37,591 nt of DNA, taken from NCBI GenBank assembly GCA_026989655.1, contig JALSIX010000147.1:1-37591 (forward strand), read 5' to 3'. Positions 1-37,591 of the stretch are shown here, one piece after another (position 1 is the first letter of the stretch; every line of letters starts with the position of its first letter). A program made the translations under genes and the position numbers. The notes beneath the pieces were generated by a model that was given only the letters and a program-made list of their open reading frames with translations, was not told the origin of the DNA and made no database searches. This DNA is from Caldilineaceae bacterium. Its GTDB lineage: Bacteria; Chloroflexota; Anaerolineae; Caldilineales; Caldilineaceae.

Positions 1-426
1 TGGGGGACAAGCGGGAGACTCGACGAATGGGCGGCGCTTCCGAGAGGGGACGCTTCGTCGCGTGGGAATCGGTCGTCCAGAGGGTTGCGGTGGGCGCCGT
101 TTGGGCGACGGATCGCTCCTCGCGGCGGGTCGAGATATTTGGAGCACCGGGCCATGAAGTGTTCCTTGCGACGCCGCGGCAGGCATGCTATATTTGTGAC
201 GCAAGGATGTCATATAGCCCACATTCCGCAGTTACAAGGGGCCGGTGTAGTATCTTTCTACGGCCGGACCCAGAAGACGAAGGATGTGGCGATGCAAGTC
301 GGTCAAATTGGTCACACGGCATGCAGCGGACAGCGGCTTGCGCCGCTCGAATTCACGGGCGGCTTTGCCTGAAGTGGTTTGGGTGGACAGGGGCTTCTTG
401 CCAGAGCCCGCCGCTGCCGCAGCGCC
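1..426. other. Stretch without a recognisable gene
   Basis: Short open frames exist on both strands but none gives a protein I recognise, and none has a convincing ribosome-binding site. The stretch ends at a GTTAGGC core like those bounding integron cassettes, so it may be the end of another cassette or a degraded flank. No integrase gene and no good attC partner for that core is visible here. Confidence 0.5.
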
Positions 427-433
427 GTTAGGC
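427..433 (+). other. Cassette boundary core site (R' GTTAGGC)
   Basis: GTTAGGC fits the GTTRRRY consensus cut by integron integrases. The same heptamer recurs 511 bp downstream as the R' box of a clear attC site, so the segment between them has the size and layout of one gene cassette, with its ORF starting about 25 nt inside. No matching R''/L'' half is visible upstream, so this could be a degraded attC or an attI-like junction. Confidence 0.5.
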
Positions 434-457
434 AGGTAGTGAACAAGGAGTTGAGAG

Positions 458-697
458 ATGCAAACGTGGAGAGCATGGATTGTCTCGAACCCCTCGGTGA
501 TGATGGACAAACCGGTAATTGTCGGAACCCGGATCACCGTGGAACTCATTTTAGAGAGGTTGGCCGCCGGTGAGACAATAGACGATCTGCTGGAGGCGCA
601 TCCTCGGCTAACACGGGAGGCGATTCAAGCAGCACTGGCCTTCGCGGCCGAAGCGTTGCGAGCCGATGTGGTCTATCCCATCGAGGTGCCGGCGTGA
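458..697 (+). CDS. DUF433 antitoxin-like protein
   Basis: This 79-aa protein is a complete DUF433 domain. The hallmark MMDKPVIVGTRI segment is followed by the helical part ILERLAAGETIDDLLEAHP and the C-terminal ALAFAAEALRADVVYP. DUF433 proteins are small winged-helix-like partners of DUF5615 PIN-like nucleases in type II toxin-antitoxin pairs, and are presumed DNA- and toxin-binding. The stop codon overlaps the GTG start of the next frame (GTGA at 694-697), the usual translational coupling for this pair. An AAGGAGTTGAGAG segment lies just upstream of the ATG. The gene is the first ORF of a putative integron cassette (428-938). The family is clear; whether it still acts as an antitoxin is uncertain because its toxin is deleted. 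Confidence 0.85.
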   Translation: MQTWRAWIVSNPSVMMDKPVIVGTRITVELILERLAAGETIDDLLEAHPRLTREAIQAALAFAAEALRADVVYPIEVPA

Positions 698-873
698 AGC
701 TCGTGGCCGATGAGGGTTTGGCCGGCATCTCTCCGGCCCGCAAGGCGGAGATTGTGGTCGCCGCCTTGGCCGCACACGGCGATGAGATGGAACAAGCATT
801 CACGGTGATTACTCCAGGAGCCGTTCGCATCCGACACCGAGCGACCAAATCGGAAAAGGATGACACCGCCTAA
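694..873 (+). pseudogene. DUF5615 PIN-like toxin with internal deletion
   Basis: The 59-aa frame starts at a GTG overlapping the DUF433 stop. It begins VKLVADEG, the normal DUF5615 N-terminus with the first catalytic acidic residues, then jumps directly to LAGISPARKAEIVVAAL and ends with the family's C-terminal AFTVITPGAVRIRHR. About 60-70 residues that normally lie between, including the second catalytic Asp region (ADKDFG-type), are missing without loss of frame. The product therefore probably has no nuclease activity. Its TAA stop lies inside the R'' box of the attC site, the common arrangement at the end of an integron cassette. It may be a disarmed toxin or a truncated antitoxin partner. 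Confidence 0.8.
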
Positions 874-944
874 CACCTGCTGCAGCCGACCGTGCTCCGC
901 TCGCTTCGCTCGCTCCGCACAGCGGCTGAGCTTTATCGTTAGGC
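868..944 (+). other. attC recombination site (59-base element)
   Basis: The outer boxes are perfect complements: R'' GCCTAAC (868-874) and R' GTTAGGC (938-944), matching RYYYAAC/GTTRRRY. Inside them, L'' GCTGCAGCCG pairs with L' CGGCTGAGC except for one extra base on the L'' side, which fits the extrahelical base that sets attC strand polarity. A GC-rich terminal structure lies between. At 77 bp it is within the known attC range. The stop codon of the preceding ORF overlaps R'', and the next ORF starts about 25 nt after R'. Confidence 0.85.
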
Positions 945-965
945 GTTCATACCCAGGTAGGACTC

Positions 966-1349
966 ATGAACAGTGACTTCACCCTCCTCGCGGCATCTCT
1001 GATCATGGGGACGCTTTTTATCGCGCTGGCCGTTCCCCTTATCCGGAGGAGAATCCCCCCAAACCATTGGTACGGCTTGCGCGTTCCGGCGACGTTTGCC
1101 GACGAACGTGTATGGTACGAAGCAAACGCTCGCGCGGGGAGAGAACTGCTAGCGTTGGGTGTGCTTATAATAACGCTTGGAACCCTGCTGTATCTTGTCA
1201 CAATGCCTTCTTGGCTCAGCGTACTTCTGTGGTTCGCCTTGATCATGTGCGGCCTGATCGTCTATGTCGTTCGGAGCTGGCGTTTCGCCAATCGATTGCT
1301 TGAAGTCTACAAGGACAAGACAGCGAGTACCTCGAAAGATGCACCATAG
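966..1349 (+). CDS. SdpI-like small membrane protein
   Basis: This 127-aa protein has three hydrophobic stretches (residues about 5-23, 60-80 and 84-103). Between the first two lies the conserved RRRIPPNHWYGLRVPATFADERVWYEANARAGREL signature region of the SdpI/YhfL-type family (key part PPNHWYGLR). SdpI of Bacillus is an immunity and signalling protein against a killing factor, but most family members are uncharacterised membrane proteins. The ATG follows an AGGTAGGACTC segment. The gene sits immediately after an attC core site, in the position of a cassette ORF. No attC is seen after it; its TAG stop abuts an acetyltransferase remnant. Confidence 0.8.
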   Translation: MNSDFTLLAASLIMGTLFIALAVPLIRRRIPPNHWYGLRVPATFADERVWYEANARAGRELLALGVLIITLGTLLYLVTMPSWLSVLLWFALIMCGLIVYVVRSWRFANRLLEVYKDKTASTSKDAP

Positions 1350-1489
1350 AACGATTACCGATATACCTTGATACAGGCAACGAGGAGAACGTGTCGTTTT
1401 ACCAACGCCAAGGGTTCAAGATCATAGGTGAAGTTGATCTGCCTGATGGGCCCAGAATATTCCAGATGGTACGCGATCCTGGTGAGTGA
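1349..1489 (+). pseudogene. C-terminal remnant of GNAT acetyltransferase
   Basis: An open frame of 46 codons ending in TGA reads LPIYLDTGNEENVSFYQRQ followed by GFKIIGEVDLPDGPRIFQM. This is the typical end of a GNAT enzyme: the beta4-alpha4 segment with the N.FY...GF motif and the final strand. Nothing upstream encodes the acetyl-CoA-binding part, and the frame begins right at the stop codon of the SdpI-like gene. It therefore looks like the residue of a host gene whose 5' part was replaced when the upstream cassettes arrived. It has no start codon and is probably not translated. Confidence 0.75.
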
Positions 1490-1575
1490 CGGGGTAAAAA
1501 GCGAACGCCTGGCCGAACCGTCTTGATGCTCGCTACGCGGGCGAACGGTGAACAGGTGAACAAAGGAACCGAACC

Positions 1576-2493
1576 ATGCATGTCCTCATCACCGGAGGGA
1601 CCGGGCTCATCGGGCGAGCCCTGGCCCACAGCCTGGTCCAGGACGGCCACCAGGTCACCGTGCTCAGCCGAACGCCAGAACGCCACCGGAACCTCCCCCC
1701 CAATGTGGACCTGGCGGCCTGGGACGGTCGCACGGCCCAGGGATGGGGGGAGCGGGTGAACGCCGCGGACGCGATCGTCAACCTGGCCGGAGAGAGCATC
1801 GCCGCCGGTCGCTGGACCCCAGAGCGCAAGCGCCGCATCCGGGAGAGCCGAGTCCACGCGGGCCAGGCCGTGGTGGAGGCGATCCAGGCCGCAGCCCACA
1901 GGCCCCAGGTGTTGGTCCAGGCCTCGGCCGTGGGCTACTACGGCCCCCAAGGCGACGAGCCGATCACCGAGGAGATGCCCCCAGGCTCGGACTTCCTGGC
2001 CCAAGTCTGCGTGGCCTGGGAGGCCTCCACCGCACCCGTGGAAGCCCTGGGCGTCCGTCGCGCCGTGATCCGCACAGGGGTGGTCCTCAGCATCCAGGGC
2101 GGCGCACTGCCCCGCATGCTCCTGCCCTTCCGCCTCTTCCTGGGCGGCCCCCTGGGCAGCGGCCGCCAGTACTTCCCCTGGATCCACCTGGACGACCAGG
2201 TGGCCGCGATCCGCTTCCTGCTGGAGCGTCCGGAGACCCAGGGCCCCTTCAACCTCTGTGCCCCGAACCCGGTGACCAACCGGGCGTTCTGCCAGACCCT
2301 GGGCCAGGTCCTGGGCCGCCCTGCCTGGCTGCCCACTCCGGCCCTGGCCCTGCGCCTCCTCTTCGGCGAGATGGCCACGGTCATCCTGGAGGGCCAGCGA
2401 ACCGTGCCCCATCGCCTCCAGGAGGCCGGCTACACCTTCCGATTTCCCGAGCTCCGTCCCGCACTCCAGGATCTGGTGCAACGGGGCCGCTGA
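1576..2493 (+). CDS. TIGR01777 family NAD(P)-binding epimerase
   Basis: This 305-aa protein has the usual length for this subgroup of extended short-chain dehydrogenases, the sugar-nucleotide epimerase-like YfcH/SulA-related proteins. The N-terminal GGTGLIG (residues 7-13) is the dinucleotide-binding glycine motif. [16 protein letters not shown] and QASAVGYYG are characteristic family blocks, the latter carrying the catalytic-type tyrosine. [11 protein letters not shown] and a C-terminal DUF1731-like part ([13 protein letters not shown] onward) complete the fold. An AAAGGAACC segment precedes the ATG. The true substrate of this family is unknown. The gene stands alone between the cassette region and menA, 327 bp before it. 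Confidence 0.85.
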
Positions 2494-2725
2494 GTCCAGC
2501 CCCCGGACCAGAGCACAGGTCCACCGGACGGTCCACCCTTCCCGGCTGCGGTCACTGGCCGAGCCGTCCCCGTGCCCTGCCCGCCAGCGGGCCCTGTCCA
2601 GGGTTGTTGGCCGCCCCCGGTCCGTCCTCCTCCAATCGAGGAGTGTTCCAGTCGAGGAGTGCGCATCCTCATGACGCGCCGACCGGCCGACCTCTTCCCC
2701 ATGCACCCATCCGCCAAGCGCCCCC

Positions 2726-2754
2726 TTGTCCCGTCAGCACATCTTTGCTACACT
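2726..2754 (+). promoter_or_regulatory. Sigma70-type promoter for menA
   Basis: TTGTCC (2726-2731) and TACACT (2749-2754) are separated by 17 bp, placing transcription start near 2761, about 60 nt before the menA ATG. The 327-bp gap between the epimerase gene and menA holds no other gene I can support. It also contains a 10-bp direct repeat TCGAGGAGTG (2636-2645 and 2652-2661) upstream of this promoter, which could be an operator or chance. Confidence 0.55.
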
Positions 2755-2820
2755 GACGACCGCAGACCGTTGCCCTGGACCCCGGGCTTCCCGCCACTAC
2801 CCTTGGACCTTCGATCGCCC

Positions 2821-3756
2821 ATGTCGCGCACAGCCGGACGATCCGTGCCCGCCGCCACGCAACCTCCGTCCATCTCCCGCACCCGAGCCTGGCTCCTGGC
2901 CATCCGTCCCAAGACCCTGCCCGCGGCCTTGGCCCCGGTCCTGGTGGGGACGGCCCTGGCCTTCGCGGACCGGGCCTTCGCGCCGGGGCCGGCCCTGGCC
3001 GCGGCCCTGGCCGCGCTCCTGCTCCAGATGGGCTCCAACATCGCCAACGACTACTTCGACTTCCTCAAGGGCGCGGACACCCCGGAGCGCACCGGCCCCA
3101 CCCGGGTGGCGGCCAGCGGCCTCCTCTCCCTCCAGGAGCTGCGCTGGGGCATGGTGGTGAGCTTCGGCCTGGCCGCGCTGGTGGGCCTCTACCTCATCGC
3201 GGTGGGCGGCTGGCCCATCCTGGCCGTGGGCGTGGCCGCCATCCTGGCCGCGGTCCTCTACACCGGCGGCCCCCTGCCCTACGGCTACGTGGGCCTGGGC
3301 GATCTCTTCGTCTTCCTCTTCTTCGGCCTGGTCGCGGTGACCGGCACCTACTACGTCCAGGCCGGCCAGGTGACCCGGGGCAGCCTCCTGGCCGCGCTGC
3401 CCGTGGGCCTGCTCGTCACCGCCATCCTGGTGGTGAACAACCTCCGGGATATCGACAGCGACCGCCGGGCCGGCAAGCGCACCCTGGCCGTCCTCCTGGG
3501 ACGCGGAGGCGCCCGGGCCGAGTACCTGCTCCTCCTGGCCGGGGCCTACCTGAGCCCCCTGCTCCTCCTGGCCCTGGACGGCCGCAGCCCCTGGGTGCTC
3601 CTGCCCTGGCTCACCCTGCCCCTGGCCTGGAAGTGGGCCCGCCTGGTCCTGGACGACGCCCGCTACGGCCCGCCCCTGAACCAGGCCCTGGCCGGCACCG
3701 CCCAACTGGCCCTGGCCTTCAGCCTGTTCCTGGCGGCAGGATTGTTGGTGAAGTGA
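2821..3756 (+). CDS. menA: 1,4-dihydroxy-2-naphthoate polyprenyltransferase
   Basis: This integral membrane UbiA-family enzyme attaches the polyprenyl chain to 1,4-dihydroxy-2-naphthoate in menaquinone synthesis. From the ATG at 2821 it has 311 aa and about eight hydrophobic segments. The first Asp-rich motif is NDYFDFLKGAD (residues 76-86) and the second is NNLRDIDSDRRAGKRT (206-221); these bind Mg2+ and the prenyl diphosphate. RPKTLPAALAPVLVGTALA near the N-terminus is typical of MenA rather than UbiA or chlorophyll synthase. The frame is open further upstream, but 2821 lies just after the promoter at 2726-2754 and gives the family's length. No strong Shine-Dalgarno sequence is visible, so the exact start is uncertain. 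Confidence 0.88.
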   Translation: MSRTAGRSVPAATQPPSISRTRAWLLAIRPKTLPAALAPVLVGTALAFADRAFAPGPALAAALAALLLQMGSNIANDYFDFLKGADTPERTGPTRVAASGLLSLQELRWGMVVSFGLAALVGLYLIAVGGWPILAVGVAAILAAVLYTGGPLPYGYVGLGDLFVFLFFGLVAVTGTYYVQAGQVTRGSLLAALPVGLLVTAILVVNNLRDIDSDRRAGKRTLAVLLGRGGARAEYLLLLAGAYLSPLLLLALDGRSPWVLLPWLTLPLAWKWARLVLDDARYGPPLNQALAGTAQLALAFSLFLAAGLLVK

Positions 3757-3772
3757 GAGGTGAAGCGTGAGG

Positions 3773-4033
3773 AACACCGGACCAGCAGGTATGGGCAAGA
3801 GCCGCCTGGCCCTGGAAGCGGCCCACCGCAACGCTTGGCGCTTCCCTGGCAGTGTGACCTCAGTCCAGGCTTCCCAGGAACAGGCTCCTGCCAATACCCC
3901 GCTAGCCCGATTAGCCGACACCTTGGACTTAGCCAAGGACGAAGAAACACCGGCGCATGCCCTGTTATTCTACGCCCAGAATCAACCCACCCTCTTCATC
4001 CTGGACAACTTGGAAAGCCTGCCCCAGACGGAT
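3773..4033 (+). pseudogene. STAND/NB-ARC-type ATPase fragment
   Basis: The open segment begins GPAGMGKSRLALEAA, a Walker A P-loop, and continues to LFILDNLESLPQTD, a Walker B-like segment. The order and spacing fit NB-ARC/STAND ATPases of the kind fused to TPR or regulatory domains. There is no effector domain before it and no C-terminal part. It starts 17 nt after menA and is cut off where IS3-type terminal sequence begins. It is a remnant of a large signalling or defence ATPase gene. G+C and codon use are lower than in menA, suggesting foreign origin. Confidence 0.7.
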
Positions 4034-4259
4034 TGGAACTACCCTGTTTTGGTGGACACTTTCCGGCTTGGGCGTTGATGGGTAGAGCATGAGCTCTCTC
4101 GAATTGGATAGGCGAGATGTAGCCGATGGACGAATGACGGCGATGCGGGTTGTACCATCCCTCAATGAACGCAAACACGGACTGGCGGGCCTCTTCCACG
4201 GTGCAGAGGACCTGCCGGTCCAGCAACTCGCACTCCAGGGTAGCGAAGAAGCTCTCACA
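4034..4259 (-). pseudogene. IS3-family transposase (OrfB) C-terminal remnant
   Basis: On the minus strand the frame reads ESFFATLECELLDRQ, then EARQSVFAFIEGWYNPHRRH, then SSIGYISPIQFERA. This is the end of the IS3-family DDE integrase domain, including the last catalytic Glu (ESFF) and the YN..R.H...GY.SP block. The upstream catalytic part and OrfA are absent. The downstream side carries TGTCCACCAAAACAGGG (minus strand, about 4040-4056), which resembles IS3-family terminal inverted repeats, so the element end is placed near 4034, where it interrupts the ATPase fragment. The insertion is inactive and truncated on its left side. Confidence 0.8.
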
Positions 4260-4455
4260 CAAGTGAACCGTTGCGCAACTGGCGAGGCACACAGGTCATA
4301 ATAAGATGCACCTGAATATTTTACCGATCCCTGAAATCTTTAGGAACGAAACCGATCAAGAGTCAAGGGGCATTTCCAATGAAGACTCTGCTCTCCCTTT
4401 GTACACCTCGATCGAACACCTTTGATCCACAAAAGCGCGATACAGTACTTGATTT
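4260..4455. other. AT-richer spacer with no gene
   Basis: About 200 bp clearly poorer in G+C than the rest of the window. No reading frame, RNA or repeat is recognisable. It lies between the IS3 remnant and the first, left-truncated unit of the hairpin array and probably represents imported or scrambled DNA. Confidence 0.5.
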
Positions 4456-5600
4456 GATGATTCCCCCGGCTACGAACAGCGCCCTGTCGGGCTGGCCGGA
4501 TTCATCCGGCGCTGTTTTCTAGCCCGGCGACTTCATCGCCGGGCGGACGTGCCCACGCCGGACACCCGCCGGGGGATGATTCCCCCGGCTACGAACAGCG
4601 CCCTGTGGGGCTAGCCGGATTCATCCGACGCTGTTCCATAGCCCGGCGACTTCATCGCCGGGCGGACGGCGCCGGGCAAACGGTGCCGATCACATCCCGT
4701 CTCATCGCCGGGCGGACGGCGTCGAAAACACCGAACGCCAGCCATCGCCCGCACCGCCGGGGGATGATTCCCCCGGCTACGAGCAGCGCCCTGCCGGGCG
4801 AGCCGGATTCATCCGGCGCTGTTTTCTAGCCCGGCGACTTCATCGCCGGGCGGACGGCTTCATCGCCGGGCGGACGGCGCCGGGCGGACGGGGCGGGCGG
4901 ACGGCGTCGAAAACACCGAACGCCAGCCATCGCCCGCCCCCGCCGGGGGATGATTCCCCCGGCTACGAACAACGCCCTGCCGGGCTAGCCGGATGCATCC
5001 GGCGCTGTTCCATAGCCCGGCGACTTCATCGCCGGGCGGACGTGCCCACGCCGGACACCCGCCGGGGGATAATTCCCCCGGCTACGAGCAGCGCCCTGTG
5101 GGGCTAGCCGGATTCATCCGGCGCTGTTCCATAGCCCGGCGACTTCATCGCCGGGCGGACGTGCCCACGCCGGACACCCGCCGGGGGATAATTCCCCCGG
5201 CTACGAGCAGCGCCCTGTGGGGCTAGCCGGATGCATCCGGCGCTGTTCCATAGCCCGGCGACTTCATCGCCGGGCGGACGACGCCGGGCGGACGGCGTCG
5301 AAAACACCGAACGCCAGCCATCGCCCGCCCCCGCCGGGGGATGATTCCCCCGGCTACGAACAGCGCCCTGTGGGGCTAGCCGGATTCATCCGGCGCTGTT
5401 CCATAGCCCGGCGACTTCATCGCCGGGCGGACGGCGCCGGGCGGACGGCGTCGAAAACACCGAACGCCAGCCATCGCCCGCCCCCGCCGGGGGATGATTC
5501 CCCCGGCTACGAACAACGCCCTGCCGGGCGAGCCGGATTCATCCGGCGCTGTGCCATAGCCCGGCGACTTCATCGCCGGGCGGACGGCGCCGGGCGGACG
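4456..5600. repeat. Tandem BIME/REP-like hairpin array, eight units
   Basis: Each unit has three palindromes in fixed order. Hairpin A has arms GCCGGGGG/CCCCCGGC; seen on the minus strand it is preceded by GTAG in all eight copies. Hairpin B has outer arms AACAGCGCC/GGCGCTGTT. Hairpin C has arms CCCGGCGA/TCGCCGGG and is preceded by TAG, mostly ATAG. Full A hairpins start at 4568, 4756, 4942, 5061, 5180, 5333 and 5486, plus a half-copy at 4456. C hairpins start at 4523, 4642, 4830, 5016, 5135, 5254, 5407 and 5560. The period is 119 bp with a short linker (CGTGCCCACGCCGGACACC) and 153-188 bp with a longer linker holding GGCGTCGAAAACACCGAACG. A and C are REP-like and inverted to each other, which is the layout of a bacterial interspersed mosaic element. 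Reading frames through the array are not genes. Confidence 0.92.
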
Positions 5601-5634
5601 GTTGCGATCTGCGATACTATCTGAGAGGTGCATC

Positions 5635-6129
5635 ATGCCTTACTGGCAACTCTTCTACCATCTGGTCTGGACCACCAAGAACCGCGACCCGCTTATCTTG
5701 CCCGACGTTGAATCCATCATTTATGATCTTCTGCGCACAAAGGCCATCGGATTAGGGGCTACAGTGTTCGCGATCGGGGGCATGCCAGACCATGTTCATG
5801 TTGTTGCCTCCATACCTCCCAAAATCGCTGTCGCCAAATTTGTGGGGCAGATCAAGGCCGTTGCGGCCACCAAATTCAATAAGATGGATTTGCCCTATGT
5901 GCTCTATTGGCAACAGGAATACGGCGCTTTTTCCTTTGACGGGAAGCGGCTACCTAACGTAATCGCTTATGTCCAGCAACAAAAAGAGCATCACGCTAAC
6001 CAGACCACGATTCCTGTCCTAGAACGGCATAAGGGCCAAACCAAATGGCTTTTGCGGGAGCCTGGTCCTGTCTATGCTGTAGATGACAAAACCTGGCGGG
6101 CAGAACTGGCTTCGCTCGTAAAGGATTGA
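5635..6129 (+). CDS. REP-associated tyrosine transposase (RAYT, Y1/HUH)
   Basis: This 164-aa protein is a Y1 transposase of the IS200/TnpA_REP group. It starts YWQLFYHLVWTTKNRDPLI. The HUH motif is HVH (residues 53-55, in MPDHVHVV), and the catalytic tyrosine is Y112 in AYVQQQKEHH, with the metal-helping Gln/His that follow it. Such enzymes nick and join single-stranded DNA at a tetranucleotide next to a REP hairpin. The ATG at 5635 is preceded by GAGAGGTG; an in-frame TTG at 5602 is less likely. The gene lies directly after eight REP-like units whose A hairpins carry GTAG, with a decayed half-unit just beyond its stop. That context points to RAYT function rather than a plain IS200 element. 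Its codons are AT-richer than its neighbours. Confidence 0.9.
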   Translation: MPYWQLFYHLVWTTKNRDPLILPDVESIIYDLLRTKAIGLGATVFAIGGMPDHVHVVASIPPKIAVAKFVGQIKAVAATKFNKMDLPYVLYWQQEYGAFSFDGKRLPNVIAYVQQQKEHHANQTTIPVLERHKGQTKWLLREPGPVYAVDDKTWRAELASLVKD

Positions 6130-6131
6130 GT

Positions 6132-6176
6132 CGGATTCATCCGGCGCCATCTGATAGCCCGTCAACTTCATCGCCT
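6132..6176. repeat. Diverged half-unit of the BIME array downstream of RAYT
   Basis: GGATTCATCCGGCG, then GATAGCCC, then ACTTCATCGCC follow in the same order and spacing as the end of hairpin B plus hairpin C of the array. Several substitutions break the C stem (CCCGTCAA against TCGCCTGC). The transposase gene is therefore flanked on both sides by its presumed substrate repeats. Confidence 0.8.
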
Positions 6177-6194
6177 GCTCAATTCGTATTCCAC

Positions 6195-9127
6195 ATGAGC
6201 CCAATCAATCGTTTTTCCTCCCGCCGTCAGCGCCTGGATGCGAGCTTTCTCAACCAGCGGCTGCGCAACGCCCGGGCCTACGACCGCATCGCCGGCTATT
6301 TCCGTTCCTCCCTGCTGGAGGTGGCGGGCGAGGCCCTGGAGTCGGTGCAGGGCGTCATCCGCGTGGTGGCCAACTCGGACCTGAACCTGCTGGACGTGCA
6401 GACCGCGCGGGCGGCCCAACTGGCCATGCGCCAGGAATGGACCTCGGCCCGGCCTGAGACCCTGGTGGACCCGCCCGGGGATGCGCCGGCCCGCGCCCGC
6501 TATCGCCGCCTGTTTGATTTCCTGGTCAGCGGCAAGCTCCAGGTGAAGGTGCTGCCCAACGAGGTCTTCGGGCTCATCCACGGCAAGGCGGGCGTCATCA
6601 CCCTGGCCGACGGCTCCAAGATCGCGTTCCTGGGCAGCGCCAACGAGACCCGGGAGGCATGGCGGCTCAACTACGAGTTGGGTCCGACCGCTGCGCGCTC
6701 GGACCCAACGGCGCTGCGGACTGCGTCCGCTTGCTGGGCCTTGCTGCGCTGCGCTTGCGGCGGCCCAACAAGCGAATAGAGCCGTCCCCGGTTCCGCTGG
6801 GGCTACGCCCGCTCCACCGGGGCGGCTCATCCGCAGCGCCGCTGCTGTGGGAGGACGCCTCGCCCGATGGTGTGGCCTGGGTGCAGGAGGAATTCGACGC
6901 GCTGTGGAGCCATCCCGCGGCCACGCCCCTGGCCCAGGTCATCGTGCAGGACATCGGGCGCATCGCCGAGCGCCAGGTCATCTTCACCGTGCCCGACTGG
7001 GTGGAGCAAACGCCGGAGGATGAGGCCCCAGACCCCGCGCCCGCGGTCATCGAAGCGCCCATCTACCGTCAGGCCAACGGGCTGTGGCCCCACCAGAAGT
7101 ATTTCATCCAACTGGCCTACGACGCGCACCACGGTCCGTGGGGCAAAGCTCGCTACATCCTGGCGGATCAGGTGGGCCTGGGCAAGACCCTGCAACTGGC
7201 CATGACCGCCATGCTCATCGCTCTCACGGGCGACAAGCCCATCCTGGTCATCGCGCCCAAGACCCTGCTGTGGCAGTGGCAGGGCGAGATGCGGGACATG
7301 CTGAACATGCCCTCTGCGGTGTGGGACGGGCGGCAGTGGGTGGACGAGCTGGGCATCCGCTACCCCAACAACGGCGTGGAGGCCATCCGCAAATGTCCGC
7401 GGCGGGTGGGCATCGTCTCCTCGGGCCTGATCACCCGGGGCGGCGAGGCCAGCGAACTGCTGCTGGGAAAGGAATACGATTGCATCATCCTGGACGAGGC
7501 CCATCGGGCCCGGCGCAGGAACTTCAACCGCAACAAGCCCTATCGCACGGCGGATCCCAACAACCTACTGCGCTTCATGCAGGCCATCGCGCCCCGCACC
7601 CGCTCCCTGCTGCTGGCCACGGCCACGCCCGTGCAGCTTCACCCCATCGAGGCCTGGGACCTGCTGGACGTGCTGGGCCGGGGAGATGAGTCGGTGCTGG
7701 GCAACCAGTACAGCCACTGGCGACATCCCGAAACCGCCATCCCCCTGATCATGGGCGAACAAACGCCGCCCCGGGACCCCGACGCCGTCTGGGAATGGGT
7801 GCGCAATCCCCTGCCGCCCGCGGAGGAGGCCCGGGATTTTGCAATCCTGCGGCGGGCGCTGGGCGCGGACGACCGCGAGGCCGTGGTCCCGGGCGACGCC
7901 ATCGCCCGGCTGGGCCGGCCTGAGCGACAACGGCTGCGGCGCATGGCCCCTGATCTCTTTCAGAATCACAACCCCCTCATCCGCCGCATCATCCGCCGCA
8001 CCCGCGATTATCTGGAAAAGCAGATCGACCCGAAGACGGGCGAGCCCATGCTGGATCACATCGGCGTCCAGCTCTTCGGCGAAGGCGAGCACGAGGCCAT
8101 CTCTCTGCCCCCCTATCTACGTGACGCCTATCAGTCCGCGGAGGCCTTCACCAAGGCCCTGGGCAAACGCATGAAGGGCGCGGGCTTCCTCAAAACCCTG
8201 TTGCTGCGGCGGGTGGGCAGCACTATCTTCGCGGGCCGCAAGACCGCGGAGAAGATGCTGGCTGAGTGGGAGGACGTGGAAGTGGAGGACGCGGAGTGGG
8301 AGGAGGACGAGACCCTGGACAGCCTCCGCTCCCTCTCCCGCACCCTCACGGCCGAGGAAAAGGAGCACCTGGAGAACTTCCTGGCCGCGCTGGAGGCCAA
8401 TCAGGAGCGGGACCCCAAATACGTACAGGCGCGCTACTATCTCTTCGAAAAGGTGTGGTGGGATGGCGAGGTCCGCAAGACCGGGTGGCTGGAGCGAGGC
8501 GTCATCATCTTCAGCCAGTACCGGGACTCCATCCAGTGGCTGGCCGAACAACTGACCGCAGAGCTGCCCGAAGAGCCTATCGCCCTCTATTCCGGGCCTC
8601 AGACCTCGGGCCTGATGATCAACGGGGAATGGACGCCCCGATCCCGAGAGGAGCTAAAGCAATTGGTGGCCGCGGGCGAGATCCGGCTGATGCTGGGCAC
8701 GGACGCGGCCAGCGAGGGGCTGAACCTGCAGCGCCTGGGCTCCCTCATCAACCTGGACCTGCCCTGGAACCCCACCCGCCTGGAGCAGCGCAAGGGCCGC
8801 ATCCAGCGTATCGGGCAGGTGTACGACACCATCTTCGTCTACAACATGCGCTATCGCGGCTCGGTGGAAGACCGGGTGCACGAGCTCCTTTCCGAACGTC
8901 TGGAGGATATCTACGGCCTGTTCGGGCAGCTTCCCGACGTGTTGGAGGATGTGTGGGTGGATGTGGCCCTGGGCGAGCTGGAACAGGCCCAACGGATCAT
9001 CGACGCCGTGCCCCGCAAGCACCCCTTCGAGATCCGCTACGCCCAGGTCGAGCCTATCGACTGGGAATCCTGCACTCAAGTCCTCTTCAACGAGGCCAAG
9101 CTGGAAGTCCTGCGCAAGGGCTGGTAG
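6195..9127 (+). pseudogene. PLD-like/SNF2 helicase, interrupted, defence-type
   Basis: The first part (ATG 6195 to about 6680) encodes a phospholipase D-like domain ending HGKAGVITLADGSKIAFLGS and ANETREAW. The second part (about 6845-9127) encodes a full SNF2-type helicase: motif I QVGLGKT, motif II DEAH, motif III LATATP, motif V TDAASEGLNLQ, and motif VI NPTRLEQRKGRIQRIGQ. The two halves join smoothly as NYEL/LWEDASPDG if 6681-6844 is removed. That 164-nt insertion is not a multiple of three, so the frame is broken. Fused or paired PLD-SNF2 proteins are common in anti-phage islands (DISARM- and related systems); that role here is inference. Without frameshifting or reinitiation the full protein cannot be made, although the helicase half could be expressed alone. 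It follows the RAYT gene by 65 bp. Confidence 0.85.
6678..6844. repeat. Multi-hairpin inserted element inside the helicase gene
   Basis: Four palindromes occur in series. TTGGGTCCGA/TCGGACCCAA (6678-6687 and 6699-6708) is perfect. GCGGAC/GTCCGC (6716-6721 and 6725-6730) is perfect. TTGCTGGGCC/GGCCCAACAA (6731-6740 and 6762-6771) has one mismatch. GAGCCGTCCCCGG/CCGGGGCGGCTC (6779-6791 and 6817-6828) has one bulge. The segment accounts for all sequence between the two collinear halves of the helicase. No obvious target-site duplication is seen. It resembles a REP/MITE-type non-coding element and differs in sequence from the array at 4456-5600. Confidence 0.8.
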
Positions 9128-9229
9128 AAACCCAAGAAATAGCGGAAACAGCACGCATCCAGGGACGCTTTCCCCGGCCTCACGCATCACGTTTCACGCA
9201 CTACACTCCCCCCCCGCATTCCACCCAAA

Positions 9230-9275
9230 GGCACCGGCCCTCCCCATGGGCACGAGCGCGGGGAGGGCCGGTGCC
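9230..9275. terminator. Bidirectional hairpin terminator between convergent genes
   Basis: A perfect 16-bp stem GGCACCGGCCCTCCCC (9230-9245) pairs with 9260-9275 across a 14-nt loop. It lies between the end of the helicase gene (plus strand) and the end of the DUF411 gene (minus strand). There is no long U run; on the minus strand a short CTTT follows. The rest of the 9128-9284 gap holds nothing recognisable. Confidence 0.75.
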
Positions 9276-9284
9276 TGCCGGGGG

Positions 9285-9776
9285 CTAGCGATACTCCGCG
9301 TAGATCTCCCGGGGGCCGTTCTCGTCGAAGGCCACCACCGCAAAGGGATCCGTGGGCCAGCCCGGGGCCTCCATGCCCGGCGAGCCCACGGGCATGCCCG
9401 GCACCGCGAGGCCTACCACGTCGTCCGGCCGCTCGGCCAACAGCCGCTGCACATCCTCTGGGGGCACGTGCCCCTCGATCACGTAGCCATCCACGATGGC
9501 CGTGTGGCATGCCTGGAGCTCCGGCGGCACATGGTAACGGGCCTTCAGGGCCTCCCAGTCCGGGATGTCCCGAACCTGGGCCCGGAATCCGTTCTCCTCC
9601 ATGACCTGGATCCAGGCGCCACAGCATCCTCAGGTGGGCGATCGGTACACCGTCATGGTCAGGCCCTGGGCCTGCCCGCCACTGGCCTGCGGAGCCGACG
9701 TCCCGTCCGCTCCGCAGCCGGCCAGGAGCATGGCCACCAGCCCTACCAGGACGCCCACCGCGATGAGGCGCCGCAT
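9285..9776 (-). CDS. DUF411 lipoprotein with in-frame UGA at motif Cys
   Basis: Read through one UGA, this is a complete 163-aa DUF411 protein. It has a signal peptide with lipobox LLAGC (Cys21), a short linker, then MTVYRSPT-[UGA49]-GCCGAW. The family domain continues through ELQACHTAIVDGYVIEGHVP and GLAVPGMPVGSPGME. Family members have SPTCGCC at this place, so UGA replaces exactly the first Cys of the thiol or metal-binding motif. No other stop or frameshift occurs. The start is the second of two ATGs (9776), 7 nt after GGAGG; 9779 is possible. DUF411 proteins are periplasmic or extracellular, often near copper-handling genes; their reaction is not established. Alternatives are a nonsense mutation or a base-call error, or a start at Met59 (9602), which would lose the signal peptide and motif. 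Confidence 0.8.
9604..9632 (-). promoter_or_regulatory. UGA codon with possible bacterial SECIS stem-loop
   Basis: The UGA is at 9632-9630. On the mRNA a small stem-loop, GCCUG-GAUC-CAGGU (9617-9604), has its apical loop starting 18 nt after the UGA with G as first loop base. This fits the loose rules for bacterial SECIS elements (short upper stem, G at the start of the loop, about 16-37 nt from UGA). The stem is only five pairs, including one G-U, so this is suggestive and not proof. Confidence 0.35.
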
Positions 9777-9938
9777 CATCGGACCTCCTGTCGCGAGTGA
9801 ACCAACGGAAGGCCGGCCGATCCTGCCGGCCGCCCTGCATTGTAGCACATCCCCGCCCCACACCGGCCCCGCCAGTCGGCCAGTCCCGCAACCGGATCTC
9901 CCGCGGGGCGATTTGTCCCGCTTCGAGCCCCCATCTGG

Positions 9939-9944
9939 TACAAT
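9939..9944 (+). promoter_or_regulatory. -10 box TACAAT of a near-leaderless operon
   Basis: TACAAT lies only 6 nt before the ATG at 9951, so transcription would start at or next to the start codon. A TTGTCC at 9913-9918 is a possible -35 but is 20 bp away. No Shine-Dalgarno sequence precedes the ATG, in keeping with leaderless translation. Confidence 0.45.
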
Positions 9945-9950
9945 GTCCCC

Positions 9951-10352
9951 ATGCGAACCCGGATCCTGCGCTACATCGGCCTGGAGGACGAGGAGCCTGT
10001 GGGCTACCTGGAGCACGGCACCATCTACCGGCTGCGCTGGGGAGAGGGCACGGCCGTGGGCCGGGTGGAGCCCTCCCCCCAGGGGATCCGGATCCTGCGT
10101 CGGACCCGCCACGGGGAGCGAGAGCTGGGCATCGTGGATCCCCAGGGCCGAATCCACAGCCACGGCCTGTTCCAGGGAGGGCTTCTGGGATGGGTGGACG
10201 CCGCGGGGCAGGTGGTGCGCGGGGGCCTGATCCTGGGCCAGGAGGAGGTGGGCCGGGTGGAAGGGCCCGAGGCCCACGCCGCCGCAGGCGCGTTGCTCCT
10301 CCTCTTCCTGCCCGACCAGGAGGAACGAGAACGGAGGGCACGAGGGCCATGA
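9951..10352 (+). CDS. Hypothetical protein, 133 aa
   Basis: I do not recognise a characterised family. The protein is short, charged and apparently soluble, without signal peptide or membrane segments apart from a mildly hydrophobic [11 protein letters not shown] near the end. It contains beta-rich repeats of the type [17 protein letters not shown] and [15 protein letters not shown], reminiscent of proteins built from short WG-like or 'property' beta repeats. Its stop overlaps the ATG of the alpha/beta hydrolase gene (ATGA at 10349-10352), so the two are translationally coupled. The start is supported by the TACAAT box immediately upstream and by the absence of any alternative with a ribosome-binding site. 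Confidence 0.7.
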
Positions 10353-11236
10353 CCCCATCCAACGCCACGCTCCATACCCTGGAGACCCCCCGCATGCGCT
10401 TTGCCTATCGAGTCCAAGGGGACCCGGACGGCCTGCCCATGCTCCTGGTCCACGGCAGCTTCGCCAGCAGTCGCTGGTGGGAGCCCTTCCTCGAGGTCCT
10501 CCCGGACGCGGTCCGCGCCATCGCGCCGGACCTCCGGGGCTGTGGGGGGAGCACCCACAGCCAGGAGGGATACGAGATCCCCGAACAGGCCCAGGACTTG
10601 GCCGCGTTCGTCCAGGCCCTGGACCTGGAGAGCTTCGACCTGGTGGCCCATGCCGCGGGCGGCGCCGTCGCGGTGGAGTACGCGCTGGCCCATCCCGAGC
10701 GGATCCACACCCTGGTGCTGGTGGACCCGCCGCCGGTGGAGGGGGTCTTCACCCCTCTGGAGGCCCTGCGCCTGCTGGAACGCATGCGCACGGACCGAGA
10801 TCTGTTGGCCCGAGCCCTGCGCGCGCTGATGCCTGCCGCGCCGCCCCCCTCCATGGAGCCGGCAGCCTTCGAGGCCTTCTTCGAGCGCCTGGTAGAGGAC
10901 GCGTTCCATCAGGCCCCGGCCGCGTTCACCGGCATGGCCGAGGCCCTCATGCACTGGAACCGCTTCGAGGAGGTCCGACACCTGACCCTGCCCACCCTGT
11001 TGGTGTGGGGGGAACACGACGTGGTGGTGGAGCGGGACGCCATCACCCGTACCCTCCTGGCCATCCCCGGCGCGAACAACCTGGAGGTGCTCCGGGGGGT
11101 GGGCCACAGCCCCATGATCGAGGCGCCGGTGGTCCTGGCGGAGCGGATCATCGAGTTCGTCACCGAGGAGTACGAGGACTACGCGGCCATCCGCGCGGAG
11201 GCAGCCCGCTCCGCGGACGAGACCGATCCGGAGTAG
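10349..11236 (+). CDS. Alpha/beta hydrolase-fold protein lacking nucleophile Ser
   Basis: This 295-aa protein has the alpha/beta hydrolase order: oxyanion-side [10 protein letters not shown] (residues 35-44), DLRGCGGS (61-68), nucleophile elbow, VWGEHD with the acid Asp224, and GVGHSP with His253. The elbow reads AHAAGG (100-105) where the family has GHSMGG, so the nucleophile Ser is Ala102 and the first Gly is Ala. The protein either does not hydrolyse esters or uses the fold without a nucleophile, as some cofactor-independent lyase- and dioxygenase-like members do. The substrate is unknown. The ATG overlaps the preceding stop, and the next gene starts 5 nt after the stop, so it is the middle gene of a three-gene operon. 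Confidence 0.82.
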
Positions 11237-11241
11237 CGGCC

Positions 11242-11736
11242 GTGCCCTTCACGCCATACCATCTGGGCCCCAACGGGGTGGTGGGGCTGGGGCTGCGCAA
11301 GCGGCTGGACCTGCCGGCCCTGTTGCTGGTGAACGTAGCCGTGGACGTGGAGCCCCTGCTGGTGATCCTGGGCCTTCGGCCGCCCCCGGTCCACGGCCTC
11401 TCCCATACTCTCCTGGGGGCCACGGCCATCGGCCTGCTCTTCGGCCTGGCCGTCCACGGAGGGTGGGGGCTGTACCTTCGAGGTGTTCCGCGGCGGTGGG
11501 CCTGGGCCCACCGTCCCACCCTGGGCCAGGCGCTCCTGGGCAGTGGGGTCGGGGCATGGCTCCACGTGTTGACCGACATGCTCATCTACGGGGACGTCCA
11601 CCCCCTGGGGCCCCTGGTCCCCAGACCCTTTCCCTATCGGTGGAGCTACCCGGAGATCGCGGCCCTCTGCGGGGCCCTGGGGGCGGTGGCCCTGGTGTGG
11701 GGTCTCTGGCTCCTCGCCCGTCGGGCCACCCGATGA
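11242..11736 (+). CDS. Membrane-bound metal-dependent hydrolase (YdjM-like)
   Basis: This 164-aa protein begins PFTPYHLGPNGVVGLGLRKR and has VNVAVDVEPLLVI, VHGLSHTLLGA and LHVLTDMLIYGDVHPL. These carry the conserved His/Asp pattern (PFTPxHxGP, D-E-P, H-G-x-x-H-T, H-x-x-x-D) of the YdjM/LexA-regulated membrane-bound metal-dependent hydrolase family. Three to four hydrophobic helices are visible. The start is GTG at 11242, since the family begins MPFTP. It is the last gene of the operon from 9951 and is convergent with hisF, with only 18 bp between their stops. The in vivo substrate of the family is unknown. Confidence 0.8.
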   Translation: MPFTPYHLGPNGVVGLGLRKRLDLPALLLVNVAVDVEPLLVILGLRPPPVHGLSHTLLGATAIGLLFGLAVHGGWGLYLRGVPRRWAWAHRPTLGQALLGSGVGAWLHVLTDMLIYGDVHPLGPLVPRPFPYRWSYPEIAALCGALGAVALVWGLWLLARRATR

Positions 11737-11754
11737 GGGTGGGGCGTCCCAGGG

Positions 11755-12564
11755 TCAGCGGGGCAGGGGATCCGGGATGTGGTCCACCGGGCGGATGGGG
11801 ATGCCCTGGTCCGCCAGGTAGCGCTTGAGGTCGCGGATGCGGAGCTTCCGGAAGTGGAAGAGGCTCGCGGCCAGCGCGGCCGCCGCGCCCCCCTGGGTGA
11901 GGGCCGCGGCGAAGTGCTCCGGGGCCCCGGCGCCCCCGCTGGCGATGACCGGGATCTCCACCGCGTCGCTCACGGCCCGGGTGAGCTCGATGTCGTAGCC
12001 CGCCTGGGTGCCGTCCGCGTCCATGGAGGTGAGGAGGATCTCCCCCGCGCCCAGGGCCTCCACCTGGCGGGCCCAGGCCAACACATCCAGCCCCGTGGGG
12101 ATGCGCCCCCCGGCCACGTAGACGTCCCATCCCGGCCCCCGGGCAGCCCGGGCCTCCCCTTCCCGACGTTTGGCGTCGATGGCCACCACGATACACTGGC
12201 TTCCGAAGCGCCGGGCCCCCTCCTGGACCAGGGCCGGGTTGCGCACGGCCGCGCTGTTCACGCTCACCTTGTCCGCGCCGGCCAGAAGGATGGCCCGCAT
12301 GTCCTCCACCGTGCGGATGCCGCCCCCCACGGTGAAGGGGATGAAGACCGTGTCCGCGACCCGACGCACCATGTGGACCACGATCTCCCGGGCCTCGTGG
12401 GTCGCGGTGATGTCCAGGAAGACCAGCTCGTCCGCGCCCTCCCGGTCGTAGACCTGGGCCTGTTCCACCGGATCCCCCGCGTCCACCAGGTCCACGAACT
12501 GGACGCCCTTGACCACCCGGCCGTCCTTCACATCGAGACAGGGGATGATGCGTCGGGCCAACAT
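11755..12564 (-). CDS. hisF: Imidazole glycerol phosphate synthase subunit HisF
   Basis: HisF is the cyclase subunit that uses ammonia from HisH to turn PRFAR into imidazole glycerol phosphate and AICAR. The 269-aa (beta/alpha)8 barrel shows the start [20 protein letters not shown] with catalytic Asp11, [27 protein letters not shown] with the second catalytic Asp, [15 protein letters not shown], and IASGGAG. The last is followed by an unusually alanine-rich segment ([14 protein letters not shown]), a variation on the usual DAALAASIFHF. Length is slightly over the typical 250-258 aa because of a longer C-terminus. It lies 4 bp after the hisA-Nudix stop in the same direction, so they are surely cotranscribed. 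hisH is not in this window. Confidence 0.95.
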
Positions 12565-12568
12565 GGGC

Positions 12569-13783
12569 TCACCCCTCCTCCGCCAGGTAGGCCAGGGCCT
12601 TCTCCAGCGCGGGGAGCTGTTCCGGCGAGCTCTCCAGGAGCAGGGCCCGGGCCTCCTCCGGGGGCACCCAGCGGTACTCGCTGTGGTTGTCCCGGCCCAA
12701 CACCGTGGGGCCCGGACATACCTCGCCCAGGAAGTAGATGACCGTCCGCTCGATGTTGTAGGAGCGGATCCGGGTCACATACTCCAGTACGGCCCGGCAG
12801 TCCGTGTGGACCTGGATACAGCCATGGCCGGTCTCCTCCCGGAACTCCCGCAGGGCGCACTCCAGGTCCGACTCGGCCTCCTGGACGCCCCCCCGGGGGA
12901 ACTGCCACTGTTCGAAGAAGCTGTTCCACAGCAGGAGGAACTCGAGCCCCCGGCCTGTCCGCCGGTAGGGAACGATGCCCGCGCTCCGGCGGGTCAGGGG
13001 AGCCTTGGCCACCCGAATGGCCTCGGCCAGGTCCACCGCGCCGGTGTAGAGGGCCTGGCCGATGATGACCCCCTCGATGTTGTAGTGCTCATGGCGCTTC
13101 AGGCGGCGGACGTCCGCCAGGCTGGCCACGCCGCCGCTGGCGATGACCAACAGATCGGTCATGTCCCCCAGCTCCGCGGTGGCGGCCAAGTTCACCCCCT
13201 GCATCATCCCGTCCCGCCGAATGTCGGTGTAGACCACCCGCCTGACGCCCAGGGCCTTCATCTGGTGGCCCAGCTCCACCGCGTCCACCGAGCTGACCTC
13301 TTGCCAGCCGTGGATGGCCACCTGGCCGTCTCGGGCGTCGATCCCCACCACGATGGGCTCGGGGCCCCAGCGGTCCAGGGCCTCTCGCACCAGCTCGGGC
13401 CGTTTCACCGCCACCGTGCCCAGCACCACCCGGTCTGCCCCCAGATCCAGGGCCAGGGCGATGTCCTCCAGGGTGCGGAGGCCACCGCCGAACTGGATGG
13501 GCACCTCCACGGCCCGGCGGATCTCCCGCAGGCGGCGGAGGTTGATGGGCAGCTGGGCCAGGGAATCCTCCGGGTGCCGCAGCCGCTGTACCTGGGCATA
13601 GCTCCCGCGGGCCTGGAACGCGCCGTCCAGGTTCACCACGTGGAGCCACTCCGCGCCCTGGGCCGCCCAGTGGCGGGCCATGGCCACCGGATCGGGGCTG
13701 TAGACGGTCTCCGCGCGGGGATCGCCCTGTTTCAGGCGCACGCAGCGCCCGCCGCGCAGGTCGATCGCGGGGTAGACGATCAT
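12569..13783 (-). CDS. hisA: HisA isomerase fused to a Nudix hydrolase domain
   Basis: Residues 1-260 are phosphoribosylformimino-AICAR-phosphate isomerase (HisA): [12 protein letters not shown] with catalytic Asp8, [20 protein letters not shown], and [12 protein letters not shown] with the second catalytic Asp. Residues 266-400 are a Nudix domain of the Ap4A-hydrolase type, with a complete Nudix box from Gly298 to His320 (G-x5-E304-x7-R312-E-F-x-E316-E317-x-G). The join is direct and no internal start codon or stop lies between the domains. HisA also has about 20 extra residues near 57-80. The ATG at 13783 is the standard HisA start. Possible roles are housekeeping of histidine-pathway nucleotides, or standing in for a phosphoribosyl-ATP pyrophosphatase; both are speculation. 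Confidence 0.92.
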
Positions 13784-13800
13784 GGGCCTGCCGTCGTGGG

Positions 13801-13845
13801 ATATGCCATGGTGGGATGTGCCATGGTGGGATGTGCCATGGTGGG
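13801..13845. repeat. Three 15-bp tandem repeats upstream of hisA
   Basis: The unit ATGTGCCATGGTGGG occurs three times head to tail (the first copy has ATATG), immediately upstream of the hisA start and downstream of the cinA stop. On the mRNA the copies read CCCACCATGGCACAT. They add only a His/Gly/Ser-rich extension if read in the hisA frame. The length is a multiple of three. The function is unknown; replication slippage is the simplest origin. Confidence 0.8.
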
Positions 13846-13853
13846 TGTGGATG

Positions 13854-15140
13854 TCACGGAGCGGATTGGATGCCGCACAGGGCACGTCGAACCAGATCCA
13901 GGGCCCGGTTGGCCACCCAGACCACCGTCACCGGGTCCCGTCCTCCGAAGGGGAACCGGGTGCTGGCCACCACGCCCTGGGGACCGGCCAGGGCCAACCA
14001 GCTCTCCCCGGTCTGTTCCGAGTGGAAGCTCTCGTCCGGGCGGCCGGTGCCCACCACGGCCAGGCCGTAGTCCGCGCCGGCCAGCTCCCGGGCGGCCCGG
14101 GCCAGGGTCTCGGCCACCGGGAGACCAGGGGGCCGGGCCAGGAGCTCCGCCAGGCGCCCAGGCAGATCCTGGGAGGAAGGGGCCTGGGGCTCCGCGGTCC
14201 AGCCGACCACCAGCACGGCTCCCTCCGGATCCTGGGCACGGAGGCGTTGGGCCACGGCGCCACCGGTGACCGTCTCCACCAGGGCCAGGGTCGCGGCCCC
14301 CCGGCGCAGGCACTCCACCGCCACCTGCTCGATGGTGGCCGTGGGATCCCCAGTGTACACGAAGTCGCCGATGCGTTCCCGGATTCTGGCTTCCATTTCG
14401 TCCAACAGACGCTCGGCCGCCTCCGGGGTCTCGGCCCGGGCCGTGATGCGCACGTCCACCTGGCCCACATGTGCAGAGAGCCCCACCGTGGGGTTGGTGG
14501 CCTGCATCAGGTCGTGGAGACGGGCGTCCACCGCGCTCTCGCCGATGCCCACGGTACGGAGGATGCGCCGGCGGATCACCCCGGTGCCCCCGGTGAGCTC
14601 CCGGAGATAGGGCAGCACCGTGTCGGCCATCATCCGCTTCATCTCCCGGGGGACGCCGGGCAGGGCGATGGCGGTACCGGCCAGGCCCGGCCGACGGCCG
14701 ACCACGATGAAGCCCGGGGCCGTGCCCACCGGGTTGGGGATCACGGTGGCGCCCTGGGGGATCCAGGCCTGGCGCAGGTTGTTCGGGGGCATCTCCGAGT
14801 AGCCCCACCGGGCGAAGCGGGCCCGGAGCCGGTCCGCGATCTCCGGGTGGAAGACCAGGGGGCAGCCGGTGGCGTCCGCGATGGCGTCCCGGGTCACGTC
14901 GTCCACGGTGGGCCCCAGGCCGCCGGTGACGATGACCGCATCGCTCCGGGCAAGGGCCGTCTCCACGGCCCAGCGGATCCGTCCCCGGTTGTCCCCCACG
15001 GTGGTCTTGAAGTAGAGGTGGACCCCGATCTCCCGGAGCTGTCGAGCGATCCAGGCCGCGTTGGTGTCCACGATCTCGCCCAGCAGGATCTCCGTGCCGG
15101 TGGTGACGATCTCCGCGCGGACGGTGCGGGGAGTGGCCAT
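13854..15140 (-). CDS. cinA: CinA family protein
   Basis: This 428-aa protein has the two-domain CinA architecture. The N-terminal MoaB/MogA-like (COG1058) domain starts [20 protein letters not shown] and has [30 protein letters not shown] and RTVGIGES. This domain acts as ADP-ribose pyrophosphatase in characterised CinA proteins. The C-terminal domain corresponds to PncC (nicotinamide mononucleotide deamidase), but the usual AESCTGG reads VETVTGG, so the catalytic Ser position is Thr, and the later GVAGPTGG-type loop reads VVGTGRP. The deamidase half may therefore be inactive. The gene lies between the CpXC gene and hisA on the same strand, with gaps of 18 and 70 bp. Confidence 0.9.
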
Positions 15141-15158
15141 GGCCAGGTCCTGTCCGGG

Positions 15159-16673
15159 CTAGGTCATGAGCGCGGCTTCCGCGCGGATGGCCTTCACCCG
15201 GTCTGCGAGCTCCTGTTGGCCCTGGCTGCGCAGATCCGCCTCCAGGGCACGGAGGTTCTCCAGGAACTCCGGGGAGATCTGCTCCCGGTGCTCCCGGAGC
15301 ATCTGGCGCCGGCGGCCCGGATCCGCCACCTGGAGGATCTCGTTCAGGAAGCGGACGTCCTCGGGCATCCGTTCCAGGTAGATCGCCAGGGCCGCATCGT
15401 AGATCTGTTGGAGCCGCTTGGCCGCGAAGGTGGCCTGGTTCTGGCGGGCCTGCTCCAGGCTGCCGGCCAACAGGGAGAGGAAGATCTCGTCCACCTGTTC
15501 CGGGTGTTGTCGCAGGGTGGCTCCTGGATCCGGGGACTGGAGGACCTGGGTGAGGAAGGCCTGGGCCTGCTGGAGCTGGGCCTCTGGGCCCTGGCGGCGG
15601 AGCTCCAATAGGTTGGCCATGAGCTCCCGCAGCCGGACCAGTCCGGCCCGCTCCTCCACGTCGGCGGTCCGGTCCAGCCGTTCGGAGAGGGCCAGGAGCA
15701 GCTCGTAGTCCACCAGGTTGGGCACCATGACGAGGAGCGATCCGACGATGGCCTCTCCCTCCTCGTCCTGTTGCCAGGACTCCAGGAGCAGGTCCAGCAC
15801 CTCCTGGCGGCTCATCTCCGGCCGCAGCCGCTGCAGGAGCTCCCGCAGGCGTTCCTCTCGGGCCTTCACCGCCGCGCCGGCCTCGGTGTGCTCCACCAGG
15901 TGTTCCCGCACCTTCATGAGCGCGTCGGCCCCGTCCTCGTCGCCCCGGGCCAGGTAGGCCTGGAGGAGACGGCTGATGAGGGAGAAGAGGGCCTCGTCCA
16001 CCAGGGACTGTCGGCGCTCCACGGCCATCTCCAGGGCCTTGGGATCGTCGGCCAGGCGCAGGAGGCTGTTCAGGAACTCCAACTGTTCCTGCTGGCGGCG
16101 CAACATCTCCGGGGTCACGCCCTCGAACTCCCACAGCTTCTCCATCAGGGAGTCCCAGGTCATGAACTGCTGGGGCTGGAGCATGTAGCCTTTGCGCTGC
16201 TCGGGGGGCAGCTTCTGCATCAGGGTCTGGGTGAGCTCTCCGATGATCTTCTGGATCTGGAGGTCATCCAGTTTGGCCTGGGGCGGGACAAAGACGGCCA
16301 GGAACTCGTGTTCCGGATCGTGGACCAGCAGCGGCGCGCTGAAGGGGGTGGCCGCGCCGCAGCGGGGACAGACGGCCAGGTTGAGCTGGCCGGTGAGAAG
16401 GAGTTCCCGCAGTTCGGGGTTGAGCCCCAGATCGATGATGCTGAAGACCGGGGTCACAAAGGGTTGGCCGCAGGAGGGGCACTGGATCTCCACCCCGGCT
16501 GGGGGAAAGGCCAGCTCCACCCCTGGGGCCTCCGGCCTTTGGCCTGGGGAAGGGGTCTCCTGAGCCTGGGCCTCCTGACGGCGGCGCACGCTCTCGGGCA
16601 GCTCGATGCCTCCAGGACGGTTCGGCTGAGGCGCCTTCTTCGACGCACTGTCCGGTGTCCATAGCTCGGCCAT
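15159..16673 (-). CDS. CpXC zinc-ribbon domain protein
   Basis: This 504-aa soluble protein has a low-complexity N-terminus (residues 10-55) and then a CpXC domain. CPSCGQPF (Cys65, Cys68) and CPRCGAATPF (Cys102, Cys105) form a zinc-ribbon-like site, followed by HDPEHEFLAVFVPP. The rest (150-504) is predicted almost fully helical, rich in Leu/Gln/Glu/Arg, with repeated ELL..RR.Q patterns. This suggests a long helical-repeat scaffold or coiled-coil section. CpXC proteins are uncharacterised and frequent in Chloroflexota and Firmicutes. The start ATG at 16673 has GAGG about 8 nt upstream; longer frames upstream have no support. The stop is 18 bp before cinA. Function is unknown. Confidence 0.82.
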   Translation of the reverse strand: MAELWTPDSASKKAPQPNRPGGIELPESVRRRQEAQAQETPSPGQRPEAPGVELAFPPAGVEIQCPSCGQPFVTPVFSIIDLGLNPELRELLLTGQLNLAVCPRCGAATPFSAPLLVHDPEHEFLAVFVPPQAKLDDLQIQKIIGELTQTLMQKLPPEQRKGYMLQPQQFMTWDSLMEKLWEFEGVTPEMLRRQQEQLEFLNSLLRLADDPKALEMAVERRQSLVDEALFSLISRLLQAYLARGDEDGADALMKVREHLVEHTEAGAAVKAREERLRELLQRLRPEMSRQEVLDLLLESWQQDEEGEAIVGSLLVMVPNLVDYELLLALSERLDRTADVEERAGLVRLRELMANLLELRRQGPEAQLQQAQAFLTQVLQSPDPGATLRQHPEQVDEIFLSLLAGSLEQARQNQATFAAKRLQQIYDAALAIYLERMPEDVRFLNEILQVADPGRRRQMLREHREQISPEFLENLRALEADLRSQGQQELADRVKAIRAEAALMT

Positions 16674-16783
16674 GTTGGGTTCCTCGCCTCCGTGTACAGC
16701 GCTAGATGGTTCCACGACGGGCTGGGTGCTCGAAGGACACCGGCCCTCCCGTGCCCACATCCTCCGGCTTCGGCTCTTCCTGG

Positions 16784-17674
16784 CTATGGGGAACGCCACC
16801 GCTCCAGCAGGGCCGGCAGCTCGTCCACGTGGCCGATGACCGCGTCCGCGCCCAGGTCCCGGAAGAAGTGCGCCTCCTCCTGGGGGACCACAGCCACCGA
16901 GCGGACAGGTGGCGCTCCTGGGGGGGCCTCCCGACGATAGTTGTGGACCACGGCCACGTCATCGGCCGTGTCCCCGCAGTAGATCGCGGCCCGAGGAGGT
17001 GCCTCCCCGCGAGCCTGGGCTGCCCGGGCCACCCCCTCCAGCGCGGCCACCAGCACCCTGCCGTCGGGCTTCTGCCACACCTCCGCGGTGATGCGGGTTT
17101 CCTGGGGCAGGAGCGGGTCCAGGCCGCTGGCCGCCAGCACCGTGGAGAGCTCCACCCGGTTTCGGCCGGTGGCCAGGCCGAAATGGCGCACCCCCTGGTC
17201 CTGGAGCCGCTGGAAGAGATCCGGTGCGAACAGGGGACGTTCCCGGTGCCAGGTGCCCGGAGCGTCCGGGGCATGACACGGATCCGCGCCGAACAGGCGG
17301 AAGAAGTCCCGATGGCCCCAGTAGATCTCGTTGAACAGGCGCACCATCTGGCGGTAGTCCAGGGAGATCCCTGGGGGGAGAAGCTCCTGGGCCCAGGCTC
17401 GCCCCCGGCCCTGGCTCTCCGCGGCAGCCTGCTCCAGGTCTCCGCGCCCGGCCAGCCGCAGGGCCACCAGGGTGTAGGCCATGTCCCAGTCGTTGTTCAG
17501 GCCTCCGGCCCGCCGGAAGAGGCGCAGCTCCTCCCGGGTCACCGGCGGCACCGGGTCCAGGTCGAACCAGTGGCGGCACACGTGGTGGACCACCTGGACC
17601 ACGGCCCGGTCAAAGCTGTCCCCGGTGTCCCAGAGGACACCGTCCACGTCGAAGATCACGGTATCGCAGAACAC
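16784..17674 (-). CDS. HAD-superfamily hydrolase
   Basis: This 296-aa protein begins FCDTVIFDVDGVLWDTGDSF, HAD motif I with nucleophile Asp9 and acid/base Asp11. GLATGRN is motif II, EVWQKPDGRVL supplies the motif III Lys, and YCGDTADDV is motif IV. The FRRAGGLNNDWDMAYTLVAL segment marks a distinct subfamily of IA-type HAD phosphatases, which I recall as related to TIGR01548. Since hisA and hisF lie on the same strand, histidinol phosphatase is a possible job, but motif evidence cannot show it. The start is GTG within a 15-bp tandem duplication, and a second GTG five codons on is equally plausible. It is followed by a 110-bp gap before the CpXC gene. Confidence 0.82.
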   Translation of the reverse strand: MFCDTVIFDVDGVLWDTGDSFDRAVVQVVHHVCRHWFDLDPVPPVTREELRLFRRAGGLNNDWDMAYTLVALRLAGRGDLEQAAAESQGRGRAWAQELLPPGISLDYRQMVRLFNEIYWGHRDFFRLFGADPCHAPDAPGTWHRERPLFAPDLFQRLQDQGVRHFGLATGRNRVELSTVLAASGLDPLLPQETRITAEVWQKPDGRVLVAALEGVARAAQARGEAPPRAAIYCGDTADDVAVVHNYRREAPPGAPPVRSVAVVPQEEAHFFRDLGADAVIGHVDELPALLERWRSP

Positions 17675-17685
17675 GGTATCGCAGA
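17657..17685. repeat. 15-bp tandem duplication over HAD start codon
   Basis: CACGGTATCGCAGA occurs at 17657-17670 and again at 17672-17685, a period of 15 bp. On the coding (minus) strand each copy reads TCTGCGATACCGTG, so the duplication offers two in-frame GTG initiation codons for the HAD gene. Confidence 0.8.
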
Positions 17686-17765
17686 CCCGGAATCACGGAT
17701 GATCCTGGCGTCCGTGGTCGCCGGGGGCCGGGCACACGCTCTCCGGCCATGGCGGCGGAAAGGGC

Positions 17766-18602
17766 TCAGGCCAACGGCTCGTGGAAGTCCAGGTAGGTCT
17801 GGAGGGCCGTCTCCACCAGGGCCACCAGTTGCCACCGTCCCCGGGTCCACGCGTCCACCACCCAGGCCTGGTGGGTGGCCCGGGCGGCCAAGGCCCGGCG
17901 CCGGTCCGGGGCCAGGTTCGGCTCCTGGGCCATGACGCCCAGGGCGGCCAACGCGCCGGCCACGGTCCGGGTCAGCTCTGCCACATCCGCCATGGCACGG
18001 GGAGGGTCCTCGTCTCCGGTCTCCACCGCGGCCACGGCCTGCTGGATGGCCGCGGCCAGGGGCAGGAGATCGCCGACGCGCCCCCGGTGGACCAGGTGCC
18101 CGGCCACCCGGACGAGCTGTTGCAGGGTGATGAACACCGGCCCTGGCGCCATCTGGAGGGCCAGGGCCAGAGCCCGGGCCAACGCGGTGACACCGGGGAT
18201 GAGCTCTCCCCGGCGCAGATGGATGAAGCCCTCCACCCGGCAGGTCTGGACCAGGCCGATCCCGTCGTCCAGCTCCAGAAACAGGGCGGCGGCAGCCCGG
18301 TTGTGGGCCTCTGCGGCCTCCAGTTGGCCCTGCCCCTCCTCCAGGCTGGCCAGCTGGGCCAGAGCCCGGGCCAGTCCGGCACGGTCGTGGATCCGTTCGG
18401 CCTGCGCCACCGCCTCCTGCAACAGCTCCTGGGCCTGGATCCGGTCTCCCCGTTCCAGGGCGGCCCAGGCCTGGGCCAACCGGGCTTGGAGCTCCGGAGC
18501 AGGCCTCAGAGGGGGCGGCAGCGTTTGCCAGGCAGGTTCCTCCAGGGCGGAGCCGGGCCCGCGGGCAGCCGCGAGGCCGTGCTCCCCGGGACGAGTGTCC
18601 AT
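17766..18602 (-). CDS. Hypothetical helical-repeat (TPR-like) protein
   Basis: This 278-aa protein has no enzyme motif. Residues about 45-130 contain TPR-like helical pairs (LAQAWAALERGDRIQAQELL, AQLASLEEGQGQLEAAEAH), followed by another all-helical half. There is no signal peptide and no membrane segment. The ATG at 18614 lies within the TACAAT promoter box, so the ATG at 18602, a few nucleotides after the expected transcription start, is chosen, making the mRNA nearly leaderless. It could be a regulatory or scaffold protein; no partner is evident from its neighbours (HAD hydrolase downstream, GNAT enzyme upstream). Confidence 0.72.
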   Translation of the reverse strand: MDTRPGEHGLAAARGPGSALEEPAWQTLPPPLRPAPELQARLAQAWAALERGDRIQAQELLQEAVAQAERIHDRAGLARALAQLASLEEGQGQLEAAEAHNRAAAALFLELDDGIGLVQTCRVEGFIHLRRGELIPGVTALARALALALQMAPGPVFITLQQLVRVAGHLVHRGRVGDLLPLAAAIQQAVAAVETGDEDPPRAMADVAELTRTVAGALAALGVMAQEPNLAPDRRRALAARATHQAWVVDAWTRGRWQLVALVETALQTYLDFHEPLA

Positions 18603-18612
18603 GTCGCGTTGC

Positions 18613-18618
18613 ATTGTA
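18613..18618 (-). promoter_or_regulatory. -10 box TACAAT for the TPR-like gene
   Basis: On the minus strand TACAAT is followed 10 nt later by the ATG at 18602. No good -35 is seen (TTCGCC about 18 bp upstream is the best). The same box, very close to the start codon, is found before the 9951 gene. Confidence 0.4.
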
Positions 18619-18709
18619 CCCCATCTGGGGGTGGTTGGCGAAACCGCACACGGCCAGGATGGAGAACGAGGGCGCTCAGGCCCTGGAGGGGCGAGAGATG
18701 CCGGGGGAG

Positions 18710-19342
18710 CTAGGGAAAGGCGAGGGGGAACCGGTCCAACTGGACCCGGATCTCCGTCTCACCGGCGGAGGTGTGCATCTCCAGGGCGGCCTCCATGCCC
18801 CGGATCACCTGGAAGAGGGGGGTGTTGTCCGCCTGGGTCAGGGCCCACAGCTCCTGGACCCCCATGCGTCGGGCCAGGGGGATCAGGAGGGCGGCCAGGA
18901 CCGTGCCCACGCCCTGCCCCTGCCAGTCGTCCCGGACCACGATGGCCACCTCGGCCTCTGGGCTGTCCGGGGTCTCCGGGGGGCGGCCCAGGCGTCCCAC
19001 CCCCACCAGGATCTCCCCGGCTCCCCTGTCGGCCAGGGCCAGGACCGCGCCGCCCTGGCCCTGGTTGTCCACCCGGGCCAGGCGCCGGGCCATCTCCTCC
19101 ACAAAGGCGGGGTCAGGGTCCTCCACCGCGGTGTGGAAGCGACGCCATCGGGCCTCGGGCGAGAGGTGGTGGAAGAGATCCACCAGCAGGGGCCAGTCCT
19201 CCGGTCGGATCAGGCGCACCCGGACCTCCTGGCCGTCCCGGGCCCGGAAACGCCCTGTGAACCGCTCCGGGTCGAAGGCCAGGGTGGCCAGGCCATAGGG
19301 TTCCAGCGGGGGATAGGGCAGGGAAGTCGATGGGTTGGCCAT
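18710..19342 (-). CDS. GNAT family N-acetyltransferase
   Basis: This 210-aa protein has a short N-terminal strand region (GQEVRVRLIRPEDWPLLVDLF), the helical SPEARWRRFH segment seen in PatZ-like or GNAT domains fused to acyl-CoA synthetases, AEVAIVVRDDWQGQG, and the acetyl-CoA pyrophosphate loop QGQGVGTVL (R/Q-x-x-G-x-G/A). The C-terminal NTPLFQVIRGM ends the fold. The acceptor is unknown; similarity to protein-lysine acetyltransferase GNAT domains and adjacency to two acyl-CoA dehydrogenase genes make protein acetylation one possibility. The ATG at 19342 gives a normal N-terminus; the frame is open much further upstream only as an antisense artefact. Confidence 0.85.
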   Translation of the reverse strand: MANPSTSLPYPPLEPYGLATLAFDPERFTGRFRARDGQEVRVRLIRPEDWPLLVDLFHHLSPEARWRRFHTAVEDPDPAFVEEMARRLARVDNQGQGGAVLALADRGAGEILVGVGRLGRPPETPDSPEAEVAIVVRDDWQGQGVGTVLAALLIPLARRMGVQELWALTQADNTPLFQVIRGMEAALEMHTSAGETEIRVQLDRFPLAFP

Positions 19343-19419
19343 GGACCCAGGATACGGGAGATGGGGCCGGATCCCCGTAGGAGGGCTTCCGTTTTCTGGC
19401 GGATCGCCGCTGGGGCGGC

Positions 19420-20709
19420 TCATTTCAGCTCCCGCCGGGTGTAGCCCAGGATGGTTCGGGCCACGATCAGGGTGTTGATCTGGCCGGTGCCCTCGTAGAT
19501 ATCGTTGATCTTCGCGTCCCGGAACCACTTCTCCGCCAGGGTCTGGGTGGTGTAGCCCAGGGGCCCCAGGAGCTCCACGGCCTTCTGGGTGACCCAGGTG
19601 ACGGCCTTGCCGGCCTTGACCTTGGCCATGGACGCGGCCAGTTTGTTGTACTCGCCCGCGTCCAGCAGCGCGGCGGCCTTCAGGGTCAACAGCCAGGCCT
19701 GCCGGAGCTGGATCTCCATCTCCAGGAGGTCCACCTGAGGGGCGGAGAGCTTCCAGCGGGGGCGGCCGTACTCCATGCGGATCCCCTCCTGGGCCAGGGT
19801 GTCCCGGGTGAACTCGAAGGCCGCCCGGCCGATGCCGATGGCGCTGGCCGCCACAATGGGGCGGGTGGCATCGAAGGTGCGCATGGCTCCCTTGAAGCCC
19901 TCCCGGCCGCCCTTCACCTCCGGGGAGCCCAGGATATTGTCCGCGGGGATGCGGCAGTTGTCCAGGACGAAGGAGGCCGTGTCGCTGGCCCGGATGCCCA
20001 GCTTCTTCTCCTCGGTGACGATCTGGAGCCCTGGGGTCCCGGCCTCCACCACGAAGGGCTTGATCCCGGCCCGCCCCGCGCTCCGGTCCACCGTGGCCCA
20101 CACCACGATCAGGCCATCGGACTCCTGGTAGGCCAGCTTGCCGTTGGTGCAGAAGATCTTCTGGCCGTTCAGCACCCACTCCTGGGTCTCCGGGTCCAAC
20201 ACCGCCGTGGTCTGGATGGCAGAGGTGTCGGAGCCGGCCTGGGGTTCGGTCATGGCCATGGCGCCCCACTTGGGTTCCCCCTCCGTGAAGCGACGCAGGA
20301 AGCGCTCCTTCTGCTCCGGGGTGCCCACGGCCTGGATGGCCGCGCCGGCCAGGGCCGGTCCAGGAAGGCACAGGTAGATCCCCGCGTCGCCCCAGCTCAA
20401 CATCTCCACCAGGTGGATCAGGGCCATGTTCGCGGTCCGGGGCCGTTTGGCCTTCTCCGCACACGCCTCGGAGCCCGTACCCGGGTCGGAGCCGTCGGTG
20501 TCCGGGTGGGCCCGGCGCAGGCTGGCCTCCAGTTCCCGACGGGTGCGCTCCCGCATCTCCGGCCACATCAGGTGGATGAACTCCCATGGCCGCTCGTGTT
20601 CGTGCTCGTCGTAGTAGCGGCTCTTGGGGCGCATGACGTTCTCGGCCACAGCCCGGGCCTGCTCCGCCTGCCTCTCCACTTCCGGGGGGATCTGGAACTC
20701 GATGGGCAT
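19420..20709 (-). CDS. Acyl-CoA dehydrogenase
   Basis: This flavoprotein of 429 aa introduces an alpha-beta double bond into an acyl-CoA and passes electrons to ETF. It has AMTEPQAGSDTSAIQTTA (FAD/substrate loop), GQKIFCTNG, KKLGIRASDTASFVLDNCRIP, and the C-terminal KWFRDAKINDIYEGTGQIN with the catalytic-type Glu of IYEGT. An insertion of about 20 residues around 67-88 (rich in Asp/Gly/Ser) is unusual. AAGGAG lies just before the ATG at 20709. It follows a second acyl-CoA dehydrogenase gene by 51 bp on the same strand, so the two probably form one operon and may work as a pair on a related substrate. The acyl chain specificity is not visible. Confidence 0.92.
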   Translation of the reverse strand: MPIEFQIPPEVERQAEQARAVAENVMRPKSRYYDEHEHERPWEFIHLMWPEMRERTRRELEASLRRAHPDTDGSDPGTGSEACAEKAKRPRTANMALIHLVEMLSWGDAGIYLCLPGPALAGAAIQAVGTPEQKERFLRRFTEGEPKWGAMAMTEPQAGSDTSAIQTTAVLDPETQEWVLNGQKIFCTNGKLAYQESDGLIVVWATVDRSAGRAGIKPFVVEAGTPGLQIVTEEKKLGIRASDTASFVLDNCRIPADNILGSPEVKGGREGFKGAMRTFDATRPIVAASAIGIGRAAFEFTRDTLAQEGIRMEYGRPRWKLSAPQVDLLEMEIQLRQAWLLTLKAAALLDAGEYNKLAASMAKVKAGKAVTWVTQKAVELLGPLGYTTQTLAEKWFRDAKINDIYEGTGQINTLIVARTILGYTRRELK

Positions 20710-20760
20710 GGGGATTGTCTCCTTGCACCTTGCAGAGCACTGCTGGGACGGAACCGAACT

Positions 20761-21852
20761 TCAGGCCAACACCAGACCTTCCCAGGCCGAGAACCCCCGG
20801 CCGTTCCGATACCACAGCTCCACCGGGTGCTCCCGGATGTAGCCGTGGCCGCCCAGGATCTGGACCGCGTTGTCCGTCACCTGGAGGACCATGGCGTCGG
20901 CGGCCGTCTTGGCCAGGTAGGCCAGCCGGGACGCGTCCTCCCGGCGGTCGAAGCGGTAGGCCGCCTCCCACACCTGGAGCCGCACGGCCTCGATCTCGAT
21001 GGCCATCTCGGCCAGCATGAAGGCGATGCTCTGTCGATGGGCGATGGGCTCGCCGAAGGCCACCCGCTCCTTGGCGTACTCTCGGGCGTACTCGTAGGCC
21101 GCCCGGGCCTGGCCCACGGCCAGGGCCGCACCGGCCATGCGGGCCACGGTCAGCAGCCGCCGCATGCGGATGCCCCGGGGCCCGCCCAGGCGGTTCTCCG
21201 CGGGGACCCGGACCCGATGGAAGGCCACCGTGTGGACGGCCAAGGCCTGGCTGCCCATCATGGTCACCCGTTCCCCCACCTGCACGCCTGCCGCGTCCGC
21301 GGGCACGATGAAGGCCTGGGTCCGGTTGCGGTCGTTGGCGTAGACCAGGAAGAGCTCCGCGTCCGGGGCCAGGGGAACCAGGGTCTTCTGCCCCTGGATG
21401 ATGAAGGCGTCCCCGTCGGGGGTAGCGGTGGTGTGCAGGGCCTCCGGGTCGAAGAGATAGGTGGGCTCCAGGAGCGCGGCCACGGCCCGGGGGAAATCCT
21501 CGCTGCAGAAGCGAGGAAGATAGGTCTGCTTCTGGGCCTCGGTGCCGAACAGGAGGACCGGGATGGCGAAGCTCCCGGGGGCCAGCAGGTGCAGGCTGAG
21601 GCCCACATCCCCCCAGCCCAGCTCCTCCAGGAAGAGCACGCTGTTCAGGGCCGAGTACTCGCCGAATCCCCCGTACTCGGGCTCAATGCTCCCGGGCAGC
21701 AGCCCCAGCTCCCACCCCTTGCGCAGGACCTCCGGGGGGATGGACTTGGCCTCCTCCGCGTCCCGGTGGCGGGGCCGAAGCACCTGTTCCGCGAAGCGGT
21801 GGACCGTGTCCACGAGCATCCGCTGCTCGGACGTCATGTCGAAGGAATACAT
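20761..21852 (-). CDS. Acyl-CoA dehydrogenase, second copy
   Basis: This 363-aa member of the family is distant from its neighbour. It starts MYSFDMTSEQRMLVDTVHRF and has PEYGGFGEYSALNSVLFLEEL, LEPTYLFDPEALHTTA in place of the usual TEP.AGSD loop, GQKTLVPLAPDAE, and the C-terminal LGGHGYIREHPVELWYRNGRG followed by FSAWEG, whose Glu is at the catalytic-base position. The loop change (no TEPxAGSD) suggests altered substrate handling. The ATG at 21852 is chosen because it begins the recognisable domain. It is the first gene of the minus-strand block, divergent from the glycosyltransferase gene across 247 bp. Confidence 0.88.
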   Translation of the reverse strand: MYSFDMTSEQRMLVDTVHRFAEQVLRPRHRDAEEAKSIPPEVLRKGWELGLLPGSIEPEYGGFGEYSALNSVLFLEELGWGDVGLSLHLLAPGSFAIPVLLFGTEAQKQTYLPRFCSEDFPRAVAALLEPTYLFDPEALHTTATPDGDAFIIQGQKTLVPLAPDAELFLVYANDRNRTQAFIVPADAAGVQVGERVTMMGSQALAVHTVAFHRVRVPAENRLGGPRGIRMRRLLTVARMAGAALAVGQARAAYEYAREYAKERVAFGEPIAHRQSIAFMLAEMAIEIEAVRLQVWEAAYRFDRREDASRLAYLAKTAADAMVLQVTDNAVQILGGHGYIREHPVELWYRNGRGFSAWEGLVLA

Positions 21853-22007
21853 CGTCGGGCCTCCGTGGATGGGGCCTCCTTGGGCCCTGGCTTCCGTGGC
21901 GATCCCTGCAGCGTGTCCTGCTGCGTCCACCCCTCCATCCTAGCCGGGCCGTGTTCTGTGCCGGTTGCCTGGGTGTGGCCCCGCGGATCCCCGGAAACCC
22001 AAGGGGT

Positions 22008-22037
22008 TTGGGGCCCCGGGGGCTCCTACGGTACAAT
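22008..22037 (+). promoter_or_regulatory. Promoter of the polysaccharide cluster
   Basis: TTGGGG (22008-22013) and TACAAT (22032-22037) are separated by 18 bp. The predicted start near 22044 leaves a leader of about 55 nt before the GTG at 22100. No good opposite-strand promoter for the acyl-CoA dehydrogenase gene could be picked out in the same 247-bp gap. Confidence 0.5.
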
Positions 22038-22099
22038 GGACCCCGAACCATGGATGGCCCGACTTCCCGGAACCCGCACCCGCACGACGAGGATAGGGG

Positions 22100-23296
22100 G
22101 TGAAACGCCCTGTGGTGGACCGAGTTCGGTCTGGAACCCAGGCCGAGAGCCAGGATACCCTGGAGCGGGCCGGGCCCGTTCGAGACCTGGGCCGGGTGGC
22201 GGTGGTCCACGACTGGCTGAACCAGATGGGCGGCGCGGAGAACGTGCTGGAGGAGCTGATGGCCCTCTTTCCCGGCGCGCCGCTCTACACCAGCATCTAC
22301 GCCCGGGAACGGATGCCGGCCGCGTATGGCAGGTGGGAGATCCGTACCAGCTTCATGCAACGGTTGCCCCAGGTGGCCGAACGGCACCAGCTCTACCTGC
22401 CCTTCTATCCGTTGGCCTTCGGCCGCCTGGATCTGAGCGGCTACGACCTGGTGTTGAGCAACAAGTCCGGCTTCTGCCACGGTGTCCGGGCCCGCACCCG
22501 GGCTCAACGGGCCATCCACGTGTGCTACTGCCTGACACCCACCCGCTTCCTGTGGCTGTACGACCAGTACCGGGAACGGGAACCCATCGGTACCCTGACC
22601 GACCGAGCCCTGCGGCCCCTGTTGGCCCTGCTCCGACGCTGGGACTACGGGGCGGCCCAACGGGTGGACCACTTCATCGCCATCAGCCGGGCGGTGCAGG
22701 AGCGCATCCGTCGCATCTACCGGCGGGAGAGCGTGGTCATCCATCCTCCCGTGGACACAGAGCGCTTTCGGCCGGATCCCGGGGTGCCCGTGGGCGACTA
22801 CTACCTGATCGCGAGCCGACTGATCCCGTACAAACGGATCGACCTGGCCGTGGAAGCGTTCCGCCATCTGCCCGGAGAGCGGCTGGTGGTGGTGGGCGAC
22901 GGCCGGGATCGAGCCGCCCTGGAGGCCCAGGCCCCACCCAACGTGGCCTTCCTGGGCCGTCAGCCCCTGGAACGGCTGGTCCGGCTCGTGCAGGGATGTC
23001 GGGCCTTCCTCTTCCCGGGGCTGGAGGACTTCGGCATCGCGCCGGTGGAGGCCATGAGCGCGGGCCGGCCGGTCATCGCGTACGGGGCCGGCGGTGCCCT
23101 GGACACGGTGATCCCCGGGGTGACGGGCGAGCACTTCGCCCCCCAGACGGCAGAGGCCCTGGCGGAGGTGCTGGCCCAGTTCGATCCCCGGGCCTACGAC
23201 CCCCGGGTCTGTCGTGCCCAGGCAGAACGGTTCAGCCGGCCGGTCTTCCGACGTCGGCTGCTGGCCTATCTGGGCCAGGTGTTGGGGGTCCAGTGA
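22100..23296 (+). CDS. Group 4 (GT-B fold) glycosyltransferase
   Basis: This 398-aa protein has the GT4 layout. The N-terminal Rossmann half is VAVVHDWLNQMGGAENVLEE with the glycine-rich acceptor loop, then VCYCLTPTRFLW, HFIAISRAVQERIRRIY and VVIHPPVDTERF. The C-terminal donor-binding half is YLIASRLIPYKRIDLAVEAF, then FLFPGLEDFGIAPVEAMSAG with the E-x7-E motif (Glu309, Glu317). WbaZ-like mannosyltransferases share these blocks, but the sugar is not certain. GTG at 22100 is preceded by AGGATAGGGG. It opens a plus-strand run of polysaccharide genes (two Wzz-like, CpsD-like, RmlA, RmlB), so it probably builds the repeat unit of an exopolysaccharide. Confidence 0.9.
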   Translation: MKRPVVDRVRSGTQAESQDTLERAGPVRDLGRVAVVHDWLNQMGGAENVLEELMALFPGAPLYTSIYARERMPAAYGRWEIRTSFMQRLPQVAERHQLYLPFYPLAFGRLDLSGYDLVLSNKSGFCHGVRARTRAQRAIHVCYCLTPTRFLWLYDQYREREPIGTLTDRALRPLLALLRRWDYGAAQRVDHFIAISRAVQERIRRIYRRESVVIHPPVDTERFRPDPGVPVGDYYLIASRLIPYKRIDLAVEAFRHLPGERLVVVGDGRDRAALEAQAPPNVAFLGRQPLERLVRLVQGCRAFLFPGLEDFGIAPVEAMSAGRPVIAYGAGGALDTVIPGVTGEHFAPQTAEALAEVLAQFDPRAYDPRVCRAQAERFSRPVFRRRLLAYLGQVLGVQ

Positions 23297-23335
23297 CCCG
23301 GCGGGGAACCGGAGGGCCCGTCGGCTTCGAGCAGC

Positions 23336-24055
23336 ATGGCCCGAGTCCCGATGGAACTTCGCGAGTACCTGCAGATCCTGAGACGACGATGGTGGATCCC
23401 GGTGGGGCTGACCCTGCTGGTGGCGGCCATCAGCGGGGTGCAGCTCCGGCCCTGGCAGCCCGTGCCCCCGAGCTACGTGGCCGAGCTCCGGATGCTGGTG
23501 GGCGTGCTGCCCATGGAGCGGGCGGACCCCTCCCAGTACGATCCCCGCTACTACGCCTGGCTCACCAGCGAGTACCTGGTGGACGACTTCACCGAGGTGG
23601 TGCGGAGCCAGCTCTTCACGGAACGGGTGGCCCGGCGCCTGGCCCACCGGGGGCTCGCCATCCCGGCCGGCACCATCCAGGGGAGCGCGGCCTCGGGAAA
23701 GCTCCACCGGATCATCTCCCTGACCCTGACCTGGCCCGATCCCCAGGAGCTGGAGGCCATGGCCCGGGCAACCGCCGCGGAACTGGAGGAGAACGCGGCC
23801 TTCTACTTCCGCCAACTGGGCACAGAGGCCGTGGCCATCACCCTGCTGGATGGGCCCACGGTGCGCCCCGTCGGCCCCGAGCTGCGCCGACGCCTGGAAT
23901 GGCCCCTGCGGGTGCTCCTGGCCGCGGTGGTGGGAGTGGGGCTGGCCCTGCTGGCCGAGTACCTGGACACCTCGGTGCGCGACGTCCGTGACCTGGAACG
24001 GATGGGCCTGACCGTGTTGGGCACCATCCCCCGGGAGGGAGGCATCCGAAGATGA
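23336..24055 (+). CDS. Wzz-type chain-length determinant protein 1
   Basis: This 239-aa membrane protein (234 aa if ATG 23351, MELREYLQILRRRWW, is the start) begins with the Wzz pattern: a short cytoplasmic EYLQILRRRWW, then membrane helix 1 (about 20-37). A periplasmic section of about 150 residues follows, then membrane helix 2 (about 190-207) and a cytoplasmic tail ERMGLTVLGTIP. Wzz/Gnd-type proteins control polymer length and pair with CpsD-like ATPases. It lacks the kinase domain of full BY-kinases. The final four bases overlap the start of the next gene (ATGA), so the two are coupled. Confidence 0.8.
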   Translation: MARVPMELREYLQILRRRWWIPVGLTLLVAAISGVQLRPWQPVPPSYVAELRMLVGVLPMERADPSQYDPRYYAWLTSEYLVDDFTEVVRSQLFTERVARRLAHRGLAIPAGTIQGSAASGKLHRIISLTLTWPDPQELEAMARATAAELEENAAFYFRQLGTEAVAITLLDGPTVRPVGPELRRRLEWPLRVLLAAVVGVGLALLAEYLDTSVRDVRDLERMGLTVLGTIPREGGIRR

Positions 24056-24783
24056 GCGTACACGACTACATCCGCATCCTGCGCCGCCGGGGCTGGATCC
24101 TGGTGGCCGCCATGCTCCTGGCCGGGGCCGGGGCCCTGGCCATCAGCGCGCTCCAGAAGGAGATGTACCGGGCCACGGTGCAGGTGAGCACCGTGCCGGC
24201 CCGTCCGGACTGGGGCCTGGGCAACACGGCCAAGGACCTGATGCGCAACTTCGCGACCAATATCCGCACCTGGGAGATGGCCGAGCGGGTCATCGCCCGG
24301 GCTCAGCTGGACATGAACCCGGGGGACTTCCTGGCCCAGGTGCTGGTCTCCCCGGACTCCAGCACCTTCACCATCAAGATCGAGGCCCGGGCCCGGGATC
24401 CCGAGGTGGCCAAGCTCATGGCCCTCACCCTGGCCGACGAGTTCGTGGAGGAACGCACCGCTTACTACGCGCAGCAGGACAAGCGGGACCGGATCGAGGT
24501 CAAGATCGTGAGCCGGGCCATTCCCGTGGAACGGTACCAGCCCAAGCCCCTGTTGAACGCGGTGGCGGGCAGCGTGCTGGGCCTGCTGGTGGGCATCGGC
24601 CTGGTCCTCTGGCTCACCTGGCTGGAGGCGGACTACCTGCGCACCCCGGAGTCCGTGGAGCGGAGCCTGGAGGTGCCGGTGTTGGCCGCGATCCCGGCCA
24701 CCGACGAGCGGGCCGCCAGGCCTCAGCCCACCCCCGACCCCAGCCTGCCCTCCATCCAGACCGCCCGCAGCGGCACCCGCTGA
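24052..24783 (+). CDS. Wzz-type chain-length determinant protein 2
   Basis: This 243-aa protein has the same layout as its neighbour: VHDYIRILRRRGWILVAAML (start of helix 1), the extracytoplasmic region with YRATVQVSTVP, FTIKIEARARDPEVAKLMA and RIEVKIVSRAIPVERYQPKP, then helix 2 (GSVLGLLVGIGLVLWLTWLE) and the cytoplasmic TPESVERSLEVPVLAAIPAT. The PxxP-like P-K-P before helix 2 is typical of Wzz. Two adjacent Wzz-like genes plus a separate ATPase suggest a split, hetero-oligomeric export regulator. It is followed after 13 bp by the CpsD-like gene. Confidence 0.85.
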   Translation: MSVHDYIRILRRRGWILVAAMLLAGAGALAISALQKEMYRATVQVSTVPARPDWGLGNTAKDLMRNFATNIRTWEMAERVIARAQLDMNPGDFLAQVLVSPDSSTFTIKIEARARDPEVAKLMALTLADEFVEERTAYYAQQDKRDRIEVKIVSRAIPVERYQPKPLLNAVAGSVLGLLVGIGLVLWLTWLEADYLRTPESVERSLEVPVLAAIPATDERAARPQPTPDPSLPSIQTARSGTR

Positions 24784-24796
24784 GGAGCAACGCGCC

Positions 24797-25441
24797 ATGT
24801 CCCTGGTCACCCTGACCGACCCCCGCAGCCCGGCCGCAGAGGCCTACCAGGCCCTGCGCACCAACATCGAGTTCTCCGGCCTGGAGCAGGCCCTCCGCTG
24901 CCTGCTGGTCACCTGCCCGGATCCCCAGACGGACAAGAGCCGGGCCCTGGCCAACCTGGCTGTGGCCATGGCCCAGGCCGGCGACCGGGTGATCGTGGTG
25001 GACGGCGATCTCCGCCGCCCCCAGCAGCACGCCCTCTTCCACCTGGCCAACCACCAGGGCCTCGGCGACGCGCTCCAGCACGAGGAGCCCCCAACCCTCC
25101 AGGAGACAGAGGTGCCGAACCTGCAGGTGTTGACCGCGGGGCCGGTGCCGCCCAACCCGGTGACCCTCCTCTCCGCGGGCCGGCTTCGCCGCCTCCTCGC
25201 AGAGCTGCGGGAACAGGCGGACTACGTGCTGGTGGACGCGCCGCCCGTGCTCACGGTGACGGACGCGGCCCTGTGGGCCACGGCCGTGGACGGCGTGGTG
25301 TTGGTCATCACTGCAGGACGAACCCGACGGGAACACGCGGCCCGAGCCCGGGAGGTGCTGGACAAGGTCCACGCCCGGATCGTGGGCGCGGTGCTCCTGA
25401 ACGCGGAGCAGGACGCGGCACTGGTGGGCCGATATGGATAG
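24797..25441 (+). CDS. CpsD/CapB-like ATPase with degenerate P-loop
   Basis: This 214-aa protein has the BY-kinase fold: EAYQALRTNIEFS at the start, Walker A' VIVVDGDLRRPQQH (Asp69, Asp71), LQVLTAGPVPPNPVTLLSA, and Walker B YVLVDAPPV (Asp147). The Walker A, normally PxPGEGKST, reads PDPQTDKSRA (41-50): Lys47 and Ser48 remain but all loop glycines are gone. The C-terminus lacks the usual Tyr cluster (only one Tyr, ALVGRYG). It may be a non-phosphorylating partner of the two Wzz proteins, or a kinase with altered nucleotide binding. GAGGAGC precedes the ATG. It is followed 36 bp later by rmlA. Confidence 0.85.
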   Translation: MSLVTLTDPRSPAAEAYQALRTNIEFSGLEQALRCLLVTCPDPQTDKSRALANLAVAMAQAGDRVIVVDGDLRRPQQHALFHLANHQGLGDALQHEEPPTLQETEVPNLQVLTAGPVPPNPVTLLSAGRLRRLLAELREQADYVLVDAPPVLTVTDAALWATAVDGVVLVITAGRTRREHAARAREVLDKVHARIVGAVLLNAEQDAALVGRYG

Positions 25442-25477
25442 CCGAAACCCCTTCGCAGGGCTCGTGGAGGCATGCGG

Positions 25478-26545
25478 ATGAAAGGGCTGATTCTCAGCGG
25501 GGGAAAGGGCACCCGCCTCTACCCCATCACCTACACCCAGGCGAAACAACTGGTGCCCGTGGCCAATAAGCCGGTGCTCTTCCGGGTCATCGAGGCCCTG
25601 CAGGAGGCCGGCATCCAGGACATCGGCATCGTCATCGGCGACACCGGCCCCGAGATCCGCCAGGCCGTGGGCAAGGGGCGACGCTGGGGCGTCCGCATCA
25701 CCTACATCGAACAGGAGGCCCCCCTGGGCCTGGCCCACGCAGTGAAGATCAGCCAGGAGTTCATCGGCGACGACCGGTTCGTCATGTTCCTGGGCGACAA
25801 CGTGATCCAGGGGGGCATCAGCCAGCTCATCCGGGAGTTCGAACAGAGCGACTGGAACTGCCAGGTGGTCCTGACCGAGGTGGAGGAGCCCCAGCACTAC
25901 GGGGTCGCGGAGCTGGACGAGGCCGGCCAGATCCTCCGCCTGGTGGAGAAGCCCCGGAATCCCCCCAGCAACCTGGCCCTGGTGGGGATCTACATGTTCG
26001 ATCCCCACATCTTCCAGGCCGTGCACTCCATCCAGCCCTCCTGGCGAGGCGAGCTGGAGATCACCGACGCCATCCAATGGCTCATCGACCACGGCTACAC
26101 CGTCCGCCCCTACATCCACCGGGGCTGGTGGATCGACACCGGCAAGCCCATCGATATGTTGGCCGCCAACGACCGAGTGCTGGCCGAACTGGTCCCCGAG
26201 GTACGGGGCTACGTGGACCGGGACAGCCAGATCGACCACCTGGTCACCGTGGAGGAGGGGGCAGAGATCGTCAACAGCGTGGTGCGGGGGCCGACCATCA
26301 TCGGCCGCAACTGCCGGATCGTGAACAGCTTCATCGGCCCCTTCACCAGCATCTACCACGACACCCTGGTGGAGAACAGCGAGATCGAACACAGCATCGT
26401 GCTGGACCACAGCCACATCGAGAACGTGCCCCATCGCATCCAGGACAGCATGATCGGACGCAACGTGCACATCACCCACAGCCCCATCAAACCCCGGGCC
26501 TACAAGCTGATCCTGGGGGACAACTCCAAGGTGGGGCTCCTGTGA
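25478..26545 (+). CDS. rmlA: Glucose-1-phosphate thymidylyltransferase, long type
   Basis: This enzyme makes dTDP-glucose from glucose-1-phosphate and dTTP. The 355-aa protein has MKGLILSGGKGTRLYPITYT (nucleotide-binding signature G-G-x-G-T-R-L), KQLVPVANKPVL, MFLGDNVIQGG, GVAELDEAGQILRLVEKP and RGWWIDTGKPIDML. A C-terminal left-handed beta-helix of hexapeptide-like repeats follows (VVRGPTIIGRNC, VNSFIGPFTSI, HSIVLDHS). This long form is typical of archaea, actinomycetes and Chloroflexota. The ATG at 25478 is 7 nt from GGAGG and is preferred over 25472. It works with RmlB three genes on, while rmlC and rmlD are not in the window. Confidence 0.93.
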   Translation: MKGLILSGGKGTRLYPITYTQAKQLVPVANKPVLFRVIEALQEAGIQDIGIVIGDTGPEIRQAVGKGRRWGVRITYIEQEAPLGLAHAVKISQEFIGDDRFVMFLGDNVIQGGISQLIREFEQSDWNCQVVLTEVEEPQHYGVAELDEAGQILRLVEKPRNPPSNLALVGIYMFDPHIFQAVHSIQPSWRGELEITDAIQWLIDHGYTVRPYIHRGWWIDTGKPIDMLAANDRVLAELVPEVRGYVDRDSQIDHLVTVEEGAEIVNSVVRGPTIIGRNCRIVNSFIGPFTSIYHDTLVENSEIEHSIVLDHSHIENVPHRIQDSMIGRNVHITHSPIKPRAYKLILGDNSKVGLL

Positions 26546-26558
26546 GCCCAGGACGCGG

Positions 26559-27380
26559 ATGAGACGGATGCATGGCAACGCCATCGGCCCCCCGCCCAGC
26601 CATCGGGACAGCTCGCCATGGAACCGACCGATCCGCTCCATGCCGGGCCTGGCCGTGGCGTTCCGCCAGATCCAACGCTGGCACCCGCCCTGTTCCAGCG
26701 CGGCACAGCTCCTGGCCCGCCCCCTGGTGGAGGCCTATCGGGTCCCCTCGGGAGAGGCGGAGCGGGAGATCCGGGTGGCCAGCCAGGTGGTCGCGGCCGC
26801 GGCGGACCGGCTCCGCCGCCTGGCCCGCGCGTACGGGGAGTGGGAGGTCTTCGACCCCTGTGCCTACTTCGACCTCTACCCAGAACAGGCAGAGCTCCTG
26901 GTCCACGTCTCGGAACGGGTGACCACCGTCCACGTGACCTTCTACGCGGACCTGCTGCTGCCCTCCTTCCGACGGGTGGAACAGACCTGGGCCCAGGAGT
27001 TCTTCCCAGCCTACCAGGCCGCCTATCCCTTCGAGCCCGGCCTGGAGCAGCGGTCGGCCTACACCGATCACTACTACGACTTCGATGTGCCCAAGATCCT
27101 GGCCTACTGGGATCGGCTCTGCCACGTGGTCCAGGCCGTCCGCAGCCACCTGGCCGAGGACATCGGCTACCTGGCCGCGGCCGGGGGCAGCGAGGAACGG
27201 GCCTCCTGGCAGCACCACTGGCCCGGGGAACCTTCCCAGGCCCTGGATCCGAGACTCCTGGTGCCCCTGGAGGAGATCGAGACCCTGACCCTGACGGTGG
27301 AGTTCCCCTTGCCGGCCCACCGCCAGCCCGGGCGGTATCGACGGCTGCGTCGCTTCTGGGAACAACGGTTTGGCCGATGA
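26559..27380 (+). CDS. Unknown protein within the dTDP-sugar cluster
   Basis: I do not recognise the family. The 273-aa frame has no signal peptide or membrane helix. Residues about 30-110 are helical and Arg/Ala-rich (PLVEAYRVPSGEAEREIRVA). The middle has a tyrosine- and acid-rich segment (YFDLYPEQAELL, AYTDHYYDFDVPKILAYWDR), and the end is basic. The conserved-looking Tyr/Asp/His content could form a metal or ligand site. It lies 13 bp after rmlA and 62 bp before rmlB, so a role in the same polymer or its regulation is likely but untested. The start is uncertain: 26559, 26568 or 26640 (MPGLAVAFRQIQRW) are possible. Confidence 0.6.
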   Translation: MRRMHGNAIGPPPSHRDSSPWNRPIRSMPGLAVAFRQIQRWHPPCSSAAQLLARPLVEAYRVPSGEAEREIRVASQVVAAAADRLRRLARAYGEWEVFDPCAYFDLYPEQAELLVHVSERVTTVHVTFYADLLLPSFRRVEQTWAQEFFPAYQAAYPFEPGLEQRSAYTDHYYDFDVPKILAYWDRLCHVVQAVRSHLAEDIGYLAAAGGSEERASWQHHWPGEPSQALDPRLLVPLEEIETLTLTVEFPLPAHRQPGRYRRLRRFWEQRFGR

Positions 27381-27442
27381 GGGAGACCATGGCGGACGGC
27401 ACGTCCACACCGCCCCAGCCCCTTCCGACGAGGGAGCGAACC

Positions 27443-28477
<1,035 letters not shown>

Positions 28478-28484
28478 CCGGCCC

Positions 28485-29384
28485 ATGCCCGTCCGTGTGG
28501 CCCAGCCCCAGGATCTGGCGGCCATCCAGGCCCTGTTCCAGAACAGCCCCCACGTCTACTGGGCCGCCGGCCCGGAAGATCTCGCCCTGTTGGTGCACGC
28601 GGGCACCGCCGCGGTGGCCCTGAGCCCCGGGGGAGGGCTCCAGGGCTTTGTGGCCTTCCAGGTGGAGGACAGGCCGGTCACCCTGCCGCCCCAGGCCCCC
28701 ACCCGGGTCTACCTGCGCCTGGCCGCGCGGGGGCCGCTCGCCCAGGACGTGCCCATGGCGGAACTGGTCCAGACGGCTCTCCAGGGCGTGCCCGAAGCGC
28801 CACCGGGCTGTCAGGCCCTGGCCATCACCGGCCACGGCTGGCTGTTGGGGGGGCTGGGCCGGGCGGGCTTTCAGCTCCACGATCACATCGTCTTCTTCGA
28901 GCGCACCCGAAGGGAGGTCCCGATGGTGCCCCAGACAGCCCGCCTGCGCCCTCTACACCCGGACGAGTGGGAGGCCCTGGCCTGGCTGGACGCGGCCAGC
29001 TTCGCTCCCCTGTGGCACATGGGCCCGCAAGAGCTCCAGGCCCTCTCCCTGAGCTGCCGCTTCCGGGTGGCCGAGGTGCCCGACCGCCCCGGCCCGGTGG
29101 GGTACACCGCGCTCTCGGTCCACCCCGGGGAGGGTTCCTCGGCCGAACGCCTGGCCCAACTGGTGCGGGTGGCCGTCCATCCAGAGGCCCGGGGCCGGGG
29201 CATCGGGCGACAGTTGGTGGTGGAGGCCCTGGCCTACGCGGGGAAGCAGCGGGCCCACCGCGTGCGGCTGAACACCCAGCGGAGCAACCGGGCCTCCCAG
29301 TGTCTCTACCGCTCATTGGACTTCCGCCGTCGAGGGCGGCCCATCCCGGTGCTCACCGCGGACCTGCCCCTCTCTGCCCTGTGA
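28485..29384 (+). CDS. Double GNAT-domain acetyltransferase
   Basis: This 299-aa protein seems to contain two GNAT folds. The N-terminal one (about 1-140) is diverged and lacks a clear acetyl-CoA loop. The C-terminal one (about 148-299) has the pyrophosphate-binding loop VHPEARGRGIGRQLVVEAL and the late NTQRSNRASQCLYRSLDF block typical of active GNAT enzymes. In tandem GNAT proteins one half is often structural. The acceptor is not known. The gene begins 7 bp after rmlB and ends 3 bp before the channel gene, so it is part of the same transcription unit, though not necessarily the same pathway. Confidence 0.85.
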   Translation: MPVRVAQPQDLAAIQALFQNSPHVYWAAGPEDLALLVHAGTAAVALSPGGGLQGFVAFQVEDRPVTLPPQAPTRVYLRLAARGPLAQDVPMAELVQTALQGVPEAPPGCQALAITGHGWLLGGLGRAGFQLHDHIVFFERTRREVPMVPQTARLRPLHPDEWEALAWLDAASFAPLWHMGPQELQALSLSCRFRVAEVPDRPGPVGYTALSVHPGEGSSAERLAQLVRVAVHPEARGRGIGRQLVVEALAYAGKQRAHRVRLNTQRSNRASQCLYRSLDFRRRGRPIPVLTADLPLSAL

Positions 29385-29387
29385 ACC

Positions 29388-30398
29388 ATGTCCGAGGTCA
29401 GCCTTCTCCGCCGCCTGATCGTGGTCCTGGGCATGTTCGTGGCCATCATCCTGGTGGGCACCACGGGCTACATCATGCTGGAAGGCTGGCCGTGGACCGA
29501 TGCCCTCTACATGACCCTGATCACCATCAGCACCGTGGGCTTCGGCGAGATCCGCCCCCTGAGCGAACAGGGGCGGATGTTCACCGCGGCCCTCATCGTC
29601 ATGGGGGTGGGGGGCGCGGCCTACACCTTCAGCACCGTGGCCGACTATCTGATCGCGGGGGAGCTCCGAGGCGTCCTGCGGAGGCAACGCATGCAGAAAC
29701 GGATTCGACAGATGCAAGGCCATTACATCGTCTGCGGTTTCGGTCGCATGGGGCGCCAGGTGGCCGGGGAACTGATGCGGAACGAATCCGTGGACGTGGT
29801 GGTGGTGGAGCGAAACCCCGAGCTCCTGGAGGCCATCGAGCGCCTGGGCGCCATCCCCGTCCACGGGGACGCCGCGGCCGACGGGGTGCTGGAACAGGCG
29901 GGCATCGAGCGGGCCGCGGGCCTCTGCGTCTGCCTGCCCCACGACGCGGACAACGTCTTCACCGTCCTCTCCGCCCGGACCCTGAACCGGACCATGACCA
30001 TCATCGCCCGGGCCAACTCCGAGGAGAGCGAGCGGAAGCTGCGGATCGCCGGGGCCACCCACGTGATCAACCCCTACGCCATCAGCGGACGACGCATGGC
30101 CCGACAGCTCATCCACCCCAGCGTCATGGAGTTCATGGACGTGGTCATGCACCAGGGCCAGGTGGAGTTCCGCATCGAGGAGATCCAGGTGAAGGCCGGC
30201 TCCTCCCTGGACGGCAAGACCCTGGAGGAGTGCAACGTGCGTCGGCGTACCGGGGTGAACGTGCTGGCCGTGCGCCGGCCCACCGGGGAGATCCTCACCA
30301 ACCTGGCCGGCGATTTCCTCCTCCGGCCCGGAGACGTGCTCATCGGCCTGGGCACGCCGAAACAGCTCGAGGCCCTTTCCCGCCTGGCCGAGGCCTGA
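29388..30398 (+). CDS. RCK-gated potassium channel protein
   Basis: This 336-aa protein has membrane helix 1 (about 8-30), a pore loop with the selectivity filter TVGFG (49-53), and helix 2 (about 64-88). A TrkA-N/RCK domain follows (HYIVCGFGRMGRQVA, with the GxGxxG nucleotide loop at 117-122), then a TrkA-C domain (about 255-332, GSSLDGKTLEECNVRR). This is the MthK/GsuK-like two-helix K+ channel layout. ILLNxHxxD-like ligand residues are not certain. It follows the GNAT gene by 3 bp. An internal start for a free RCK subunit, as in MthK, may exist at Met102 or Met110. Confidence 0.93.
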   Translation: MSEVSLLRRLIVVLGMFVAIILVGTTGYIMLEGWPWTDALYMTLITISTVGFGEIRPLSEQGRMFTAALIVMGVGGAAYTFSTVADYLIAGELRGVLRRQRMQKRIRQMQGHYIVCGFGRMGRQVAGELMRNESVDVVVVERNPELLEAIERLGAIPVHGDAAADGVLEQAGIERAAGLCVCLPHDADNVFTVLSARTLNRTMTIIARANSEESERKLRIAGATHVINPYAISGRRMARQLIHPSVMEFMDVVMHQGQVEFRIEEIQVKAGSSLDGKTLEECNVRRRTGVNVLAVRRPTGEILTNLAGDFLLRPGDVLIGLGTPKQLEALSRLAEA

Positions 30399-30466
30399 GT
30401 CCGGACCGAGGAGCTCCTCCCTGCCACCGGAGCCGCCCGGGCACATGGCCGGCCCCTGCCCCGGTG

Positions 30467-30475
30467 TGATACAAT
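30467..30475 (+). promoter_or_regulatory. Extended -10 promoter for rarD
   Basis: TGATACAAT is an extended -10 box (TGn plus TACAAT, 30470-30475) with no good -35, as expected for that class. It lies in the 110-bp gap between the channel gene and rarD and leaves a leader of about 27 nt containing TGGAG before the ATG. Confidence 0.55.
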
Positions 30476-30508
30476 GAGCCGGACGCAGCCGACACTCCTC
30501 TGGAGACG

Positions 30509-31417
30509 ATGCGTGTGAACCGCGGACTGCTCTACGCGCTGATCTGCTACGGTGCCTGGGGCGTGCTCCCCATCTACTGGAAGGCCCTCTCCGACGTTCC
30601 CGCCCCCGAGATCCTGGCCTACCGGGTCCTGTGGACCTGGCTGGCCCTGTCCCTGGTCCTGGCTCTCCGACACCGCTGGTCCTGGCTCCGGGAGGTGCTC
30701 TCCAGCGGCCTCACGCTGGCCACCTTCCTGGCCACCTCCGGGCTTCTCTTCCTGAACTGGCTCACCTATATCTGGGCGGTGAACGCGGGCTTCATCGTGG
30801 AGACCAGCCTGGGCTACTTCATCAATCCCCTGGTGAACGTGCTGCTGGGGCGGCTCTTCCTGGGCGAGCAGCTCCGTCCAGGTCAGCGGGCCGCGGTGGG
30901 GTTGGCCCTGGGGGGTGTCCTCTACCTGACCTGGAGCTACGGTCGTCTGCCCTGGATCGCGCTCACCCTGGCCTTCACCTTCGCCTTCTACGGCCTGTTG
31001 CGGAAGACCGCTCCGCTGGACGCGCTGGAAGGGCTGAGCCTGGAGATGGGGCTGGGGCTCCTGCCGGCCCTGGCCTACCTGGCCCTCCTGTTCCAACAGG
31101 GCCAGGCCGCCTCGGCCGACGCGGGCATGGGCACCTGGATCCTGTTGGTGGGGCTGGGGCTGATCACCGGGGTCCCCCTGGTCAGCTTCAGTGCCGCGGC
31201 CCGACGGCTCACCCTCACCACCCTGGGGCTCATGCAGTACATGGCCCCCACCCTGCAGTTCCTCATCGGGGTCTTCCTCTACCGGGAGCCCTTTGGCCCC
31301 TCTCAACTGGTGGGTTTCACGCTGATCTGGATCGCTTTAGCCCTCTACACCGGCGAAAGCCTCCACCACCATCGCCGGCCTGGCCCCGCGGCCAAGGGCC
31401 TGGTCGGGTCGGACTGA
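30509..31417 (+). CDS. rarD: RarD-type EamA-family transporter
   Basis: This 302-aa membrane protein has ten hydrophobic segments. Its start, RGLLYALICYGAWGVLPIYWKALSDVPAPEIL, and RVLWTWLALSL, NWLTYIWAVNAGFIVETSLG and YFINPLVNVLLGRLFLGEQL are diagnostic of RarD. LGLMQYMAPTLQFLIGVFLYREPF marks the second EamA repeat. Its substrate is not firmly known; EamA proteins export metabolites, and RarD was first linked to chloramphenicol sensitivity. Length matches the family. GGAG lies 4-5 nt before the ATG. It has its own promoter and is convergent with cofH across 65 bp holding a G/C-rich inverted repeat. Confidence 0.92.
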   Translation: MRVNRGLLYALICYGAWGVLPIYWKALSDVPAPEILAYRVLWTWLALSLVLALRHRWSWLREVLSSGLTLATFLATSGLLFLNWLTYIWAVNAGFIVETSLGYFINPLVNVLLGRLFLGEQLRPGQRAAVGLALGGVLYLTWSYGRLPWIALTLAFTFAFYGLLRKTAPLDALEGLSLEMGLGLLPALAYLALLFQQGQAASADAGMGTWILLVGLGLITGVPLVSFSAAARRLTLTTLGLMQYMAPTLQFLIGVFLYREPFGPSQLVGFTLIWIALALYTGESLHHHRRPGPAAKGLVGSD

Positions 31418-31482
31418 GGCCCCCTGGGGGAGGGCCATCTCGCCGGGCTCCCAGGAGGGGGAGCGGCCAGGCCGGCCGTGGA

Positions 31483-32673
31483 TCAGTCCAGGATCTCGTA
31501 CAGGGTAGTGCGTTGGGCCGGGATGCGGCCCAGGTCCCGGATCAGGCGTTGGAAGCGCTCCGGTGGGGTGTGGGTGCCCTGGGTCTCCCCGGCGGCTCGG
31601 GAGATCCGCTCCTCGAAGAGAGTGCCCCCGAAGTCGTTGGCCCCGGCACAGAGACAGAGCTGGGCCATCTTGTAGCCCAGCTTCACCCAGGAGACCTGGA
31701 GGTTGGGGATATCCCGGTTCAGCATGAGCCGGGCCACCGCGTGCATGCGCAGGTCCTCCAGGCCGGTGGGGCCGGGTCGAGCGCCGTCCTCCAGGTAGAG
31801 CTGAGTCCGCTCGTGGATGAAGCCCAGGGGAACGAACTCGGTGAAGCCCCCGGTCTCCCGCTGGATCCGCCGGAGGGTGTCCAGGTGTGCTGCCCAGTGG
31901 ATAGGCCGGTCGATGTGGCCGTACATGATGGTGGCCGTGCTGGGAATGCCCAGGCCATGGGCCGTGGTGACGATGTGGATCCACTCCTCCCGGGAGAGCT
32001 TGTTGCGGGTCAGGCGCTGCCGGATCCCGGGGTCCAGGATCTCCGCAGCCGTGCCCGGGATGCTGCCCAGGCCCAGATCGCGCAGTCGACGCAGAAAGCT
32101 CTCGGGAGAGATCCCCAGCCGATGGGCACCGTACCAGATCTCGAAGGGGGAGAACGCGTGGATGTGGATCGCCGGCACCCGGTCCTTGATGGCCCGCACC
32201 AGATCCTCGTAGACGGTGGGGGGCAGGTGGGGGTTCAGCCCGCCCTGCAGACAGACCTCCGTGCATCCCCAGGACCAGGCCTCTGCGGCCTTCTCGGCCA
32301 CCTCCTCTACCGAGAAGGTGTAGGCCTCGGGGTCATCGTCGGGTTTGCCGAACGCGCAGAAGCGACAGCCGGTGTAGCAGACGTTGGTGAAGTTGATGTT
32401 GCGCACCACCACGTAGGTGATCCGGTCGCCCACTGTCCGTCCACGGAGCTCGTCGGCCACCGCGGCCAGGGCCCACAGCTCCAGCCCCTGGGCCTGGAAG
32501 AGCTGTTCCGCCTCCTGGACCGTGATCTCCTGGTCCAGGAGGGCCCGGTCCAGGAGGCGGGCCACTTCCGGCCGGATGCCGGCCAGCATCCGGTCCAAGG
32601 GGCGGGCGCGAAGCTCGGCCGCCCGGTCCCGGTCTGGCCTGGACAGGTGTGCAGCAGGGGGGAGGACGCTCAT
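31483..32673 (-). CDS. cofH: FO synthase subunit 2 (CofH)
   Basis: CofH is a radical-SAM enzyme that joins tyrosine-derived 4-hydroxybenzyl to 5-amino-6-ribitylaminouracil on the way to the deazaflavin FO of coenzyme F420. The 396-aa protein has the radical-SAM cysteines Cys99, Cys103 and Cys106 (NVCYTGCRFCAF), VCLQGGLNP, SIPGTAAEIL, TATIMYGHID, EFVPLGFIHE, and a C-terminal half with CAGANDFGGTL, all characteristic of CofH. The ATG at 32673 overlaps the cofG stop (ATGA, 32670-32673), so translation is coupled; GGAGAAAGG precedes it. The remaining F420 genes (cofC, D, E) are not in the window. Confidence 0.96.
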   Translation of the reverse strand: MSVLPPAAHLSRPDRDRAAELRARPLDRMLAGIRPEVARLLDRALLDQEITVQEAEQLFQAQGLELWALAAVADELRGRTVGDRITYVVVRNINFTNVCYTGCRFCAFGKPDDDPEAYTFSVEEVAEKAAEAWSWGCTEVCLQGGLNPHLPPTVYEDLVRAIKDRVPAIHIHAFSPFEIWYGAHRLGISPESFLRRLRDLGLGSIPGTAAEILDPGIRQRLTRNKLSREEWIHIVTTAHGLGIPSTATIMYGHIDRPIHWAAHLDTLRRIQRETGGFTEFVPLGFIHERTQLYLEDGARPGPTGLEDLRMHAVARLMLNRDIPNLQVSWVKLGYKMAQLCLCAGANDFGGTLFEERISRAAGETQGTHTPPERFQRLIRDLGRIPAQRTTLYEILD

Positions 32674-33920
32674 GGCCTTTCTCCGATAGAATGGGATCCG
32701 ACAGGATGGGCTGGGTGGGCAACGGGGCGGGGGGCAGCCAGGGCCTGGGCCTGGCGCTTCACCCGCGTCCACATCTCTGGGGCCACGTGTTGGGGGGTGA
32801 TGTACTCCGGGTAGATGGCCAGCCGTTCCACCAGGGTGTGGCCGGCCTCCTGGGTGACCTGGCGCAGCTCCGCGAGCTTGGGCCAGGGGGCCTCGGGGTT
32901 GATCCGGTCCAGGGTGACCGGAGAGACACCGCCCCAGTCGTCGATGCCGGCCAACAGGTAGAGGCCGTAGGCCCCTGGGGTGAGGTTGGGCGGTGCCTGG
33001 ATGTGCATGGCCCCGCCCAGGATGAGTCGGGCCACCGCGAGGGTGCGCAGCATCTCGAACACGCTGGGCTCCGGCCGGTCCCGGAAACGGATGTCCGGCT
33101 TGGCCCGGAAGTTCTGGACGATGACCTCCTGGATGTGGCCGTAGCGCTGGTGGAGCTCCGCGATGGCGAAGAGGCTGTCCACCCGCTCCTCCCGGGTCTC
33201 GCCGATGCCGATGAGGATGCCCGTGGTGAAGGGGATGGCCAGGCGACCGGCCGCCTCCATCATGGCCAGGCGGGCCGCGGGCACCTTGTCCGGGCAGCCG
33301 AAGTGGGCCTGTCCGGGCTCCAACAACCGCTCGCTGACCGATTCCAACATGATCCCCATGCTGGCGGTGACCGGGCGCAGCTCGGCCAGCTCCTCTGGGG
33401 TGAGCACCCCCGGGTTGGCGTGGGGAAGCAGGCCCGTCTCCTCCACCACCAGGCGGCACATGTCCCGCAGATAGGCCAGGGTGGAGGGGTAGCCCAGTCG
33501 CCTCAGATCCTCCCGAGCCCGGGCATGGACCTGTTCCGGCCGATCCCCCAGGCTGAACAGGGCCTCTTTGCATCCCTGGGCCTGGCCGGCCTGGGCAATG
33601 GCCAGCACCTCGTCCGGCGTCAGGGTGCGGGCCCGGGGATCCGTGGGCGGGCGGGCAAAGGTGCAGTAGGCACACTTGTCCCGGCAGAGGTTGGTCAGCG
33701 GGACGAAGACGTTGCGGGAGTAGCTGACGACCCGGCCGTGGTGGGCGTCCCGCAGGGCCGCGGCCCCGGCCATCAGCGCGGCCAGATCCCCGCCCTCCGC
33801 GTGGATCAGCGCGTAGGCCTCCTCCCGGGTGGGACGGCCTCGGGCCAGGGCCCGGTCCAGGATCCGTCGGAGGTCGGTGCGCCGCGTTCCCAGGGCGGTG
33901 TCAACGGAGTGGAGGCTCAC
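32670..33920 (-). CDS. cofG: FO synthase subunit 1 (CofG)
   Basis: CofG is the radical-SAM partner of CofH, completing 7,8-didemethyl-8-hydroxy-5-deazariboflavin (FO). The 416-aa protein has Cys79, Cys83 and Cys86 (NLCRDKCAYCTF), KEALFSLGDRPE, LLPHANPGVL, ASMGIMLES, TTGILIGIGET, EVIVQNFRAKP, and NLTPGAYGLYLLAGIDDWGGVSP, the standard CofG order. It starts with GTG at 33920, preceded by GAGGAG; it is longer at the N-terminus than archaeal CofG by about 50 helical residues. The C-terminus is extended by a Pro/Ala/His-rich tail (about 395-416). The gene lies 11 bp after ilvD on the same strand. Confidence 0.95.
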   Translation of the reverse strand: MSLHSVDTALGTRRTDLRRILDRALARGRPTREEAYALIHAEGGDLAALMAGAAALRDAHHGRVVSYSRNVFVPLTNLCRDKCAYCTFARPPTDPRARTLTPDEVLAIAQAGQAQGCKEALFSLGDRPEQVHARAREDLRRLGYPSTLAYLRDMCRLVVEETGLLPHANPGVLTPEELAELRPVTASMGIMLESVSERLLEPGQAHFGCPDKVPAARLAMMEAAGRLAIPFTTGILIGIGETREERVDSLFAIAELHQRYGHIQEVIVQNFRAKPDIRFRDRPEPSVFEMLRTLAVARLILGGAMHIQAPPNLTPGAYGLYLLAGIDDWGGVSPVTLDRINPEAPWPKLAELRQVTQEAGHTLVERLAIYPEYITPQHVAPEMWTRVKRQAQALAAPRPVAHPAHPVGSHSIGERP

Positions 33921-33931
33921 GGGCGCGCTCC

Positions 33932-35638
<1,707 letters not shown>

Positions 35639-35663
35639 GGCTGTGCTCCGTTCTCGCTGCTGT

Positions 35664-35688
35664 GGCCGGCTTGCCGGGATCGCCCGGC

Positions 35689-35692
<4 letters not shown>
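35664..35692 (-). repeat. Single REP-like hairpin with GTAG foot at cimA stop
   Basis: On the minus strand GTAG is followed by a hairpin with arms GCCGGG/CCCGGC around CGAT, inside a larger GGCCGG/CCGGCC pairing. The TAG of GTAG is the cimA stop codon. The foot plus G/C-rich stem resembles hairpin A of the array at 4456-5600, though the stem sequence differs. It could equally be a plain intercistronic hairpin between cimA and ilvD. Confidence 0.5.
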
Positions 35693-37386
<1,694 letters not shown>

Positions 37387-37471
37387 GGCTGTGCCTCGCT
37401 GCAGGTCGGGGGTGGGATACGGGTAGGTCGCACGGGGTGCTGACGGTGGGTCGGGGGTCCCAGGTCCCGGG

Positions 37472-37591
37472 TCATGTCTCCATGGGCACGGGGATGGGTT
37501 CCCCGGTCAAGGCCTCCACCATCTCCGCGAAGCTCTCGAAGACCCGGTCGGGCCAGATGCCCCGGCCCAGGTCCTCCCGGCGGAACTTGCC
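37472..37591 (-). CDS. C-terminal end of unidentified protein (partial)
   Basis: The last 39 codons of a minus-strand gene run off the window edge. The sequence [20 protein letters not shown] is followed by [18 protein letters not shown] and a TGA stop. This is too little to assign a family. The gene lies 85 bp upstream of cimA in the same direction and probably belongs to the same operon. The gap holds no other gene. Confidence 0.65.

What the first reader, a model, noticed from the sequence alone, without database searches (positions are those of the whole stretch)
9285..9776. Candidate selenoprotein: DUF411 lipoprotein with UGA at the motif cysteine
Seen: the minus-strand gene has a good ribosome-binding site, a lipoprotein signal, a full DUF411 domain and exactly one in-frame stop, a UGA at codon 49. 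It falls in SPT-UGA-GCC, where family members have SPTCGCC. Known: selenocysteine normally replaces the redox or metal-binding Cys in such positions, and a random nonsense mutation would hit this codon by chance about once in 160. A small stem-loop 13-26 nt after the UGA is compatible with a bacterial SECIS. Inferred: this may be a selenocysteine-containing form of DUF411, which I do not recall as a described selenoprotein family. A simple TGC-to-TGA change or a base-call error remains possible.
Basis: partly seen in the sequence, partly recalled or inferred. Interest (0 to 1): 0.88.

Follow-up and report, generated by a model that had tools for sequence, protein, structure and literature searches.

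The report
Selenocysteine form of copper protein CopG
A gene that looks broken by a stop signal most likely makes a copper-resistance-type protein carrying the rare amino acid selenocysteine at its metal-binding motif, a selenoprotein family not found in the literature searched, with its RNA decoding hairpin apparently sitting unusually far downstream.

Summary
The minus-strand gene 9776-9285 has one in-frame UGA (9632-9630), at the first Cys of the CxCC motif of a DUF411/CopG-type protein with a lipoprotein signal. It is not a lone mutation: 39 distinct homologues, mainly Chloroflexota (Anaerolineae) plus two Desulfuromonadales, carry UGA at exactly this codon; 72 others have Cys. The same genome encodes selA, selB, tRNA-Sec(UCA) and a selD that itself carries an in-frame UGA; UGA is otherwise a common stop there. 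DUF411 is absent from a 2026 table of 119 prokaryotic selenoprotein families. So it is very likely an undescribed selenoprotein family: a Sec form of CopG, whose CxCC and two Met hold a Cu4 cluster in the known protein.

Ten SelD genes of the same clade show a clear SECIS at the usual distance; the Sec-DUF411 genes do not. They show instead a Sec-specific hairpin about 45-90 nt after the UGA (28 sequence clusters, mean z -1.75; Cys homologues of the phylum about 0), outside the published 16-37 nt range and not uniform. That it works as the SECIS, and that Sec binds copper, are inferences. Selenium incorporation was not shown.

The parts
9285..9776 (-). Coding sequence of a DUF411/CopG-type protein with lipoprotein signal, 163 residues, read through one UGA
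   Evidence: CopG fold by model
9784..9789 (-). Ribosome-binding site AGGAGG
   Evidence: sequence
9714..9725 (-). Lipobox-like L-A-G-C (codons 18-21); Cys21 is invariant in the 11 aligned sequences
   Evidence: sequence; the name lipobox is from general knowledge
9621..9632 (-). Motif U-G-C-C (CxCC of the family): Sec codon UGA 9632-9630, then Gly, Cys, Cys
   Evidence: Cys-Cys kept in 39 of 39 Sec genes
9554..9579 (-). Core hairpin, columns 53-78 from the UGA (first base of UGA = 0), CCAGGTTCGGGACATCCCGGACTGGG, -14.1 kcal/mol; candidate SECIS
   Evidence: fold of columns 48-93 has -24.3 kcal/mol, z -2.47 against synonymous recodings; family signal
9538..9591 (-). Extended stem-loop, columns 41-94, in which the enriched family helices lie (41-44/91-94, 47-50/83-86, 53-59/72-78)
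9372..9518 (-). Pfam DUF411 match (residues 87-135), with CHT, EGH and the two Met of PGMP..SPGM (M128, M135)

Best explanation
The gene encodes a selenoprotein. Translation starts at the ATG after AGGAGG, a lipoprotein signal exports the product, and UGA codon 49 is decoded as selenocysteine by the genome's own tRNA-Sec and SelB, with Sec made by SelA and SelD. Decoding is most likely directed by a downstream mRNA hairpin at about columns 45-90 (in the window 9554-9579 within 9538-9591) that is present in most Sec genes and not enriched in Cys genes. The product is a CopG-type (DUF411) thioredoxin-fold protein in which Sec49, Cys51 and Cys52 of the CxCC motif, with Met128 and Met135, would hold copper outside the cytoplasm, so that Sec would be a selenolate ligand and redox residue of the copper site. 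Shown here by sequence: the UGA, its exact recurrence, the machinery, the fold, the Sec-specific RNA structure. Inferred: actual Sec insertion (the confidence given is for this), the hairpin acting as SECIS (about 0.65), copper binding by Sec (about 0.6).
For: UGA at the CxCC first Cys in 39 distinct genes against 72 with Cys; 0 of 102 hits had TAA or TAG there. Frame conserved after the UGA: Cys-Cys 39/39, CHT 39/39, EGH 39/39, both Met 38/39. selA, selB, selD, tRNA-Sec(TCA) in the genome; own selD has UGA in ACAGUASK and a SECIS-type hairpin that meets the published model. TGA ends 18 of 26 window genes listed by hand, so the code is not globally changed. At least 8 Sec/Cys label changes on a 111-row tree against 32 in shuffles. 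Sec-specific RNA structure: columns 45-90 mean z -1.75, t -7.1, 28 clusters, against 0.12 in 12 clusters of Chloroflexota Cys genes. CopG fold: 6WIS TM 0.91 by target, 44% identity.
Against: The hairpin does not fit the published bSECIS model (16-37 nt spacing, PMC13188914); about 2 of 39 Sec genes meet that model at the usual place. The hairpin is not uniform: RNAalifold finds no consensus there, 14 of 39 Sec genes have z above -1, three closely related new genes show little at columns 48-93, and on 7 later-fetched genes the pair test was weak (72 of 1000 nulls as high). tRNA-Sec was not found in 5 of 23 and 6 of 15 Sec-form genomes; the misses are 77-94% complete, completeness is not told. 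Genomes of the same class without the UGA form have tRNA-Sec just as often (20 of 23). No copper gene seen beside the gene. No selenium or copper measurement.
Confidence: 0.9

Rival explanations
1. A nonsense mutation or base-call error (TGC to TGA) in an ordinary Cys DUF411 gene, i.e. a pseudogene or artefact.
For: Single-base change from a usual Cys codon; no read data here.
Against: Same UGA, never TAA/TAG in 102 hits, in 39 distinct genes from many assemblies with conserved reading frame after it; Sec machinery present.
Confidence: 0.02
2. UGA is read as another amino acid (for example Cys by a suppressor tRNA with UCA anticodon) rather than Sec.
For: The canonical SECIS is not detectable in these genes as a group. 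Cys-inserting UGA tRNAs are known in some bacteria (recalled, no call).
Against: tRNA-Sec(TCA), SelA and SelB present, and selD of the same genome has UGA at its usual Sec site with a SECIS-type hairpin; TGA is a common stop. A Cys tRNA with UCA was not searched for across the genome.
Confidence: 0.05
3. Sec is inserted, but the SECIS is a weak canonical hairpin near the UGA, and the structure at columns 45-90 does something else (pausing, stability). This is a rival to one step only.
For: In this window one hairpin formally meets the published model (loop GAGAACGGA, spacing 33 nt, -7.9 kcal/mol; z -1.06), and CCAGGUCAUGG at columns 23-33 resembles GCAGGUCGUGC of its own selD.
Against: Model met by 5% of 39 Sec genes against 4% of synonymous recodings, and by 8% of 72 Cys genes; no fixed pairs in columns 3-69 of 31 Sec genes, while 10 SelD genes show them clearly.
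Confidence: 0.3
4. Sec serves thiol-disulfide (thioredoxin-like) redox chemistry or binds another metal(loid), not copper. This is a rival to one step only.
For: Thioredoxin fold; a review judges that most uncharacterised selenoproteins serve redox functions (PMC13188914); no copper gene neighbours seen, a multihaem cytochrome and a MauG neighbour.
Against: Sequence and fold are CopG-like along the whole domain, with the CxCC and both Met kept (that CxCC and two Met bind the Cu cluster is from review PMC7558416).
Confidence: 0.35
5. Programmed split gene: UGA ends a 48-residue peptide and a second protein starts at the internal ATG 9602 (105 residues).
For: An ORF 9602..9285 exists.
Against: The split would part the CxCC from its domain; UGA is not replaced by TAA/TAG in the relatives examined; machinery for Sec present.
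Confidence: 0.02

Closest known systems
CopG (DUF411, PF04214), copper resistance protein, PDB 6WIS/6WJE
   Same: Whole domain, CxCC position, two Met, thioredoxin-like fold
   Different: First Cys of CxCC is UGA/Sec; no copper genes seen around it in the loci examined (CopG is found linked to copA and cusCBA, review PMC7558416)
Listed metal-linked selenoproteins (2Fe-2S CopZ forms, SO_0444 Cu/Zn efflux transporter, mercuric transport protein, cation ATPase; Table 1 of PMC13188914)
   Same: Sec in a metal-handling protein
   Different: Other families; DUF411/CopG is not in that table
Bacterial SECIS model (bSECIS, Fig. 2A legend of PMC13188914)
   Same: Stem-loop in the coding region after the UGA, enriched in the Sec form only
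   Different: Family apex about 57-68 nt after the UGA instead of 16-37; loop about 12 nt in the family helices (4 nt in this gene) instead of 3-9; no fixed G at the loop start

Membership tests
Selenoprotein | In-frame UGA at a position held by Cys in homologues | tested here: met
   39 UGA, 72 Cys
Selenoprotein | Genome has selA, selB, selD and tRNA-Sec | tested here: met
Selenoprotein | UGA-bearing homologues in other Sec-using genomes | tested here: met
   (tRNA-Sec in 18 of 23 and 9 of 15 such genomes)
Selenoprotein | SECIS element after the UGA | tested here: inconclusive
   Sec-specific hairpin at columns 45-90 but outside the published model
Selenoprotein | Selenium in the protein | not testable with these tools
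   needs labelling or mass spectrometry
bSECIS model (16-37 nt, G in first two loop bases, stem 4-16 bp, -7.5 kcal/mol) | Model met at the usual place more often than by chance | tested here: not met
   my own implementation: 5% of 39 Sec genes against 4% of nulls; SelD control 90% of 10 against 29%
CopG / DUF411 | Pfam DUF411 over the cut-off and CopG fold | tested here: met
   (95.5 bits, cut-off 27)
CopG / DUF411 | CxCC and two Met that hold the Cu4 cluster | tested here: met
   UxCC with M128 and M135; which Met are the ligands is inferred from conservation, not read from the structure
CopG / DUF411 | Export from the cytoplasm | tested here: inconclusive
   signal and lipobox by eye only
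CopG / DUF411 | Linked copper-resistance genes (common, not strictly defining) | tested here: inconclusive
   none among the 25 commonest of 95 families in 72 neighbour ORFs (the other 70 not shown) nor in 10 near neighbours
CopG / DUF411 | Binds a tetranuclear copper cluster | not testable with these tools
   no biochemistry

The most novel reading that the evidence does not exclude
A bacterial selenoprotein family in which selenocysteine is a bridging ligand of a multi-copper cluster, a natural copper-selenolate site, decoded through a distal SECIS hairpin whose apex lies about 55-70 nt past the UGA, beyond the published bacterial range and different from the SECIS of selD in the same cells.
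Probability: 0.4. Interest if true: 0.9.

Novelty: new variant of a known kind. Interest (0 to 1): 0.8.

Why it matters
It adds a selenoprotein family that an ordinary gene finder would call as fragments or a pseudogene. It puts Sec where CopG is said to bind copper, so the question whether biology uses copper-selenolate chemistry becomes testable (no natural example is known to me; the eight papers listed of 66 show none in title or abstract start). The Sec-only hairpin at an unexpected distance, beside an ordinary selD SECIS in the same clade, gives a direct test of how far a bacterial SECIS may lie from its UGA, and could explain why SECIS-based searches missed these genes.

Tried and rejected
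Presence of tRNA-Sec does not separate Sec-form from other genomes inside the class (18 of 23 against 20 of 23), so it is not used as evidence for the switch. The 15 pairs were chosen from the same data (29 of 32 Sec and 65 of 71 Cys genes then held; the rest were dropped for another spacing or an N), so that count is partly circular. The energy scans chose no pairs, but columns 45-90 is the best of 19 windows. The SelD control used 10 of the 31 loci given, because my text pattern caught only those. A second, weaker Sec signal at columns 108-168 (t -4.2 and -5.3) is unexplained.

Not done: reads for base 9630, a genome-wide tRNA scan for other UCA tRNAs, a survey of the Desulfuromonadales, a check of GenBank annotation.

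Full report
Numbering: columns count from the first base of the UGA (column 0), so column c lies at window position 9632-c on the minus strand.

What is there. The minus-strand gene 9776..9285 follows AGGAGG, encodes a hydrophobic signal with a lipobox-like LAGC, and has one in-frame stop before its terminal TAG: UGA at codon 49 (9632-9630), in SPT-U-GCCG. Pfam DUF411 matches residues 87-135 (95.5 bits, cut-off 27). The solved CopG chain 6WIS aligns to residues 39-162, E 5.7e-30, with its CGCC opposite U-G-C-C. A model from the 11-row alignment, with C for U (mean pLDDT 86.9), has CopG chains as its five best PDB matches (TM 0.88-0.91 by target, 44% identity; the next match has E 0.02). From a review (PMC7558416, passages seen): CopG binds a tetranuclear copper cluster by CxCC and two adjacent methionines. 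The original CopG paper was not held.

The cell can read UGA as Sec. The assembly (4.09 Mb, 150 contigs, 99% complete) has selB (325 bits), selA (582 bits), tRNA-Sec (73.6 bits; ARAGORN anticodon tca) and selD (332 bits). That selD has its own in-frame UGA in ACAGUASK and a hairpin UGUCGCA-GGUCG-UGCGACA, -9.5 kcal/mol, that meets the published SECIS model. TGA is an ordinary stop: 18 of 26 window genes that I listed by hand end in it.

The UGA is a family trait. The protein query found DUF411 in 13 of 100 genomes, the own one included. The alignment query found a match in 74 of 396 genomes of the class at E<=0.001, of which 44 have E below 1e-18. Of these 44, 21 carry the UGA, each confirmed by position, 22 have no stop, and one (G225) is unsure. 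A search of one family found the gene in 23 of 52 genomes. In 400 genomes drawn across the phylum, 7 had it at E<=1e-20, and the two outside the class had no stop. Among 102 distinct motif hits of the loci then held, the codon was TGT 44, TGC 26, TGA 32 (one antisense artefact), TAA/TAG none. The final set is 39 distinct Sec genes and 72 Cys genes. Named carriers are Anaerolineae and other Chloroflexota, two Desulfuromonadales (L069, L077) and a Halieaceae bin whose gene groups with Chloroflexota and may be misbinned. That the window is itself from Anaerolineae is inferred from this kinship. All 39 keep both following Cys, CHT and EGH; 38 keep both Met. On a 111-row tree made without the trait residue, the label changes at least 8 times (2 forced by starred branches; 32 in shuffles), so Sec and Cys forms seem to interconvert (few columns, many open forks).

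Sec machinery in carriers. tRNA-Sec was found in 18 of 23 Sec-form genomes of the class and in 20 of 23 others (22 whose match has no stop, 9 of them not looked at residue by residue, and G225). In genomes reached through named records it was found in 9 of 15 Sec-form and 2 of 9 Cys-form ones (some genomes are in both calls). The Sec-form misses are in assemblies 77-94% complete. selD was found in 38 of 46.

The RNA signal. Folding energies were compared with synonymous recodings of each gene. Control: 10 SelD genes of the clade (of 31 loci given) show a fixed hairpin at columns 29-34/40-45 (pair probability up to 0.84 against about 0.1; z about -1.5), and 9 of 10 meet the published bSECIS model (nulls 29%). 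That model, from PMC13188914 (passages seen), asks among other things for 16-37 nt between UGA and loop. The Sec-DUF411 genes meet it in 5% (nulls 4%; Cys genes 8%, their nulls 7%) and show no fixed pairs at columns 3-69. A sliding scan instead showed a Sec-only peak at columns 48-93 (32 Sec genes z -1.32, 71 Cys genes -0.22). With 39 genes clustered at 75% identity it is sharpest at columns 45-90: 28 clusters, mean z -1.75, t -7.1; Chloroflexota Cys genes, 12 clusters, 0.12 (best of 19 windows). At columns 48-93, 25 of 39 Sec genes have z below -1, against 16 of 72 Cys genes (4 of the 17 Chloroflexota ones). The enriched pairs form three helices, 41-44/91-94, 47-50/83-86 and 53-59/72-78. They are formed in 57% of cells of 29 Sec genes against 48% in nulls (none of 500 as high) and 44% in 65 Cys genes; since they were picked from these genes, this is only partly independent. 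RNAalifold gave no consensus there. On 7 genes fetched later, z at columns 48-93 was -0.3 to -3.5, four of seven below -1; three close relatives (L196, L197, L199) show little; the pair count was weak, 72 of 1000 nulls as high. The window gene has -24.3 kcal/mol at columns 48-93, z -2.47; the Desulfuromonadales gene L077 has z -2.45, L069 none. I read this hairpin as the likely SECIS, at an unusual distance. The alternative, an ordinary weak SECIS near the UGA, is kept as a rival.

Function. CopG-type copper handling is the best reading, with Sec at a copper ligand. Neighbours give no help: in the window a helicase-like gene and an alpha/beta-hydrolase-like gene lie near it (named by eye). Of 98 ORFs found around 15 Sec loci, 72 were scanned; the 25 commonest of 95 Pfam families hold no copper family, the other 70 were not shown. 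Ten near neighbours include a MauG peroxidase, a multihaem cytochrome and a YtkA-like protein.

Literature. DUF411 with selenoprotein: 0 papers. DUF411 as word start: 42 papers, 40 listed, none about Sec by title or abstract start. CopG with selenium terms: 16 papers, 15 listed, none on a bacterial CopG selenoprotein by title or abstract start. COG3019 and PF04214 do not occur in the five papers listed of 2,534. Anaerolineae with selenoprotein terms: 3 papers, listing only. Table 1 of PMC13188914 (119 families and subfamilies, read whole in section 7 parts 1-2 of 3) lacks it. deep-Sep, PMC12013277 (passages), does not name it in the passages seen. In NCBIfam release 20 the window protein matched nothing at E<=0.01; of the 11 members two matched a glutaredoxin model and one a murein hydrolase model, weakly. 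Most subscription papers are not held, and GenBank annotation was not searched.

Noticed in passing
window 4565-5601: Array of long GC-rich tandem repeats (periods 119, 153 and 186, 86-96% matches) next to a short ORF 5602-6129 that looks like a REP-associated (IS200-type) transposase by eye.
   Followed up: partly
Sec-DUF411 genes, columns 108-168 after the UGA (window about 9464-9524): A second, weaker Sec RNA-structure signal (z about -0.7, t -4.2 and -5.3; Chloroflexota Cys genes -0.53 and -0.22), flanked by windows less structured than the null; could be shared ancestry or a real element.
   Followed up: partly
G055, G090, G163; L045 genome G431: A second tRNA-Sec-like match of about 53 bits, over the family cut-off, in genomes of one genus without the UGA form and in one Sec-form genome.
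   Followed up: no
L055 (JAAENL010000473.1): DUF411-UGA contig filed as Halieaceae (Gammaproteobacteria) groups with Chloroflexota genes in the tree; possibly a misbinned contig.
   Followed up: partly
G000:C118:17962-18957 (L153): The genome's selD is itself a UGA gene and appears to end in TGA, so TGA would serve as Sec codon and as stop in one gene.
   Followed up: partly
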